Shown here piece after piece: positions 1 through 64,000 of a stretch of 64,000 bases of DNA. The stretch is taken from contig JADFWU010000001.1 of NCBI GenBank assembly GCA_015234045.1, positions 124,001 to 188,000 on the forward strand, in the 5' to 3' direction. Under the pieces are notes generated by a model. The model had not been told where the DNA came from and did no database searches. It saw only the letters and a program-made list of their open reading frames with translations. Source of the DNA: Magnetococcales bacterium (lineage in GTDB: Bacteria; Pseudomonadota; Magnetococcia; Magnetococcales; JADFWU01). Positions within the stretch are counted from its first letter, which is position 1. The number at the start of each line of letters is the position of its first letter. Made by a program: the position numbers and the translations under genes.

Positions 1-793
1 TAACAGTGCCTGTGGGCAACATGATGCCGATGTTTTTTTCTGTATCAGCAACAACATCATCAATCATTCGACCAATTAGCTGAGAACGAAAAAGAGTCGA
101 ACGCAGCGTAAAGGAAAGGCCAAGGGAGTCACTGATAACGGGTTTAGTTGGATCGTGGGTTTGAGCGGTTTGGGTTAGCTTTTTCCATAGATTGACCGGC
201 TTGGAAAGCTGTGCCTGTGTGCGCGCTTCACTGATGGCATAACCAAGTGCTAATGCATAAGTCGTTGTGGAGGTCCGTACTGAGAATTCGGGTAGCAATA
301 TCTTGTAAGAGTAGATATGACCCGAACAAATGGACAATCTGTTTTGAGTGAAATGAGGTTGAAGCAGTCTGTCTGGCAGAGGGGTACAGAGAACCTGTGG
401 ATTAATACCACACTTTTTCGCAAGCTGCATCGGCCAGGCCAACGTTTTGATTGCCGTTGGATTTTGAGGCGGTACTGTTTCCGGGAAGACGACAATATCT
501 CCGCCGTTGATGAGATGATTGCTGAGTCTTTCCAGCTGTTTTGCTGAGATTTCATAGATGGGTTTTTCGAATGAAAAAAATAAATTTTTCAGATGGTGGT
601 CAGGTGGTGGAAAAATCTTACAAGAGGAAGAGAACAGGCTGAAAAAAGCCCAGGCATTCAGTTTGGTTGGAAAATGCCCGGTCACTACAAATAGCTGACC
701 CTGTGAAGTCTGGTACCTATCAGAAAGCGGTTTTGTGTGCCAGAACAGGCGGGCTATCTGACGACCGATCGCGCTGATAATACGTGCCTTCAT
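1..793 (-). CDS. Aas-like acyltransferase/acyl-ACP synthetase, 5' part (runs off left edge)
   Basis: An uninterrupted minus-strand frame of 264 codons opens with ATG at 793, has GGAGG about 10 nt upstream, and leaves the window at base 1. The order of segments follows E. coli Aas (2-acylglycerophosphoethanolamine acyltransferase/acyl-ACP synthetase). There is a short hydrophobic acyltransferase-like part with VVTGH at residues 36-40 and VVFPE at 101-105. A linker follows with LWKKL and DSLGLSFTLRSTLFRSQLIG, and then the start of the AMP-binding part (GIMLPTGTV at the edge). Aas remodels lysophospholipid at the inner membrane. The acyltransferase half looks degenerate: the HX4D Asp is Leu and FPEG is FPET. 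A 7-A run at 574-580 keeps the frame intact. The AMP-binding core and C-terminus lie outside the window, so the name is by family resemblance only. Confidence 0.6.
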   Translation of the reverse strand, partial: MKARIISAIGRQIARLFWHTKPLSDRYQTSQGQLFVVTGHFPTKLNAWAFFSLFSSSCKIFPPPDHHLKNLFFSFEKPIYEISAKQLERLSNHLINGGDIVVFPETVPPQNPTAIKTLAWPMQLAKKCGINPQVLCTPLPDRLLQPHFTQNRLSICSGHIYSYKILLPEFSVRTSTTTYALALGYAISEARTQAQLSKPVNLWKKLTQTAQTHDPTKPVISDSLGLSFTLRSTLFRSQLIGRMIDDVVADTEKNIGIMLPTGTV

Positions 794-800
794 GAAGGGA

Positions 801-838
801 AAGCCTCCATCCACCCAGATATATGTGGAGGGAGGCTT
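801..838 (-). terminator. 14-bp hairpin between rubrerythrin and the Aas-like gene
   Basis: AAGCCTCCATCCAC (801-814) pairs with GTGGAGGGAGGCTT (825-838), 13 of 14 positions, around a 10-nt loop. It lies 18 bases past the rubrerythrin stop. It has only a short T run after the stem (TTTCCC) and could terminate or attenuate. On the minus strand its 3' arm carries the GGAGG that serves as ribosome binding site of the next gene. Confidence 0.6.
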
Positions 839-855
839 GCTCCCATCATGACAGG

Positions 856-1338
856 TTACAGAGCCACGCGGTCTGCTTCATCCATACCGATATTGCGGAG
901 ATTGCGGGTAAGGATTTCGGCGTGCTCTTTTTCTTCGTCTGCGAGTTCCTGACAGAATTGCTTCAGAGCGTCATCTTTGGCTTCTTCGACCATGTCAGCA
1001 TAGTTCTTACGGGCGGTTTCTTCCATGGCGATGGCTAGGTTGAACACTTGCTCCATGGTGCCGTTTTTGATGATTTTATTCTCTTTTTTCGGGATGATTT
1101 CATCATCTTTTACGGCTTTGTCCAGCTTCTTAAGGTAGCCGTCCCAGTCATAGTCAAGACCAGCACCTTTTGCTTTCTTTGCGATCACACGGGCGTGGTC
1201 ATCTTCCATGTCCACAAATTCCAGAAAAAGCATACGTGCTTCGTCATTTGTGGTCTCTTCTGCGGCGAGCCGATAGAAGTTGGCTGCTTTGACCTCATTG
1301 AAGATGGCGTTTTTGAACAACTCAGTCGCTTTGCTCAT
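856..1338 (-). CDS. Rubrerythrin-type ferritin-like diiron protein
   Basis: A 160-aa four-helix-bundle protein. Paired ExxH-type ligands are visible: NEVKAANFYRLAAEE in helix 1, EFVDMEDDHARV in helix 2, AIAMEETARKNYADMVEEA in helix 3 and ELADEEKEHAEI in helix 4. Family members reduce peroxide with a diiron centre in the cytoplasm. There is no C-terminal rubredoxin (CxxC) domain, so this is the short erythrin form and would need a separate electron donor. ATG at 1338 is preferred, with GGA 5-6 nt upstream. An in-frame GTG at 1353 would add five residues (MELEI). It is transcribed away from the radical SAM gene; the 240-bp spacer between them is AT-rich and holds the divergent promoters. Confidence 0.85.
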   Translation of the reverse strand: MSKATELFKNAIFNEVKAANFYRLAAEETTNDEARMLFLEFVDMEDDHARVIAKKAKGAGLDYDWDGYLKKLDKAVKDDEIIPKKENKIIKNGTMEQVFNLAIAMEETARKNYADMVEEAKDDALKQFCQELADEEKEHAEILTRNLRNIGMDEADRVAL

Positions 1339-1582
1339 AATTTCCAATTCCACTCCGAATTTCGCAGCTGGGCAGGTTGAAACATCGGTCTGCCAGTCAG
1401 TTTAGAAGCGTCTTTGAGTAATTCAATAGACGTGCATAAAAAGACGATACTTCAGCTGCTTTTATGATTATATTATCTTCGCGCGTATATTAAGACACAT
1501 CATGATAATGAATTCAACGGAATATATGTGTAAAAGATCTGGAAAATGCCTATCTTGAAGTGGAGAATGAGGTTTGGCCATC

Positions 1583-2650
1583 ATGAAACCAGTAGGCTAT
1601 TGGCATACTCTTGATAATGGACGCATACAGTGCGACCTCTGTCCGCGACACTGCCAAATGAAGGATGGTCAGCGGGGTTTGTGTTTTGTACGTGCCAGAG
1701 AGGGCGATACGCTTGTATTGACCACCTATGGTCGGTCCAGCGGTTTTTGTGTTGATCCTATTGAGAAAAAGCCGTTGAACCATTTTCTGCCCGGCACACC
1801 AATTTTTTCATTTGGCACGGCGGGTTGTAATCTGGTCTGTAAATTTTGCCAAAACTGGCATATCAGTAAGTCAAGGCAGATGGATTCCATGGCGGACCAG
1901 GCCAGTCCAGAGATGATCGCTCAGGCCTGTGAGCAATTGAAATGTCGGAGTGTGGCGTATACCTACAATGATCCGGTGATCTTTATGGAGTATGCCGTGG
2001 ATGTGGCGCAAGCGTGCCGGGAAAAAGGGGTGATGTCTGTTGCGGTTACTGCGGGTTATATTGATCCCAAACCCAGGGAAAATTTTTTTCGTCATATGGA
2101 TGCGGCTAATGTGGATTTGAAGGCATTCAGCGAACGGTTCTATAAAAAACTGACCGGAAGCCGTCTGCAACCTATTCTGGAAACATTGGAGTATATCAAG
2201 CATGAAACCAATGTTTGGCTTGAGTTAACAACGCTGTTGATTCCCGGTGAAAATGATTCGGATGCTGAACTGGATGCGATGACGCGCTGGGTTGTCGATC
2301 GTTTGGGACCGGATGTGCCCTTGCACTTTACCGCTTTTACACCAACTTGGAAGTTGACTGATAGACCGAGAACGCCGCCCGCGACGCTGAATCGTGCGCG
2401 CAATATTGCCAAGGCCAATGGTGTTCGGCACGCCTACACCGGTAACGTTCATGATAGTGATGGTGGCAGTACTTATTGTCATGGTTGTGGTAACATCGTG
2501 ATCGGACGTGCTTCTTGGACGCTTTCTCAATGGAATTTAACACCTGAAGGGCGTTGTTTGCACTGTGGAGAGGCTTGTCCCGGCGTGTTTGAAGCCAAAC
2601 CCGGAACATGGGGTGCGCGTCGGGCACCGGTTCGTTTCCAGCAGAAGTAG
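1583..2650 (+). CDS. amrS: AmmeMemoRadiSam-type radical SAM enzyme (AmrS-like)
   Basis: A 355-aa protein. The radical SAM cluster motif GCNLVCKFCQNW puts the three cluster cysteines at 82, 86 and 89. An N-terminal cysteine group (CDLCPRHC, residues 17-24, plus C34) and a C-terminal pair-rich tail (YCHGCG, CLHCGEAC) are typical of the AmmeMemoRadiSam/PflA-like family. The reaction of AmrS is not established; the family is normally encoded with AmmeMemoSam partners (AMMECR1, Memo), which are absent here. ATG at 1583 has GAGG 10 nt upstream; a TTG at 1574 is an alternative start. The permease gene follows after 40 bp on the same strand and may be cotranscribed. Confidence 0.8.
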   Translation: MKPVGYWHTLDNGRIQCDLCPRHCQMKDGQRGLCFVRAREGDTLVLTTYGRSSGFCVDPIEKKPLNHFLPGTPIFSFGTAGCNLVCKFCQNWHISKSRQMDSMADQASPEMIAQACEQLKCRSVAYTYNDPVIFMEYAVDVAQACREKGVMSVAVTAGYIDPKPRENFFRHMDAANVDLKAFSERFYKKLTGSRLQPILETLEYIKHETNVWLELTTLLIPGENDSDAELDAMTRWVVDRLGPDVPLHFTAFTPTWKLTDRPRTPPATLNRARNIAKANGVRHAYTGNVHDSDGGSTYCHGCGNIVIGRASWTLSQWNLTPEGRCLHCGEACPGVFEAKPGTWGARRAPVRFQQK

Positions 2651-2690
2651 AATATGTTGAGTCAATTTTTATGCTGTTCAAGGAGTTATT

Positions 2691-3923
2691 GTGAGCGCTT
2701 TTGTCGATAATTTTCTGCGTGTCTTATTGGATTCAGCTCCTTGGTTGCTGTTGGGTATGATTATCTCGGGTATTCTGAAAGCTTGGATTCCTCAAGAGAA
2801 GTTGAGTCGCTGGTTTGGTAAACCGGGTGCTGGTTCGGTGATCAAGGCCGCCTTGGCGGGTGCGCCGCTGCCGTTGTGTTCCTGTGGTGTCTTGCCGGTT
2901 GCCTTGGGGCTTCGGCGTGGTGGTGGATCAAAAGGCGCAACCGTTTCTTTTTTGATTGCCACACCTGAGACTGGTGTTGACTCTATTGCCATTTCCTATG
3001 CGCTTCTTGGGCCGGTCATGGCTGTTGTTCGGCCTATTGCTGCATTGATCAGTGCCATTGTCGCTGGTTTATTGGTTCTGTTTACCGAGCGTTTTGATAA
3101 AGAGATAGCACCACCTGCCGCAGCAAAAAGAATGTCCATTCCTATTGCTTCCGGTTCTGGAGGGGTTGGGCCAGCCATCCCGGTTACACCACCAACCAAG
3201 ACGGTGAGTGCCACCATTCCCATTACACCACCTTCTGGCACCATTCCTATTGCTTCTGTCTCTCCAATAGTGCCTATTGGTGTTGCGTCTGTTGAGAAAC
3301 CGGCTGACTCTGATGGCTGTGGCTGTGGTTGTGGTGACAGTGACGCTGAAACAGCGGATGCAGCAAAAGAACCTGGTTTTGTGTCAAAGACATTGACCGG
3401 TTTGCATTACTCTTTTACCAATATCCTTGATGATATTATGCCATGGTTGATCGTTGGCCTGGTTGGTGCTGCTCTGGTGGCGACACTGGTGCCCAGTGAA
3501 GCGTTGGCGGAATATGGTTCTGGTCCTATGGCCATGATTGTAATGGCTTTGATTGGTGTGCCAATGTACATCTGTGCAACGGCTTCAACACCTCTGGCGG
3601 CGGCTATGCTACATGTCGGTGTTTCTCCGGGTGCTATTTTGGTGTTCCTCTTGGCTGGGCCTGCAACCAATATCGGTACACTGGGTGTGGTACGCAAAGA
3701 GTTGGGCTCCAGGGCGTTGATTGCCTATCTTGTTGGTATTGTTGGTGGTGCTATTTTGCTTGGGCTTGCCATGGATCCGCTATTGCAGTTAATGGGATGG
3801 GAAGTAACGCCCGCAGAAAATATTATGGAACATGCTGTGGGTGTCTGGATCGCCTGGGTATCAACCTTCATTCTGATCTTCATGGCTATACCACCATGTA
3901 GGCGTTTGATAGGCATTAAATAA
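2691..3923 (+). CDS. SO_0444-type Cu/Zn efflux permease
   Basis: A 410-aa membrane protein with GTG start and AAGGAG 6 nt upstream. Two halves of membrane helices flank a long soluble linker. The first half carries PLPLCSCGVLPVALG (two cysteines in or near the membrane, C63 and C65) and the second carries PMYICATASTPLAAAML. This matches the permease/DUF318 family that includes SO_0444-like Cu/Zn exporters and ArsP. The linker (residues about 145-225) repeats IPIxS and IPITPP-like units and ends in a cysteine/glycine cluster, DGCGCGCGDSD, probably a metal-binding site facing the cytosol. It sits between the radical SAM gene and a Fur-family regulator, a context that fits metal handling. Confidence 0.75.
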   Translation: MSAFVDNFLRVLLDSAPWLLLGMIISGILKAWIPQEKLSRWFGKPGAGSVIKAALAGAPLPLCSCGVLPVALGLRRGGGSKGATVSFLIATPETGVDSIAISYALLGPVMAVVRPIAALISAIVAGLLVLFTERFDKEIAPPAAAKRMSIPIASGSGGVGPAIPVTPPTKTVSATIPITPPSGTIPIASVSPIVPIGVASVEKPADSDGCGCGCGDSDAETADAAKEPGFVSKTLTGLHYSFTNILDDIMPWLIVGLVGAALVATLVPSEALAEYGSGPMAMIVMALIGVPMYICATASTPLAAAMLHVGVSPGAILVFLLAGPATNIGTLGVVRKELGSRALIAYLVGIVGGAILLGLAMDPLLQLMGWEVTPAENIMEHAVGVWIAWVSTFILIFMAIPPCRRLIGIK

Positions 3924-4015
3924 TAGAAAATATTTGGAACTAAAAGCCAATACATACTATCGCGATAGAAAGAGTGAAAGAGGGTGATTGTTAACGCACG
4001 CTCACAAAGAGTTTG

Positions 4016-4044
4016 TTTTCAGAAATGAGAAAATAGCCTATAAT
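4016..4044 (+). promoter_or_regulatory. Putative sigma-70 promoter of fur
   Basis: A perfect TATAAT (4039-4044) lies 17 bp after a weak -35, TTTTCA (4016-4021). It is 94 bp before the fur start, within a 214-bp spacer that holds no gene. Confidence 0.45.
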
Positions 4045-4137
4045 TGCGCAGGCATATATTTATATCGAAACGGGTTATGAATTCTGAAAGCGTTTCAGAG
4101 CCAATTTTCCTGAGTCACTGTATTGATAAGGAAGACC

Positions 4138-4575
4138 ATGGATATCAGTAATAATTTAAGGAAAGCAGGCCTTAAAGCGACGCTTCCACGCCTGAAAATT
4201 CTAGGCTTATTCAATCGCAATCCCAAAATGCATCTCTCCGCTGAAGAGGTTTATAAAAAACTTCTCAATGATGGTGATGAGATCGGATTGGCAACAGTCT
4301 ATCGGGTTTTGACACAGTTTGAAGGTGCAGATTTGTTAGTGCGGCACTTTTTCGAAGGAGGTAAAGCTGTCTTTGAACTCAACCGTGGTATTCACCACGA
4401 TCACCTTGTCTGTTTGCAGTGTGGTAAGGTTGAGGAGTTCTTAGATGATGTGATTGAAGATCGTCAGAGAAAATTGGTCAATGAGATGGGATTCACGCTT
4501 AAGGATCACTCGTTGTATATCTTTGCAGACTGTAATAAATCTGACTGTCCGAACAAACCAAATCGGGATGACTAG
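4138..4575 (+). CDS. fur: Fur-family ferric uptake regulator
   Basis: A 145-aa protein with ATG at 4138 preceded by AAGGAAGACC. The winged-helix part contains LKATLPRLKIL and IGLATVYRVLTQFEGADLL, the canonical Fur recognition helix. The dimerisation/metal part has the His cluster IHHDHLVCLQCGKVEEF and a second cysteine pair, CNKSDCPN, near the C-terminus (structural zinc). Fur represses iron-uptake genes when loaded with Fe(II). The length and the HHDHLVC motif favour Fur over Zur or PerR. It is followed by a palindromic repeat and a strong bidirectional terminator. Confidence 0.93.
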   Translation: MDISNNLRKAGLKATLPRLKILGLFNRNPKMHLSAEEVYKKLLNDGDEIGLATVYRVLTQFEGADLLVRHFFEGGKAVFELNRGIHHDHLVCLQCGKVEEFLDDVIEDRQRKLVNEMGFTLKDHSLYIFADCNKSDCPNKPNRDD

Positions 4576-4635
4576 ACGCTGTTTTTTTGACTGATGATGA
4601 TTTAGTGGTTTCGTCTAAAATTTGAACAGTCAGCC

Positions 4636-4757
4636 GTTCCAGCCCTGGTGATGTTTTTGCTCTGATGATCTGCTTCGCATATCAAAAGCGGCGCAAAAAT
4701 ATCATCAGGGCTTCCAGTCAGGTTGTGATTCATTGTCTAATTTCGGATCGAAATCAC
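4636..4757. repeat. Dispersed palindromic repeat, family A, copy 1
   Basis: A 122-bp sequence that recurs at 23578-23699 with 13 mismatches (about 89% identity). AGCCCTGGTGATGTTTTTGC (4641-4660) pairs with GCAAAAATATCATCAGGGCT (4693-4712) over 20 bp with two G-U-compatible positions. The 32-nt loop is the best conserved part. Both copies lie in spacers downstream of plus-strand genes. No open frame is shared. Confidence 0.8.
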
Positions 4758-4762
4758 GATAC

Positions 4763-4799
4763 AAAAAAAGGCGGACAATTAATATGTCCGCCTTTTTTT
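4763..4799. terminator. Bidirectional rho-independent terminator between fur and GTPase gene
   Basis: AAAAAAAGGCGGACA (4763-4777) and TGTCCGCCTTTTTTT (4785-4799) form a perfect 15-bp stem with a 7-nt loop and T-tracts on both strands. It serves the convergent fur and GTPase genes. Confidence 0.95.
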
Positions 4800-4823
4800 G
4801 TAATTGACCACACTCTAACTTAA

Positions 4824-6368
4824 CTAGGCATCACTTTTTGTTTGTTCTTTCTTTTTAGAGGAAAGATCAAGATCAGCACTGCCTGTGGGCACTTCCAACA
4901 CAATCTTAGGGTTGGATGCACCGGCGTGTCCTGAGGGATTAGTGAATTGGTCGTTGAGATTCTGGACGAAGATATCTGTATCCTTCAGAACCTTTAGAAT
5001 CTTCTTGTTGGACCGTTTGCTCCAGCCAGCGGGCCGTTTATTGAAAACGGAACGCCAGATTTCCGTACTACGGCCAAAGCAGCCTCGGACCATAGACAGT
5101 GTATCATTGTCCTTGATGGTTTTTTCCAAGGTGCGGCTCACACGCCAACCGGCAAATTTGCGTACAAGATGGTGTAGATAGCCTATGACACCGAGAACAC
5201 CCACACCAGCGGCGACCGAGAGCATTTTATAGGTCATGTCCCAGCCCATCCACATATCAAGCGTGGGGAGTTGGGGGAGTTGCTCCATGGTTAAAAGCAT
5301 GCCGCCAATGCCTAGTGCCAGGAGACCAAAGACGATGGCATCCATTACCAGGACGTTTTTACGCCATTTGGTTAGCAGATTGGTCACAATCGGAGCGGCT
5401 TCATCCTGAAGCGTACGGGCAGTTTGTTCAAGCACACCGATGATTCGATAAGCCCGTTCCACTTCAACACGATGGATACGGCGGCCAATCTCTTCCATGT
5501 CTGCGGCGCGTTTCTCTTCATAGCGCTTGCGCGTTGATGGGTCATCGATGGGGTTGGCTGCATCAAGATTATAGATTTGATAGAAACGTCCAGCAGTCAG
5601 TCCTGACTGAGCCAGAGCGCGTTGCCAAGCGGCAACCACATCTTCCAGATTGTCATCTCTGGCGGTGCAATCCACCTGATTGAGAATGAACAGGAATTTG
5701 TTGGAATCAGACCGATGTATGGTTTTAGCTACCAGGTGATCCAGGGTATCCTTCATGGCACCGGGTTCCGGGTGACGGGCATCGAAAAACACCAGTACCA
5801 GATCCGACAGATCCATGATGTGATCGGTGATACGCAACGTTGAATTGCGTTGGGCATCGGCATCAAAACCAGGGGAGTCAATGACGATTTTACCGCGTAG
5901 TCGCTCGGTTGGGCAGGTTTTCAGTTGCAGGTAGGCATCAATCCGCTTGCCTTCGCCTTTAACCACCTGATCAATTTCACGACTGATCTGATAGAAGGGA
6001 AAGCGCGGGTCCGCATCCAATGCAATGCCGGGCAGGGTGTGTACCTGACCTTCTTTGCTATAGCAAACAACGGTAAATTTATCGTCAACCGCTTGATTAC
6101 CGGTCCGTTGAATAGGAACCTCAAGAAAGCTGTTGATGAATGATGACTTACCCGATGAAAAAGTGCCAAGGATAGAAATCAGTGGCCACCAGGGTACACG
6201 GGTAGCGAAGGATTCATCCCGCTTAAGTACGCCCATCCGATAGGCGACTTTGTCCAATTCCCGAAAGCCTTGTACCACTTGCAAGAGGACAGGATTTTCC
6301 TGTTTAAGGTGTTTTTCCAGACTGTATATGCGCCGTTCCAGTTGGCTGCTCATACTTCCAATCAGCAT
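4824..6368 (-). CDS. Membrane-associated dynamin-like GTPase
   Basis: A 514-aa protein starting at ATG 6368 (GGAG 8 nt upstream); the frame stays open further upstream but with no family-like sequence. G1 is GTFSSGKSSF (68-77), G3 is IDSPGFDAD, G4 is LNQVD. After the G domain come helical segments and two hydrophobic stretches (IVFGLLALGIGGMLLT and LSVAAGVGVLGVIGYLHHLV), a layout seen in bacterial dynamin-like and YfjP-type GTPases that act on membranes. The C-terminus is charged and soluble. The exact role cannot be told. Its tail meets the shared terminator with fur. Confidence 0.75.
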   Translation of the reverse strand: MLIGSMSSQLERRIYSLEKHLKQENPVLLQVVQGFRELDKVAYRMGVLKRDESFATRVPWWPLISILGTFSSGKSSFINSFLEVPIQRTGNQAVDDKFTVVCYSKEGQVHTLPGIALDADPRFPFYQISREIDQVVKGEGKRIDAYLQLKTCPTERLRGKIVIDSPGFDADAQRNSTLRITDHIMDLSDLVLVFFDARHPEPGAMKDTLDHLVAKTIHRSDSNKFLFILNQVDCTARDDNLEDVVAAWQRALAQSGLTAGRFYQIYNLDAANPIDDPSTRKRYEEKRAADMEEIGRRIHRVEVERAYRIIGVLEQTARTLQDEAAPIVTNLLTKWRKNVLVMDAIVFGLLALGIGGMLLTMEQLPQLPTLDMWMGWDMTYKMLSVAAGVGVLGVIGYLHHLVRKFAGWRVSRTLEKTIKDNDTLSMVRGCFGRSTEIWRSVFNKRPAGWSKRSNKKILKVLKDTDIFVQNLNDQFTNPSGHAGASNPKIVLEVPTGSADLDLSSKKKEQTKSDA

Positions 6369-6653
6369 AGGGGGTTCTCCAGGGCTGCATGAACGCTTTA
6401 GATCAATCAGGTAAATATCGCATGATTTTTTTTCAATTGCGAGAGATTGCGATAAATTTTCCCGCAGAAATGGCAATAGGAGACCGTATCCGTGGAATTT
6501 GGTACGTCGTCCATGGAAATCTATACTTATGCATCTTAAGCTAATCAGCAACAGAGAGGTAGAGATGATGCTATCTTCCGACCTCGAAGCCGATGAGACG
6601 ACTTTCACGGTATATCCAAAAACAGAAGATAATCCCATGGTGAATGAAACGCG

Positions 6654-6989
6654 ATGAAAAAATCGACTATCACGGTGTTACTGTTGACTTTTACGCTGAT
6701 TGTTGTCGGCATGGAGTTGTTAGTATTTAATTTATTTAAGGATAAACAGCAGATTCTTATCGCCGACAAGGCTGTTCCTATATATAAAGGATGGTTAGAG
6801 GAAACGGATAAAATCAAAATTGGTCAACTGGAAGCAGGTGTCCAGGTGCCGGTTGTGAAGATTCGCTACGGTAAAGAGTATATGGCACTGCCCCAGGGAT
6901 TTATGGTGATTCAGATCCAGATGGATGAAGAAAAAACCGGATGGGTCTTTTATGAAGATGGATTGAAAATGTTGAATGCTGAAAAATAA
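6654..6989 (+). CDS. Small signal-anchored hypothetical protein upstream of gltA
   Basis: A 111-aa protein with one N-terminal hydrophobic helix (TITVLLLTFTLIVVGMELLV, residues 5-24) and a soluble, beta-rich exported part containing GWVFYEDGLKML, reminiscent of an SH3-like fold though not assignable. GGTGA lies upstream of ATG 6654. gltA follows after 39 bp, so the two may share a transcript. I do not recognise the family. Confidence 0.6.
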   Translation: MKKSTITVLLLTFTLIVVGMELLVFNLFKDKQQILIADKAVPIYKGWLEETDKIKIGQLEAGVQVPVVKIRYGKEYMALPQGFMVIQIQMDEEKTGWVFYEDGLKMLNAEK

Positions 6990-7028
6990 AAATTAATAGA
7001 GTCAGGCGTTATTTGGAGGTATGGAAGA

Positions 7029-8327
7029 ATGAGCAAGGAAACGTTGACCATTCGTGACAATCGTACCGGCCAGGAGATGGTGTTGCCAATTCAACAAGGC
7101 ACGTCCGGTCCTCCAGTTGTAGACATTACGAAGCTATACAAAAATTTCGGGTTGTTTACATTTGATCCGGGCTTTCGTGCAACGGCATCTTGTGAAAGTA
7201 AAATCACTTTTATTGATGGTGATCAGGGCATACTGCTTTATCGTGGCTATCCCATTGATCAGTTGGCAGAGAAAAGTACCTTTTTAGAAGTGTGCTACTT
7301 GCTGATGCATGGTGAATTGCCCAATCAGAACCAATTTGACGACTATGTCAAACTGGTTACTGAGCACACCATGTTGCACGAACAGATTCTCAACTTCTAT
7401 CGGGGATATCGTCGGGATGCCCATCCCATGGCGATTATGGTTGGTGTCGTGGGTGCGCTTTCGGCGTTTTATCATGATTCCCTGGACGTGCATGATCCAC
7501 GGCATCGTGAGATTTCAGCATTTCGTCTGATTGCCAAGATTCCCACCATTGCTGCCGCTTCTTACAAATATTCCATCGGTCAGCCCTTTGTTTATCCGAG
7601 GAATGATCTGAGCTATTCGGAAAATTTCCTGCACATGCTGTTTTCTGGACCGTGTCAGGAGTACACAGTTTCTCCGGCGATGGCGCGGGCCATGGATATC
7701 ATCATGATTCTGCATGCGGATCATGAACAGAATGCCTCAACATCCACCGTGCGTTTAGCGGGTTCGTCACTGGCTAATCCGTTTGCCGCTATTTCAGCGG
7801 GTATTGGCGCACTGTGGGGACCCGCCCATGGTGGTGCCAATGAGGCGGTGTTGAACATGTTGCATCAGATCGGTGATGAAGACAATATCGGGGCGTTTGT
7901 CAAACGGGCAAAAGATCCCAACGATCCGTTCAGATTGATGGGCTTTGGTCATCGGGTCTATAAAAACTATGATCCACGCGCCAAAGTTCTGCAAAAAGCG
8001 GCTTATGATGTTCTTGAGGAAGTTGGCCGGCATGATGATCCTTTGTTGAAGATCGCTCAGAAGCTGGAAAAAATTGCGTTGGAAGATGACTATTTTGTCA
8101 AACGTAAGCTCTATCCCAACGTTGATTTTTATTCGGGAATCATCCTCAGTGCCATGGGATTACCAACCTCAATGTTTACGGTAATCTTTGCCGTATCGCG
8201 CACCATCGGTTGGATCAGTCAGTGGATGGAGATGATTTCTCAAGAGGGGCAAGCCATTGGACGGCCACGTCAGTTGTATACTGGTACAGCACAACGGGAC
8301 TATATTCCTCTGGACAAAAGAGCGTAA
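7029..8327 (+). CDS. gltA: Citrate synthase
   Basis: A 432-aa type II (hexameric-type) citrate synthase condensing oxaloacetate and acetyl-CoA at the entry of the TCA cycle. The active-site segments are [15 protein letters not shown] (first His), [15 protein letters not shown] (second His) and NVDFYSG (catalytic Asp). The N-terminal extension with [20 protein letters not shown] is usual in proteobacteria. GGAGG stands 10 nt before ATG 7029. Confidence 0.97.
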
Positions 8328-8353
8328 TTATCCTTAATCAAAAGTCTGTTCCA

Positions 8354-8382
8354 TTGACAGGATCAACGGAAATCCGCATGAT
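8354..8382 (+). promoter_or_regulatory. Putative promoter of the ilv operon
   Basis: A perfect TTGACA (8354-8359) is followed after 17 bp by CATGAT (8377-8382). The transcript would carry a leader of about 140 nt before ilvB. I see no leader peptide rich in Ile/Val/Leu codons and no T-box-like sequence there. Confidence 0.5.
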
Positions 8383-8526
8383 TTTCGTTTGCTTTGGTTG
8401 ATAACCGCCTCACAATGGGTCACCCTGGCCCGAAAGTGTTCAATGGGGTGGTTTTTCTACACAATAAACTGTTGTCGATTCAGTGGCAGGGTCGAACGGC
8501 TTTCAATCAGGTTGTATCAGGAGTGG

Positions 8527-10224
8527 ATGGTGAAGTTGACGGGTGCTGAAATCATCGTAAAGTGCCTTCAGGAGTTGAATGCCAAAACCGTTTTCGGATA
8601 TCCCGGCGGTTCGGTGCTCAATATCTATGATGAGATCTATAAATGCGACACACTGACTCATGTGCTGACTCGGCATGAGCAGGGTGCTGTTCATGCGGCG
8701 GATGGCTATGCCCGTGCTACTGGTGAAGTGGGGGTGGTCCTGGTGACCTCTGGCCCTGGTGCTACCAATGCTGTTACGGGATTGGCAACCGCGCATATGG
8801 ACTCCATTCCCATGGTGTGTCTGTCCGGTCAGGTTCCGTCTGCATTGATCGGCAATGATGCCTTTCAAGAAGCGGATACCGTGGGTATTACCCGTTCCTG
8901 CACCAAGCATAATTACTTGGTAAAAGATGTTACTCAGCTGGCTCGGGTCATTCGTGAAGCGTTCTATATTGCGCGTACCGGTCGTCCTGGTCCGGTTTTG
9001 GTAGACATTCCCAAGGATGTCACCAGCAATGTGGCAGACTATGAGGATATGGGCGGCAAGGTAGATATCCCATCCTATAAGCCCAAAGTACGCGGACATC
9101 GCCGTCAGATTGCCCGGGCTTATGATTATCTGGTTCGCGCTGAGCGGCCTATGATCTATACCGGTGGTGGTGTCATCCTGGCCAATGCATCGAAAGAGTT
9201 GGCCACCTTTGCCCATATCATTGGAGCACCATTAACCAGTACGTTGATGGGGTTGGGCGGTTTTCCGGCCAGTGACACGCAGTTTGTCGGTATGTTGGGC
9301 ATGCATGGCACCTACGAAGCCAATATGGGTGTGTCGCGCTGTGATCTGCTCATCGCCATTGGTGCCCGCTTTGATGATCGTGTGACGGGCAAAATCGATG
9401 AGTTTGCTCCCGATGCGAAAATCATCCACATTGATGTGGATCCGACATCCATTTCCAAAAATGTTACAGTGGATTTGCCTGTTGTCGGCGATATCAAACA
9501 TGTGCTTAAAGAGTTGAATCATCAGCTGGAGAATTCTGAATTTGACAAGCAGAAACAGGATTATACCGCATGGTGGTCTGAAATTGACGCATGGCGTAAA
9601 CGGGATTGTCTAGCCTTTCCGCAAAGCGATGACGTGATTCAGCCACAATATGTGATCCAGCAACTCCATGAATTGACCAAAGGTGAGTCAATTTTGGTCA
9701 CTGATGTGGGGCAGCATCAGATGTGGGCAGCTCAGTACTATCCACAAGAAGCACCGCGTAGGTGGCTGACATCTGGCGGTTTGGGCACCATGGGCTATGG
9801 CCTGCCCGCTGCTATGGGTGCAAAAATGGCTTTTCCTGATGAGCCGGTTGTTCTGGTAAGTGGCGAAGGCTCGTTCCAGATGAATATCCAGGAGATGGCC
9901 ACCTTGATGCAGTATAATCTGCCGATCAAAATTGCCATCATCAATAACAATTTCCTGGGCATGGTGCGACAGTGGCAGGAGTTCTTTTATGAAAGCCGCT
10001 ACGCAGAATCAGACATGACCTTTACGCCAGATTTTATCAAATTGGCACAAGCGTACAGCGCGACCGGATTTCGGGCCAGTAAGCCTTCTGAAGTTGGGCC
10101 AACGATCAAAAAAGCCCTGGAGACTGAAGGTACAGTGATCATGGACTTCCGGGTTAATCGTGAAGCCAATGTCTATCCCATGGTGCCCGCTGGAGCGGCG
10201 CTTAACCAGATGATTCTTCTGTAA
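8527..10224 (+). CDS. ilvB: Acetolactate synthase, large (catalytic) subunit
   Basis: A 565-aa ThDP enzyme, first common step of valine, leucine and isoleucine synthesis. The catalytic Glu lies in TRHEQGAVHAADGYARATG. The central FAD/Rossmann-like domain has IAIGARFDDRVTGKI. The ThDP/Mg motif reads SGEGSFQMN...NNNFLGMVRQWQ. The usual GDGS is GEGS, as known from alphaproteobacterial enzymes. The start is taken as ATG 8527, although AGGAG is only 3 nt away; GTG 8530 (spacing 6) would drop one residue. ilvN follows after 10 bp. Confidence 0.95.
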   Translation: MVKLTGAEIIVKCLQELNAKTVFGYPGGSVLNIYDEIYKCDTLTHVLTRHEQGAVHAADGYARATGEVGVVLVTSGPGATNAVTGLATAHMDSIPMVCLSGQVPSALIGNDAFQEADTVGITRSCTKHNYLVKDVTQLARVIREAFYIARTGRPGPVLVDIPKDVTSNVADYEDMGGKVDIPSYKPKVRGHRRQIARAYDYLVRAERPMIYTGGGVILANASKELATFAHIIGAPLTSTLMGLGGFPASDTQFVGMLGMHGTYEANMGVSRCDLLIAIGARFDDRVTGKIDEFAPDAKIIHIDVDPTSISKNVTVDLPVVGDIKHVLKELNHQLENSEFDKQKQDYTAWWSEIDAWRKRDCLAFPQSDDVIQPQYVIQQLHELTKGESILVTDVGQHQMWAAQYYPQEAPRRWLTSGGLGTMGYGLPAAMGAKMAFPDEPVVLVSGEGSFQMNIQEMATLMQYNLPIKIAIINNNFLGMVRQWQEFFYESRYAESDMTFTPDFIKLAQAYSATGFRASKPSEVGPTIKKALETEGTVIMDFRVNREANVYPMVPAGAALNQMILL

Positions 10225-10234
10225 GGGGCAGACC

Positions 10235-10729
10235 ATGAAGCACATTATTTCAGTTCTGGTTGAGAATGAATCGGGCGTGCTTTCCCGGGTTGCCGGGTTG
10301 TTTTCTGCGCGTGGATTCAATATTGAAAGCTTGACTGTGGCACCGGTGGATGACGGTAAACAGAGCCGTATCACGCTGGTAACCATTGGAAATGATCAAA
10401 TCGTTGAACAGATTACCAAACAGCTGAATAAGCTGATTCCTGTGATTCGTGTGGCAAATCTGAATGAACGCGCACATGTCGAACGGGAGTTGATGTTGGT
10501 GAAAGTGGCAGCAGAACAGGAAAATCGGGCTGAAGTGCTGCGCATTGCAGATATCTTCCGTTCCCGTGTTATTGATGCCACCACCAGCTCGTTCATCATT
10601 GAAGTCACAGGCAACAGCCGTAAACTGGATGCCTGTTATAATCTTCTGCAACCCTTGGGCGTTGTGGAGATGGTACGTACTGGTAAAGTAGCCATGTCCC
10701 GTGGTGAAAAAGGATTGGAAAAACGATAG
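10235..10729 (+). CDS. ilvN: Acetolactate synthase, small (regulatory) subunit
   Basis: A 164-aa protein with an N-terminal ACT domain (HIISVLVENESGVLSRVAGLF, split around residue 20, then RGFNIESLTV) that binds valine for feedback control, and the C-terminal ALS_ss_C domain (ERELMLVKVAAE onward). The length is typical of IlvH-type subunits. It lies between ilvB and ilvC in one operon, with AAGGGG upstream. Confidence 0.96.
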   Translation: MKHIISVLVENESGVLSRVAGLFSARGFNIESLTVAPVDDGKQSRITLVTIGNDQIVEQITKQLNKLIPVIRVANLNERAHVERELMLVKVAAEQENRAEVLRIADIFRSRVIDATTSSFIIEVTGNSRKLDACYNLLQPLGVVEMVRTGKVAMSRGEKGLEKR

Positions 10730-11809
<1,080 letters not shown>

Positions 11810-11833
11810 TAGTGTGAATGGATAAAAAAGGTG

Positions 11834-11869
11834 GGCTGGGAAGGGATCTCTCTTTCCAGCCTGCTTTCT
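11834..11869 (+). terminator. Hairpin terminator after ilvC
   Basis: GGCTGGGAA (11834-11842) pairs with TTTCCAGCC (11853-11861), eight pairs plus one G-U, followed by TGCTTTCT. It lies 24 bp past the ilvC stop and separates ilvBNC from psd-pssA-leuA. Confidence 0.65.
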
Positions 11870-11972
11870 ATCAAATCAGTCTTGTCATGAGAGTTTGTTT
11901 GGTGCTGAAATTGAATCGGTTCTCATGACACGATTTTAAACTGATCAGTAACTGTGTTGAGGTATTGAGTTC

Positions 11973-12620
11973 ATGGCATTTCGTAGTCCTGTTGCTGTGG
12001 AGGGTTTACCTTTTATCGGTATCTTCATCCTGGTGTCCGCATTGGCACAGTGGTTGGCACCGGCACCTTGGGTAGGCATTCCGTTTTGGGTGTTGTCTGT
12101 ATGGTGTATTTGGTTTTTTCGTGATCCAGATCGTGAAGGACCGGATGATGCCAATTTGGTTATTGCGCCAGCCGATGGTCGGGTTGTTGCCATTGAAGAG
12201 GTCGTTTCCGCACCGCTGTCGAACCGGCCAGCGCGTAAAGTGTCTATTTTTATGAATGTGTTTAGTGTTCATGTTAATAGAGCGCCGGTAGCGGGTCAGA
12301 TCATTGGTCAGGCCTACCATGCTGGACGCTTTCTGAATGCCGCTTTGGATAAGGCATCCAAAGAGAATGAGCGGATGGAGTTGCTGTTTGAAACCAAAGA
12401 AGGTGACTCAATCGGCTGTGTTCAAGTGGCGGGTTTGGTCGCACGCCGTATCATTTGTCGGGTAGAAGAGGGCGCACGGCTTGAACGTGGTGAACGGTTT
12501 GGTCTGATTCGCTTCGGTTCGCGGGTGGATCTTTATCTTCCGCTTTCTGCTCAGATTTCCGTGACCCTTGGGGATAAGACACGGGCTGGCGAGTCAGTTG
12601 TTGCTCGCCTGTTACGATAG
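11973..12620 (+). CDS. psd: Phosphatidylserine decarboxylase proenzyme (short type)
   Basis: A 215-aa protein converting phosphatidylserine to phosphatidylethanolamine at the inner membrane. Two hydrophobic N-terminal helices (residues 10-50) precede IWFFRDPDREGP and IAPADGRVV. MNVFSVHVNRAPV is the conserved core. The self-cleavage site is the GS in IRFGSRVDLYLP, where the serine becomes the pyruvoyl group of the small alpha chain. This is the archaeal/short proteobacterial type rather than the 280-320-aa LGST type. It is paired with pssA, 19 bp downstream, which makes its substrate. Confidence 0.93.
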   Translation: MAFRSPVAVEGLPFIGIFILVSALAQWLAPAPWVGIPFWVLSVWCIWFFRDPDREGPDDANLVIAPADGRVVAIEEVVSAPLSNRPARKVSIFMNVFSVHVNRAPVAGQIIGQAYHAGRFLNAALDKASKENERMELLFETKEGDSIGCVQVAGLVARRIICRVEEGARLERGERFGLIRFGSRVDLYLPLSAQISVTLGDKTRAGESVVARLLR

Positions 12621-12639
12621 GTAGAGGTGCTTTGATACC

Positions 12640-13428
12640 GTGGAACGAAAAATCAAACGGGTCCATATCCTTCCCAACCTGCTGACCACTGGTAGCCTGT
12701 TTTTTGGCTTTTTCGCCATCATGGCTGGGATAACTGGTCAGTATGAGCAGGGTGCGCTTGCTATTGTCATTGCATCGGTCTTCGATGCTCTGGATGGTCG
12801 CGTTGCCCGTGCCACGGGTGGTTCTTCTGCGTTTGGCAAAGAGTATGACAGCCTGTCCGATTTTCTTTCTTTTGGTATTGCACCGGCGGTATTGGTACAT
12901 CAATGGGTGTTGATGCCGTTTAATCGTGTTGGTTTTGCGGCAGTTTTCCTATACAGCGTGTGCAGTGCATTACGGTTGGCACGGTTCAATGTTCAGCAAC
13001 ACAGACAGGATGAACGGGTTTCAAGGCGCTATTTTCAAGGTCTGCCTGTACCTGCTGCGGCCATTATCTTGGCAGCTACTGTGTTGTTTTATGTAGAACT
13101 GGGTGTGGTGCCTGAAGGGGATGGTAGTCAAATTAGTCCATGGCGTTGGTTGCCTTTGGTTGCTGTTTTTCTGTTAGCTATTCTGATGGTTAGCACCGTT
13201 CATTTCCGTAGTTTTAAAGATTTCTCTTGGCACCGTGAACGACCCTTCTTTACCTTGGTTGCGGTTGTTATCACCATTTCTGTTTTTACTATTGATACGC
13301 ATACCACGCTGTTTTTGGTTGGCTGTGGTTATCTCTTCTCCGGTTTCCATAGCCATCGGGAGTACCGACGGCTTCTTGCAGAAGGCAAGGAGATTGAAGA
13401 AGATGAAGTGCATGATCTGACGCTTTGA
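12640..13428 (+). CDS. pssA: CDP-diacylglycerol-serine O-phosphatidyltransferase
   Basis: A 262-aa integral membrane enzyme making phosphatidylserine from CDP-diacylglycerol and serine. The CDP-alcohol phosphotransferase motif reads [12 protein letters not shown] then GKEYDSLSD, with the three metal-binding aspartates. Roughly seven to eight hydrophobic helices follow the N-terminal [17 protein letters not shown]. The GTG start at 12640 has AGGTG upstream. It lies between psd and leuA, an order found in many proteobacteria. Confidence 0.93.
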
Positions 13429-13441
13429 AAACGGTGAACGC

Positions 13442-15001
13442 ATGACCGCTGATCGGGTTTATATTTTTGATACCACCCTTCGGGATGGTGAGCAGTCTCC
13501 AGGTGCCTCCATGAATGTGGAGGAAAAGCTCCGCATTGCCCAACAGCTGGAACGGCTGAATGTGGATATCATTGAAGCGGGTTTTCCTATCGCTTCAAAG
13601 GGTGATTTCGAGGCGGTGCGTCTGGTTGCTGAAAAGGTACGTGGATGCAGTATCGCCGGATTGGCGCGTGCAAAAGATGCTGATATTGATCGGGCATGGG
13701 AAGCGCTGAAAGTTGCCGAAGATCCGCGCATTCATACTTTTATTGCTACAAGCCCTATTCATATGCAGCACAAGTTGCGTATGGAACCGGAACAGGTGGT
13801 GGAAGCCGCCGTGGCTGCGGTCAAGCGGGCAGCGGGTTATACCAGCAATGTAGAGTGGTCGGCTGAGGATGCGGGGCGCACAGAGATTGATTTTCTATGT
13901 CGGATCGTTGAAGCTGTGATCAAGGCTGGTGCTACGACGATTAATATCCCGGATACGGTTGGGTATACCTTGCCATTTGAGTTTGGTGAGCGGATCAGTG
14001 CGTTGGTTGAGCGTGTGCCCAATATGCACAAAGCGATCATCTCAGTTCACTGTCACAACGATCTTGGTTTGGCGGTTGCCAACTCTCTCTCTGCTGTTAC
14101 AAATGGTGCGCGTCAGGTGGAGTGTACCATCAACGGTATGGGTGAGCGGGCAGGAAATGCGGCGTTGGAAGAGGTGGTTATGGCCATCCAGACACGCCGG
14201 GATATCATGCCGTTTAAGACCAATGTCGATGCGACAGAAATCACACGGGCATCCAAATTGGTGAGCACGATTACTGGTTTTCCGGTTCAGCCTAATAAGG
14301 CGATTGTTGGTGCCAATGCATTTGCCCATGAGTCGGGTATTCATCAGGATGGTGTGCTTAAGAAAGCCACCACTTATGAGATTATGACACCGGAGTCGGT
14401 TGGTTTGACGACCAATCGAATGGTGTTGGGCAAGCATTCCGGTCGTCATGCGTTTCGTGATCGGTTGAATCAGTTAGGCTATCGACTGGATGATGATCAG
14501 CTTGCGCGGGTATTTATCCGCTTTAAAGCGTTGTGCGATCAGAAAAAAGAGCTGTTTGATGAAGATCTGGAAGCGTTGGTGGATGATGAAGTCATCCGTC
14601 TGCGCGACTATTACCATGTGAAACGGCTGCATGTTTCCTACAGCCCTGACAAAAACCCGGTTGCTACCGTTGAGGTGGCTTCACCGGATGATGAAAGCTT
14701 GAGACAAGGCACGCATTGGGGCGCGTCGGGTATGGTTGATTCCGCCCTGAAGGCGGTTAAAGCCGCAATTCCTGAGATGTCTGATTCAAAATTGGTGTTC
14801 TATCAAGTACATTCCATTACCGGTGGTACGGATGCCCAAGCTGAAGTCACAGTACGTGTGGAACTAGAAGAGAAAACGGTAAACGGGCAGGGCGCTGACT
14901 GTGATGTTGTCATGGCTTCTGTCAAAGCATTTATCAATGCATTGAACAAATTGGCCTATAAACGGGATAAGGGAAGAAATAAACCGCGTTCCGGTGTATA
15001 A
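13442..15001 (+). CDS. leuA: 2-isopropylmalate synthase
   Basis: A 519-aa first enzyme of leucine synthesis. The TIM-barrel catalytic domain has [17 protein letters not shown] near the start, [15 protein letters not shown] (metal-binding His-x-His) and [14 protein letters not shown]. The C-terminal third holds the LeuA allosteric dimerisation domain ([13 protein letters not shown] and [16 protein letters not shown]), so leucine feedback is expected. ATG 13442 lies 13 bp after pssA and the genes are probably cotranscribed. Confidence 0.97.
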
Positions 15002-15059
15002 TTGGCACACAGCTTGAAATGGATAGAGACAGCCATATTATCCGATTAAGGAGACGATT

Positions 15060-15491
15060 ATGACCATCCGTCGCGTGGATAAGACCACAACCGGGGCTGT
15101 CAGTAACAAAAAATCCCGTGAAACCGAAGCTTCAGGGGAAAATTTTGCCCAGTTACTGGAAGGTGTTGCCGCCATGCGTGGCGGAAATCCGGTCGATGCT
15201 GTGGGTTCTGTAACGCCGGTTGGTGATGAAGGCGGTCAGAAGCGTCAGCAATTGGACCGTGCTGGTGAGTTGTTGGACTCTTTGGAAGAGATTGGCCGTG
15301 AGTTGACCGCGCGTCCTGGTGAGCGTGAATCAGAGATGCGGTCGCGTTTGCGTCAGACACGGGATGAAGCACTACGCACACTGAACGATTCGGCAACAAC
15401 CAGTCGAGGCGAGGAGCGTGAGCTTCTGCATCGGACAGCGGTGATGGCGACAGTCGAGTTGGCCAAGAGTGACCGGGGCGACTATAATTGA
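15060..15491 (+). CDS. fliX: FliX-like flagellar assembly protein
   Basis: A 143-aa protein with a disordered N-terminus and a helical C-terminal half: LDRAGELLDSLEEIGRELT, then a ratio-spaced charged helix and a closing RTAVMATVELAK. The LLDSLEEI...VELAK pattern and the size agree with FliX, the trans-acting flagellar assembly regulator that works with FlbD in Alphaproteobacteria. The resemblance is short and no other flagellar gene is present, so the call is tentative. AAGGAG precedes ATG 15060. Confidence 0.55.
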   Translation: MTIRRVDKTTTGAVSNKKSRETEASGENFAQLLEGVAAMRGGNPVDAVGSVTPVGDEGGQKRQQLDRAGELLDSLEEIGRELTARPGERESEMRSRLRQTRDEALRTLNDSATTSRGEERELLHRTAVMATVELAKSDRGDYN

Positions 15492-15515
15492 GTTATAGAT
15501 AAGTATCTGGGATAG

Positions 15516-15544
15516 GTTTGGAAAGGGGGTTTCCCTTTCCAAAC
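15516..15544 (+). terminator. Perfect 12-bp hairpin downstream of fliX-like gene
   Basis: GTTTGGAAAGGG (15516-15527) pairs perfectly with CCCTTTCCAAAC (15533-15544) over a 5-nt loop. There is no T-tract, so termination may be weak or rho-assisted. Confidence 0.6.
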
Positions 15545-15885
15545 AGCTGTCTTAAAGGTGCTGATGGAAAATCTCATCTGATGCCGATGGGTATCCCAAT
15601 AAGATATTCTGCATCACTGAGTAAAAAGCGACTACAATTCCAAGTAAATTCCAATCATCCAGCCTCTCTGCCTGTAACACCTTCCAAGAGAGCACACTTA
15701 ACTGTAATATCTTTGCCGGAACAGCCTCGTTTTACGGCTGAGTTCTGTATTGTCTGTTTGCTGCGGCTTCCTTGTTGAGGCAAGTATTGCCAAACAGTGA
15801 AGATCACACGTTACGGATGAAGATTGAATTTCTTTGTCCATCTTGTTGAAATTACTCCTGAAAGATCGCATAGCGAAACCGCGAA
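15545..15885. other. Intergenic stretch upstream of lepA
   Basis: 341 bp with no convincing gene. One short open frame here has no ribosome binding site and no family-like sequence. It must hold the lepA promoter, but no clear -35/-10 pair stands out. Confidence 0.5.
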
Positions 15886-17682
15886 ATGACGCTGGATAAA
15901 ATTCGTAACTTTTCCATTATCGCTCACATTGACCATGGTAAGAGCACCCTGGCTGACCGGCTGATTGAATTCACCGGAACGCTGACGGCGCGACAGATGA
16001 CCGCACAGGTCCTCGACAGCATGGACATTGAGCGGGAACGAGGCATTACCATCAAAGCTCAGTCAGTGCGTTTGCACTACACGGCTAAGGATGGTGAGAC
16101 CTATATACTCAATCTGATCGACACACCGGGTCATGTGGACTTTTCCTATGAGGTGTCCCGCTCGTTGGCGGCCTGTGAAGGGGCGTTGTTGATTGTGGAT
16201 GCAGCCCAGGGTGTTGAGGCCCAGACCATGGCCAATGTCTATCTGGCATTGGATAACGATCTTGAGATCATTCCGGTGTTGAATAAGGTTGATCTGCCAT
16301 CTGCTGAACCGGATCGGGTACGCCAGCAGATTGAGGATGTGATCGGTCTGGATGCCAGTGGTGCTATTGAAGCGTCTGCCAAGTCCGGCATCGGGATTGA
16401 AGAGATCCTTGAGGCAATTGTTACATTGATACCGCCACCAACCGGCGATCCCGATGCACGGCTGAAAGCACTGATTGTTGACTCCTGGTACGATAACTAT
16501 CTGGGTGTTGTTGCTTTGGCGCGTGTCTATGATGGTCGTATGGCCAAAAATAGTAAAATTCGCTTGATGAGCAATAAGCGGGATTTCCATTTGGATCGGG
16601 TAGGTACGTTCCAGCCCATGTTGACTGACCAAAAAGAGTTGAGTGCTGGTGAAGTGGGTTTTGTGGTCGCGGGCATCAAAGAGGTTTCTGATGCGCGGGT
16701 GGGTGATACCATCACCGATGCACGCAATCCAGCCGATGAACAGCTGCCTGGATTTCAGGAAGTGAAATCCATGGTGTTTGCCGGTCTTTATCCGGTGGAT
16801 TCCGGTCAATATGAAGATCTGAAAGTTGCTCTGGAAAAACTCACTCTCAATGATGCGGCCATCTCCTTTGAAGCGGAGAGTTCACCGGCGTTGGGATTTG
16901 GTTTCCGTTGTGGATTTCTGGGTATGCTTCACATGGAGATTATCCAGGAGCGATTGGAACGTGAATTTGATTTGGCACTGGTTACTACAGCGCCGACGGT
17001 GGTCTATAAGGTAATTCTGACCGATGGTACCACCCATGAAATTCATAACCCCTCGGACATGCCAAACACCACCAAGCGTCAGGAGATTTTGGAACCGTAT
17101 CTGATCACCAGTATTATGGTTCCTTCTGAGCATATGGGTTCTGTAATGCAGCTCTGCACGGAACGGCGGGGCACTCAACGGGATATGTCTTATATCTCTG
17201 AAACGCGGGTACTGCTACAGTATGAAATGCCCATGAGTGAAGTGGTGGTGGATTTTCATGACCGTTTGAAATCCATGTCACGTGGCTATGCTTCTTTGGA
17301 CTATGAGTTTTTGGAGTATCGTCCTTCTGATCTGGTTAAAGTGGATGTCATGATCAACGGCGATCCTGTTGATGCATTGTCAGTGATTGTGCATCGGGAT
17401 TCCAGTCAATCCCGTGGTCGTGAGTTGGCCAAGAAGATCAAGGAAATTGTCCATCGACAGATGTTTGACGTGGCGATTCAATCAGCCATTGGCTCTAAGA
17501 TTATTGCCCGTGAGACAGTGAAGGCATTGAGAAAAAATGTTACTGCCAAATGTTACGGTGGTGATGTCAGCCGAAAACGGAAACTGCTTGAGCGACAAAA
17601 AGCCGGTAAAAAACGCATGAAGCAGATTGGTAGAGTTGAAATTCCACAGGAAGCTTTCTTAGCTGTCCTCAAAGTGGATTGA
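15886..17682 (+). CDS. lepA: Elongation factor 4 (ribosome back-translocase)
   Basis: A 598-aa translational GTPase. G1 is [15 protein letters not shown]2/G3 [12 protein letters not shown] and [12 protein letters not shown]4 LNKVDLPSA. The EF-G-like domains II, III and V follow, and the LepA-specific C-terminus ends in [20 protein letters not shown]. It acts on stalled ribosomes and tRNA positioning, often at the membrane or periplasm-limited conditions. lepB follows after 15 bp, the classic lepA-lepB pair. Confidence 0.97.
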
Positions 17683-17697
17683 GCGAGCGATTCGAAT

Positions 17698-18561
17698 ATG
17701 AGCTGGATCAATAGAAGATATAGAGTGCACAGTTTACTGATTTTAATCAGTGGGTTTTTCATGTTGGGCAGCTATGTCATCATGGGAGATTCAACCGAGT
17801 CTGAAGGCATGCGCTGGGGTGTTGTTGCTGGTGGTGGCTTGCTTATCTTTGGTGTGTATCTTTGGTTTGCTGGTGAGTCCTTTCTGAAAGAGCGGCAACA
17901 GACGCGGGAATATTATGAAGCCATTTTTATGGCCGTTGGTATTGCTTTGTTTGTGCGGACATTTATTGTAGAACCGTTCAAAATTCCTTCGGGTTCAATG
18001 ATTCCAACACTATTGGTGGGCGATTATCTGTTTGTAAATAAAATGTCCTATGGTCACCGGATTCCTTTTTTGAAAAGTCGGGTATTTATGGGAGATGGTC
18101 CACAGCGTGGTGATATTGTTGTCTTTGAATATCCACAAAATCCAGCAAAAGATTATATCAAGCGTATTGTCGGTCTGCCGGGTGATCATATTGTCTATAA
18201 TGATAAAAAACTGTACATTAATGGTCAGTTGATAAGTACAGACAATGCGGAACAATACACTTATATGGCAGAGCGTGGCCGGTCTGTAAATGCGGTTAAA
18301 TATACCGAGACTCTGGATGGACAGCAGCACAATATATTGTTGGAACCTGAGCGTTATACAGGGTTTCTTCAGGTAGATCAGGTGGTTCCACCACGCCACT
18401 ATTTTGCTGTTGGCGATAATCGTGACAATAGTAATGATAGTCGCTTTTGGGGTTTCGTGCCTGAGCATAGACTGTTGGGAAGGGCGTTTGTGCTTTGGGG
18501 ATCTTGGGATCACTATGAAGGCAGTGTCCGCTGGGATCGGATAGGAAACGCTATTGAATAA
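17698..18561 (+). CDS. lepB: Signal peptidase I
   Basis: A 287-aa inner-membrane peptidase with two N-terminal helices (residues 11-30 and 42-59) as in gammaproteobacterial LepB. The catalytic Ser is S100 in IPSGSMIPTLLVGDY and the general-base Lys is K155 in DYIKRIVGLPGD. Box E reads VGDNRDNSNDSRFWGFVPE. The active domain faces the periplasm and removes signal peptides. It lies in a lepA-lepB-DUF4845-rnc-era-recO series. Confidence 0.96.
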   Translation: MSWINRRYRVHSLLILISGFFMLGSYVIMGDSTESEGMRWGVVAGGGLLIFGVYLWFAGESFLKERQQTREYYEAIFMAVGIALFVRTFIVEPFKIPSGSMIPTLLVGDYLFVNKMSYGHRIPFLKSRVFMGDGPQRGDIVVFEYPQNPAKDYIKRIVGLPGDHIVYNDKKLYINGQLISTDNAEQYTYMAERGRSVNAVKYTETLDGQQHNILLEPERYTGFLQVDQVVPPRHYFAVGDNRDNSNDSRFWGFVPEHRLLGRAFVLWGSWDHYEGSVRWDRIGNAIE

Positions 18562-18578
18562 TGGATTAGGCATACACT

Positions 18579-18983
18579 ATGGCTCTAATGCAACGTATTC
18601 GTCTATTTAGTCAATTGAGTGATAAGGCTCGAGCCAACATTAAATTGTATGGTTTGTTGACCTTTTTTCTTTTATTGATGTTTTCTGCAATGGCTATCTC
18701 TCCAGCTATTTATGAATATTCATTGTTGCGTGATTTGGCGGATCGCATTGCCAGGGATTATGCCTCGTTCAGTCAAGAGCAGGTTGAAGAGTCTATCGAA
18801 ATAGAGTTTGAACGTTTTAGGTTGGATATTCCGGTGGATGTCATGCAGGTATATCCGGTTGCCAATAAAGGGTATAGCGTGGTAATTGACTATCAAATAC
18901 CGCTGCATTTGGGTTATGGTGAGTATGTTATTTCAATTGATTCGTTTAAGCATTTTCGATTCCATTATCAGGTCGATCCATGA
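18579..18983 (+). CDS. DUF4845-type membrane protein
   Basis: A 134-aa protein with one N-terminal helix (LYGLLTFFLLLMFSAMAISP, about 24-43) and an extracytoplasmic part with YASFSQEQVEESIEIEF and PVANKGYSVVIDYQ. DUF4845 proteins sit at exactly this place between lepB and rnc in many proteobacteria; their role is unknown. Its stop overlaps the rnc start by 4 bp, implying translational coupling. Confidence 0.75.
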   Translation: MALMQRIRLFSQLSDKARANIKLYGLLTFFLLLMFSAMAISPAIYEYSLLRDLADRIARDYASFSQEQVEESIEIEFERFRLDIPVDVMQVYPVANKGYSVVIDYQIPLHLGYGEYVISIDSFKHFRFHYQVDP

Positions 18984-19735
18984 GTGATGTTGATTCATCA
19001 GATGAAAAATCCATCGAGCTTGCAGACTGGTTTTTTGAGCAGTTTTCCTACCGATTCAGTGATCCAAATCTTCTGCTTCAGGCTTTGACCCATCGTTCTT
19101 TTCCTGCGCCAAAAATTGATGAAGAGAGTGTTGTAGATCCTGCTGTTTGGCATAATGAGCGCCTTGAATTTTTAGGGGATGCCGTGCTCAATCTTGCCAT
19201 TTCCGAAATTCTTTATCTCCGTTTTCCTGAAGCACCAGAAGGTGAGTTGTCTCACTTTCGCTCAACATTGGTAAATACTCGATCATTGGGTAGTTTTGGT
19301 AAGCAATGGCAGTTTGGTAAATATCTGCGCCTTGGGCGTGGTGAAGATATGAGCGGTGGGCGGGAAAAAGTGTCCATTCTCAGTGATTGTGTTGAGGCGA
19401 TTCTCGGTGCTGTACACCTGGATGGCGGTTTCGCTGAGGCCAGCTTGGTGATCAAGAAAATTTTCTTGCCACAAATTGAGATGTTAAAATCCGGGCAGTT
19501 GGGCAAGGATTATAAATCGATGCTGCAAGAGTGTTTGCAAGCTGAAGGGCGAACATTGCCAAACTATAAAGTTGAGGATGTCAGTGGTGCGCCTCATGAG
19601 CGTACATTTACTGTCTCATGCAAAGTGGATGGTGAGATGGATGTTGGTGTTGGGAAAGGGCGCTCAAAACGAAATGCAGAGCAGAATGCAGCCCATGCCA
19701 TGTTGGCGGAGTTAACTCTTTTGGACACTGAGTAA
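18980..19735 (+). CDS. rnc: Ribonuclease III
   Basis: A 251-aa double-strand-specific endoribonuclease processing rRNA and regulatory RNAs. The signature NERLEFLGDAVLNLAISE is intact and the second acidic cluster DCVEAILGAVHLDGG is present, giving the four catalytic carboxylates. The dsRBD occupies roughly 175-248 (DYKSMLQECLQAEGR to GRSKRNAEQNAAHAML). It overlaps the upstream gene by ATGA and the era start by one base (TAATG). Confidence 0.97.
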   Translation: MSDVDSSDEKSIELADWFFEQFSYRFSDPNLLLQALTHRSFPAPKIDEESVVDPAVWHNERLEFLGDAVLNLAISEILYLRFPEAPEGELSHFRSTLVNTRSLGSFGKQWQFGKYLRLGRGEDMSGGREKVSILSDCVEAILGAVHLDGGFAEASLVIKKIFLPQIEMLKSGQLGKDYKSMLQECLQAEGRTLPNYKVEDVSGAPHERTFTVSCKVDGEMDVGVGKGRSKRNAEQNAAHAMLAELTLLDTE

Positions 19736-20676
19736 TGGGCGCTCAAAGTGCGTCTAATACTGCGGCCTTTCGATCAGGTTTTATAGCTGTTATTGGTCGG
19801 CCCAATATGGGTAAGTCCACATTTTTGAATCGTGTTCTTGGTCAAAAAGTCGCTATTGTCACACCAAAGGCACAAACAACGCGCAGTCGGATTCTTGGTG
19901 TGTGTCATCGTAAAAACTGTCAGATGGTTTTTCTTGATACGCCTGGCATTCATCATGCTGGTGGCAACCGCCTAAACCAAACCATGGTCAAGACAGCCTA
20001 TGATGCCTGTCGAGAAGTGGATCATATTTTATTATTGGTTGATCTGCCTGATGGCATGAAAGAAGCGGACTTTGATATTGTTGATCAACTGATTAAACGG
20101 CCTGGCACAACGCCGACCATTACATTGTTGATCAATAAAATTGATGATCTTTCTGCCGATGAACGACACGCATTTGATTTTGCATTGCGTGAGATTGATC
20201 CTGAAATATCCGCGCTGTTTGACCGTATTATTCCCATTTCGGCCAAACATGGTAATGGTGTCAAAGATGTACTGACACACTTGAAAAACAAGATGCCGGT
20301 TGGTCCGCACTATTTTCCTGAAGATCAGATTACAGATCAGCCTGAGCGGTTTATTGCAGCGGAAATTGTTCGCGAGAAGCTATTCCTCAATCTTCGCCAG
20401 GAGTTACCCTATGATTTGGCTGTGGTGACTGAATCCTATAAGGAAGAGGGTAAGATACTCCATCTTCATGTAGCGATTTGGGTGACCCGTGATTCGCAAA
20501 AAGGGATGGTGATTGGTCGAAAAGGCGCGATTTTGAAAAAAGTGGGTGAAGCCGCACGCAAAGAGATGGAACGCCTGCTCAATACCCGAATCTATTTGCA
20601 GTTATGGGTTCAGGTCAAAAAGGATTGGAGTCGCCGGGACAGCATGCTCAGAGAGTTGGGCTATCTGGATTCCTGA
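19735..20676 (+). CDS. era: GTPase Era
   Basis: A 313-aa protein of 30S assembly. G1 is IGRPNMGKSTFLN, G3 DTPGIHHAG, G4 LINKIDDL, and the KH domain has VIGRKGAILKKVGEAARKEM, the 16S 3'-end binding fold. The start overlaps the rnc stop by one base, and recO starts two bases after its stop. Two positions differ from the commonest G1 (GRPNVGKST has Met here), which is tolerated. Confidence 0.96.
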   Translation: MGAQSASNTAAFRSGFIAVIGRPNMGKSTFLNRVLGQKVAIVTPKAQTTRSRILGVCHRKNCQMVFLDTPGIHHAGGNRLNQTMVKTAYDACREVDHILLLVDLPDGMKEADFDIVDQLIKRPGTTPTITLLINKIDDLSADERHAFDFALREIDPEISALFDRIIPISAKHGNGVKDVLTHLKNKMPVGPHYFPEDQITDQPERFIAAEIVREKLFLNLRQELPYDLAVVTESYKEEGKILHLHVAIWVTRDSQKGMVIGRKGAILKKVGEAARKEMERLLNTRIYLQLWVQVKKDWSRRDSMLRELGYLDS

Positions 20677-20678
20677 TC

Positions 20679-21461
20679 ATGCAGTTTTCTCAACCCGCAC
20701 TTGTTTTACGCCGTACTCCCTATCAAAACAGTTCCATGATACTCAATATATTGACCCGAGAAGAGGGCCGATTAGGTCTAATGGCTAAAGGACTGCGCCG
20801 GTCAAAAAGTCCCAACCGTGCTTCTCTGGCTGGGTATCATACTGTTCTTGTTCACTATAAAAAAAAACAAAACAGTGGGTTAGCGCTCCTGAATAGTGCT
20901 GAAATTATTCGAGGACGGCATGTTGTTGGGATGCGCTCGGCGGCAGTGTCAGCGGTTCATGTGATTTATGAAACGCTTTATAGAAATATGCCTGAGCATG
21001 ATCCTGACGCTATGTTGTTTGATATCGTGACTGAATATCTGGATGGTTTGGATCAAGGAAATTCCGTGCTTGAACATACAGCACTGGTACTCGGAAAAAT
21101 CCTAAAACAACTCGGTTATGGTTGGGATCTGTCTCATTGTGTGGGGTGTGGTGTTGAACAGGGATTCAACTATTTTTCGGTGCGTCGTGGTGGCGTGCTC
21201 TGTAACGCATGTGGACAACCACATAAGAATCGCCTTTTTCAGCTCTCCTCAGCCCTTTGTCAGATAATGAGATCACTGGAATATCCATTGGAACATAAGC
21301 TACTATCTGCGCGAGAGTGGCAGGTGTTTTATGGGATCGGTCAAGCCTGTATGGCCTTTCACAGCAGTAGGAAAATGGTGTCGGATAAACTGTTTCGCCA
21401 AGTGGTTGATATACCGTTGTCACTTGGCCCATGGAACGCGCATGATACGCAACGGGATTGA
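20679..21461 (+). CDS. recO: DNA repair protein RecO
   Basis: A 260-aa RecF-pathway mediator that loads RecA on SSB-coated DNA. The N-terminal OB-fold reads PALVLRRTPYQNSSMILNILT and RLGLMAKGLRRSKS. The zinc motif has CVGCGV and LCNACG (residues about 153-175). ATG 20679 is chosen because it sits 2 bp after era and gives a normal N-terminus; the same frame is open upstream inside era. Translation probably depends on coupling with era. Confidence 0.93.
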   Translation: MQFSQPALVLRRTPYQNSSMILNILTREEGRLGLMAKGLRRSKSPNRASLAGYHTVLVHYKKKQNSGLALLNSAEIIRGRHVVGMRSAAVSAVHVIYETLYRNMPEHDPDAMLFDIVTEYLDGLDQGNSVLEHTALVLGKILKQLGYGWDLSHCVGCGVEQGFNYFSVRRGGVLCNACGQPHKNRLFQLSSALCQIMRSLEYPLEHKLLSAREWQVFYGIGQACMAFHSSRKMVSDKLFRQVVDIPLSLGPWNAHDTQRD

Positions 21462-21512
21462 TCATTCTGTCATTCCGACAAAATGCTTATATTTGAATGA
21501 GGAAGCGGAAAC

Positions 21513-21689
21513 ATGTTGGATAAAAAATTGTTGGAAATGTTGGTGTGTCCTCAGTGTAAAGGAACACTGAGTCTTGATCGTCAAGCGCAAGAGCTGGTAT
21601 GTGAGAAAGAACAGTTGGCCTTTCCCATCCGTGATGATATTCCAGTCATGTTAATTGATGAAGCGCGTCAGATCCCCGATGAAGTTTAA
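21513..21689 (+). CDS. Trm112-family zinc-ribbon mini-protein (YcaR-like)
   Basis: A 58-aa gene beginning [19 protein letters not shown], with GAGGAAG upstream of ATG 21513. The CPQC pair near the N-terminus and the closing [20 protein letters not shown] (residues 39-58) match the UPF0434/Trm112 family. In E. coli the homologue YcaR sits in lipid A/KDO loci; Trm112 proteins activate methyltransferases. Only one CxxC is present plus a lone Cys30, typical of the bacterial form. Confidence 0.9.
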
Positions 21690-21998
21690 GCTGGCTGTTT
21701 CTTAAGGAAAAAACATGTCAGTTCAGTCGTGATTTAGGAATAATTTACATTTACTTTAGGCTGAGTTTAAGGTAAATAAGTAAAAAAGTTCGATAAAGAT
21801 CGAATTAAGGGCGCACATCCTCACTATAGAAAGGATGGTTGCCAACTCAATGGGTCGTGATATCTATTTCGTCTTCCATGAAGAATGAAACACTGCTCTT
21901 TATTAGTAGTATCAAAGCGCTTTGTTTAAAGAAATCACTATTGCGATCAAATAGTAATTTGGGTAACTGGACCCACTTTCGTGTCAGTGGAGAACACT
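21690..21998. other. Intergenic stretch before the CorC/HlyC-type gene
   Basis: 309 bp without a supportable gene. It holds a small imperfect hairpin (ATCCT...AGGAT, about 21818-21837). No clear promoter or known riboswitch was recognised, although the long leader of a divalent-cation transporter would be a reasonable place for one. Confidence 0.4.
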
Positions 21999-23429
21999 AT
22001 GGAATTGATTCTCATCGGAAAGCTGGTGGCAATTTTGCTACTGGTCATAGGCAACGCCTTCTTTGTCGGCTCAGAGGTGGCGATTACGGCCGCACGTCCG
22101 AGTCGTATTCGCCAAATGGCGGCAGAAGGTCACAAACGCGCAGCAATTGTTAAGCTTCTTCATGACGAACCCAGCCGGTTCTATGCCGTTACACAGATTG
22201 GTATTACGTTGGTTTCCATGGCACTTGGTGCTGTTGGTATGGATGCCATCTCGGAAGTGATTGGGCCCGGTATGAAAGGGCTGTTTGGCATGTTTGGTGA
22301 TACCGAGGGTGTCATTCATGCGGCTGAGGTTACCGCTTGGGCAATCTCCTTCGTAATCGTCTCATTCCTGCATGTTGTGGGCGGTGAGTTGGCTCCTAAG
22401 GTATTGGCTTATAACAAATCTATCCAGATGAGTTGTGCGTTGGGTTGGATTGTTAATGGTCTCTACAAAATGTGGATCCCAATTATCTGGGTTATGAATC
22501 ACTCTTCCAACTATCTCCTGATTGCCTGTGGTCAAGGCGATATCGTTGGTGGTGACGGCCACGGACATGGCGCAACAACCATGAGTCGTGATGAGTTGAC
22601 CATGGTGATCAGTGCTTCCACCAGTTCAGGCAGTATCAACAAAGATATGGGACGCATGTTGAGCGGTGTGTTTGATTTAGAAGAAGATACTGTCGATCAA
22701 GTGATGGTTCCCAAGCCTGATGTCGATGGTTTGCCAGAAACAGCAACCATGGCTGAAGCGCTTTCATTCTTCAGTAAAAGAAATCACCGTCGGTACCCAA
22801 TCTTTGATAAGAATCGTGATCGTGTGATTGGTGTGATGGCGATTAAACAGCTGATGCATATTTTGCAAGAAGAGAAGGGCAACTATGCAGCGTTTCTAAA
22901 AAGACCCATCTCCGACTTCATGCGTCGTGATCCTTTCATCCTGCCCTCAGGCACCAAGCTGAGCCAAGCATTGAAAGAGTTTGAAACCCATCGCCGTCAG
23001 TTCGGTATGGTCATTGATGAGTATGGCACCATGGTTGGTGTGTTGACACCTGAAAGCATTACCACTCGTTTGGTCGGTGAGCTGACAGATGAATTTGCAC
23101 CGGGTACACAAAGTATTCAGAAGCTGGTCGGCAGTCAGTGGGAAATCGCTGGTAGTTTCAAAGTGGCTAACCTGGAAATGGCGCTTGACTTTCCATTTCC
23201 CCATGCACACAGTGATTATGTGACAATCGGTGGCCTGATGTTCAATAAGCTTGGTCGTATACCTGAAGTGGGTGACGTGGTTCAACTGGATAATGGGCGT
23301 ATGCAGGTTCTGGAAATTAATAATATGCGTATTTCCAGAGTGTTGTTCCAACGTCTGGCTATTGATGAAAGCGGCCAATGGAAACTGGCTGACAGGGATT
23401 CCGTTGCTGAGATTCAAGAGGCAGCCTAA
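21999..23429 (+). CDS. CNNM/CorC (HlyC)-type cation transporter with CBS pair
   Basis: A 476-aa membrane protein. The N-terminal CNNM/DUF21 domain has NAFFVGSEVAITAARPSRI and FLHVVGGELAPKVLA. A CBS pair follows (VPKPDVDGLPETATMAEAL; RRQFGMVIDEYGTMVGVLT), then a C-terminal CorC/HlyC domain (GSFKVANLEMALDF, DYVTIGGLMFNKLGRIPEVG). Such proteins export Mg/Co or related cations and bind nucleotide at the CBS pair. ATG 21999 with GGAG 6 nt upstream is preferred to GTG 21981. A strong terminator follows. Confidence 0.88.
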   Translation: MELILIGKLVAILLLVIGNAFFVGSEVAITAARPSRIRQMAAEGHKRAAIVKLLHDEPSRFYAVTQIGITLVSMALGAVGMDAISEVIGPGMKGLFGMFGDTEGVIHAAEVTAWAISFVIVSFLHVVGGELAPKVLAYNKSIQMSCALGWIVNGLYKMWIPIIWVMNHSSNYLLIACGQGDIVGGDGHGHGATTMSRDELTMVISASTSSGSINKDMGRMLSGVFDLEEDTVDQVMVPKPDVDGLPETATMAEALSFFSKRNHRRYPIFDKNRDRVIGVMAIKQLMHILQEEKGNYAAFLKRPISDFMRRDPFILPSGTKLSQALKEFETHRRQFGMVIDEYGTMVGVLTPESITTRLVGELTDEFAPGTQSIQKLVGSQWEIAGSFKVANLEMALDFPFPHAHSDYVTIGGLMFNKLGRIPEVGDVVQLDNGRMQVLEINNMRISRVLFQRLAIDESGQWKLADRDSVAEIQEAA

Positions 23430-23458
23430 TACGGTTTGCGGATTGATGTTGGATTTTG

Positions 23459-23497
23459 AAAAAAACCTGTCTAGGTTATCCTGGTACAGGTTTTTTT
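23459..23497 (+). terminator. Rho-independent terminator after the CorC/HlyC-type gene
   Basis: AAAAAAACCTGT (23459-23470) and ACAGGTTTTTTT (23486-23497) form a perfect 12-bp stem with a 15-nt loop and a 7-T tract. Confidence 0.92.
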
Positions 23498-23577
23498 CAT
23501 TTCTGCGATGGTGTGATGCATCATATTTGGGTGGGTTTATGGTGGTTTTGAATTGAAATAACTTTGAATAGTAAGTG

Positions 23578-23699
23578 GTTCCGGACCTGGAGATGTCTTT
23601 GCTCTGATGATCTGCTTCGCATATCAATAGCGGCGCAAAAACATGACCAGGGCTTCCACTCAGGTTGTGATCCATTGTCAAATTTTGGATCGAAATGAC
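23578..23699. repeat. Dispersed palindromic repeat, family A, copy 2
   Basis: Same orientation and length as 4636-4757, 13 differences. The stem CCTGGAGATGTCTTTGC / GCAAAAACATGACCAGG has more mismatches than copy 1. The loop is almost unchanged. The remaining 23700-24010 and 24121-24198 hold no gene I can support; a small hairpin with TCAGAAAG/CTTTCTGA arms lies near 23864-23904. Confidence 0.8.
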
Positions 23700-24010
23700 T
23701 ATAAGGAAACTTGGGGGAAGTCTGGATGGGTTTGTATTGGGAAAGAATGAAAAGATCCTAAAAGAATCTGTCGAAAAGTGCATCAGGGCCACGAAAAAAA
23801 CCGGAAGAGCCAAAAAAATAATCATCCCATTCGCTGGTTAATATTGGTCCGTCTGTTGCGTTCAGAAAGGGTTACACGCAATAGGCATGCGCCTCTTTCT
23901 GAGTCTTGCGGACGAATCAGTATATTGCGTAATTGGGATAATCGATTTTTCCTTGGCACTAATAGCCATAGTGAACGAAATTTCGTCTACTGAAAGCTAT
24001 TTTGATACCA

Positions 24011-24120
24011 AGTAGGAGTTACGCAGTTGCCAGTTGAAACAGGCATCAAAGCGAGTACCATCATTCCCGCTTCTGCGAGAATGATGGGTTCAAAATTCAT
24101 TCAACTGCGTAACGCCTACT
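24011..24120. mobile_element. MITE-like element, family B, copy 1
   Basis: 110 bp bounded by 19-bp terminal inverted repeats with one mismatch: AGTAGGAGTTACGCAGTTG (24011-24029) and CAACTGCGTAACGCCTACT (24102-24120). The centre has a second palindrome, TCATTCCCGC-TTCT-GCGAGAATGA. A related copy in the opposite orientation lies at 30363-30466. It is non-coding, so any movement would need a transposase elsewhere. No clear target duplication was seen. Confidence 0.75.
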
Positions 24121-24198
24121 GTGAACCTGTTTATGAGTGCCTCAATAGGCTCTTCATGAATTGGTTCAGGTGCCTGCCACTTCCACATGACTGGGCCG

Positions 24199-24468
24199 CT
24201 AAACCCAACGAGGCTCCCACATGCCATCACCATTGGGTGATGATCCATAATCAGCACCGAGAGGATAGTCTCTATCCAATCCGCCCATGCTGTTATTGCT
24301 TCCTGCTTCACAGGCCAACCACTCATCTTCCGGTGTTGCAGAGAGAATGGTTACACCAAGAAGAGGATCCATCCGATTGATACGATATTGGAATTCAGCT
24401 AATTTATTTTCATCAACCAAGTATTTACGCACTTCTTTACCATCAAACATATCGACTAGATACCGCAT
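24199..24468 (-). CDS. Conserved-looking hypothetical protein, 89 aa
   Basis: It starts at ATG 24468 with AGGAG 7 nt upstream, a strong site. The sequence begins MRYLVDMFDGKEVRKYLVDE, is acidic and soluble, and ends glycine-rich (SMGGLDRDYPLGADYGSSPN). No signal peptide and no family recognised. The small membrane peptide gene 24526-24636 lies just upstream on the same strand, so the two may form a unit. Confidence 0.55.
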   Translation of the reverse strand: MRYLVDMFDGKEVRKYLVDENKLAEFQYRINRMDPLLGVTILSATPEDEWLACEAGSNNSMGGLDRDYPLGADYGSSPNGDGMWEPRWV

Positions 24469-24525
24469 GGTGTTTCTCCTTATTTTCGAGTCGCTAAACG
24501 ACATCCCTATTCAGGGAGAGCGACC

Positions 24526-24636
24526 TCAGTCCGTTGATTCAAGGGCGATAATGCCCAGTAGAACAATTGCACCCAATAGAAGAAGTGAGACTGCTATAAC
24601 GATGTCACACCTCCGTTGAGGCTTGTCCCTGTTCAT
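24526..24636 (-). CDS. Candidate 36-aa single-helix membrane peptide
   Basis: The frame begins MNRDKPQRRCDIVIAVS, followed by an unbroken hydrophobic helix of about 20 residues, and ends IALESTD. Positive N-terminus, helix and acidic tail are typical of small inner-membrane proteins. The ribosome binding site before ATG 24636 is weak. It is 57 bp upstream of the 89-aa gene and a hairpin (GTCGCT/AGCGAC) lies between them. Too short for homology by eye. Confidence 0.4.
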   Translation of the reverse strand: MNRDKPQRRCDIVIAVSLLLLGAIVLLGIIALESTD

Positions 24637-25062
24637 TTTTGGTCATTCGAACCGTTTGATAGTAATGAATGCATTGAATGTGCCAACTATTATTAGTGTT
24701 TTAAATCAATGAGTTGAATAAAATGCTAATATGTTGACGGAAAATTATGACAAAAAATCGCCGGAAAAATACGGCAGATTTGGCAGTTATTGAGTGTGTG
24801 TGGACGTAGGCTGTTTGGCTTGAGTGCTAATTTAAAATATGACGATATGGAGGTGTGTCTGTCGATCGTTTTGTATCAAATAGATTAACAAGTAATTACT
24901 AGTTAAATTATTGCTGTATATTTATTGTTAATTTTTTTGGTCGTTATATTATTGTTTGGAATGAATTTTCATTAATTTAAACCTGTAAAGTTGACATGAA
25001 AATATTATAAGATATGATCTGTTTTTTTCCATATCCCTCAATTTGAGTGAAGGTGAAGAGTG
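24637..25062. other. AT-rich intergenic region
   Basis: 426 bp, strongly AT-rich, without a gene. Apart from the promoter at 24991-25018 nothing definite is seen. Confidence 0.5.
24991..25018 (+). promoter_or_regulatory. Strong sigma-70-type promoter of the 516-aa membrane protein gene
   Basis: TTGACA (24991-24996), 16-bp AT-rich spacer, TATGAT (25013-25018), 45 bp before the start codon. Confidence 0.7.
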
Positions 25063-26610
25063 ATGGCAGAAGATGATCTTACCGTAGGGCCGGATAAGCC
25101 TCTTCAACTGGGTGATGATATTTCGCGCCCACAACATAAAGCGCCAAAGAAAGTAAATCGCGCCTTTAAAGCCATGAAGCGTAACTTTCTTCTCGTATCC
25201 GTTATCTATGGTACAAGTGTTCTGGGAACACTTGTCTACTCATTGATTCACTTGGCCTTTTGGATGATTCCTGGCTTGATTGCTGGCGGAATTTTTGTGG
25301 TGATGGCGCTCTATTTTTACTATGACCACATCCTTCATCCACTGATCCGCCAAGATCCAGATGAAGAGACTATGGATATGATGCTGGAAGAGATGCGTCG
25401 TTCCGGTAGTTCGCCTGGTTTGTTCTATTGGTTTTTTATTCCATTGTTTTTGCAAAATATTACCTTGTTTGGCTTTGGAGCGATTCTCTCTCTATCCAGT
25501 CCGTTGAATGGTACGCCTTTTACTCATCCTTATCAGTTTGGCAAAGTGTATACGCGTACGTCATCTTATTTTAATTTGGGTAATAATTTGGACCGGCCTA
25601 ACATTAAAGCCGAGGATCTTGTTGAGCAAAGCAAAGTCAAAGATGCCATTCTTGATGAAATGATGGATCGACACTTTCAAGCACGTTTCACCAATGATCA
25701 GATTCAACTCTATCCTTTCCCATCTCGCACCAGTTTTCTTCATGTATTTGTAAAAAATGGTGCTAAACCGCGCCAACTTGCCGAGATGATCGTTTATTTG
25801 ATTCCATTTTTAATATCTGGTGCATTTGGGTTTTTGGGTGTATTGCTTTACACGTTGAAGGATTTATCTCAAAGAATTGTCACAAATGATATCTATGATA
25901 AAACTTTTGCTGCATATGCAATCCGATTTTTATTTGCGCCAAATATCGGGATGGTTATTGCGTATTTCCTGATGGATGATTGGCCAGTAGCATTGGCACC
26001 GGTGCTGTTTTTCTACATTGGTTTCTTTCCACAGCGTGCCATGCAGTTCATAGAAGCACGTGCCATGAAGTTTATGGGACGTTCAGAAGGAGGTAATGAA
26101 AGGGCGGGATCAGTCAGTCTGGATAATCTGCAAGGAATGGATGAATACACCATCCAGCGTTTTGAAGAGGTTGGTATTCGCAATGCTCAGTCGTTGGCAT
26201 ATTCTGATCTGACAATTCTGCATAAGCAGTTGAGAAGTATTAGACGTTTGAAATTAGCGGATTATGTTGCTCAGGCGTTGTTGGTCGTTCATGTACAGGA
26301 TAAACTCATTGATATTGCACGGTTTGGTATCCGAGACATCATTTCATTGCAAGAGGTGCTGAAAAGCGAGAAAGAGAAGGAAAGGCTGAAACAGACCGCA
26401 CCTGATTTGGCACCACTTATTGAGGTAATGGATAGTTTGCTGACAGAAGAAACACTGAAAAACAGAATCGCTTCAATCAAAAATTTCATTCGTTCAGCAC
26501 AGGATCAGGAGAATGCGTCAGAGCGTTTTCAACGCCAATTCCGTCGAATTGATAAGCATAGCAGTACTGTCAACTTAGTGAAGAAAGCCTCAGAAATTAC
26601 TTTACCCTAG
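25063..26610 (+). CDS. Large hypothetical membrane protein
   Basis: A 515-aa protein with a soluble 40-residue N-terminus. Two helices follow (about 42-85: VIYGTSVLGTLVYSLIHLAF, MIPGLIAGGIFVVMALYFYY), then a helix near 125-145 with a probable extracytoplasmic loop to about 240. A pair of helices around 250-320 precedes a cytoplasmic tail of about 180 residues. The tail has MDEYTIQRFEEVGIRNAQSL, resembling a helix-hairpin-helix/DUF4332-like element, and a charged coil (VLKSEKEKERLKQ). No family recognised. It has its own promoter and ends 33 bp from the convergent DUF928 gene. Confidence 0.7.
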   Translation: MAEDDLTVGPDKPLQLGDDISRPQHKAPKKVNRAFKAMKRNFLLVSVIYGTSVLGTLVYSLIHLAFWMIPGLIAGGIFVVMALYFYYDHILHPLIRQDPDEETMDMMLEEMRRSGSSPGLFYWFFIPLFLQNITLFGFGAILSLSSPLNGTPFTHPYQFGKVYTRTSSYFNLGNNLDRPNIKAEDLVEQSKVKDAILDEMMDRHFQARFTNDQIQLYPFPSRTSFLHVFVKNGAKPRQLAEMIVYLIPFLISGAFGFLGVLLYTLKDLSQRIVTNDIYDKTFAAYAIRFLFAPNIGMVIAYFLMDDWPVALAPVLFFYIGFFPQRAMQFIEARAMKFMGRSEGGNERAGSVSLDNLQGMDEYTIQRFEEVGIRNAQSLAYSDLTILHKQLRSIRRLKLADYVAQALLVVHVQDKLIDIARFGIRDIISLQEVLKSEKEKERLKQTAPDLAPLIEVMDSLLTEETLKNRIASIKNFIRSAQDQENASERFQRQFRRIDKHSSTVNLVKKASEITLP

Positions 26611-26643
26611 GCGGTACGCAGTCGAATGAGTTTTGTACCCGTC

Positions 26644-27165
26644 TTATCCCCAAATAAGCGTGCCTTGACTCTGTTCTTCAACGGTCGGAAAACTGGGCTT
26701 AAATCGCCAATGATAGGAAACACCATGTTTGATTTGTGCGTCCATGGCAACGGGTTCGATTGTGTTAAGTCCTTGGTTAAGCTGAATCTGAAGTTGAGAA
26801 GAGGGGTGTTTTCCAGTCGATGGTGTCAGTGTCAGAGATCCGCCAAGTGACTTTCCATCAGTGGCGACATAGATATAAAAAGCAGGCGTATCCTGAGCCG
26901 AAAATCTGTGTGCCGAATTACCAAGAACTGAATATTTTGGCACTCTTGATAGTGGGTTGCGAATAGCTGAATCAATCCGCATGCTTGGTACGCCTTGAAT
27001 CGAATTCCAGGATATCAAGTCTGTAATGTGGCTCTGTGTTTTGGTGGACGGTGTTCTGATAGATGGAATTAAGGTCGATGGTGACAAAATCACAGCATTG
27101 GTATTGGTTGCTGGTTGAACCAGAACCATTGTGAGGAGAACGGAAGCGATTAGGCTTTTTTGCAT
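26644..27165 (-). CDS. DUF928-type exported protein
   Basis: A 173-aa protein with a cleavable-looking signal peptide (SLIASVLLTMVLVQPATNTNA, ending near residue 24). The later part, HRFSAQDTPAFYIYVATDG to GVSYHWRF, follows the DUF928 pattern. It lacks the longer C-terminal end usual in the family (EGWV-type ending), stopping at GTLIWG. It lies downstream of the CHASE2 kinase on the same strand. DUF928 and CHASE2 genes are often neighbours, which suggests that it serves the periplasmic sensor. Confidence 0.6.
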   Translation of the reverse strand: MQKSLIASVLLTMVLVQPATNTNAVILSPSTLIPSIRTPSTKTQSHITDLISWNSIQGVPSMRIDSAIRNPLSRVPKYSVLGNSAHRFSAQDTPAFYIYVATDGKSLGGSLTLTPSTGKHPSSQLQIQLNQGLNTIEPVAMDAQIKHGVSYHWRFKPSFPTVEEQSQGTLIWG

Positions 27166-27369
27166 AGTTTTTCCGTCCAGATAAAGGGCCGAGCATTGAA
27201 TTCAGTATGCTTCGGTACTTTGAAATACGTAGGACTCGGTTAAACCGCTTATGCCTATTGCCTTTAGATAGAGTCGTTATCCTATTAATAACAAACTGCC
27301 AACGACTGACACCATGGAAACCATATCAACGACACTACCATTTGTACAGCAAAAGCTTATCACAAAAAA

Positions 27370-30108
27370 CTATACCAAGCTGGAGTTAGGGTCAACAAAA
27401 AAATCTTCTAAGAGTTTGATTCGGCGTTTGGCTGGGATAAGGTCGTTATTTGTCAGATCGTTTGCCAGTGCGTCGGCCAGTTGAGCATATTCATGGTGGC
27501 CAAGTTGTGAGAGATTCTCTTCAAGAGAGCGTGCCAGTATCACAGCGGATGCCATAGAGTGACTTTGAATTCTGGTATTGATATCAGTCACTTTTTCTTT
27601 ACATTCAGCCAAAACGACCTGACGAAAACCGGTCAAAGACTGCATGGATTCCTCATCACGTTGTTGGGATGACCTGTCTTTGTTTGAGAGTAAAGAGAGC
27701 GTTTTATCCTGTTGTTGGCAGCTTTGATGATGATCAAGGGCCATTGTCCAAAGGCGTTCAGGTGGAATTTTGCAAGAGAGAATATGTTCTGGCGGCACCT
27801 CATCGGGCAATATGGAACCCAGTGGTAAGTCGGTCATAAGGCGAATATTTGGTTGTGGCATGCTGTCTTGGTCACGCTGTTTGATCTGGATATAGGCTTT
27901 CTCGTCAATGAGGATCATCTCACGAGGATTGAAAGGTAATGCGCAATGCAGAGGGTCGATGTGACTCACTTGGCAACCAAGCGAGCTAAGGGTTCTGGTT
28001 AACTGTCGTCTTGTTTCTGCATTGTTCAGTCCGATCCGTACAACAATTGGAACATGAACACCGGGGTTGATAGCAGGAGGCTGATCTAATCCGCCGTGGG
28101 CAGGGGGGTCTGTTGCTGGAACAGTGATACGTACGGTGGTTCCATTATTGAGTTTGCTCTCTATATGAATTGTTCCCCCATTTTTTTCAACGACTTCCTG
28201 ACAAAGAATAAGGCCAAGTCCTGTGCCTGGTTCATCATCAGTACCTGGAGTTGAGTTGTAGCGATCCAATTGAAAAAGTTGTGCTAATTTTTCCTGTGAA
28301 ATACCGATGCCGGTATCACGGATCATGATCTCAACCAGGGCAATGTCACGTTTAGGGCCTTGTGGTTGAATTCTGGCGGAGAGGGTTATTTCGCCGCCAG
28401 AAGGGGTAAACTTTAGTGCATTGGAAATGATATTGCGTAACGCTACGAGAAACAGGTCCCTGTCACATAAAATCCAGTAGCCGGACAGGTCTATCTGGTT
28501 AATTTTAATGTTTTTTTCTTCAATAAAAGCACGATATACATCAATCGTGTCCTCAATTGCTTGAGAGAGAGGATTGGCGGTTGGCTCGTAGCTATCAGCA
28601 TGGCCCATTTGCAGTTTGGACCAATCTAAAAGATTATCCAATAGGGTTGCGGTATTTTGGGCTGAATGCTCAATTTGGGTGGCAATCCGATGGATCTCTT
28701 TGATTGATGGGTTGTTTTCCTGAGAGACAATAGTGAGAAGCTCTGACAGACGTATGAGTGGCATGAAAGGAACGCGCAGATCATGAGAAACTATGGAGAA
28801 AAATCGATTTTTGCGTTGATTGATCTCTTCCAGATGTTGAGCATGTTCTGCCAATAACTCATTTTTAACTCTGATTTTTTCTTGAGTTAGGATCAATTCC
28901 TGTCTCAATTTACGTTCTTTATAGACCACATGAATCAAAGAAAATAGAGAGCCAATAATGAAAGCGACTGCCGGCAGTATCCAAGGTAACCATACATGGT
29001 AGTGAAATGCGGTGCTCACAGAGAGTGATAGCAGAAAGAGACCGCTGCTTAAGAGGGCCAAAAACAGCAGAAGTGTCTTGTAACGACTACCAACCAATAG
29101 ACCGCATACTGACCAAAAAATAAGCCAGATTGCTTCAATCCAATCAGGCATACTGATTGTGGGAGTGTCTTTTCCAAGGGCAAAATTAACCAGTTGGTTG
29201 GTAATGGTTGCTTGAAGTACAACACCATGGGTAACCTCACCCAATAGTGGCTTGTGCATCAACGGAGTGAATGCGAGATCCTTGATGCTGGTAGCAGTGG
29301 CACCAATAATAACTATCTTATCTTTGATAGCATGTGTGGGAACTTTGTTTGTTAAGAGATCGGAAAGGGAATAGATTGGCAGTGTGTTTGGGGTATCAAC
29401 ATAATTGAGTAGAATCTGATAACCTCTATTGTCGGCATCAACATAGGGGCCATCATTCGGCATGAGAGGAAGGAGTTTGGCATTTCCAAATTGAATAGCG
29501 TTATCCTTGTTGCTCAAAAGATGGAGCTTGACACCCAGTGATTTCATGTAGCGTAAGGCTAATTGAAGCGCGAAACTGGTACCATTTCGGCCTGTGTCAT
29601 TGTGTAAAAAAATCATGCTGCGTCGGACTATGCCATCATAATCAAGAACTATATCAGAGAAGCCAACCTGAGTTTTAGTAGTAAGATATTCCGGTGCAGC
29701 AATTCGGTCCTTTTCTGTGTTGCCAAATTTTTCGACCAAAATAATATGATCATTGCTGGTTAAAATCTCCTTCAGTTTAGTGCTTCCTGGAGGGTGAGCG
29801 TGTTCACGGTAAATATCGAGACCAATAACGCGGGGGGTTTTCTCCAGAATATTAAATAAAGCTTGGGCAACGACTTCATCATTGAGTCGCCAACCCAGAG
29901 TGTTCATATCATTTTCAGTAATGCCGATAACGGTCAGCGGTGGACTCTGCTTAGGAGGAGAAGAGCGCCAGCGGACCAATTGATCATAGCCTGCAAGTTC
30001 TATCCACTGAAACCAGCCTTGTGAACTTGAAATAAGCACAAGCAAGCAGAAAAGAAGCGCTGCTGAAATCAGAATTGTACGGTTTGAATTCTCTTGATTA
30101 GATAACAT
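27370..30108 (-). CDS. CHASE2-domain histidine kinase with pseudo-receiver and pseudo-HPt tail
   Basis: A 912-aa protein. TM1 is at about 11-31. A periplasmic CHASE2 domain covers about 36-315 (VIGITENDMNTLGWRL, GLDIYREHAHPPG, KIVIIGATATSIKD), then three helices (322-395). HisKA contains FFSIVSHDLRVPF with H442. HATPase_c has RNIISNALKFT, DTGIGIS and GTGLGLILCQEVV. Residues 688-785 look like a receiver (VPIVVRIGLNNAETRRQL; MILIDE) that lacks the acidic pair. Residues 822-905 have HPt-like helices in which the AHxLKG motif is ARSLEE, Arg at 860 replacing His. So the tail should not accept phosphate; this is my reading, by motif. DUF928 follows. Confidence 0.8.
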   Translation of the reverse strand: MLSNQENSNRTILISAALLFCLLVLISSSQGWFQWIELAGYDQLVRWRSSPPKQSPPLTVIGITENDMNTLGWRLNDEVVAQALFNILEKTPRVIGLDIYREHAHPPGSTKLKEILTSNDHIILVEKFGNTEKDRIAAPEYLTTKTQVGFSDIVLDYDGIVRRSMIFLHNDTGRNGTSFALQLALRYMKSLGVKLHLLSNKDNAIQFGNAKLLPLMPNDGPYVDADNRGYQILLNYVDTPNTLPIYSLSDLLTNKVPTHAIKDKIVIIGATATSIKDLAFTPLMHKPLLGEVTHGVVLQATITNQLVNFALGKDTPTISMPDWIEAIWLIFWSVCGLLVGSRYKTLLLFLALLSSGLFLLSLSVSTAFHYHVWLPWILPAVAFIIGSLFSLIHVVYKERKLRQELILTQEKIRVKNELLAEHAQHLEEINQRKNRFFSIVSHDLRVPFMPLIRLSELLTIVSQENNPSIKEIHRIATQIEHSAQNTATLLDNLLDWSKLQMGHADSYEPTANPLSQAIEDTIDVYRAFIEEKNIKINQIDLSGYWILCDRDLFLVALRNIISNALKFTPSGGEITLSARIQPQGPKRDIALVEIMIRDTGIGISQEKLAQLFQLDRYNSTPGTDDEPGTGLGLILCQEVVEKNGGTIHIESKLNNGTTVRITVPATDPPAHGGLDQPPAINPGVHVPIVVRIGLNNAETRRQLTRTLSSLGCQVSHIDPLHCALPFNPREMILIDEKAYIQIKQRDQDSMPQPNIRLMTDLPLGSILPDEVPPEHILSCKIPPERLWTMALDHHQSCQQQDKTLSLLSNKDRSSQQRDEESMQSLTGFRQVVLAECKEKVTDINTRIQSHSMASAVILARSLEENLSQLGHHEYAQLADALANDLTNNDLIPAKRRIKLLEDFFVDPNSSLV

Positions 30109-30362
30109 GGCTCAATAAAGTTGATCATAGTCAAAAAAAGTAATTTACAATAGAACTTATCAATCTTACAATCTGCTACTGATTCCGGCTGGCAATTTAA
30201 CCATGATTAATTATGAACTATTGGCAAGCAGAAAGCCAATGCTAGGATCTATAGAAATGTAAATTAGTTGAGGAAAATTGTAGATGTTAAGTGTTTACTG
30301 TACTTGGTGTTGTATTTAAATGATTCATGGATTTGTATATTTAATGTGATTCGGTTTGTTTC

Positions 30363-30466
30363 TGAGATACGCAGTTTAATGCGTATTGATGGCTGTTATT
30401 CTCGCCTCTGCGGGAATGACGAGTTCACGACCTAATGCGTGTTTCAACTGACAACTGCGTATCTCA
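30363..30466. mobile_element. MITE-like element, family B, copy 2
   Basis: Perfect 14-bp terminal inverted repeats, TGAGATACGCAGTT (30363-30376) and AACTGCGTATCTCA (30453-30466). Its reverse complement aligns along the whole length with 24011-24120, including the central CATTCCCGC...GCGAGAAT hairpin and CAGTTGAAAC. It lies in the 483-bp spacer between two divergent kinase genes and may affect their promoters. Confidence 0.75.
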
Positions 30467-30538
30467 TATTATTGTAAAAAATTCTTTTTTAACAGTCTAT
30501 AAGGGCAGAGTTGTTCACGTAAAGAGGGTAGATGTTTG

Positions 30539-30595
30539 ATGAGTAATAATCTTGGTGGTTCTGACTATAGTCAACTTCGTTTTACGCGCTTATGA
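30539..30595 (+). CDS. Candidate 18-aa upstream ORF coupled to the hybrid kinase
   Basis: MSNNLGGSDYSQLRFTRL, with GAGGG about 10 nt before ATG 30539. Its TGA overlaps the kinase ATG (ATGA). The kinase itself has no good ribosome binding site, so translation may depend on this short frame. Confidence 0.4.
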   Translation: MSNNLGGSDYSQLRFTRL

Positions 30596-32253
30596 TCCAT
30601 AGTGACCTATTGAATTCAGCGCCATTTTCTGGACAAGAGACGGATATCCTGATTGCAGATGACTCGGCGGCAACGCGCTTGCTGTTGGAGTATATGGTGA
30701 AAAAATGGGGATATCGTGTCTTTTCTGCTCGTGATGGTGTGCAGGCTCTTGAAATTCTTTCTGCGCCTAATCCACCACGTTTGGCACTATTAGATTGGAT
30801 GATGCCAAATTTGGATGGCCTTGGCGTTATCAAAAAAGTTGCAGAAGATCCGAATATTCCGTTTATATACAGTATTCTTATTACCAATCGTTCTGAACCG
30901 GAAGATATGATCACTGCTCTGAATGCTGGTGCAGATGATTTTCTTGCCAAGCCTATTCAGGTTGAAGAGTTGAATAGCCGCATTAAGGTTGGTCAACGGA
31001 CCATAGGTTATCAGTTGCGCCAGGAGGAGAGCATGCAACTGATGGCTGTTCAGAAACAGGATCTGAAACAGGCTAAGGAAAAGGCTGAACTGGCTGATCT
31101 TGCTAAAACACGCTTTTTAAGATGGGTTAGCCATGATCTGAGCCAGCCGCTTTCCTCAATGGGCATGTTTATCGAGCAGATGGGCGCTGTACGTGATCTC
31201 TCTGAAATGCGAAATCAGATGCGTGGTATCAGCAGTTCCTACCAAACGTTATCCGAACTTCTCAACAGTTTGCTGACACTGGATCATGTAGAACGTAAAT
31301 TTGTCGAACATGGTGCGGTTGAACCACAGATCTCTTCCATAGATTTAGGGGTGTTGTTTAATCGTCTAGCCCTTGAGTATGTTCCTTTGGCACAGTTGCA
31401 GGGAATTAAGCTGCGCGTTGTGCCAACAAGAGCGGTAGTGCAGTCAGATGCAGGATTTTTAGAACGTATTATCCGCAATTTAGTCACCAATGCCGTTCGA
31501 TATACGCGGCAAGGCGGTGGTGTTTTGTTGGGGTGTCGTGCGCGAGGTGATGCATTCCGTATCGAAGTTTGGGATACGGGAGAAGGTATTCCCGCTGAGA
31601 AGCAACAAAAGATTTTCCGTGAATTTGATCGCTTGGATTCAAATACCTCAGCCCATAAACACGCTTCCACTGCAACGCTTGATTCTGGTTTAGGGCTTGG
31701 TCTGGCCATAGTAAAATCACTGGTCCAGATTCTTCATTATCCATTGGAGTTGCGTTCTGAACCGGGACGAGGAAGTCGATTTTCCATCACTGTCCCTGTG
31801 GGTGATCCTGATAATATCAAACCAGTTTGGTCGCTGGATCTTCAAAACACCGGTGCTATTCCAAAGGATTCACTGATTGTGGTTGTAGATGATGATCAGG
31901 ATGTGCGTACCAATGTGCTTTCTCTTCTGGATAAATGGTCATGCCAAGGTGTGGGTGTTGAGTCGCGTTCAGAGGCGTTTGCCAAGTTTGACCAGTTGGG
32001 TCGGCAACCTGACTTTATTATCAGCGATTATCATCTCTTAAATGATGAAATTGGCACAGATGTTATCAAGGCTATATTAGCCCATTTCAACGCTGAAATT
32101 CCTGCACTGATCATTACCAGTCACACAGCGCCTGACTTTCTCAAGAAGCTCCAAAAATCGGGGTTTGATTACCTCACCAAGCCGGTTTCTCCGGCTAAAC
32201 TCCGCAGTTATCTCAAGAGTAAATTGTCCCAACAGGTCAGGTTTTCGGCCTGA
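30592..32253 (+). CDS. REC-HisKA-HATPase-REC hybrid histidine kinase
   Basis: A 553-aa cytoplasmic protein without membrane helices. The first receiver has IADDSAATRLLLEYM and LALLDWMMP (D68) and the usual lysine in DDFLAKPI. A coiled linker (145-172) leads to HisKA with WVSHDLSQPLSS (H181). HATPase_c shows RNLVTNAVRYT, DTGEGIP and SGLGLGLAIVKSL. The second receiver has VVVDDDQDVRTN and DFIISDYHLL. This layout (receiver first, receiver last) resembles the DUF-free hybrid kinases that feed HPt proteins. It is divergent from the CHASE2 kinase and may be its partner. Confidence 0.88.
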   Translation: MIHSDLLNSAPFSGQETDILIADDSAATRLLLEYMVKKWGYRVFSARDGVQALEILSAPNPPRLALLDWMMPNLDGLGVIKKVAEDPNIPFIYSILITNRSEPEDMITALNAGADDFLAKPIQVEELNSRIKVGQRTIGYQLRQEESMQLMAVQKQDLKQAKEKAELADLAKTRFLRWVSHDLSQPLSSMGMFIEQMGAVRDLSEMRNQMRGISSSYQTLSELLNSLLTLDHVERKFVEHGAVEPQISSIDLGVLFNRLALEYVPLAQLQGIKLRVVPTRAVVQSDAGFLERIIRNLVTNAVRYTRQGGGVLLGCRARGDAFRIEVWDTGEGIPAEKQQKIFREFDRLDSNTSAHKHASTATLDSGLGLGLAIVKSLVQILHYPLELRSEPGRGSRFSITVPVGDPDNIKPVWSLDLQNTGAIPKDSLIVVVDDDQDVRTNVLSLLDKWSCQGVGVESRSEAFAKFDQLGRQPDFIISDYHLLNDEIGTDVIKAILAHFNAEIPALIITSHTAPDFLKKLQKSGFDYLTKPVSPAKLRSYLKSKLSQQVRFSA

Positions 32254-32271
32254 ATAAGAGTTCTATACACG

Positions 32272-34572
32272 CTATCTTTGCCGCCGGTGTTTTTGAGCGT
32301 GGTATTTTTTCCAGTTTTTTGGCTTGGTAAATTTTTTTCCTTTTGAACGGCGGTGACCGCGCTCAGGTAGGAGTTTCATGTGGCGCCACGACTTGCCAAG
32401 CAGTAGGTCAATCTCATTATTGATCTTTTGTCTTTTGTGAATGGCTGTATGGAGATCTGGTAACAGGTCTGGAAATCGATAGTGCAACCAGCAGTAGAGG
32501 TTCACCACTTTCATAGCGGTTTCAAGCTGGCTGAGACGATGGGTGTCTTCGCCGACCACTCGAGGTAGAATGCTTTCCAAAGAGAGTTTCCAACCGCGTG
32601 CGATGGCTTCGGTCATGCGTTCAAATGCGGATACTGCTTGGGTTGCACCCAAATGGACCGGTGCAGCGGACAGAGCAAACCGGGTGGCCAGATCAAGGGA
32701 TTTATAGCGGTCTGTGATACGGGCCAAGGTGGTTTGACCGTCCAGATCGGTCATGGCGTAGAGCGTTGGATCAGGTTTGACAGCTTGGGAAAATTGGGTC
32801 AGCAGTCGTGCCAGTTTTGGCTGTTTATATTCCGAAATATCAGCCATTGCCATTAGATGATCAAGGTTGGGCGCAAGATGAGCGCGTGTGACATCGGGCG
32901 GATTCTTTTGGTAGGCCATCCGAATATTGTGCATGGTAATCTGGAATGATCCAACAAAGCCGATCTCATTTTGGCCATAGCGGCCTGCACGTCCGGCAAT
33001 CTGGCGCACTTCCATTGGAGTGAGCGGATGCTCTTGATGGTTGTATTTTTTGGCATCTTGGGTAAACAGAATAGTACGGATGGGCAGGTTCAATCCCATG
33101 CCAATGGCATCTGTCGCGGCCAGGAAAGGGGCATCACCATCGGAGAACCGTTTTGCTTGCATTCGGCGTACTTCGGGTGGTAGAGCGCCATAAAGCACGG
33201 CACAGCTTTTACCGGTTTCCGACTCGATCTTCTGTTTCATCCTCAGAACACCGGAACGGGAAAAAGCGATTATTGCCGTGCCAGGCTCAAGATCTTTATA
33301 GGTTTTGATCGGTTTTTGGATCAGCGTCAATGGGGTCAGACGTTCCAATCTGACGATGTCATAAGGATCACCGGTAAGTTTAAGCAGTTTTTTAATGGCT
33401 GGTAGGGCTTCGGGCGCAGCGATCACACACACTTCATCTGCTTGTGCGCCAAGAATGGCTTGCGTCCAGGCCCAACCTCGATCCGGGTCGCCCAGCATTT
33501 GGGCTTCATCAATGACGCAGATATCGTACTCATGCTTCAATGCCAGCATTTCAATGGTACTGGCAGTATGTCTGGCCGCTTCATCCTGAATGCGTTCTTC
33601 ACCTGTGATCATGTTACAGGGCACATTCCATTCCCATAGGGTTTCAGCCACTTCCAGTGCTAGAAGACGCAGTGGTGCCAAATAGGCACCGCTTTTCGCC
33701 TCTGCAAGACGGCGCAGGGCTTGATAGGTTTTTCCAGAGTTGGTAGGGCCGAGATAAAGGGTGAACTTACGGGTTCTGTTACGGGCTGGAAACAGGTTGT
33801 GAAACTCATGAATCCGAGTTGCATTGTTGAAATTTCTTTGCAGACGTTCTCTTTCTAATCGCTTGAAAAATCGACCATAAATGGCATAGTACGGCGTGAT
33901 GATTTCAGGATCTTTATTCTTCTGATCCGCGTCAACAATACGCTGATAAACTGTTTTGGCCAGTTCGTGATCATCAGGGTCTTCCAGCTCTGCAAGAAAA
34001 GCGTGAAAGCGGGTTTTCTGATAGTGATCAAGCGCATTTTTCCATGCCTCATGATCAATAGGCGGGAGTGTCAGTTCCAATCTGATGGCGGCTCGATTCA
34101 GCCGAATGCGATGGGGTTCCAGTTTATCACGGCGGTCGATGAGAATCGGCCATTCATATTCAGCGCCAGGAACTGATTCAATGGTGGTTTCACTGATCCA
34201 GCGGGCGAGATGCGTATTCAGATCCTGCCACTCTTGCAGCCAAGCGTCACACTCCTCTTGAAGTGCTTCACGACGGCGTTCAAAATTCTCTTCTTCATTA
34301 ATGGTTTGTTCTCTACTATACAGTTTGCATTCCATACCATTTTTTAAATAGGTATGAACTGGCTCTTGATCTTCAGGTACATAACGTTTTTTTCTGCGCC
34401 ATGACTTACGTGTCTGCAAAATATCGATATCCGAACGATGCCATATATTGACACCATCAACGGTTTTAATAGGTTCGCAACCCGGTTTGGGTCGATGCCG
34501 TTCACCGAGCAGGTTTTCGGGTATTGTTTCCAGTAGTGAATCTTCGAATGGTGATTTCAATGTCTTCTTCAA
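32272..34572 (-). CDS. SUV3-like DEAD/DEAH-box RNA helicase
   Basis: A 766-aa protein. Residues 1-260 are a charged N-terminal region with helices. The helicase core starts at LYLGPTNSGKTYQALRRL (Walker A 275-282), with VIDEAQML (motif II), then AFSRSGVLRMKQKIE, ATDAIGMGLNLPIRTILF and RQIAGRAGRYG (motif VI). These motifs match SUV3, the mitochondrial degradosome helicase also found in Alphaproteobacteria. The C-terminus is basic (RRSKGKKFTKPKNWKKYHAQ), probably RNA binding. It meets the hybrid kinase gene tail to tail with 18 bp between. Confidence 0.85.
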   Translation of the reverse strand: MKKTLKSPFEDSLLETIPENLLGERHRPKPGCEPIKTVDGVNIWHRSDIDILQTRKSWRRKKRYVPEDQEPVHTYLKNGMECKLYSREQTINEEENFERRREALQEECDAWLQEWQDLNTHLARWISETTIESVPGAEYEWPILIDRRDKLEPHRIRLNRAAIRLELTLPPIDHEAWKNALDHYQKTRFHAFLAELEDPDDHELAKTVYQRIVDADQKNKDPEIITPYYAIYGRFFKRLERERLQRNFNNATRIHEFHNLFPARNRTRKFTLYLGPTNSGKTYQALRRLAEAKSGAYLAPLRLLALEVAETLWEWNVPCNMITGEERIQDEAARHTASTIEMLALKHEYDICVIDEAQMLGDPDRGWAWTQAILGAQADEVCVIAAPEALPAIKKLLKLTGDPYDIVRLERLTPLTLIQKPIKTYKDLEPGTAIIAFSRSGVLRMKQKIESETGKSCAVLYGALPPEVRRMQAKRFSDGDAPFLAATDAIGMGLNLPIRTILFTQDAKKYNHQEHPLTPMEVRQIAGRAGRYGQNEIGFVGSFQITMHNIRMAYQKNPPDVTRAHLAPNLDHLMAMADISEYKQPKLARLLTQFSQAVKPDPTLYAMTDLDGQTTLARITDRYKSLDLATRFALSAAPVHLGATQAVSAFERMTEAIARGWKLSLESILPRVVGEDTHRLSQLETAMKVVNLYCWLHYRFPDLLPDLHTAIHKRQKINNEIDLLLGKSWRHMKLLPERGHRRSKGKKFTKPKNWKKYHAQKHRRQR

Positions 34573-34677
34573 GAATATTAGAAGTAGCGTTTATCCGGTT
34601 AACAGCAGTACTCTATAATTTTTACCATAATTCGAGCGCTTGGCAAGTGGCGCATAGCGCGGAGGGGTTGAAAAACA

Positions 34678-35352
34678 ATGAATAGCAAGGCGCTAATCCG
34701 AATTGTTGTCGTACTTGTGTTGATTGGTGCTATTGCTTGGGCAGCGACCTTTCGTGATGAGTTGAGCCCGGAAGCCATCCAGGCTTGGGTTTCATCGTTT
34801 GGATATTGGGGACCAGTTGTATTTATTGGTATCTATGCCATCGCTTCGGTGTTGTTTTTGCCGGGATCGGTGTTGACGTTGACCGGTGGTGCGCTGTTTG
34901 GTCCGGTGTTAGGCACGCTCTATAATCTTTCAGGGGCGACAATTGGTGCAACTTTGGCATTTTTAATTGCCCGGTATTTAGCGTCTGATTGGGTTGAGCA
35001 AAAGGCCGGTGGGCGTTTGAAGCGATTATTTGATGGTGTGGAGCAAGAGGGATGGAAATTTGTTGCCTTTGTGCGCTTGGTGCCGGTGTTTCCTTTTAAT
35101 TTATTAAACTATGCGTTGGGATTGACTAAAATCCGACTGTCTCACTATATCATTGCGTCATTTATCTGTATGTTGCCTGGTGGGTTTGCGTATACCTATT
35201 TGGGGTTTGCAGGCAAAGAGGCATTGGCAGGCGGTGATGATCTGTTGCAAAAGGGTCTATTGGCGTTGGGCTTGTTGGCTGCTGTGGCGTTTCTGCCGTC
35301 AATGATTAAACGTATGCGAAAGCAGACAGACGCAGAAAAGGTGGTGGATTGA
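34678..35352 (+). CDS. TVP38/TMEM64-family (DedA-like) membrane protein
   Basis: A 224-aa protein with about six hydrophobic segments. The family core is present: FLPGSVLTLTGGALFGPVLG, ATIGATLAFLIARYLA and FVRLVPVFPFNLLNYALGLT, the amphipathic re-entrant segment of SNARE-associated (VTT/DedA) proteins implicated in lipid scrambling. Its stop overlaps the ROK kinase start (TGATG), indicating coupling. Confidence 0.88.
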   Translation: MNSKALIRIVVVLVLIGAIAWAATFRDELSPEAIQAWVSSFGYWGPVVFIGIYAIASVLFLPGSVLTLTGGALFGPVLGTLYNLSGATIGATLAFLIARYLASDWVEQKAGGRLKRLFDGVEQEGWKFVAFVRLVPVFPFNLLNYALGLTKIRLSHYIIASFICMLPGGFAYTYLGFAGKEALAGGDDLLQKGLLALGLLAAVAFLPSMIKRMRKQTDAEKVVD

Positions 35353-36272
35353 TGGCCAGAATCGGTGTTGATCTGGGTGGCACCAAAATTGAGGCCGTGG
35401 TGCTTTCCGGTGCTGGTGAAATCCTGGCTCGGGAACGCACGGACACGCCACAAGGTGACTATCAGAAAACGGTTCAGGCCGTGGTGGACCTGGTCAAACA
35501 GGTTGAAGCGTTAGCCGGTGTGTCGGGGAGTGTTGGGGTTGGTGCGCCGGGTGCGGTATCTCATCGTACTGGACGGCTGAAAAATGCCAATTCGGTTTGT
35601 TTGATTGATCAGCCATTGAGGGAAGATTTATCACACCATCTGCAACGTCCGGTTCGTCTGGCCAATGATGCGGACTGTTTTGCACTGTCTGAAGCGGTTG
35701 ATGGAGCGGCGGCTGGTGCTGGTGTGGTTTTTGGTGTGATTCTGGGTACTGGGGTTGGCGGTGGTGTGGTGGTCAATGGTGCGCTGTTGAATGGTCCTAA
35801 CGCTATTGCGGGAGAGTGGGGCCATAATGCACTGCCTTGGACTGGTCATGATGAGATTCCGGGCAATCGTTGCTATTGTGGTCGAGAAGGGTGTATTGAG
35901 ACGTTTCTTTCCGGGCCTGGTATGGCGCGTCACTATGAGATATTGACCGGTCAACGTGACATTTCTTCGAAAGATATTATCAAAGCGGTTGAACAGGGCG
36001 ATGTGACGGCTATGTCCTATATGGAACAGTATGCTGATCGATTGTCGCGTGCTTTGTCGAGTGTGATTAATTTGATTGATCCTCATGTGATTGTGTTGGG
36101 TGGTGGTTTGTCCAATATTGATTGGCTTTATCAACGGGTGCCGGAAGTGTGGGATGCGTATGTTTTTTCCGATCAGGTGGAAACCCGGCTGGTAAAAGCC
36201 CGTTATGGAGATTCCAGTGGTGTGCGTGGGGCGGCTTGGTTATGGCCCAAAGGGTGCGATGATGTCCGGTAA
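35352..36272 (+). CDS. ROK-family sugar kinase
   Basis: A 306-aa protein beginning MARIGVDLGGTKIEAVVL (ATP-binding DLGGTK). The ROK signature and zinc site are visible: GEWGHNALPWTG (His), CYCGREGCIETFLSGPGMAR (three cysteines). VILGTGVGGGVVVNG is the substrate/phosphate loop. NDADCFALSEA holds the catalytic Asp. Members phosphorylate fructose, glucose or N-acetylated sugars; the substrate cannot be decided here, fructokinase (Mak-type) being likeliest from length. It overlaps both neighbours. Confidence 0.88.
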   Translation: MARIGVDLGGTKIEAVVLSGAGEILARERTDTPQGDYQKTVQAVVDLVKQVEALAGVSGSVGVGAPGAVSHRTGRLKNANSVCLIDQPLREDLSHHLQRPVRLANDADCFALSEAVDGAAAGAGVVFGVILGTGVGGGVVVNGALLNGPNAIAGEWGHNALPWTGHDEIPGNRCYCGREGCIETFLSGPGMARHYEILTGQRDISSKDIIKAVEQGDVTAMSYMEQYADRLSRALSSVINLIDPHVIVLGGGLSNIDWLYQRVPEVWDAYVFSDQVETRLVKARYGDSSGVRGAAWLWPKGCDDVR

Positions 36273-37035
36273 TCCGTGGATTATGCAGTTGACAATATTG
36301 GGTAGTGGCACTGGTATTCCTTCATTGCTGAGACATGCTCCGGGCTATCTTATTCAGACTGATGCTATGAATGTTCTGGTGGATTGCGGTAGCGGTACTT
36401 TATTGCAGTTGGAGCGGGCAGGGGTTTCTTTTACGGCGCTGGATTTGATCTGTATCACGCATACCCATGCGGATCATATTGGTGATCTTTGGGCATTGGT
36501 ACATGGATTGCGTTTTCCGCATGTTGACCGACAACGGAAGCTGACTATCATGGGACCGCCTGGATTCTCGCGTTTTTTTGATCAATTTGTCGCACCGGTT
36601 TCTGGTCGTCCCAAAGCGTTTCCCTTTGAAATCATTGATGCTGCACAGGATCAACAGCTCGGCGCACTACGCATAGTGACAACGGCAACTGTGCATAGTG
36701 ATCGCTTAGAGAGTATTGCGTACCGATTTGAAAAAAACGGCCATGTTGCGGTTATTTCCGGGGATTGTGACTTTGATGACGGTATTATCCATCTCGCCAA
36801 AGGCGCGGATCAATTGGTATTGGACTGCTCGTCACTGAATGCCGGAAAAATCGGCGGACATCTAAGTGCCGGTGAGTGTGGAAAAGTGGCCCAACAGGCG
36901 GGTGCCGTCTCTCAGGTGATACTGTCACACCTCTATCCAATAGACGCACCAGAAATAGAGCGTATTCAAGAGTGTCGGCACCACTATGACGGCAAGGTCA
37001 TCCTTGCTGAAGATCTTCTCACACTGAATGTTTAG
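36262..37035 (+). CDS. Metallo-beta-lactamase-fold hydrolase (RNase Z-like)
   Basis: A 257-aa protein. After LTILGSGTGIPSLLRHAPG and LVDCGSGTLLQLE comes the zinc motif CITHTHADHIGDLWALVHGL. The later metal ligands are in VISGDCDFDDGI and VILSHLYP. The set is like RNase Z/arylsulfatase-type hydrolases, but without the RNase Z exosite, so the substrate is open. ATG 36262 or the adjacent ATG 36259 starts inside the ROK gene; ATG 36283 is also possible. Confidence 0.8.
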   Translation: MSGNPWIMQLTILGSGTGIPSLLRHAPGYLIQTDAMNVLVDCGSGTLLQLERAGVSFTALDLICITHTHADHIGDLWALVHGLRFPHVDRQRKLTIMGPPGFSRFFDQFVAPVSGRPKAFPFEIIDAAQDQQLGALRIVTTATVHSDRLESIAYRFEKNGHVAVISGDCDFDDGIIHLAKGADQLVLDCSSLNAGKIGGHLSAGECGKVAQQAGAVSQVILSHLYPIDAPEIERIQECRHHYDGKVILAEDLLTLNV

Positions 37036-37040
37036 ACACT

Positions 37041-37409
37041 ATGGTTCTAAAACACCAACATCTGATCATCCAAGCTGGATGCCTCAAGCCATTAACCAGT
37101 ACTGAAGCCGGAATTCAGTGGGTTAGCCAACTCACCGAAGAGATCGGCATGACGCTGTTTATGCCGCCACAGGCTGGATATTCTGAAATGGCAGGCAACC
37201 GAGGCTTAACCGTCTTAGCCGCCATAACCACCAGCCATATTGCCTTGCATCTATGGGATGAAGAAAAGCCGGCACAGCTTCAGCTTGATATCTATTCATG
37301 TAAGCATTTTGAACTGGATGTGGTGTTTGACTATTTAAAAAAGACAGTTCAGCCGGTTGATATGCACCACAAATTTTTGGATCGGAGCGGGGGTTTGAAG
37401 GAGTGTTGA
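37041..37409 (+). CDS. speD: S-adenosylmethionine decarboxylase proenzyme
   Basis: A 122-aa class 1B-type enzyme giving decarboxylated SAM for spermidine. The self-processing serine is S65 in AITTSHIALHLWDE, followed by the family's LDIYSCKHF with the catalytic Cys87. It lies 5 bp after the hydrolase gene. The usual ESHIS is TSHIA here, a variation that keeps Ser and His. No spermidine synthase gene lies beside it. Confidence 0.82.
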   Translation: MVLKHQHLIIQAGCLKPLTSTEAGIQWVSQLTEEIGMTLFMPPQAGYSEMAGNRGLTVLAAITTSHIALHLWDEEKPAQLQLDIYSCKHFELDVVFDYLKKTVQPVDMHHKFLDRSGGLKEC

Positions 37410-37430
37410 GCGCCTACATACCCATTCAAC

Positions 37431-38000
37431 TTATAATAGTGAAAAACTTCTTAGTAGCGCCGCCATTTTTTCATCCTGACCAGCTTGTTTCCGCAATGCA
37501 TTAAGAAGGCGTGTCAAACGTGATCCTTCTGGATGTTGCAGATCAAGATCATGATGGAGATCTCTTTCCAGGCGTTCCAGCCGTTCTTGAACCGGTTTCA
37601 TCATGGTTCGACGATCCCAGGCAATATAGCCAAACAGCGCAACAATCAATGTTACAAACGTGCCAAACAGCGCCAATATATTATTGTTTATCAGGGTAAA
37701 ACGCTCATTTATATCGCTGCGGAGATCATCAATACGCTTGTTAACACCATCAAAACGCTTATTCACATCATCAATGCGATTATTCACATCATCAAAACGC
37801 TTATTCACACCATCAAAGCGCTTGTTCACATCATCAATACGCTTGTTCACATCATCAAAGCGCTTGTTGATATCCTTTTGCCCCTGTTTAAGGGTAGACA
37901 ACGATTCAATGATTTCCCGATCACTGATACGCGGCGCAATTTCCACGGCTGAAGCAGAAACGGTGAACAGCATCAATATAGTAATCATCACAATTCGCAT
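37431..38000 (-). CDS. Exported heptad-repeat coiled-coil protein
   Basis: A 189-aa protein with signal-like N-terminus (MITILMLFTVSASAVE). Residues about 41-97 are eight near-identical 7-residue units (NKRFDDV, NKRIDDV, NKRFDGV, NNRIDDV), a perfect coiled coil. One hydrophobic helix follows (ALFGTFVTLIVALFGYIAW) and then a charged helical tail. It could be a trimeric or dimeric envelope coil; the repeats imply length changes by slippage. The family is common but of unknown function. Confidence 0.7.
   Translation of the reverse strand: MRIVMITILMLFTVSASAVEIAPRISDREIIESLSTLKQGQKDINKRFDDVNKRIDDVNKRFDGVNKRFDDVNNRIDDVNKRFDGVNKRIDDLRSDINERFTLINNNILALFGTFVTLIVALFGYIAWDRRTMMKPVQERLERLERDLHHDLDLQHPEGSRLTRLLNALRKQAGQDEKMAALLRSFSLL
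37718..37880. repeat. 21-bp tandem repeat coding the heptads
   Basis: Units such as CATCATCAATACGCTTGTTCA and CACCATCAAAACGCTTATTCA repeat about eight times without spacers. They encode the coiled coil and are not a CRISPR array. Confidence 0.85.
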
Positions 38001-38166
38001 GATAACTCCAACCGAAAAACGCGGGGAATGCCCGGGGAACCACAGGCACCCATTAAAAATGCGTATGTTTAGCCAAACGTACTCATCTTGGAATCGGAAG
38101 ATATATAGGCTCCTCGCTGTTTCACGTGGGTAGCGTGAACTTTAATTTACTACCAATCAGATATGA

Positions 38167-38346
38167 TTGCCAAATCAAAAAGGACAGCCTATCCAGCGAC
38201 CAACTATGCGCTGGGTTTTTCAAATGTTCACAGGCATTCATTTGCTCCTTATCAACGAACAAAACCAAGTCGTTTTGAATTTGAGTGAACAGCATATGCT
38301 GGTCCTGACACTCATAGGAAAAGCATATAAGGAGCTTTATTCATAA
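38167..38346 (+). pseudogene. IS1634-family transposase, C-terminal remnant
   Basis: An open stretch after an in-frame TGA reads LPNQKGQPIQRPTMRWVFQ then GIHLLLIN and LTLIGKAYKELYS, ending at TAA 38344-38346. This is the conserved tail of IS1634-type DDE transposases (PTxRWVFQ-F-GIH). The catalytic part is absent. The terminal part of an old insertion is therefore left here, with no intact ends identified. Confidence 0.7.
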
Positions 38347-38407
38347 ACGCTCCTCAGGAGGGTGCGGAATGTCAGGCATCATCCATTGGATAAAAGGCAA
38401 AATAACC

Positions 38408-38479
38408 TTACCATAGATGGCCACGCTGAGTCACATGATGCGGACAATTTGGTGTAACCACTTGCGTTATTCTTGCCAT
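38408..38479 (-). pseudogene. RAYT (REP-associated tyrosine transposase) relic, internally deleted
   Basis: The frame reads MARITQVVTPNCPHHVTQRG followed directly by HLW and a stop. The first part is the RAYT N-terminus (VTQRGN...). HLW belongs to the RGHLWQGRF segment far downstream in full-length RAYTs. The two were apparently joined at the shared Arg-Gly, deleting the HUH core. Upstream of ATG 38479 the sequence GGGAGCACCCTACTATTTTT resembles the REP-like flank of the second relic. Confidence 0.65.
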
Positions 38480-38549
38480 GATTTGTTTTTTTGTGCTCAC
38501 CAAAAAAATAGTAGGGTGCTCCCTATTCTTAATAAGTTGATGAACACAG

Positions 38550-38930
38550 TCAGTGATTTACAGGCTTGGCAAAACTTTCAAAGCACAGGCTGGAATGAAC
38601 ATCTATAAAGGAATCAAGAGTCAACTCAAGAGATATATATTCTTTCTCCTTCTTGAGGCGAACTCTGAGCTTATGCAGATTTTTTTCAAAAAATTCTGAT
38701 GGTACAACCAGGACATGAAATGTGGAACTTGGGTGATCATGCAATAAGAGCCAAATATCAGAGCAAGCGCTACTTTCTTCGATTTTTTGAACTGGAATCT
38801 CAATCCAATAGACAACCTTCGATGCTGATTTAGTCACCTTAGAGGAATGAATGCATTTCTCATTTGGCAATCGGCTAATGTAAGATTTTAGTTGCTGTAT
38901 TGCTGTCGCTCTACCCATTACTTGCCCCAT
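38550..38930 (-). CDS. Hypothetical protein, 126 aa
   Basis: A soluble, alpha/beta-looking protein with SKVVYWIEIPVQKIEES, DIWLLLHDHPSSTFHVLVVP and an acidic LTLDSFIDVHSS end. No family recognised. ATG 38918 has GGGG upstream and may be the true start instead of 38930. It sits between two transposase relics, so it may be a recently acquired accessory gene; its AT content is higher than that of core neighbours. Confidence 0.45.
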   Translation of the reverse strand: MGQVMGRATAIQQLKSYISRLPNEKCIHSSKVTKSASKVVYWIEIPVQKIEESSACSDIWLLLHDHPSSTFHVLVVPSEFFEKNLHKLRVRLKKEKEYISLELTLDSFIDVHSSLCFESFAKPVNH

Positions 38931-38975
38931 TCACGAACCGATATGTGTCCGCCTTTTTGAACGGTGACTCTGAAA

Positions 38976-39398
38976 ATCAGGGGATACCTTACCGATTTCC
39001 CTTAGTCACCTATAATATTATTTGTTGGATAGTGGTTTTCTACAACTCTCCCAAGTTTTAGCGGTCTTTCTAATTGAACATCCAAACGATCCAAAAAGCG
39101 ATTACTGTCAATCTCCAATAGCTTTGCCTAACGCGGCTGCCGTTGTTGGCACTGCAATCAAATGGGTATGATTCGGCATAATAGCCCCATATCTCCACTT
39201 TAAATCGTAGACATCACTCTGCTATCAACTCCAAATAAGCTTGATAATCCTCATCTATAAAAAAGGTCTGTTGCCAACGATTACCACATTGAGTTATATG
39301 ATACGGACAACCTTGCAACCTCTCGCGCTATTTTTGCCATAGTTTATTTATTGTACTCACAAAGAAAATAGGTAAAGTGTCCCCTGATTTTTTCGCCA
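38976..39398. mobile_element. RAYT unit flanked by inverted REP-like sequences
   Basis: AATCAGGGGATACCTTACCG (38976 onward, plus strand) faces AATCAGGGGACACTTTACCT on the minus strand (ending near 39398). They bracket the RAYT relic at 39002-39340 and look like paired REP-type termini. A solo copy, GGGGACACCTTACCGATTTC, lies at 40406-40425. Confidence 0.6.
39002..39340 (-). pseudogene. RAYT (Y1/HUH) transposase relic, frameshifted and internally deleted
   Basis: Pieces in different frames: MAKIAREVARL, then GCPYHITQCGNRWQQTFFID and EDYQAYLELIAE, a stop, CLRFKVEIWGYY, a shift, and MPNHTHLIAVPTTAAALGKA with the HUH motif. The frame then shifts to DSNRFLDRLDVQLERPLKLG, the C-terminal RAYT segment. 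About half of the normal length between the HUH and the C-terminus is missing. Not functional. Confidence 0.75.
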
Positions 39399-39478
39399 AG
39401 AAATTAACAAAAGTTAGTGGGTGATCTGATCAGCACTGAAGATTCATGTACTGATCAGATTCATTAAATTTAACCAAA

Positions 39479-40105
39479 CTATTTTATCAAGATGGATGCT
39501 GCCGTCCAAAGAGAGGGTACTGCCAGAACGAGGAAGAAAATACCGCTTATTCTGTGAAGCATTTGCTCAGGGATTTTTCTAAGCAACTTACTACCAGCTA
39601 CTACACCAAGAGCGGAGATAAATATCAACGCCGCTGTTCCACCAATCCATACCGATATAGGTTCATAACCACCAGATAAAGCTGCTACGGCAATTTGGGT
39701 CTTGTCGCCAAACTCTGCCATGAAAATTAATATGAAGGTTGTTAATAGAACACTACGACCTGTCTTTTCAACAATGTCATCATCATCGTCATCATCATCA
39801 TTACTACGCAACATTTGAATACCAAAGATAGCGAATAGTAAGCCTACTATTAGTGCTACTATCCACTCGGGAACCCAAGCCGCTATTGAAGCACCAAACG
39901 TCACTGCCAACAGATTGAGGATGATAAACGCCAGCGAAACACCAATTAGCACTGGGAAACCACGGTGTCGCGCAGCCAATGTCATGCAGACAAGTTGGCT
40001 TTTGTCACCAATTTCAGCCAGCGAAATTAACGCAAATGTCGCTCCCATTATGGAAGCATTTGAAAGATTAGATTGTGAACCGGAGATAAATAATTCGATG
40101 TCCAT
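39479..40105 (-). CDS. GDT1/TMEM165-family manganese exporter (MneA-like)
   Basis: A 208-aa protein with six hydrophobic helices in two repeats, each with the UPF0016 motif: LAEIGDKSQL (first) and MAEFGDKTQI (second). Bacterial members export Mn(II). The loop between the halves holds SNDDDDDDDDIVE, eight aspartates encoded by a GAT/GAC run on the minus strand. A yybP-ykoY riboswitch upstream supports Mn control. Confidence 0.92.
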   Translation of the reverse strand: MDIELFISGSQSNLSNASIMGATFALISLAEIGDKSQLVCMTLAARHRGFPVLIGVSLAFIILNLLAVTFGASIAAWVPEWIVALIVGLLFAIFGIQMLRSNDDDDDDDDIVEKTGRSVLLTTFILIFMAEFGDKTQIAVAALSGGYEPISVWIGGTAALIFISALGVVAGSKLLRKIPEQMLHRISGIFFLVLAVPSLWTAASILIK

Positions 40106-40119
40106 AGGGGCTCTTTACA

Positions 40120-40169
40120 AAGGGCTGGTCTTAACAAAACACGTAGGCGCAACCGCACGACCAGCCCTT
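40120..40169 (-). promoter_or_regulatory. Expression-platform hairpin of the Mn riboswitch
   Basis: AAGGGCTGGTC (40120-40130) pairs perfectly with GACCAGCCCTT (40159-40169), 11 bp, just before the GDT1 start. There is no long T-tract. Its loop carries CGCCTA (minus strand, 40144-40149), able to pair with UAGGCG of riboswitch P1 (40185-40190). Confidence 0.7.
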
Positions 40170-40185
40170 AGCTGTATGCAATCAC

Positions 40186-40296
40186 GCCTAAAGTCTTGCC
40201 AAACCAATTATGGCCGCGTATGCCATGGCGAAATGAATAGCCAAGTATGTTGACATACGCCCTCTATATAAGATGAGGAAGCTACTCCCCTTAGGC
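40186..40296 (-). ncRNA. yybP-ykoY manganese riboswitch
   Basis: On the minus strand GCCTAAGGGGAGTAGC opens the element, CATATGTCAACATAC-like sequence (TATGTCAACATACTTGG) forms the P3 region, and TTTGGCAAGACTTTAGGC closes it. P1 is GCCTAA/TTTAGGC. GGGGAGTAGC and GCAAGAC are the hallmarks of the yybP-ykoY aptamer, which binds Mn(II). It lies between its promoter and the GDT1 gene, the known association. Confidence 0.92.
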
Positions 40297-40303
40297 ACAG
40301 CTG

Positions 40304-40332
40304 ATACTAATGTATTGCCTTACATTGGTCAA
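40304..40332 (-). promoter_or_regulatory. Promoter of the riboswitch-GDT1 transcript
   Basis: Minus-strand TTGACC (40327-40332), 17-bp spacer, TAGTAT (40304-40309). Start of transcription would fall near 40297, the first base of the aptamer. Confidence 0.75.
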
Positions 40333-40405
40333 CCAATCAGCCTAAAACCACTTAAGCAAGTCTGATCAACTAATAGGTAAAAGGTGGTGAGTTTGATTTA
40401 AATCC

Positions 40406-40429
40406 GGGGACACCTTACCGATTTCCCTT
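40406..40429. repeat. Solo REP-like sequence
   Basis: GGGGACACCTTACCGATTTC at 40406-40425 plus CCTT matches 38980-39003 with one difference; both are followed by AATAATATT-like AT-rich sequence. Confidence 0.6.
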
Positions 40430-40452
40430 GGGTATCCATCAATAATATTTAT

Positions 40453-41394
40453 TTATTCTGACCGATTTTCAATACAAATGGCTAAATTCCTCCGAAATCG
40501 CTCCAATCCAATCCGCTTCACCGGTGATTGCCTAAACCTTTCTCTAAACTGTTCATCATCAAGCTGTTGAAGTTGTTCAAGCGGTGGATTAATCAACTCT
40601 TTTCTGGGTAGAAAATCAGGATTTTCAGTAGTAGGACCAAACCGATTAAACGGGCATGCGACAAGGCAATCATCGCAACCGTATAGCCGGTTTTTCATGG
40701 GTTTATGAAATTCTTCAGGAATGGCGCCTTGATGTTCAATGGAGAGATAGGCGAGGCATTTTGAGGCGTCCAGTTGATAGGGTGTCAGTGCTTTTGTGGG
40801 ACAAGCATCAATGCAGCGGGTGCAGGTGCCGCAGTGGTCTGGGGTTGGTGGATCTGGTGGTAGGGTGATTGATAGAAACAATTCGGCCAGAAACAGCCAG
40901 CAACCGTATTGACGATTGACCAATAAAGTGTTTTTGCCTTGCCAGCCGAGACCGGCGGCAGCGGCCAGGGGTTTTTCCAGAACTGGGGCGGTGTCCACGA
41001 AAATCCGGCCTTGGATGGTTTGTCCTGTTTGGGTCTCAATCCAGCGGGCCAGACGGCGGACGCGCTTTTTTATTCGGTCATGATAATCTCGATTGCGCGC
41101 ATAGGCGGAAATAATGCCGCAGGAGGGATCAGCCAGACCAGCAAGCGGATCATCCGGTGGTTTGTAGTTCGTGCCCAGCACCAGAATAGTGCCGAGATTC
41201 TCCATAAGTTGCCGTGGATCTTCACGTTTTTGACGATTACGTGTCATCCAGGACATGGAACCATGACATCCTTGATCAAGCCACGTTTGCAGATGATCAT
41301 GGTGTGGGGGCGGCGCTACAGGGGCAAAAGCAGCCACTTGAAAGCCTTCCTCAAGCGCTTGTTTGCGCAACGCCTCTTTTAGTTCATGTGTCAC
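40453..41394 (-). CDS. queG: Epoxyqueuosine reductase
   Basis: A 313-aa cobalamin-dependent iron-sulfur enzyme doing the last step of queuosine synthesis in tRNA. Two [4Fe-4S] sites are seen: CGTCTRCIDACPTKAL and YGCDDCLVACPFNRF. WQGKNTLLVNRQYGCWLFL is the family core. The length equals the short form without the C-terminal HEAT repeats of E. coli QueG. The GTG start at 41394 has GGAG 13 nt upstream. It is divergent from nadA. Confidence 0.93.
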   Translation of the reverse strand: MTHELKEALRKQALEEGFQVAAFAPVAPPPHHDHLQTWLDQGCHGSMSWMTRNRQKREDPRQLMENLGTILVLGTNYKPPDDPLAGLADPSCGIISAYARNRDYHDRIKKRVRRLARWIETQTGQTIQGRIFVDTAPVLEKPLAAAAGLGWQGKNTLLVNRQYGCWLFLAELFLSITLPPDPPTPDHCGTCTRCIDACPTKALTPYQLDASKCLAYLSIEHQGAIPEEFHKPMKNRLYGCDDCLVACPFNRFGPTTENPDFLPRKELINPPLEQLQQLDDEQFRERFRQSPVKRIGLERFRRNLAICIENRSE

Positions 41395-41491
41395 GTTGCT
41401 AAACTGCTCCGGTTTGTTGTCAATACCACATCAGTGCCAGTGATGTTTATGAAGAGGCTGTGTTCAGTCTCATGACCAGGAGGAGTATCCC

Positions 41492-42589
41492 ATGTCTGAA
41501 GCCGCTCCGGTGCCTTTGGAACCCCTTTATGCACTTTCTGATGAAGCGTTGGTTACGCGCATTGAAGCTGCCAAAAAAAGCTTGGGTGACAGCTGTGTGA
41601 TTCTCGGCCACCACTATCAGCGTGAAGAAGTGTATCAATTTGCTGATCTAACCGGTGATTCATTAAAGCTTTCCCGACTGGCCCAACAACGTCCCAATGC
41701 CCGCTACATTGTTTTTTGCGGTGTTCATTTTATGGCTGAGGTGGCTGATATTCTGTCCAGCCCGGATCAAACCGCTATTCTACCCGATCTTGCCGCCGGA
41801 TGCTCCATGGCGGATATGGCGGATCTTCCCGCAGTTGAAGAAGCTTGGAAAGCTTTGGGCACGGTTATTGACGTTGAGAATACGGTAACACCTGTAACTT
41901 ATGTCAATTCTACCGCTGATCTGAAAGCTTTTTGTGGCGAACATGGTGGCACGGTGTGTACATCATCCAATGCTCAATTAGTATTGGAATGGGCTTTTTC
42001 CCAGCGAGAAAAGACGCTGTTTTTCCCAGACCAGCATTTAGGCCGCAACACAGGTTATCTAATGGATATTCCATTGGAACAGATGGTGGTTTACAAGCCC
42101 AGCGAACCCATGGGCGGTTTGACTGAACAACAGATCAAGCAGGCCAAGATTATTCTATGGGATGGGTATTGCTCAGTGCATCAGATGTTTCTACCGGAAC
42201 ATGTGGATTATTATCGGGAAAAATATCCAGGCATCAAAGTGATTGTCCATCCTGAGAGTGCATTGGAGGTTTGCCAAAAAGCAGACGCTCAAGGTTCTAC
42301 GGAACTGATCCAAAAAATGGTCCGGGAATCACCATCAGGCAGCCAATGGGCTGTTGGAACGGAGTTTAACTTGGTCAATCGGTTGAATCATGAGATGCCG
42401 GATAAGGATATTTTTTATCTTTGTCCGACAATCTGCATGTGTTCTACGATGTTCCGCATTGATCTCCAACATCTTTGTTGGACGTTGGAGAATCTGGTTG
42501 CCGGTCATATCGTCAATCCGATCACCGTGCCTGAGCGTGAGACCGCATTGGCAAAGACCGCTCTTGAACGCATGCTTGCGATCATGTGA
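41492..42589 (+). CDS. nadA: Quinolinate synthase A
   Basis: A 365-aa [4Fe-4S] enzyme of NAD synthesis, condensing iminoaspartate with dihydroxyacetone phosphate. Motifs: GHHYQREEVYQFADLTGDSL, FCGVHFMAEVADIL, PDQHLGRNTGY, and CPTICMCSTMFRI near the C-terminus with a cluster cysteine. AGGAGG stands 8 nt before ATG 41492. nadB and nadC are not in the window. Confidence 0.96.
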   Translation: MSEAAPVPLEPLYALSDEALVTRIEAAKKSLGDSCVILGHHYQREEVYQFADLTGDSLKLSRLAQQRPNARYIVFCGVHFMAEVADILSSPDQTAILPDLAAGCSMADMADLPAVEEAWKALGTVIDVENTVTPVTYVNSTADLKAFCGEHGGTVCTSSNAQLVLEWAFSQREKTLFFPDQHLGRNTGYLMDIPLEQMVVYKPSEPMGGLTEQQIKQAKIILWDGYCSVHQMFLPEHVDYYREKYPGIKVIVHPESALEVCQKADAQGSTELIQKMVRESPSGSQWAVGTEFNLVNRLNHEMPDKDIFYLCPTICMCSTMFRIDLQHLCWTLENLVAGHIVNPITVPERETALAKTALERMLAIM

Positions 42590-42598
42590 AAATCGGTA

Positions 42599-42721
42599 AT
42601 GGCTGATTTACAACAGGCGATTGCACTGGCCGTACGCGCCCATCACGATCAGATGGATAAGGCAGGAGCGCCTTATATAATGCATCCGCTACGCCTAATG
42701 ATGCAGATGACAGACGTTTAA
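42599..42721 (+). pseudogene. Truncated RelA/SpoT-type HD hydrolase remnant
   Basis: The frame MADLQQAIALAVRAHHDQMD then KAGAPYIMHPLRLMMQM stops after 40 residues. This is the N-terminus of single-domain (p)ppGpp hydrolase-like HD proteins (A..H..Q..KAG.PYI.HPLRV). The downstream HD (LHDVVED) part is missing, so it is inactive. It begins 10 bp after nadA. Confidence 0.6.
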
Positions 42722-42777
42722 TAAAATACCGAACTTGGTGGGAATTTCTAAAAAACATATGACACGGAGTTAATCTG

Positions 42778-44298
42778 GTGAAAGCGGGTTTCAAAGTCTT
42801 TCGGGATGCGGTGCATAACATGATCTCTCTGTGTCGGGAGACAACAGCACCAGCCGCTGATCCGGTGGACTGGGGCGATGCGCTGCTGTTAGATCTTATT
42901 GATACACCAGAGATGCAGCGACTGCGCCGTATTCAACAATTAGGGCCTGCGTCACGGGTCTATCCTTCCGCAGAACACAGTCGATTTTCTCATGCACTGG
43001 GTGTGATGCATCTGACAAAGCGGATTCTTGATGCTTTATTGAGCCGCGAGCCTGGTCTGTTGAATCGGGAAGAGCTTCTTCAAGTCAAGGTGGCCGCCTT
43101 ACTGCATGATATTGGGCATGGTCCATACTCGCATCTTTTTGAAATGAGTCATCCAAGGCTGGGTTCGCATGAGTCATGGAGTTGGCGGATTGTTTCGGAA
43201 TCCAAAGGAGTCGGGCAGGCCATACACAGTTTTTGTATGGCGCGTAACCTGGATGGCGCGCGTTTTTTTCAGGGCTTGAAATCCTTGATGGGTGGTATTG
43301 AACAGCCAGCCGGAAACATGCGTTTAGGTCGGCAGATAATTGCCAGTCAGTTGGATGCTGATCGAATGGATTATCTGCTTCGAGATGCCCACTTTTCAGG
43401 TGTTTCGTACGGTGTATACGATCTTGAATGGCTATTGCACAGTCTGCGCGTGCAGCAAATGGATGGTTTGCCGAGACTCTGTGTAGATATCGGACGCGGA
43501 CCCGCAGCACTGGAGAGTTACATCACCGCACGGGATCACATGTATCGTCAGGTCTATGATCATAAGACGGTACGCGCTTTTGAGGCGTTGATGACCCATA
43601 TTTTCCAGACCATCTACTGGCACTGGCAGGAACACGGTCAACCGCCGTCTGATTTGCCTGATATTCTTCACCGATTTTTGCAACATCTTCATGAAGAGCG
43701 TGATGCGCCATCAGTAGATGAGTATCTGGCATTGGATGATGCGGTGTTGGAATATGCATTGGGCATTTTGGCATCAAAAAACGATCCGCAGAGCGATACA
43801 GAAGCGGAATTGGTTTGGAAAGCGCGGCTATGGCGGGTTCGAAAGCCAGTCTATCGGCAAATATTTTGGCGCGTGGCTGGCAAAAGGGCGGAGAGTAGTC
43901 GGGTAGGCGTATCGGATCTGATCGTTGATCCACAGTTGGCCGATCATTTGGAAACCTTTCTCAGCGCCATTGCTGATCAGACCATGAAAGTCGTTGAACC
44001 GAATGGACAAGAACGGCGTGTTCCACTGAGATTGCTGGTCTATTTGGACCGTTTATCACGTTCGCCCTATGCCCATCTCCAGTATGATCCTGGTCAGGCG
44101 GAACCAGTCTATGTACTGGACAGTGCTGGTCAGGTGGTTCCGGCTGAGTCTGCATCCAGTCAGATCAATTTTCTCGGTCAGAATCGTCGGCGTGTTGCGC
44201 GACTGTTTGTTGATCCGCGTGCGGAGCAGGCTGTTACCATTCTGCTTCGCGAACAGCTGGGTGAACCGGACCTTTGGCCGGTGATTCCTGGATCGTGA
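42778..44298 (+). CDS. HD-domain phosphohydrolase (SAMHD1/dGTPase-like)
   Basis: A 506-aa protein starting at GTG 42778 with GGAG 9 nt upstream. RVYPSAEHSRFSHALGVMHL and VAALLHDIGHGPYSHLFE give the H...HD metal motif; SQLDADRMDYLLRDAHFSGV gives the last Asp. These are the marks of the YwfO/SAMHD1-type HD family that hydrolyses dNTPs or related nucleotides. The C-terminal 200 residues are helical and less typical. Its stop overlaps the GTG of the ChaN-like gene. Confidence 0.85.
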   Translation: MKAGFKVFRDAVHNMISLCRETTAPAADPVDWGDALLLDLIDTPEMQRLRRIQQLGPASRVYPSAEHSRFSHALGVMHLTKRILDALLSREPGLLNREELLQVKVAALLHDIGHGPYSHLFEMSHPRLGSHESWSWRIVSESKGVGQAIHSFCMARNLDGARFFQGLKSLMGGIEQPAGNMRLGRQIIASQLDADRMDYLLRDAHFSGVSYGVYDLEWLLHSLRVQQMDGLPRLCVDIGRGPAALESYITARDHMYRQVYDHKTVRAFEALMTHIFQTIYWHWQEHGQPPSDLPDILHRFLQHLHEERDAPSVDEYLALDDAVLEYALGILASKNDPQSDTEAELVWKARLWRVRKPVYRQIFWRVAGKRAESSRVGVSDLIVDPQLADHLETFLSAIADQTMKVVEPNGQERRVPLRLLVYLDRLSRSPYAHLQYDPGQAEPVYVLDSAGQVVPAESASSQINFLGQNRRRVARLFVDPRAEQAVTILLREQLGEPDLWPVIPGS

Positions 44299-45509
44299 AA
44301 CCGTTCTCTCTCTGCATTGTCAGATTACAGCTATTTTTCAAAGGCTGTTTTGTTGGTCAATCTGGCGCGATTACACCACTGTTGCTGGCGGCTATTGCTG
44401 GCGTTGTCGGAATGATCTTACCGCTTATGCCGATTCCCATTGAGAAAAATGTACGCTACCAACTGCCGGTTGGGACTGTTATTTCATCGAATCAACTGAT
44501 GGAACAGCTATCCGTAGTGCCGGTGGTTCTGGTCGGTGAGACCCATGATCAGGTGGCGCATCACCGTGTTCAACTTGATGTGTTGAAGGGATTGCACGCG
44601 CGTGGCCAAAACATTGCCGTAGGCATGGAGATGTTCCATCGGGATCAACAATCTGTTTTAGAGGCTTGGACTGCTGGCAAGTTGAGTGAGTCGGCTTTTC
44701 TGGATCAAACCGAATGGTATTTCAACTGGGGTATGGATCCAGATCTGTACTGGCCGATTTTGCGCTGGTTGCGTGATGAAAAAATTGATCTGTTCGCACT
44801 CAATGTGCCGAGAAACAGTATTCGCACGGTAAGAATGATGGGATTGGAGGGGCTCTCCGAGTCTCAAAGAGAGTATATCCCACCGATCCAACCGGCCACA
44901 CAATCCTATCGGAACAGGTTGCATACACTGTTTGAACAGCATGCTGCCATGATGAAAATGGCACGCAGTAATGTGGTGTTTGACCGGTTTGTACTGGCGC
45001 AAACCGTGTGGGATGGTGTCATGGCTTCTGCTATTGTTGACTATCGAAAACAGCATCCTGAGTCAACTGTCATTGGGTTGGTTGGTTCGGGGCATTTGCG
45101 TTTTGCTGAAGGCATACCGCATCAGCTGAAAGGATTGGGGCAACAGGATCATAGGACGGTGTTACCATGGGGTGATGATGAGACTTGGCCAGCGCCTCAA
45201 GTCAGTGATTATATCTGGGGCGTTGTTGGTGATCTACCGTGGCCGGAACCGATACGTTTGGGAGTGGGTTTGCCTGAACAGGACGACCCGTTATCCGGCG
45301 TTGTCATTACATCGGTATCGGAAAACAGTATCGGAGAGAAATTAGGTTTGAATGCGCAGGATCGTATTATAAAAATCAATGGAATGTCAATAACAGGCCG
45401 ACACATGATGGTGCGGTTGATTCGTAGTCTGGAAGAAGATAGCGTGCTTTCCGTAACGTTCGAAAGAGAAGGTGTGCAAAACGTGAATACGCTGGAATCA
45501 ATTCGGTAG
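44295..45509 (+). CDS. ChaN-like haem-binding domain with C-terminal PDZ
   Basis: A 404-aa protein starting at GTG 44295, which overlaps the upstream stop. A signal-anchor helix (LLLAAIAGVVGMILPLMPIP) leads to a periplasmic ChaN/DUF399 domain: PVVLVGETHDQVAHH, GMEMFHRDQQSVLEAW, and VGLVGSGHLRFAEGIP. ChaN-like lipoproteins bind haem or iron. Residues about 310-404 form a PDZ domain (GVVITSVSENSIGEKLG, LNAQDRIIKINGMSI). ChaN-PDZ fusions may act as periplasmic peptide or stress sensors; no lipobox is seen. Confidence 0.8.
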   Translation: MKPFSLCIVRLQLFFKGCFVGQSGAITPLLLAAIAGVVGMILPLMPIPIEKNVRYQLPVGTVISSNQLMEQLSVVPVVLVGETHDQVAHHRVQLDVLKGLHARGQNIAVGMEMFHRDQQSVLEAWTAGKLSESAFLDQTEWYFNWGMDPDLYWPILRWLRDEKIDLFALNVPRNSIRTVRMMGLEGLSESQREYIPPIQPATQSYRNRLHTLFEQHAAMMKMARSNVVFDRFVLAQTVWDGVMASAIVDYRKQHPESTVIGLVGSGHLRFAEGIPHQLKGLGQQDHRTVLPWGDDETWPAPQVSDYIWGVVGDLPWPEPIRLGVGLPEQDDPLSGVVITSVSENSIGEKLGLNAQDRIIKINGMSITGRHMMVRLIRSLEEDSVLSVTFEREGVQNVNTLESIR

Positions 45510-45720
45510 AAATGTTGCGCTGGCGGAGGAGGGGTGTATTATTGGAATAATCTGATTTATTGTTACATTATCCACCATGAAAACGGTATGGCAAATTTCA
45601 TGAACAATTGAAGAAAATTGTCTTTCTTTCTTCTATTAATCGCATTTCAATGAAAATGTTGGACTCAGTGTTAAGTGGTTTCTTACCAGGCAATAAATAA
45701 GAGATCACAGGGGAGAGTAC

Positions 45721-47571
45721 ATGAAACGCTGGCTGATGTTATTTGTCTCAGTCATCTCTGTACTGATAGGGATCTATCCGGTTATCAGTAGCAGTCAGGC
45801 GCAGACAAATGAGGATGTAAATAATCCTTATCGTTCCAGCCATGCGTTGATTATTGGCGGGTCCAGCTATGGTGCTGGCTGGCCTACGTCCATACGATTT
45901 CGGCGAAAAATGCAGAAGTTAGGCTGGTTCCTCCATGAACAGGGATTTCGAGTCACTACTATAGAAGAACCTGTTTCTGATAATTTTGTTGAAGCATTTC
46001 ACTCCTTTTTCAAAACCTTTTCCAGTCATCCTGACCACCAGATATTGATCTATTTCGGTGGTCATAGTGTGGTGTTGCCAGATCGTGAAGAGAGTTATCT
46101 GGTGCCCATGGATGCGCCTCCACCAGATGTTGACCGTGACACTTTTTTAAAAAAAGCGTTACCGTTTTCCAAGTTGTTCGAGTGGAGTCGTAAACTGTCT
46201 GCACGCCATGTATTGTTTGTTGTAGAGGGTCCTGTTTTTCATGAGATTTTCCGTCGTGAACAGGGGGATCAACGTTCTCATGCGCTTGGTAGTGAATCCA
46301 TGAATGCCAGTCGTGAGGTGCTTTCGCGTTTGCCAGCATTTCGGACAGAGGGAAAGCCTTTTTTAGCGGATGGATTGGTACAAGGATTAGCCGGCGGTCG
46401 TGCAGACCAGAATGGCGATGGTTATATTACCGGCGCGGAGTTGGCTTGGTATCTCAGGCAGGATCTCGGCGGTGGTTTTCCTGTCAATTATGGCCGTCTC
46501 GGAGTGGATGGCGCTTTTCCAGGGCAGTGGTTGTTCACGGTTAAAGGACCCTATGCACCCGCTGTTCAACAAACTGTAGCCGTGGTAGCAGAACAACAAA
46601 CCGTTGCCCAAATAGTGCCTGAACCAACTCAGCAACAGCACCCTCTCAAGTCAACACGACCGACACCTCAACGTGTCCAGAATAACAAACCCGTTCAGGG
46701 AGGTTCCAATTCGCTGTTGGCTTCCGTACATAAAGAGGTGAGCAAAGTCCAATCCATCGCTCCTTCTCAAATGACTCAACAGGAAACAGAGCACGCTTCA
46801 AAAGTGACTCAACAGGAAACAGAGCACGCTTCAAAAGTGACTCAACAGGAAATAGAGCGCTCTTCAGCACCCAAAGTTTGGAAAGAAGCACTTACGCAGA
46901 TGAGCTTCAGTTTTGCTCCTGGTGGATGTTTCTTCGTTGGTAGTCCTGTTACGGAAGTGGGCCGGGATAAAGACGAATATATTAAAGAGGTGTGTGTTGA
47001 TCCATTTTGGATTGCACAACATGAGGTGACACAGGGGCAATGGAATCATTTCATGTCTGGCGACCCTTCGCGCTTGAAACTGGGGCCACAGTGGCCGGTT
47101 GATGGTGTCAGTTGGTTTCAGGCTAAGAAATTCATTGAGCTGATGAATGATAAAACAGGTGGTGGATTTCGGCTACCAACAGAGGCCGAATGGGCGTATG
47201 CCTGTCGTCTGGGACAACAGGAGCAACGCTATGCAGGTAGTAATACTGTAAGCCAAATTGCATGGTACGGAAAAAACAGTGCGTCAGGTCCTAAAAAGGT
47301 TGGCCGGAAACAGCCTAATGGTTTGGGATTGTTTGATATGAGTGGCAATGTCTGGGAGTGGGTTGAAGACCACTATCAGAGTGATTATTTCAAAACTGCA
47401 CCGAAACATAATCCTGTTAATTTAAGTATCACTCATCGTTCAAAACGGGCTTTGCGCGGTGGCGCTTATAACAGCAAGGAAAAACATTTGCGTTGTGCAA
47501 ACCGTTTCCCTTATCCACCGGAAAAATCATTAAATAGCATTGGATTTAGGTTGGCTCGGACAGTGCGATAA
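45721..47571 (+). CDS. Secreted pseudo-caspase / EF-hand / FGE-sulfatase fusion
   Basis: A 616-aa exported protein (signal peptide to about residue 28). Residues 40-275 have a caspase-like (C14) fold: HALIIGGSSYGAGWPTSIRF, ILIYFGGHSVV with His115. The Cys position, expected after the LFVV strand (D-x-C in caspases), reads VVEGPVFHE, so catalysis is unlikely. An EF-hand-like loop follows (DQNGDGYITGAE, 229-240). After a Gln/Pro-rich linker with three 11-residue repeats (352-384) comes an FGE-sulfatase/SUMF1 domain (EVTQGQWNHFM, RLPTEAEWAYACR, GLGLFDMSGNVWEWVED, RGGAYNSK). AGGGGAG precedes ATG 45721. Confidence 0.78.
   Translation: MKRWLMLFVSVISVLIGIYPVISSSQAQTNEDVNNPYRSSHALIIGGSSYGAGWPTSIRFRRKMQKLGWFLHEQGFRVTTIEEPVSDNFVEAFHSFFKTFSSHPDHQILIYFGGHSVVLPDREESYLVPMDAPPPDVDRDTFLKKALPFSKLFEWSRKLSARHVLFVVEGPVFHEIFRREQGDQRSHALGSESMNASREVLSRLPAFRTEGKPFLADGLVQGLAGGRADQNGDGYITGAELAWYLRQDLGGGFPVNYGRLGVDGAFPGQWLFTVKGPYAPAVQQTVAVVAEQQTVAQIVPEPTQQQHPLKSTRPTPQRVQNNKPVQGGSNSLLASVHKEVSKVQSIAPSQMTQQETEHASKVTQQETEHASKVTQQEIERSSAPKVWKEALTQMSFSFAPGGCFFVGSPVTEVGRDKDEYIKEVCVDPFWIAQHEVTQGQWNHFMSGDPSRLKLGPQWPVDGVSWFQAKKFIELMNDKTGGGFRLPTEAEWAYACRLGQQEQRYAGSNTVSQIAWYGKNSASGPKKVGRKQPNGLGLFDMSGNVWEWVEDHYQSDYFKTAPKHNPVNLSITHRSKRALRGGAYNSKEKHLRCANRFPYPPEKSLNSIGFRLARTVR
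46771..46869. repeat. 33-bp tandem repeat (three units) within the fusion gene
   Basis: Units at 46771-46803, 46804-46836 and 46837-46869 start [AG]TGACTCAACAGGAAA and encode TQQETEHASKV; the third has diverged. Confidence 0.9.
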
Positions 47572-47578
47572 ATGGTCA

Positions 47579-48169
47579 TCATTTGAGTGGACGTTGGATG
47601 CTCAGAATAATCCTGGCAGGGTGGTCGTCATTGATTTGCCAGAGCAGGCCCCGCTCTTTTAGTCTGGGAAATAATAACTGGGGCATGCGGGCAAGATGCG
47701 CTGTCAGTTCTTCACCGGGTTTGAGAAATGTACAGGCTTCCAAGATACGTACCATAGGTTGTGGTGGTGGCAGGTCAATCAGATCCAGAAAACCATGACA
47801 GGGGCGTTGGTCCGAAAGATCAGCTGAATGTCTGCCTTTGGGTAATCGTTTGGCAATGGGGCTGTGTTGGTGAATAAAACCACTGTGAAACAGCGTTTCT
47901 TCCTTTAAAATGAGTATTGCAAAGCCACGGTCTGTCATTACACGATACAGTGGGAACGGTTCAAAAGGGGTAAGCAGTTCTAACACGCCATCTTCCGGCA
48001 AACGATTGATCAGTGACATGATGGAGGCGAAGGGGTCTTGTCCTGTTTCCAGAATCGGACGACTATCCAGAAATAGGCGTTTTTGCACATCTATACTGTT
48101 TATAAAGGCATGCCATGTGTTGGCATCCAGATATGTTGGCTTATCTACAATCAATTGAGTCATGAGCAT
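47579..48169 (-). CDS. Tandem DUF2249-domain protein
   Basis: A 196-aa cytoplasmic protein with two DUF2249-like units. The first spans about residues 34-90: LDSRPILETGQDPFASIMSL, then DGVLELLTPFEPFPLYRVM. The second spans about 125-185: FLDLIDLPPPQPMVRILEAC, then PGEELTAHLARMPQLLFPRL. DUF2249 belongs to the TusA-like superfamily and often appears in nitrogen-oxide or redox loci. ATG 48163 is an equal start candidate. It converges with the fusion gene (7 bp apart). Confidence 0.75.
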   Translation of the reverse strand: MLMTQLIVDKPTYLDANTWHAFINSIDVQKRLFLDSRPILETGQDPFASIMSLINRLPEDGVLELLTPFEPFPLYRVMTDRGFAILILKEETLFHSGFIHQHSPIAKRLPKGRHSADLSDQRPCHGFLDLIDLPPPQPMVRILEACTFLKPGEELTAHLARMPQLLFPRLKERGLLWQINDDHPARIILSIQRPLK

Positions 48170-48223
48170 AGAATATCATTATTATCTTTTTTTTGAAAAA
48201 AAATTGGGTGAGGCCGGCAGCCT

Positions 48224-48928
48224 ATGTCACAGTTAAATAAAGCGGTAAACAAAACAGTAAATAAAACCGCGCGTGCGGATCCTTTTGCGGCATTTATGAA
48301 GCTTAAGGGCAAGCCGTGTTTGATGATTGGTGGACAGGGTGAGGCAGCGGATAAAATCCAGGTGCTCTTACGGGCTGGTGCGGAAGTTACACTGGTTGCC
48401 GAAACAATGAGTTCAGAGATGTCACAGGTTCTAAAAGAACATCCGGTAAATTGGCAACAAGTACCCTTTGCTCCACACCATCTGGATGGGGTTTGGTTGG
48501 TGGTCAGCACATTGACCGATGTTGTGCAGAATCGGACGCTGTTTGAGTTGGCCAGTGAACGTCAGATTTGGCTCAATGTGGTGGATCAACCTAAGAACTG
48601 CACCATTATTTGGCCAGCATTGGTGCATCGTTCTCCGATCACCGTTGCCATTTCAACAGGCGGTGCAAGTCCCGCTTTGGCGGGATATCTACGCGCGTTA
48701 ATCGAAAACCTTATTCCTCCTTCAATGGGTGAGTTGGCTTATTGGCTCTCTGGTTGGCGGCGGCGTGTTGGGCCGAAATTGCCGGACCTGGCAGCGCGTG
48801 GTCAATTTTGGCGCGTGTTGTTTGAAAAAGGTCTACCGGATTGCTTCCTGAACGGTGATGTGAAAAATGCAGAGAAAATGATACGAAAACAGGCGGATAT
48901 CTGGTCGGTTAAACTGGATGATTCATAA
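48224..48928 (+). CDS. Precorrin-2 dehydrogenase / sirohydrochlorin ferrochelatase (CysG N-terminal type)
   Basis: A 234-aa NAD-dependent enzyme of siroheme synthesis. LKGKPCLMIGGQGEAADKI is the Rossmann loop, AGAEVTLVAETMS follows, and NVVDQPKNCTIIWPALVHRS with VAISTGGASPALAGYLR are the CysG/Met8 signatures. GAGG stands 10 nt before ATG 48224. The N-terminus of about 20 residues is unusually basic and Asn-rich. No methyltransferase domain is fused, so this is a SirC-like single-domain form. Confidence 0.88.
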   Translation: MSQLNKAVNKTVNKTARADPFAAFMKLKGKPCLMIGGQGEAADKIQVLLRAGAEVTLVAETMSSEMSQVLKEHPVNWQQVPFAPHHLDGVWLVVSTLTDVVQNRTLFELASERQIWLNVVDQPKNCTIIWPALVHRSPITVAISTGGASPALAGYLRALIENLIPPSMGELAYWLSGWRRRVGPKLPDLAARGQFWRVLFEKGLPDCFLNGDVKNAEKMIRKQADIWSVKLDDS

Positions 48929-48971
48929 TACCTCATTGACATGGTCGCACTTTAGATCATGGAGTGTTGAA

Positions 48972-49000
48972 TTGACCTCAATTTTTAGTATGATTATATT
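48972..49000 (+). promoter_or_regulatory. Promoter upstream of the first HPt gene
   Basis: TTGACC (48972-48977), 17-bp spacer, TATATT (48995-49000), 77 bp before ATG 49077. Confidence 0.65.
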
Positions 49001-49076
49001 CACAGGTAGATATAAATAGAAAATATGCCTGGATTAATGTTCGTTTGTTAACGTCGTCTGATAGCTGGAGATCGCC

Positions 49077-49469
49077 ATGACTGAATCGAGCACTCTGTTT
49101 TCCGAACAGTCGCCAATTCTGGATCAGGACCGGCTGACTGAACTATTGGAAGAGGTTGGAGACGAGGAGACGTTGGCGGCAATTTTTTCACTGTTTTTAG
49201 CGAAGCTTGCAGAGCGCGTCAGTGAGATTAAAAAGGCACTGACAGATCAAAATGCCGAAGCGCTGCAAACAACAGCCCACACGTTGAAAGGGGCTTGTCA
49301 AAATATCGGAGCAACCCGAATGGCTGAAGGGTGTCTGAGTTTGGAAATGGCCGGGCGGAATAGTAGTATTCCCAGTCATCCTAACTTGATGGAACAGCTT
49401 TCCAATGAATCGAATGTCTTGGATTCGGTTCTGGAAGCTCAGATAGAAAAGCTGGAAGCAGTTGGTTAG
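49077..49469 (+). CDS. Stand-alone HPt phosphotransfer protein 1
   Basis: A 130-aa helical protein. The phospho-accepting His68 lies in TTAHTLKGACQNIGATRM, the full HPt consensus. Helices are acidic with LEEVGDEETLAAIFSLFLAK before the site. It has no other domain. It starts a plus-strand unit of HPt-HPt-REC/GGDEF, with GGAG 6 nt before the ATG. It may take phosphate from the REC of the hybrid kinase at 52233-54362. Confidence 0.85.
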   Translation: MTESSTLFSEQSPILDQDRLTELLEEVGDEETLAAIFSLFLAKLAERVSEIKKALTDQNAEALQTTAHTLKGACQNIGATRMAEGCLSLEMAGRNSSIPSHPNLMEQLSNESNVLDSVLEAQIEKLEAVG

Positions 49470-49616
49470 TTGATGCGTGTAATTTAGTTGTTGGCTTTGA
49501 TTGATTTATTACCCAAACTGTTGTTACTTCGGGTAACCCCATGCTATTACCTGAAAAAATGATTGTTTGGCTGTCGTTATAAATGATCCCGAAGGGATCT
49601 TTCTGGGGGAAACTTC

Positions 49617-49928
49617 ATGAGTGCTGAAACTGGTCCGATAGTGGTACATCCCGACCCGGATCTTGAGGATATCATTCCTGGCTATCTGGATAATCGTCGT
49701 AATGAATTGCCTGCCTTGAAAACGGCTTTGGCTGATAACGATTTCGAAACATTGAAAATCCTGGGACATCGTATGAAAGGTTCCGGGGCTGGATATGGTT
49801 TTGATGGTATTACTGATATCGGCTTTATCATTGAGATGGGTGCGCGGGACGAAAATAGTGAGGCCATTGCTTCGGGTATTGAGCAATTGCTTTCCTATCT
49901 GGAACGGGTTGAAGTGGTTTATGAGTAG
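49617..49928 (+). CDS. Stand-alone HPt phosphotransfer protein 2
   Basis: A 103-aa protein with His51 in LGHRMKGSGAGYGFDG, the shorter HPt variant seen in DUF-like HPt proteins. The N-terminus (PDLEDIIPGYLDNRRNELPA) gives the first two helices. GGGGG stands about 7 nt before ATG 49617. It differs clearly from HPt 1 (HxLKG against HRMKG), so the two may serve different regulators. Confidence 0.82.
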   Translation: MSAETGPIVVHPDPDLEDIIPGYLDNRRNELPALKTALADNDFETLKILGHRMKGSGAGYGFDGITDIGFIIEMGARDENSEAIASGIEQLLSYLERVEVVYE

Positions 49929-49998
49929 CAGTAGATCCGCTGATGTGGTGATCTTTCGGGCTACATTTTTACTTTGAGATTGATATAGGCTTTTCCTT

Positions 49999-51735
49999 AT
50001 GGCGAGTGCCATGTCCGGTTATGATAGCCCGCATATTTTAATTATTGATGACTCGCCTGATGATCGTCTGTTGCTTCGGACTATTCTGACGAAATCGGGT
50101 TATAAGAATCTTCGCATGGCAGAGTCTGCCAAAGCGGCTTTTCGAATAATGGGTATTGAGGGAAATGATCCCACAGAAGCCAGAGTGGATATTATCCTTC
50201 TGGATGTCATGATGCCCGCAATGGATGGTCTTGAAGCGCTGGAGAAAATTAAATCCACGCCTTCAGTATGTGATATTCCTGTGGTAATGGTCACGGGAAA
50301 CACCAGAGTAAAAGATCTTGCCGCGGCTTTTTCTTTGGGGGCTATGGACTATATCAATAAGCCCTATAACAAGATGGAGTTGCTGGCGCGGATCAGTGCT
50401 GTTGTCTCTGTCCAGAGGGCTGGAAGGCAGGTTAAAGCCAGTGAGCAGCGACTCCGTGATTTGACCTCAGCACTGGCCGAAGGGCTAATGAGCACGGACA
50501 AAGAGGGCAATATTCTTTTTCTTAATCCGGCTGGTGAAACGTTGCTTGGATGGCAAGAGTCTGACGTTGTAGGCAAACAGATTGTTGATCTGTTATGTAT
50601 CCGCAATGAAGGCCATCTTGATATGCGTTGTGCGTTTCTAGAACAGATCCTTTCTCATTCCATATCCCAGTTGACTGGTGAAGTCACTTTTACCAGAAAA
50701 GACAAATCCCGATTTCCTGTTTCATATACTGCTGCAAGCATGATGAATGAAAATGAGGTCATAGGCAGTGTGATCTCATTCAAGGATGTTACGCACAGGA
50801 AAAAAGCCGAGGCGCGTTTGCGTTTGGCTGCCAGTGTCATGGATAACAGTCAGGAAGGGATCATGATTGTCTCTCCTGATGCAAAGATCCAAGAGGTGAA
50901 CCCTGCTTTTTCTGTGATTACTGGTTATAGCCGTGAAGAGGCGTTGGGTAATAACCCGAGCATGCTGAAATCCGGTCGTCATGACGCGACCTTTTTTAAT
51001 GAATTGTGGAACACTCTGGTGGTGGATGATTGTTGGAAAGGTGAGATCTGGAACCGCCGTAAATGTGGCGAAGTCTATCCTCAATGGCTGAGTATCTCAA
51101 CCATCCGTGATGATCGGGATCGCATCACCCATTATGTTGGGCTTTTCTCTGATATCACTGCTCGCAAAGAGGCTGAACAACGGCTGACACATCAAGCCTA
51201 TCATGATTTACTGACTGGTTTGCCCAACCGTATGCTGTTACAGGATCGTTTGCGAAAGGCGATTGACCAAGCCACACGAAAAAGCAGTTATGTCGGCATT
51301 TTATATATGGATTTGGACCGATTCAAGCCCATCAATGACACGTTAGGTCATGAGGCGGGTGATTCGGTACTGCGGATTATTTCCGAACGTTTGAAAAAAC
51401 TGGTTCGCGCCAGTGATACTGCTGCACGGGTAGGTGGTGACGAATTTGTTGTGGTATTGGACGAGGTAAGCGGTGCTGAAGATGTAACGCCAGTAGCTGA
51501 TAAGATTATCCAGTCAATTTCCCAGGAAATTCATCTGGATGATGGAGAAATCTGTTCTGTTGGCACCAGTGTGGGCATGGTACTGTTTCCAAAGGATGGC
51601 GACGATCCTGATTTATTACTCAAACGTGCTGATGAAGCGATGTATGCAGCAAAACGTGCTGGCCGACAGTGTTGGCGTTGGTGGAGTGAAGAGTTGTCCA
51701 ATATTAAAGAAGGGTCTGGAGGGGCGCGTTCGTGA
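49999..51735 (+). CDS. REC-PAS-PAS-GGDEF diguanylate cyclase
   Basis: A 578-aa cytoplasmic response regulator. REC has ILIIDDSPDDRLLL and ILLDVMMPAMDG (D69). Two PAS domains follow (about 150-275, 275-400: GNILFLNPAGETLLGWQESD; IQEVNPAFSVITGYSREEAL). GGDEF starts at 479 (ARVGGDEFVVVLDE) with an intact A-site and the inhibitory RxxD (RASD) five residues before. So it should make c-di-GMP under feedback. No EAL domain. ATG 50011 is an alternative start. The dtd GTG overlaps its stop. Confidence 0.92.
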   Translation: MASAMSGYDSPHILIIDDSPDDRLLLRTILTKSGYKNLRMAESAKAAFRIMGIEGNDPTEARVDIILLDVMMPAMDGLEALEKIKSTPSVCDIPVVMVTGNTRVKDLAAAFSLGAMDYINKPYNKMELLARISAVVSVQRAGRQVKASEQRLRDLTSALAEGLMSTDKEGNILFLNPAGETLLGWQESDVVGKQIVDLLCIRNEGHLDMRCAFLEQILSHSISQLTGEVTFTRKDKSRFPVSYTAASMMNENEVIGSVISFKDVTHRKKAEARLRLAASVMDNSQEGIMIVSPDAKIQEVNPAFSVITGYSREEALGNNPSMLKSGRHDATFFNELWNTLVVDDCWKGEIWNRRKCGEVYPQWLSISTIRDDRDRITHYVGLFSDITARKEAEQRLTHQAYHDLLTGLPNRMLLQDRLRKAIDQATRKSSYVGILYMDLDRFKPINDTLGHEAGDSVLRIISERLKKLVRASDTAARVGGDEFVVVLDEVSGAEDVTPVADKIIQSISQEIHLDDGEICSVGTSVGMVLFPKDGDDPDLLLKRADEAMYAAKRAGRQCWRWWSEELSNIKEGSGGARS

Positions 51736-52187
51736 GGGCCGTTGTCCAAAGGGTGCTTGAAGCATCGGTGATGGTGGATGGTGTAAGTGTCGGCCAGATT
51801 GATAAAGGGTGTCTTGTTTTTTTGGCCATTGAAAAGGGTGATGGAGATGACCAGTTGGATAAGATGGTCAGAAAAGTGGCCCGTCTGCGGATCTTTCCCG
51901 ATGATGCTGGTAGGATGAATCTATCTGTCAAAGAAGCGGGTGGTGCGTTGCTGGTTGTGTCTCAATTCACTTTGGCTGCGGATATGAAAAAAGGCTATCG
52001 CCCTTCATTTGGTAAGGCAGAACAGCCTGAATTGGCTGAAGAAATGGTTAAGCGTTTTTGCACTATCATCACCGATGAAGAGGGTATTGTTGTTGAACAG
52101 GGTCAGTTTGGTGCTGACATGAAAGTACATCTGGTCAATGATGGGCCTGTGACCATATGGTTGGATTTTCCACCGATTTCTGCATGA
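51732..52187 (+). CDS. dtd: D-aminoacyl-tRNA deacylase
   Basis: A 151-aa protein removing D-amino acids from tRNA. The start RAVVQRVLEASVMVDG and the active segment VVSQFTLAADMKKGYRPSF are typical, as is VNDGPVTIWLD at the end. GTG at 51732 overlaps the cyclase stop by 4 bp, an unusual partner. It ends 45 bp from the convergent kinase. Confidence 0.95.
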   Translation: MRAVVQRVLEASVMVDGVSVGQIDKGCLVFLAIEKGDGDDQLDKMVRKVARLRIFPDDAGRMNLSVKEAGGALLVVSQFTLAADMKKGYRPSFGKAEQPELAEEMVKRFCTIITDEEGIVVEQGQFGADMKVHLVNDGPVTIWLDFPPISA

Positions 52188-52232
52188 TTTTCATTTCCTT
52201 ATAGAAATATTCCTCTGTGAGTTTGTTTCCGC

Positions 52233-54362
52233 TCATATCTTATTCTGTCCAATCTGGGCACTGATTCTCTGAATTTCTTCAATGAGGTGTTTTTTCTTGA
52301 TGGGTTTGACCAGATGAGCATCGCATCCGACAGCTAGGCTTTTGCGTTTTTCTGATGCAAGGGCGTGAGCGCTCAGGGCGATGATAGGCAGTGGGGGGTG
52401 TCCCAGTTTTTTTTCCCAGGCACGGATCTTTCTTGTCGCCGAATAGCCATCCATGACAGGCATCTGAATATCCATAAGTACCAGGTCAATGCCGCCTTTT
52501 TTGATGCGTTCGACTGCTTCCAGGCCATTGACGACACCCTCCAATTGCCAGGGTGTTTTCTTGAGGTACGTTTGAATGAGAATTTGGTTGTCCTCTGAAT
52601 CTTCTACAAGGAGAATATTCATGGGTAAAAGGGCAAGGGATTGTGACAGGGGATTATCATGCGGTGAGGATGCTGGGGTTTCGGTAGGGGGTAGTGGGAG
52701 AGTGATATGGAAGGTTGAGCCTTGATTTAGCGTACTCTCTACGCTGATGGAGCCGTCCATCATTTCCACCAGATTATGTGAAATAGCCAATCCCAAGCCC
52801 GTACCGCCGTAACGTCGTGAAATACTGGAATCCGCCTGGGTAAATTTGTCGAAGACCTGCGCCAGATGTTCCGGAGCAATTCCCACACCGGTATCAGTGA
52901 TTGAGAGATTAAATTGTTTGGTCGAATGGTCATAGTGCACATTAAAGGTAATTTGGCCCTTATCGGTAAATTTAACCGCATTGGTCAATAGGTTCATCAA
53001 AATCTGTCGTAGGCGCCCTTCGTCACCCATCACCCAAGGGGGAAGGTGTGTCATCTTATTGTAGGTGAAGACCAATCCCTTCTCTTCTGCTTGGATTCTC
53101 ATAATATTGATGATTAAAGAAAACAGGGCTCCGGGTTGGAGTGGTCGTTGCTCCAATTGGACTGCGCCAGCCTCTATCTTGGAAAGGTCGAGTATATCAT
53201 TGATCAAAGTGATAAGGTGGTCGCCGGCCTTGTTGACCATGGACAGCTGATCCCGTTGTTCATCGGTCAAGATGCTTTCTTGTAAAACATCGCTCATGCC
53301 AAGGAGTACGTTAAGGGGAGTTCGGATCTCGTGACTCATTACGGCCAGGAATTCACTTTTTGCCTGATTGGCTTTACGGACTTCTTCAATGGCTTTAGTC
53401 TGAGCTGCTTGTGCTTTCTCCTTAGCTACCCTGTCCTGACGGGCTGTGATGATCTGGGCGCAGGCTGATACCACTGGTGTGATGGTTTTTAGTAGTGTTT
53501 CATCATAGCCACCGGCACGATTGGCCAAGCCGATTTCTCCGACCAATAGGTCGCCATATTTGACAGGGATGCCCAGGAAAGCGTGGAGTTTCGGGTGTCC
53601 CAATGGTGTACCTTTGCTGCGTGGATCTTGTTCTGGATTGTTGGCAATAACTGGTTTTCCGCTGGTGATAACATGGCCGATGAGGTTATTCAGATTGGTG
53701 AAAATCAACCCTTTGGTTTGGCTCTCATTGTAGATACGTCTTGTCTCTTCATTCCAAGAGACATTGGAAAAAGCATGTAATTTCAGAAATGGTTTGTCCT
53801 GGTCATCTTTTAAGACATCGCCGATGAAACCATATTCGCTTTCGGTGAGGGTCAGAATATCCCTGAGAAGCGCATCGAACATTGCTAATGGATTGGATTC
53901 GCGGATGAAATGCTCACGCAACCTGTCGATACATTCAATGATATTGGTTTTTTCCTGCAAGGATTTGATGATTTCTTGACGTTCAATGGCGTAATGGATG
54001 GCTCGAGAGAGTGTCAAGGAGGTGAGTTCATTCTTGGAGATATAATCCTGGGCACCTTCTGTGATTGCGTTAAGACTTACGGATTTGTCCGTATGGCCTG
54101 TCAAAACCACGATTGGCACTTTAGGCAGCCATTGATGGATATGGCGAATGGTTTCCAGTCCATGACTGTCAGGAAGGGTGAGGTCCAGCAGTATGACATC
54201 CCAGTGGGAAGGGCTTGACAGAGCCTGTTCAACCTCAGCCAAGCTCTCGAACATATCCAGGGAAGCAACTTTTTGGTCGCTCTGTTGAAGAACCTCACGG
54301 ATCAAGCGGGCATCTCCTGGATTGTCTTCTACCAGCAGAATATGTCGTGCTTGGCTATTCAC
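52233..54362 (-). CDS. REC-GAF-HisKA-HATPase-REC hybrid kinase
   Basis: A 709-aa cytoplasmic protein. The first receiver is [14 protein letters not shown]...[13 protein letters not shown] (D60). A GAF domain covers about 150-305 ([31 protein letters not shown]). HisKA has [17 protein letters not shown] (H344). HATPase shows [12 protein letters not shown] and [15 protein letters not shown]. The C-terminal receiver has [13 protein letters not shown] and [16 protein letters not shown] (D631) and no HPt. GTG 54362 with GAGG 9 nt upstream overlaps the REC gene by 8 bp. Confidence 0.92.
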
Positions 54363-54816
54363 AGCATTTATCCTCAGGTAGTTGAACCACTGTGAACCAG
54401 AAGGCCTCAATATTGGTGATTACTTTCATAAACTGATTGAAGTCTAAGGGCTTTTTGATATAGCAGTTGGCATGAAGGTCATAGGCCATATCGATATCTT
54501 CATTCGCATTGGATGTTGTTAATACCACCACAGGAATACGTTTTAGTGTCTCGTTAGACTTAATTTCAGACAACACATCCCGACCATCTTTTTTCGGTAA
54601 ATTGAGATCCAACAGGATTAGATTTGGGCGGGTTGCTTGCTCGAAAGGGGGGTGACGCAGGAGGTATGACATGGCCTGTTCACCATCTTCAACATGATTT
54701 ATCCGTAGAAGAAGCTTGCTTTCCTTGAAGCTTTCCTCGGCGAGACGCGCATCACCGGGATTGTCCTCTATCAGCAATATCTCAATGGGATTGACGTTCT
54801 GTCCGGTAATATTCAT
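54355..54816 (-). CDS. Rcp1-like single-domain response regulator
   Basis: A 153-aa CheY-like protein: [35 protein letters not shown] (D70), [12 protein letters not shown] and CYIKKPLDF. The extended alpha4/alpha5 and LNLPKKDG signature match Rcp1, the partner of phytochrome-type kinases. It sits between kinase 54813-56366 (ATGA overlap) and the hybrid kinase, so it probably takes phosphate from the upstream kinase. Confidence 0.92.
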
Positions 54817-56366
54817 CGGGTTATATCCTGTTTAAACGGCAAAATAAAATAGAAGCGACTACCTTTTCCATGTGTAGACTCAACTCTTAGTACTTCACCA
54901 TGACGCTTTACGATTCGCTTGCAGACGGCGAGACCGATGCCGGAACCAGGGAATTTAGTGCGTCCATGGAGCCGTTTAAACATGGTGAAAATCTGCTGCT
55001 GATCTTTTTTGGCAATGCCAATGCCATTATCACTGACGTTGATTTGCCAACCTGTTTTGGTTTTTTCAGCAGTGATGTTGATCTCTGGAGGTGCATTACC
55101 GTGAAATTTGAGAGCATTGGTTAACAGGTTCTGCAAGAGCCGAAAAATCTGGTTTTGATCGCAATAAACCACGGGCAGTTCTGTCGCAACGATTTTGGCT
55201 CCGCAATCCTCAATCTGCAAGCTTAGATTGGCCGTTACATCCTTAATGATCGTGTTCATATCAGTGTTATTGAAGGTCTCGCCTTGAGTCTCAACCCGAG
55301 AGTATTGCAATAATCCATCAATCATGGCTGACATGCGGTGAGCACCATCCACTGCGAAATTAATGAATTCATTAGCATCCTGGTCCAGCTTTCCCTGATA
55401 GCGGCGGGAGATCAACTGAAGATAGCTGGAGACCATACGCAACGGCTCTTGTAAGTCATGGGATGCGACATAAGCAAAATCCTGAAGATCACGATTCGAT
55501 GCGTTAAGCCGTGCTTCCACTTGTTTGCGGGTTTCTATCTCCTGATTGAGCAATTCTGTTTTTTGCTCCAACTCCTGGGTACGGATCTGGACATGATGCT
55601 CCAGTCTGTTATGGGTTAAATGGATTTCATGAGCCATTTTTTCCATATTTCGAGCCAACGCGCCCAACTCATCCTGGCTATGGACACCTATCTTTTGGAT
55701 CTGTTGTTTGTTGGCGATCAGTGTCGCGGCAGAATGCAATTGATCCACCGGATTCAGTATGAATTTCCTGATTAATATGATTATCGTGATGGTGATTATG
55801 GCCATGACCAGTAATGCTACGGTGAGGGTGCTGTTGCGGATCTTACTCAGCGACGTTTGAATGTCCTGGCCATCCAATACCAGAATAATGATCCAGTTCC
55901 AGGGTTTGAACTGCTTGGATATGCAGATGATATCCTGTTCTTGCTTGGAATGGCGCAATAGTGTTTGGAGTCGGTGGGATGTGGCACAAATATCCAGTTG
56001 GCTTTTGAAGCCGGGTCTGATTTCGTCGCTGTTTGGATGCTCTGTTGTATGAAGGAGTTGGCCTTCAGGTGAGACAATAAACAGATGACCTTCCTGGCGG
56101 GCTGTGATCTGGTCAGCGGCTTTCATTGCTTCCTGTTGATACTGGTTGACGAAAGAGCTGATCTCTGTGGCACCAAGTGTTTCCAACAGGTTATAACGAT
56201 GGAGGATTTCGCTATGCACATAGCTCTCTAACATGGTCTTCAAGTAGAGCGATGTGGTTTGATTGACCATTTTGATCGCAGCATTGTAGTGCCACCAGCC
56301 CAGCCCGATGATGGCAAACAGTGGCAGTGGCAGTATTGCCAGCATTAATTTGGCTCTCAGAGTCAT
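54813..56366 (-). CDS. Periplasmic-sensing histidine kinase (phytochrome-type HisKA)
   Basis: A 517-aa protein: TM1 (about 7-24), a periplasmic dCache-like sensor (25-180; HLFIVSPEGQLLHTTEHP), TM2 (181-200), HAMP (203-250), coiled coil, HisKA with VASHDLQEPLRMVSSYLQ (H303), HATPase_c (LQNLLTNALKFHG, DNGIGIAK, GSGIGLAVCKRIV). ASHDLQEPLR is the mark of phytochrome-like kinases pairing with Rcp1. It overlaps the substrate-binding gene by ATGA and is probably its signal receiver. Confidence 0.9.
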   Translation of the reverse strand: MTLRAKLMLAILPLPLFAIIGLGWWHYNAAIKMVNQTTSLYLKTMLESYVHSEILHRYNLLETLGATEISSFVNQYQQEAMKAADQITARQEGHLFIVSPEGQLLHTTEHPNSDEIRPGFKSQLDICATSHRLQTLLRHSKQEQDIICISKQFKPWNWIIILVLDGQDIQTSLSKIRNSTLTVALLVMAIITITIIILIRKFILNPVDQLHSAATLIANKQQIQKIGVHSQDELGALARNMEKMAHEIHLTHNRLEHHVQIRTQELEQKTELLNQEIETRKQVEARLNASNRDLQDFAYVASHDLQEPLRMVSSYLQLISRRYQGKLDQDANEFINFAVDGAHRMSAMIDGLLQYSRVETQGETFNNTDMNTIIKDVTANLSLQIEDCGAKIVATELPVVYCDQNQIFRLLQNLLTNALKFHGNAPPEINITAEKTKTGWQINVSDNGIGIAKKDQQQIFTMFKRLHGRTKFPGSGIGLAVCKRIVKRHGEVLRVESTHGKGSRFYFILPFKQDITR

Positions 56367-57442
56367 TGGTGGATATCCAAAAATAGATTGGGTCCGGCCA
56401 ACTCCAATAAATCAGAGGGAGGCAAAAAACCCAGATTGCGGATTGCCGCAATGTTCAACCCCAAATCAATTTCTTTGGGAGGAACGATGGGAAACTGATT
56501 TGGAGATGTACCATTCAGAATGGCAAATGCCATAATTGCCGCTTCTTTGCCAGTAGCATCATCGCTGGGTGTAATATGTATCAGGGCACCCATATGGACA
56601 ATTTCGAAATTGGTCCCATAGGCAACCGTATGGGAAGAGTGTTGCCGAAATTGACGAAGAAACTCCGGTCGTTCACCTAAAGGGCCGCTGGGATGCCACC
56701 AGTAATCTACCTGGTCTTCAAGTTCGATAATGTATTGATGTGTTTCAACCAATAATGCTGGAAGTTCAGCAGGAATCGGTCGATAAGGGATCTCTCGGGT
56801 AATGAAGGTCACGTTGTCGAAGGCTTTGGCTGCTTCTTTCAGAAGCGCGGCATCACCTTTGGCTGAGGGGTAGCTGGTATGAATGAAACCAAATCGAATC
56901 GGGCGGTTATGATTGTCACGATCGAGAATTTTAAGCACCACACGAATTTTTGTTTTCCGATCTGCTGAGTGAACCTTTCCTGTGATGCCTTGAACATCCA
57001 CTCTTCCCAGATTGGGTACGATTTTAGCGCCAACGGGATCAGAAACAGTAAAAAATATTTGGGGAATAGATCGATTCTGTAATAAAAGTTCATGGCACAC
57101 CTGGGATGCCATAGTGGCACTGGTGACCACGATATCAACGGGTTGAGTGTTTAAAACCTTTTCCAACATGGTACGAGTACGGGCACGGTCACCGTTGGGT
57201 TGGAGTAGGGTTATGGTCAAATTTTTTCCATCCACATAGCCCATTTCTTCCAGATGGTATAGAAAGGCCTTGGTATGATTTAAAACTGGAATGACGGGCA
57301 TGCTTTGGACCAATACCAAGTGTTTCTGGGGCAATTGTGTTGTAGATTGGGGTGCTGCACAGACGCTGTTCGTTACCAGGGCAAGAGTTGCCCATAATAG
57401 TCCAATGATGAAGGTCTTAAGATCATCCGCTATTCGTTGCAT
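56363..57442 (-). CDS. ABC-type substrate-binding protein (ABC_sub_bind/TrpX family), orphan
   Basis: A 359-aa protein with signal peptide (FIIGLLWATLALVTNSVCAA). The core includes HLVLVQSMPVIPVLNHTKAF, YVDGKNLTITLLQPNGDRAR and PVDIVVTSATMASQVCHELL, the layout of PF04392. No permease or ATPase lies next to it. It is fused by overlap with the kinase at 54813-56366, so it most likely presents a ligand to the sensor rather than to a transporter. AAGGGGG precedes ATG 57442. Confidence 0.85.
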   Translation of the reverse strand: MQRIADDLKTFIIGLLWATLALVTNSVCAAPQSTTQLPQKHLVLVQSMPVIPVLNHTKAFLYHLEEMGYVDGKNLTITLLQPNGDRARTRTMLEKVLNTQPVDIVVTSATMASQVCHELLLQNRSIPQIFFTVSDPVGAKIVPNLGRVDVQGITGKVHSADRKTKIRVVLKILDRDNHNRPIRFGFIHTSYPSAKGDAALLKEAAKAFDNVTFITREIPYRPIPAELPALLVETHQYIIELEDQVDYWWHPSGPLGERPEFLRQFRQHSSHTVAYGTNFEIVHMGALIHITPSDDATGKEAAIMAFAILNGTSPNQFPIVPPKEIDLGLNIAAIRNLGFLPPSDLLELAGPNLFLDIHQ

Positions 57443-57498
57443 CTTTCAACCCCCTTTAAATTGGATTGTAGATGAAAGTTCTCTAATATTTCATTCTG

Positions 57499-59199
57499 TT
57501 ATACGCTGGGCAGTGTGAAATGGAACGAAGCACCTTGATTCTTTTCTGATTCAACCCAGATTCGACCGTGGTGGTGTTCAACAACTTTTTTGCAAATGGC
57601 TAAGCCAATACCTGTACCTTCGCCTTCGGTAGGTCCCTGAAGGCGGATAAACAACCCAAATATCTGGCTTTGATGACGCGGTGCGATGCCTTGTCCCTTA
57701 TCTGAAATAATAAATTTGATCTGTTTGCCTTGCTCACTTGCAGTGATTGTTATCTCAGGAGGTGATTCCCCCGAATTTTCCAAAGCGTTGCGCAGCAGGT
57801 GATGGAATAGCAGACGTAATTCACCGGGATTGACATGGACCCAGGGAAGGTCGTTTATAACCACATTGGCCCCGGTTTGTTGTATGGTCTCCTGGAGTGC
57901 GGTTAACTCTTTATTCAGGGTTGCCCTGGTATCGACATCCGAGGAGGTCGCTGTGGGAACGCCCACTTGGGCGTAGACCAATAACCCATCTAAAAGCCGT
58001 TGCAGACGTTTGGCGCCGGAAACAGCGTAATCAATATATTCACCTGCCTGTTTGTCCAGTTTTTTGCTGTAACGCTGGGAGAGAAGTTGAGTGAAGCTGG
58101 CGATGAGGCGCAGAGGCTCTTTCAGTTGATGGGCGGCAACCCGGGCATATTGGCGCAGTTCTTCATTGGAGCGGCGGATAGCATCTTCCGCTGCTTTGCG
58201 TTTGGTAATATCCAACAGGTTGATGACATAGTATTGGACCACCGAGGCTCCGGTTTCCTCGTTGTTATCACTATCATAATGGCCATCAGTGCTTTCCAGA
58301 ACCGGTTCTTCAACCCAGGTGATGTCCACATAGACGGGAAAGGTTGAACCATCACTGTGTACATGCCGTGACTCAAAGGTATGGTGGCCGTTGGCTCGGG
58401 CATTGGCCAAGTAGTCAACAACGGACTCCCGTTCTTCGTGGGTGAAAATTTCGGCAAACGGTCTTCCAATAAGCGCATCGTCAGTCATTCCATGCAAGCG
58501 GTTAAAGGCTGGATTCATCATCTCCATGAACGTGGTATTGGCATCCACTACGCCCACGCCCCACTGACCAAACTCAAATACATGGGACCAGCGGCGCAGT
58601 TGGTCCTGATAACGGGCAAATCGCAACGCTACTGAAGCTAATTCACCAAAAGTTGTTGCTATTTTGGCATCCTCATCGGTAAAGTCACCCTCTTTGTTGG
58701 CCATGCCGATAAGTCCAACGGTTTTGTCATTGAGTACGATAGGTGCAAACATGACATTTTTCAAAAAGACATGGCCTTCGGGCATAAAACGCATCCAATC
58801 ACTTTTGAAAAAATCGTTGTCATATACAGCACTGTTGGTCTCATAACAGACTGCCCGTAATCCACGGATCGGCATGGGAAGATTGGGATCTACCGTACAA
58901 GGCATGCCACCCGCTTCCAAAAACAGAACTTCATTCTCTTGCCCATCCTCTGACAGCATGGCTACATAACCAGAACGGGCACCGGTGAGTTCACAACAGG
59001 TGTCAAAAATGGATCGGGCTGAATCGGAAAATGTGTGGGAAAGGGGGATGGCTTTGGCAGCACGCAGCAGGGCTTCACTCTCTACATTCTTCTGGTGGGC
59101 GGTATTCAAAGCCAGGCGGGTCTTTTGTAGTTCGGCTAATAATGCTTCGTGACTAAAATTAGAAAAGTCATCCAAGGTATGATGATCATTGGTAGTCAT
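57499..59199 (-). CDS. GAF-PAS histidine kinase
   Basis: A 566-aa cytoplasmic protein. GAF covers about 45-195 (YVAMLSEDGQENEVLFLEAG), PAS about 205-335 (VVDANTTFMEMMNPAFNRLH). HisKA has ARVAAHQLKEPLRLIASF (H357). HATPase shows LLRNALENSGE, DKGQGIAP and GTGIGLAICKKVVEHH. Its kinase core is a paralogue of 54813-56366 (QLLSQRYSKKLD against QLISRRYQGKLD). GGGGAG precedes ATG 59199. It is the first gene of the minus-strand signalling operon. Confidence 0.9.
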   Translation of the reverse strand: MTTNDHHTLDDFSNFSHEALLAELQKTRLALNTAHQKNVESEALLRAAKAIPLSHTFSDSARSIFDTCCELTGARSGYVAMLSEDGQENEVLFLEAGGMPCTVDPNLPMPIRGLRAVCYETNSAVYDNDFFKSDWMRFMPEGHVFLKNVMFAPIVLNDKTVGLIGMANKEGDFTDEDAKIATTFGELASVALRFARYQDQLRRWSHVFEFGQWGVGVVDANTTFMEMMNPAFNRLHGMTDDALIGRPFAEIFTHEERESVVDYLANARANGHHTFESRHVHSDGSTFPVYVDITWVEEPVLESTDGHYDSDNNEETGASVVQYYVINLLDITKRKAAEDAIRRSNEELRQYARVAAHQLKEPLRLIASFTQLLSQRYSKKLDKQAGEYIDYAVSGAKRLQRLLDGLLVYAQVGVPTATSSDVDTRATLNKELTALQETIQQTGANVVINDLPWVHVNPGELRLLFHHLLRNALENSGESPPEITITASEQGKQIKFIISDKGQGIAPRHQSQIFGLFIRLQGPTEGEGTGIGLAICKKVVEHHHGRIWVESEKNQGASFHFTLPSV

Positions 59200-59513
59200 G
59201 ATAGCTCCCCCTGCTGTTTTTCAACCATGCAGTAATCTGGTCTATATGGCTGTCAGAGCAGGACTGTATTAACGATATGTTAAAGTATATTGTGCACTAT
59301 CAATTCAATAGTATTGAACTAATGGGTTAGAGATGCAAATGGAGATTGAGGTTCCCATAAAAATTGTTAATTCAGGCTCTTTCGAAAACGCTCAGATCTG
59401 CAAGAAATTTTACGGGGTTCAACTGTGGTTTGCTCGGTTAGGGATAGGGGTATTGTCTAGGAGGATTATGAAGCAATTAATTGTTATTAATAAATATATT
59501 TATTATTACTGTC
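59200..59513. other. Intergenic region upstream of the signalling operon
   Basis: 314 bp, AT-rich, without a gene. It carries the operon promoter, but no convincing -35/-10 pair was chosen. Confidence 0.4.
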
Positions 59514-62500
59514 TCATTCAATCGAGCCAAAACCGCCGCCGCCCGGTGTGCTGATCTCCAATGTGTCGTGGCAAGCGACTTCTCCTTGATACCGTCCTGG
59601 CAGTATTTCTTCTGTACCATCAGCGCGAATTAATCGATTGATACCCATTTTTCCAGGCTGGCCGCCATTGAGTCCGAATGGTGTGCAGTTACGCCGTTGA
59701 GAGAGTAGAGTAATGCTCAATGGCTCCAGAAAATAAAATCGCCTGACCACACCATCACCGCCATGCCATCGACCCAATCCGCCGGATTTGTTGCGTAGAG
59801 AGAACGCTGTCAATAACAGCTTGGGAAAGCGGTATTCCAATACTTCCGGGTCGGTGATTCGGGTGTTGGTCATGTGGACCTGAACGCCGGAGGCACCGTG
59901 CGCTCCTTCAATGGCACCGGAACCACCAGCAATGGTTTCATAGTACTGTGTGCCTGTTCCATCAGGGCGACCAAACAGAAAGTTGTTCATGGTGCCTTGA
60001 GAAGCAGCGGCTACGCCTAACGCACCATACAGCACATCTACAACACGTTGAGAGGTTTCCACATTGCCGCCGGAAACCGCAGCGCCAGGGCGTGGATTGA
60101 GTAGACTATCATTCGGTATACGGATTTCTATGGGATCAAGACAGCCATCATTAAGTGGAATATCGTCCTGAATCAGGGTGCGAAATACATACAGAACTGC
60201 TGCACGAACAACGGCTTTTGGCGCGTTCAGATTTTCAGTATGGGTGGCACCACTCCCATTGAAATCTACGATTGCGTGGACTTTTTTGTCTTGGGTATCA
60301 CGTGTGAGTGTGAGTGTTACGGAGATGATTTCACAGTCATCCAGATGATCTTTAAAGGGTTTGACCAATCTATCATTCTTGCCGAGTAGTCTATCCAATG
60401 CATGAGTCATTGCAGCGGCGGCATTCTCTCTCATATGGTCCATATAGGCGGTGATTACGTCATCACCGTATCGATCACACAGGGTATTCAGTTCTGACAG
60501 ACCACGATTGTTTGCCGCAATCTGAGCGCGAAGGTCAGAGAGGCGTTCAGAGAGATTGCGGGCTGGCCAGGGTTTGGTATTGAGGGTCTGCATGATTGCG
60601 GTTTCTTGCAGTTGACCATCACGCACCGCCAGAAGATTGGAAAATACCACACCCTCTTCAATCAAAGTGGTGGCAAACGGTGGCATGGAACCGGGTACAG
60701 TGCCGCCAATATCTGCATGATGGCCGCGACTGGCGACAAAAAAGGCGGGTTTTCCTTGACGAAATAGTGGTGAAATCACTGTTACATCAGGAAGGTGTGA
60801 ACCACCATGCAGCGGATCGTTGGTGATATAAGCATCACCGGATTGCAGTTTGTTTCCTTTGGTCTGGCTGTGTTGAATCAGAGAATAAACTGTCTCGCCC
60901 ATGGCACCGAGATGAACCGGAATATGTGGTGCATTGGCAATCAATCGACCCTGTTGATCAAAGATCGCACAGGAAAAATCCCAGCGTTCCTTGATGTTGA
61001 CAGAGTGGGCGGTACGGGCCAACGTTTCGCCCATCTGGCTGGCAATACCCATGAAACGGTGGTTAAACAGTGCCAATAGGATTGGATCATGTTTGGTTGT
61101 GACATGTTCTTGATATTGCTTCTGCTTGGTCAGTGTGAGCAGACCATCACCGTTACGGCTGGCATCAAAGCCTGGTTCAACAACAATGACCGAATGGGGT
61201 TCGATAATCAGCGCAGGTCCGGTAATGATCTGATCAATTGGCAGATCATCCCGTTGATAGAGCGGTGTTGACACGGGGCCGTCACTGTCAAACCAGACGT
61301 GTTGATGCTCTACAGCGTGTAGTGTGTTTCCTGAAGTTATGGTCTGGCTTTGGTGTTGGTGGGTATTTTCAGAGATTAGAATCACCTCTACTCTGAGATT
61401 AACCAATTCCGGCGGCGTGTCTGAGGCACTAAAGCCATAATATTGCCGATGCAGATTGCGAAAGCGTTGGATCAGGCGGGATGGATCACTATGAAACGGA
61501 ATCGTCAGTGGTGTTTCAGTTCCAGGTGTGCGTAAGTCCACCAATATTTGACGATCAAAACGAGGCTGTGCGGCAGCGGATGTCATGACCAACTCTTCGA
61601 GGAGTTGTTGTTCCAGAGTATGACAGATGGTTTGTGCTTCCGTGTTGATTTTGTTCAGCTCAGTTGCACTGGTTCCCGTCATTCGGGTTGCAATGTGTTG
61701 GCGGCTGTGTCGTGCATTGGCAATGCCCCAGGCGGAGAGCAGGCCAGCCAAAGGGTGGATGCGTATTTGAACCATATCCAGAATTGACGCTATTGCACAG
61801 GCATGTTGACCGCCTGCGCCACCGAATGAGACCAGACCATGTTGGCGCAGATCAAAACCACGGGCTACAGAGAGCGCTTTAACCGGTCGGCTCATGGTCT
61901 CATTGGCAACTTGGAGAAATCCCAATGCCAAGGCTTCTGGACTTAACTTATTACCTGTTTTTTCGGTGATAATTTTGGAAATCTCGATAAAACGAGTGTG
62001 AGAGGCAGTGGCATCCAGTGCACTATTACGTTGAGGGCCAAAGGCTTTGGGAAAACGATGGGCTACGATACGACCAAGAACAACATTGGCATCGGTAATG
62101 GTGGCGGGTCCGCCCAGGCCGTAACAGGCTGGACCCGGATTAGCGCCGGCAGAGTCTGGACCAACGGTGAGTTTTCGTCCGTCAAAGCTCAGAATAGAGC
62201 CACCACCAGCGGCAACGGTCTCCACATGCAGCATTGCTGCCTGATAGCGAATACCGGCGGTTTCCACCTCTAAAGTACGTTCCAAGGCACCATCATAGCG
62301 ACACACATCGGTAGATGTGCCACCCATGTCAAAGCCGATGGATTGACTATCTCCTGTGGTCTCAGCTAGAGCTTGAACACCAAGTACACCGCCCGCTGGA
62401 CCGGATAAAATGGCATCTTTACCAGAAAATCCTTCAGGTGGCAGAAGCGTGCCGGCACTGCTCATGAAATGGATTGGAATATCGCCGGTCCATTGGCGAA

Positions 62501-63206
62501 CCTGACGAATATAGCGTTTGAGAACCGGTGTCAGATAGGCATCAACAAGGGTCGTTTGACCACGACCAACCGCTTGAATCAGTGATAGCGTTGCATGAGA
62601 AGGAGAGACCTGTTCAAATCCCGCATGACGTGCAATTTCAGCAGCCTGTTGTTCATGCTGTGGATTTTTCCAGCTGTGCAGAAAAACAATCGCAATGGCT
62701 TTAATACCGTGTGACTTGAATGACTGTAAGGCGGTTTTGATAGCATCCGTATTCAGGGATTCCAGGCACTTACCTTGAGCATTCATCCGTTCAGGGATTT
62801 CAGCTACAGCTTGGTAGAGTTTTTCGGTTTTTTTAATTGCCAGAGCAAATAGTTCGGGTCGTTGTTGGGTGCCAATTTCCAGAAGATCACGAAAACCTTT
62901 GGTAATTAACAGGCCGACCGGGCTGCCTTTGCGCTCTAGTAGGGCATTGGTTGCTACTGTTGTACCAAGCCGAATCCAGGCGACCTTACGCGCTGGTATG
63001 ATCTCATTCTGACCTAAACCAAGCAGTCTACGAATACCTTCAATGGCGGCATCCGGGTAGGTGCTGGATTGAGAAAGCAGTTTGCAGGCATGGTGCTGAC
63101 CGTCCGGAGCAATGCCAATGATATCAGTAAAGGTGCCGCCACGGTCTACGGCAAAACGCCACCGGTTGGAACCGGTGGCGTTAGTGGTATTTGTCTTGGT
63201 TTGCAT
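59514..63206 (-). CDS. Fused 5-oxoprolinase / hydantoinase A-B
   Basis: A 1230-aa ATP-dependent amidohydrolase joining HyuA-like (about 1-690) and HyuB-like (about 715-1230) parts. [19 protein letters not shown] is the ATP-binding start, [18 protein letters not shown] and ATVAAGGGS-like [16 protein letters not shown] follow. The second part has [31 protein letters not shown], and [15 protein letters not shown]. The single-chain form equals eukaryotic OPLAH and some bacterial types; the likely substrate is 5-oxo-L-proline, though N-methylhydantoin or caprolactam-type substrates cannot be excluded. Confidence 0.9.
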
Positions 63207-63248
63207 AAAAAAGCGTGTATCCGATAGGTAGATGCACTGCTTGAAGGA

Positions 63249-63779
63249 TTAACTCTTTGTGGATTTTGATATACCAGGCGTACTGGCTGCACCCACCGTA
63301 CCGACATTGGGTAGTGGTGGTGGTGTCAATCGGCCTGTGTCACTCTTGTTCTTGTCGTTTTTATCGTCTTTCTGTTTATCTGCCTTGGTCGCAGCTTTCT
63401 GAGCGGTGTCTGCTGTTTCTTTACCTGTCTCTTTCAACTGGCTTTCACCTTGAAACAGGCTTCCACGTTCGATAACCAAAACACGGGAAGAGATGTTACC
63501 TGAAACATTACCACCAGATAGAATCTCTATTTCACCGCAATCAGCGGTGCCTTCAAAACGACCGGTAACAATCAGTTTCTTGGAATGAATCTCACCGTCA
63601 ACTTTACCTGTTTTACCAATGGTAATCAGGCTGTTGGAACGAATCTGGCCAGAGAATTCTCCATCCACATGTAGTTTGCATTCAATGGAGATCTCACCTG
63701 TTATTTTTGTGCCAGCTGCAATGACGGTGGTGTTGGATTTGTCAATTTTCGGTTCACTAGCTTTATTAAAGATTGCCAT
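63249..63779 (-). CDS. Bactofilin
   Basis: A 176-aa cytoskeletal protein. The beta-helix core (DUF583, about 15-115) shows VIAAGTKITGEISIECKLHV, GKTGKVDGEIHSKKLIVTG and GNVSGNISSRVLVIERGS. A charged tail (KADKQKDDKNDKNKSD) follows. Bactofilins polymerise under the membrane and anchor envelope enzymes. Its ATG lies 79 bp inside the M23 gene, an organisation seen with LmdC-type M23 peptidases. Confidence 0.94.
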   Translation of the reverse strand: MAIFNKASEPKIDKSNTTVIAAGTKITGEISIECKLHVDGEFSGQIRSNSLITIGKTGKVDGEIHSKKLIVTGRFEGTADCGEIEILSGGNVSGNISSRVLVIERGSLFQGESQLKETGKETADTAQKAATKADKQKDDKNDKNKSDTGRLTPPPLPNVGTVGAASTPGISKSTKS

Positions 63780-64000
63780 TTAACGCCCTTTTCCTTAAAC
63801 ACGACCTCATAATTGTCCAGGCTCCATTTCATAAACCGATCAGGATTCAGGGTATTATGGATAAAGCGCACTTCGTAATGAAGATGTGGACCGCTGCTCA
63901 TTCCGGTGTTGCCAGTTTTGGCTATGATATCGCCTTTTTTAACAAATTCACCATTGTCCACCAATACTTCGCTCAGATGACCATAGGAGGTTCTGAAACC
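63701..64000 (-). CDS. M23 peptidase, C-terminal end (runs off right edge)
   Basis: 100 codons from the window edge to the stop at 63701. GFRTSYGHLSEVLVDNGEFV and GNTGMSSGPHLHYEVRF give the LytM zinc motif HxH. The tail PTPPSLQLAQK overlaps the bactofilin start. It cleaves peptidoglycan cross-links in the periplasm and is the usual partner of bactofilin. The N-terminal part is outside the window. Confidence 0.9.
   Translation of the reverse strand, partial: GFRTSYGHLSEVLVDNGEFVKKGDIIAKTGNTGMSSGPHLHYEVRFIHNTLNPDRFMKWSLDNYEVVFKEKGVKWQSLIKLVNRKLTNPTPPSLQLAQK

Follow-up and report, generated by a model that had tools for sequence, protein, structure and literature searches.

About 30 hybrid kinases of this Magnetococcales bacterium probably feed a single small stand-alone HPt protein, HPt2, which would serve as a hub with c-di-GMP synthesis as its output, joined in relatives by an OmpR-type regulator. 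HPt2 is encoded in the window (the whole stretch of 64,000 nucleotides analysed here) by one of eight signalling genes on two strands (Table 1). Comparison with other genomes indicates that these eight genes are two unrelated groups lying side by side.

The genes and domains described for both strands in the first-pass annotation are all in place (ORFs and Pfam), as are the ATGA overlaps (56363-56366 and 54813-54816), and residue checks agree with the phospho-accepting residues and kinase histidines listed in Table 1. The reported 8-bp overlap holds with the GTG start of the hybrid kinase at 54362, whereas the longer TTG start at 54410 gives an overlap of 56 bp; H344 and D631 of the GTG frame correspond to H360 and D647 in the TTG frame. 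Pfam also bears out a hybrid that has a terminal receiver and lacks its own HPt. The diguanylate cyclase (DGC) combines a REC domain carrying the phospho-Asp with intact GGDEF and RxxD I-site motifs (Pfam, residue check), which identifies it as a REC-GGDEF response regulator. The plus-strand operon extends further than first described, into dtd, which overlaps the DGC stop codon. The genome (3.65 Mb) yields 100 HisKA, at least 150 REC (from 228 candidates) and 31 HPt matches; because such components are so common, kinases and HPts found as neighbours are weak evidence in themselves.

Table 1. Features of the HPt2 locus and its flanks (positions in the window)
Feature	Position	Strand	Basis and remarks
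CysG-N-like sirohaem protein	48224..48928	+	Pfam, synteny; located upstream; flanking gene conserved at HPt2 loci
HPt1, second stand-alone HPt (H68), accessory	49077..49469	+	PF01627, 58 bits
HPt2, stand-alone HPt, 103 aa (H51)	49617..49928	+	PF01627, 28 bits
REC-PAS-PAS-GGDEF diguanylate cyclase (DGC); D69; GGDEF 479-483; RxxD I-site	49999..51735	+	Pfam
dtd, D-Tyr-tRNA deacylase; housekeeping, not signalling	51732..52187	+	PF02580; conserved neighbour of HPt2 loci
REC-GAF-HisKA-HATPase-REC hybrid kinase, no own HPt	52233..54410	-	Pfam
A2-subtype receiver at the end of the hybrid (residues 599-713)	52272..52616	-	A2 profile match
Single-domain Rcp1-like receiver (D70)	54355..54816	-	PF00072
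Membrane kinase: Cache-like sensor, HAMP, HisKA (H303), HATPase	54813..56366	-	Pfam
PF04392 (ABC_sub_bind, TrpX-like) substrate-binding protein	56363..57442	-	Pfam; pairing with sensor kinases
GAF-PAS-HisKA-HATPase soluble kinase (H357)	57499..59199	-	Pfam
Hydantoinase A/B (5-oxoprolinase-like) gene	59514..63206	-	Inverted relative to relatives; marks insertion

Orthologues of HPt2 are present in single copy in 44 of the 48 Magnetococcia genomes, including all 27 of good quality, and share the motif GHRMKGSG[AG]GYG with an invariant H51. The chain contains an HPt domain above the cut-off and no kinase or receiver domain, and among the stand-alone HPts of this genome HPt2 is the only one for which class-wide orthologues were found. 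Its AlphaFold model (pLDDT 91.6) is a four-helix bundle with short strands at residues 8-10 and 98-100 and the His on a bundle helix. HPt folds top the Foldseek ranking, with weak E-values (0.015), the nearest solved folds being fungal HPt/Ypd1 and HptB. Relatives with about 45-59% identity are encoded in Nitrospirota (gene order REC, REC-GGDEF, HisKA-HATPase-REC-REC, HPt2) and Desulfobacterota (HK-REC-REC, HPt2, REC-output); in both phyla they adjoin a hybrid kinase whose terminal receiver is of a distinctive type, and a REC-GGDEF protein is often present as well. No HPt2 relative was found in viral contigs.

Gene neighbourhoods support a relay from HPt2 to the REC-PAS-PAS-GGDEF protein with c-di-GMP as the predicted output. 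Full-length orthologues of the DGC occur in six genomes only, each time directly beside HPt2, and a seventh, interrupted copy is also adjacent; in addition, the REC domain of the DGC most resembles those adjoining HPt2 in other lineages. With DGC orthologues in only 7 of the 44 HPt2-encoding genomes, c-di-GMP is not a class-wide output. An OmpR-type regulator, adjacent to HPt2 in most relatives and unlinked here, is likely to be a second acceptor.

The predicted donors were traced through the terminal receivers of the HPt2-adjacent hybrids in other phyla, from which a profile, A2, was built without Magnetococcales; a second search was run at E <= 1e-40. This genome encodes 33 A2 receivers (mean identity 51%) and the complete genome of the relative G037 encodes 28, whereas 15 of the 16 HPt2-positive genomes of other phyla have 1-4 each, a presence that is partly circular, as the profile was made from the HPt2-adjacent receivers of these 15 genomes. 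This circularity does not touch the Magnetococcia and control counts, and none of 62 random Pseudomonadota genomes, searched for A2 alone, contained an A2 receiver. In this genome, 28 of 30 A2 kinases are without an HPt, compared with 18 of 36 non-A2 kinases (Fisher p = 1.3e-4); the two remaining A2 kinases possess one, and the 18 HPt-less hybrids of the second group have no A2 receiver. The protein ends within 33 aa of the A2 receiver in all 20 cases examined in G037 and in 30 of 32 here; of the 52 receivers examined, 50 close the chain with no HPt.

A possible, although rather unlikely, alternative is that HPt2 and the DGC are a true relay pair serving few kinases, A2 being a kinase-family signature of proteins with mixed partners, of phosphate sinks or of dimerisation devices. 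The HPt2-DGC pairing, which is solid, fits this reading too, and A2 may also be an inheritance from the shared ancestor of a kinase family in which partners have since changed. In favour of the hub, helix alpha1 and its loop are a main REC-HPt docking surface (PMC11224324), and they carry much of the difference between A2 and other receivers (p = 0.0016, for a region picked after the data had been seen). Against it, the published contact positions between REC and HPt, taken all together, discriminate no better than the remaining ones (p = 0.44), a non-significant result that arises because half of them are invariant in both groups. Against service to few kinases stand the near invariance of the docking-face residues across 53 paralogous A2 receivers (D607, N608, L611, Y/F615, C696 and K706), the lack of the subtype in the control genomes, the scarcity of HPts among A2 kinases, and the failure to find a second stand-alone HPt of this genome that is class-wide.

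The hybrid kinase encoded in the window is one of the approximately 30 equivalent predicted donors to HPt2. Its terminal receiver scores 171.5 bits against A2, about 23rd in the genome among the matches listed, and is therefore not special. Neither does its proximity to HPt2 carry weight in itself, given that ~0.085 A2-type kinases are expected by chance in the 5 kb on each side of HPt2 (about 30 in 3.65 Mb).

The first-pass annotation had joined both strands into one system that could form a complete path from ligand to c-di-GMP. Such a locus-specific chain (ligand, binding protein, membrane kinase, hybrid, HPt1 or HPt2, DGC) has all its parts inside 10 kb and a hybrid with the right receiver subtype for HPt2, but we consider it improbable. 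Gene-cluster comparison found the two strands conserved together in no genome examined, the outcome that the first-pass annotation had itself named as refuting its proposal. In four relatives, dtd is directly followed by the oxoprolinase gene, whereas here the five-gene minus-strand block intervenes and the oxoprolinase gene lies in inverted orientation; a two-strand unit was rejected on synteny and co-occurrence. Of the proposed path, the step from HPt2 to the DGC stands, and the hybrid is a plausible donor to HPt2, its terminal receiver being of the subtype that adjoins HPt2 in other phyla. The parts assigned to HPt1 and to a route from the ligand through the membrane kinase to c-di-GMP found no comparative support, and two homologues of the binding-protein/kinase pair (G037 and G038) bring a receiver and an HPt of their own.

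Close homologues of the binding protein occur in only two other genomes of the 48, far from HPt2. Each of the four loci that encode a close or fairly close homologue pairs the binding protein with a sensor kinase, and the N-terminal 250 aa of the membrane kinase are homologous to the sensors that stand next to the counterpart of this binding protein in G037, G038 and G279. The PF04392 protein is accordingly a candidate ligand sensor for the membrane kinase, and the Rcp1-like receiver, whose gene shares an ATGA overlap with the kinase gene, is the probable acceptor. As in TorT/TorS (also LuxP/LuxQ), the gene for the periplasmic binding protein directly precedes that for the membrane sensor kinase; the kinase here differs in having no REC-HPt tail and in being followed by the Rcp1-like receiver. 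A TorS-type unorthodox kinase, with HK, REC and HPt in one chain, was rejected as a description, the window kinase ending after HATPase.

Least probable is that HPt1 accepts from the window hybrid, with separate or opposing roles of the two HPts on the DGC: HPt1 is a good HPt domain and has a same-locus counterpart in G015 (37%), but in no other genome, none of the other stand-alone HPts of the class is orthologous to it, and most of its relatives are the closing HPt domains of hybrid kinases whose receivers belong to a different subtype. The lack of a class-wide counterpart also excluded HPt1 as the core HPt.

In the favoured hub model, about 30 HPt-less hybrid kinases, including that of the window, would autophosphorylate and shift the phosphoryl group to the terminal receiver and then to His51 of HPt2. 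From HPt2 it would move on to Asp69 of the neighbouring REC-PAS-PAS-GGDEF protein and thereby set its activity as a diguanylate cyclase, with the OmpR-type regulator as a likely second phosphate acceptor. The minus-strand block would be a separate accessory import of which only the hybrid plugs into HPt2, its membrane kinase probably passing phosphate to the Rcp1-like receiver. The comparison establishes gene content, orthology, adjacency, receiver subtype, missing HPts and synteny, whereas each phosphoryl transfer, the way it runs and its consequence for c-di-GMP are inferred.

The proposed hub is best read as a new variant of the HptB/Ypd1 design. In Pseudomonas, PA1611, ErcS', SagS and RetS feed HptB, which acts on HsbR/HsbA, with the DGC HsbD. 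Several unlinked hybrid kinases have been proposed or shown to feed this one stand-alone HPt, affecting c-di-GMP (PMC5085249). Here, unlinked HPt-less hybrids are predicted on genomic grounds to feed one HPt, and HptB is, as noted above, among the nearest solved folds. The differences are that HPt2 is no close relative of HptB, matching HptB 7c1i just remotely at the profile level (E 9e-5) and hitting no NCBIfam model, so that orthology was rejected; that receiver and GGDEF domain share one protein; and that about 30 donors are predicted rather than four. No partner switch of the HsbR/HsbA type (REC-phosphatase, anti-anti-sigma factor) was seen at the locus, where the neighbours are CysG, HPt1, the DGC and dtd. 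In the fungal phosphorelay, several hybrid kinases converge on one HPt/Ypd1, which serves Ssk1 and Skn7. Many hybrid kinases are likewise predicted to converge on one HPt here, and the Chaetomium HPt (8pbw, 8rqj; PMC11224324) is the best match of HPt2 in the PDB by both sequence and fold; unlike the fungal relay, this one is bacterial, it is predicted to act on a c-di-GMP cyclase and an OmpR-type regulator, and its donor receivers form one tight sequence subtype. The Nitrospirota and Desulfobacterota relays share the HPt family, the donor receiver subtype and, often, the REC-GGDEF output, but there the hybrid usually lies beside HPt2 and receivers are few, whereas the Magnetococcia donors are scattered.

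It is about an even call whether this arrangement, with about 30 hybrid kinases per genome acting through a single universally kept HPt on a c-di-GMP cyclase, an OmpR regulator or both, holds across Magnetococcia and evolved by donor expansion around the nearly one-to-one relay of other phyla. Two-component signalling is usually insulated one-to-one, and the bacterial many-to-one phosphorelays described to our knowledge involve a handful of kinases (two to five). If the model is true, the relay would be far larger than these and would resemble the fungal design, with about 30 donors kept compatible with one HPt and many inputs integrated through one node. The approximately 50 paralogous receivers of the two genomes would then be a natural set for the study of receiver-HPt specificity, and the A2 receiver together with HPt2 would serve as a sequence test by which many orphan hybrid kinases of Magnetococcia, Nitrospirota and Desulfobacterota are given a partner.

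The genes, domains and residues described in the first-pass annotation were all recovered by ORF, Pfam and residue checks. The plus-strand run, which comprises the stand-alone HPt proteins HPt1 and HPt2 and the REC-PAS-PAS-GGDEF protein (hereafter DGC), takes in dtd as well, which begins with a GTG overlapping the stop codon of DGC; a CysG-like gene precedes the run. Two further upstream genes are listed in the table.

A single HPt2 ortholog is present in 44 of the 48 genomes of the class, including all 27 good ones, at 41-63% identity. The other stand-alone HPts examined do not form an orthologous set of this kind across the class, and HPt1 has a same-locus counterpart in G015 only. Full-length DGC orthologs (45-56% identity) were detected in six genomes (G000, G001, G014, G015, G037 and G038), in each case directly adjoining HPt2, and an interrupted copy occupies the same place in G039. 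Because this adjacency is exclusive, the predicted relay from HPt2 to DGC is strongly supported and very probable. In most other Magnetococcia, the gene after HPt2 encodes an OmpR-type regulator instead of DGC; G001 encodes both in a row, and the likely ortholog of this regulator in the present genome (53% identity) is unlinked, on contig C32. A second REC-GGDEF gene in G000 adjoins a REC-HK-REC kinase (see table).

Features noted in the window and in compared genomes
Feature	Location	Remarks
Protein with N-terminal caspase-like (Peptidase_C14) and C-terminal FGE-sulfatase domains	window 45721-47571	linker Q/T-rich, with TQQETEHASKV repeats
DUF2249 protein	window 47579-48169	upstream of CysG; also near several relatives' HPt2 loci (L074, L077, L078, L084, L093)
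Interval holding the five-gene minus-strand block	window 52187-59514	between dtd and the oxoprolinase gene, which is inverted
dtd and fused hydantoinase A/B (5-oxoprolinase-like), direct same-strand neighbors	L078, L083, L084, L089	four Magnetococcia genomes
Second REC-GGDEF gene	G000:C10:500-3857 (L271)	beside an HPt-bearing frame ending at the contig edge
Receiver + GspE/PilB-like ATPase protein after HPt2	L117:6287-8896	
Receiver + GspE/PilB-like ATPase protein after HPt2	L128:6284-8941	
Receiver + GspE/PilB-like ATPase protein after HPt2	L158:6368-8599	

The proposal that the two strands form one system was not upheld. Whereas HPt2 is class-wide, only 5 of the 48 genomes contain a match to the minus-strand binding protein, and close homologs (38-43%) are confined to G037 and G038, where each lies ahead of a kinase, either a fused HK-REC-HPt protein or a hybrid, far from HPt2; a wider sample of 398 genomes added a single distant case, also adjoining a sensor kinase. 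In G037, G038, G012 and G039, the 5-oxoprolinase-like gene follows dtd on the same strand after ~45-90 bases. Since the block separates genes that adjoin in relatives, and the oxoprolinase gene is inverted, it looks like an insertion with rearrangement; given such a history, the convergent layout is no evidence for joint function. Judging from gene order, a ligand signal passing the binding protein and membrane kinase would more likely stop at the Rcp1-like receiver, which is translationally coupled, than reach c-di-GMP.

A genome scan identified 171 HPt2 relatives, the best 80 of which come mainly from Magnetococcales, Desulfobacterota, Nitrospirota and Nitrospinota; HPt2 matched no NCBIfam model. 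In its predicted structure, short beta strands at the two chain ends (residues 8-10 and 98-100) lie apart from the four-helix bundle and coincide with the conserved motifs IVV and VEVVY. The gene order in Nitrospira is REC, REC-GGDEF, HisKA-HATPase-REC-REC, HPt2, and the common order in Desulfobacterota is HK-REC-REC, HPt2, REC-output, with outputs that, judged from sequence, include a secretion-ATPase-like protein with receivers, a PP2C-like phosphatase and a nucleotide-cyclase-like protein. The output domain of the HPt2-adjacent receiver protein varies by lineage while the HPt itself is conserved (GGDEF, OmpR wHTH, PP2C-like, cyclase-like, ATPase-like and sigma54-activator-like at L143, L126, L145 and L119). 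Some Desulfobacterota-type genomes carry, after HPt2, a protein in which one or two receivers flank what is, judged from sequence, a GspE/PilB-like ATPase of the secretion or pilus type, which suggests that the phosphorelay may control a pilus or secretion motor there.

The terminal receivers of HPt2-adjacent hybrid kinases in other lineages are strikingly similar to one another and, among 377 collected receivers, account for most of the closest matches of the window hybrid's terminal receiver; the DGC receiver is closest to those of HPt2-adjacent REC-GGDEF proteins. A profile of this subtype (A2), built from 20 of these terminal receivers, all from outside Magnetococcales, was searched against whole genomes (E <= 1e-40). 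It detected 33 receivers in this genome (the window hybrid ranking about 23rd, at 171.5 bits), 28 in G037, none in 62 random Pseudomonadota genomes, and 1-4 each in 15 of 16 HPt2-positive genomes of other phyla, a partly circular result because HPt2-adjacent receivers from these genomes went into the profile; the donor:HPt2 ratio elsewhere is near one to one. Among the 66 hybrid kinases delimitable in this genome, a same-frame HPt is absent from 28 of 30 with an A2 receiver vs 18 of the remaining 36 (Fisher p = 1.3e-4). With tails fetched, the chain proved to end within 33 residues of the A2 receiver in all 20 G037 cases examined and in 30 of the 32 from this genome.

A2 receivers differ from those of kinases with their own HPt chiefly at positions 607 (D vs I/V), 696 (C vs M), 615 (Y/F vs M), 706 (K vs mixed) and 611 (L vs V), all nearly invariant over 53 A2 paralogs, which in this genome share a mean identity of 51%. 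Much of the docking in the Chaetomium REC-HPt complex (PMC11224324) and, likewise, in the HptB-PA1611 docking model (PMC7467158) involves the beta1-alpha1 loop and helix alpha1 as main surfaces. Tested over the full set of published contact positions, subtype differences were not significantly enriched (p = 0.44); for the alpha1 region, picked post hoc, the test was significant (p = 0.0016).

We found neither the HPt2 family nor a hub of the kind proposed below described in the open-licence papers searched. Bacterial many-to-one cases in a recent review involve two to five kinases (PMC12471899), and the sole mention of Magnetococcus in a survey of two-component gene organization concerns a nine-domain protein (PMC3018481). 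The proposed design resembles the HptB hub of Pseudomonas (PMC5085249) and fungal Ypd1 relays (PMC11224324), and the best solved matches of HPt2 are HptB and fungal HPt/Ypd1 proteins; however, HPt2 is no close relative of Pseudomonas HptB, and the HptB output HsbR/HsbA is missing here. Taken together, the A2, HPt-absence, tail and stand-alone-HPt data point to many orphan donors of the same subtype alongside one universal HPt. The receiver data are best read as HPt2 probably serving as a hub for tens of hybrid kinases, with the window hybrid as one predicted donor among these.
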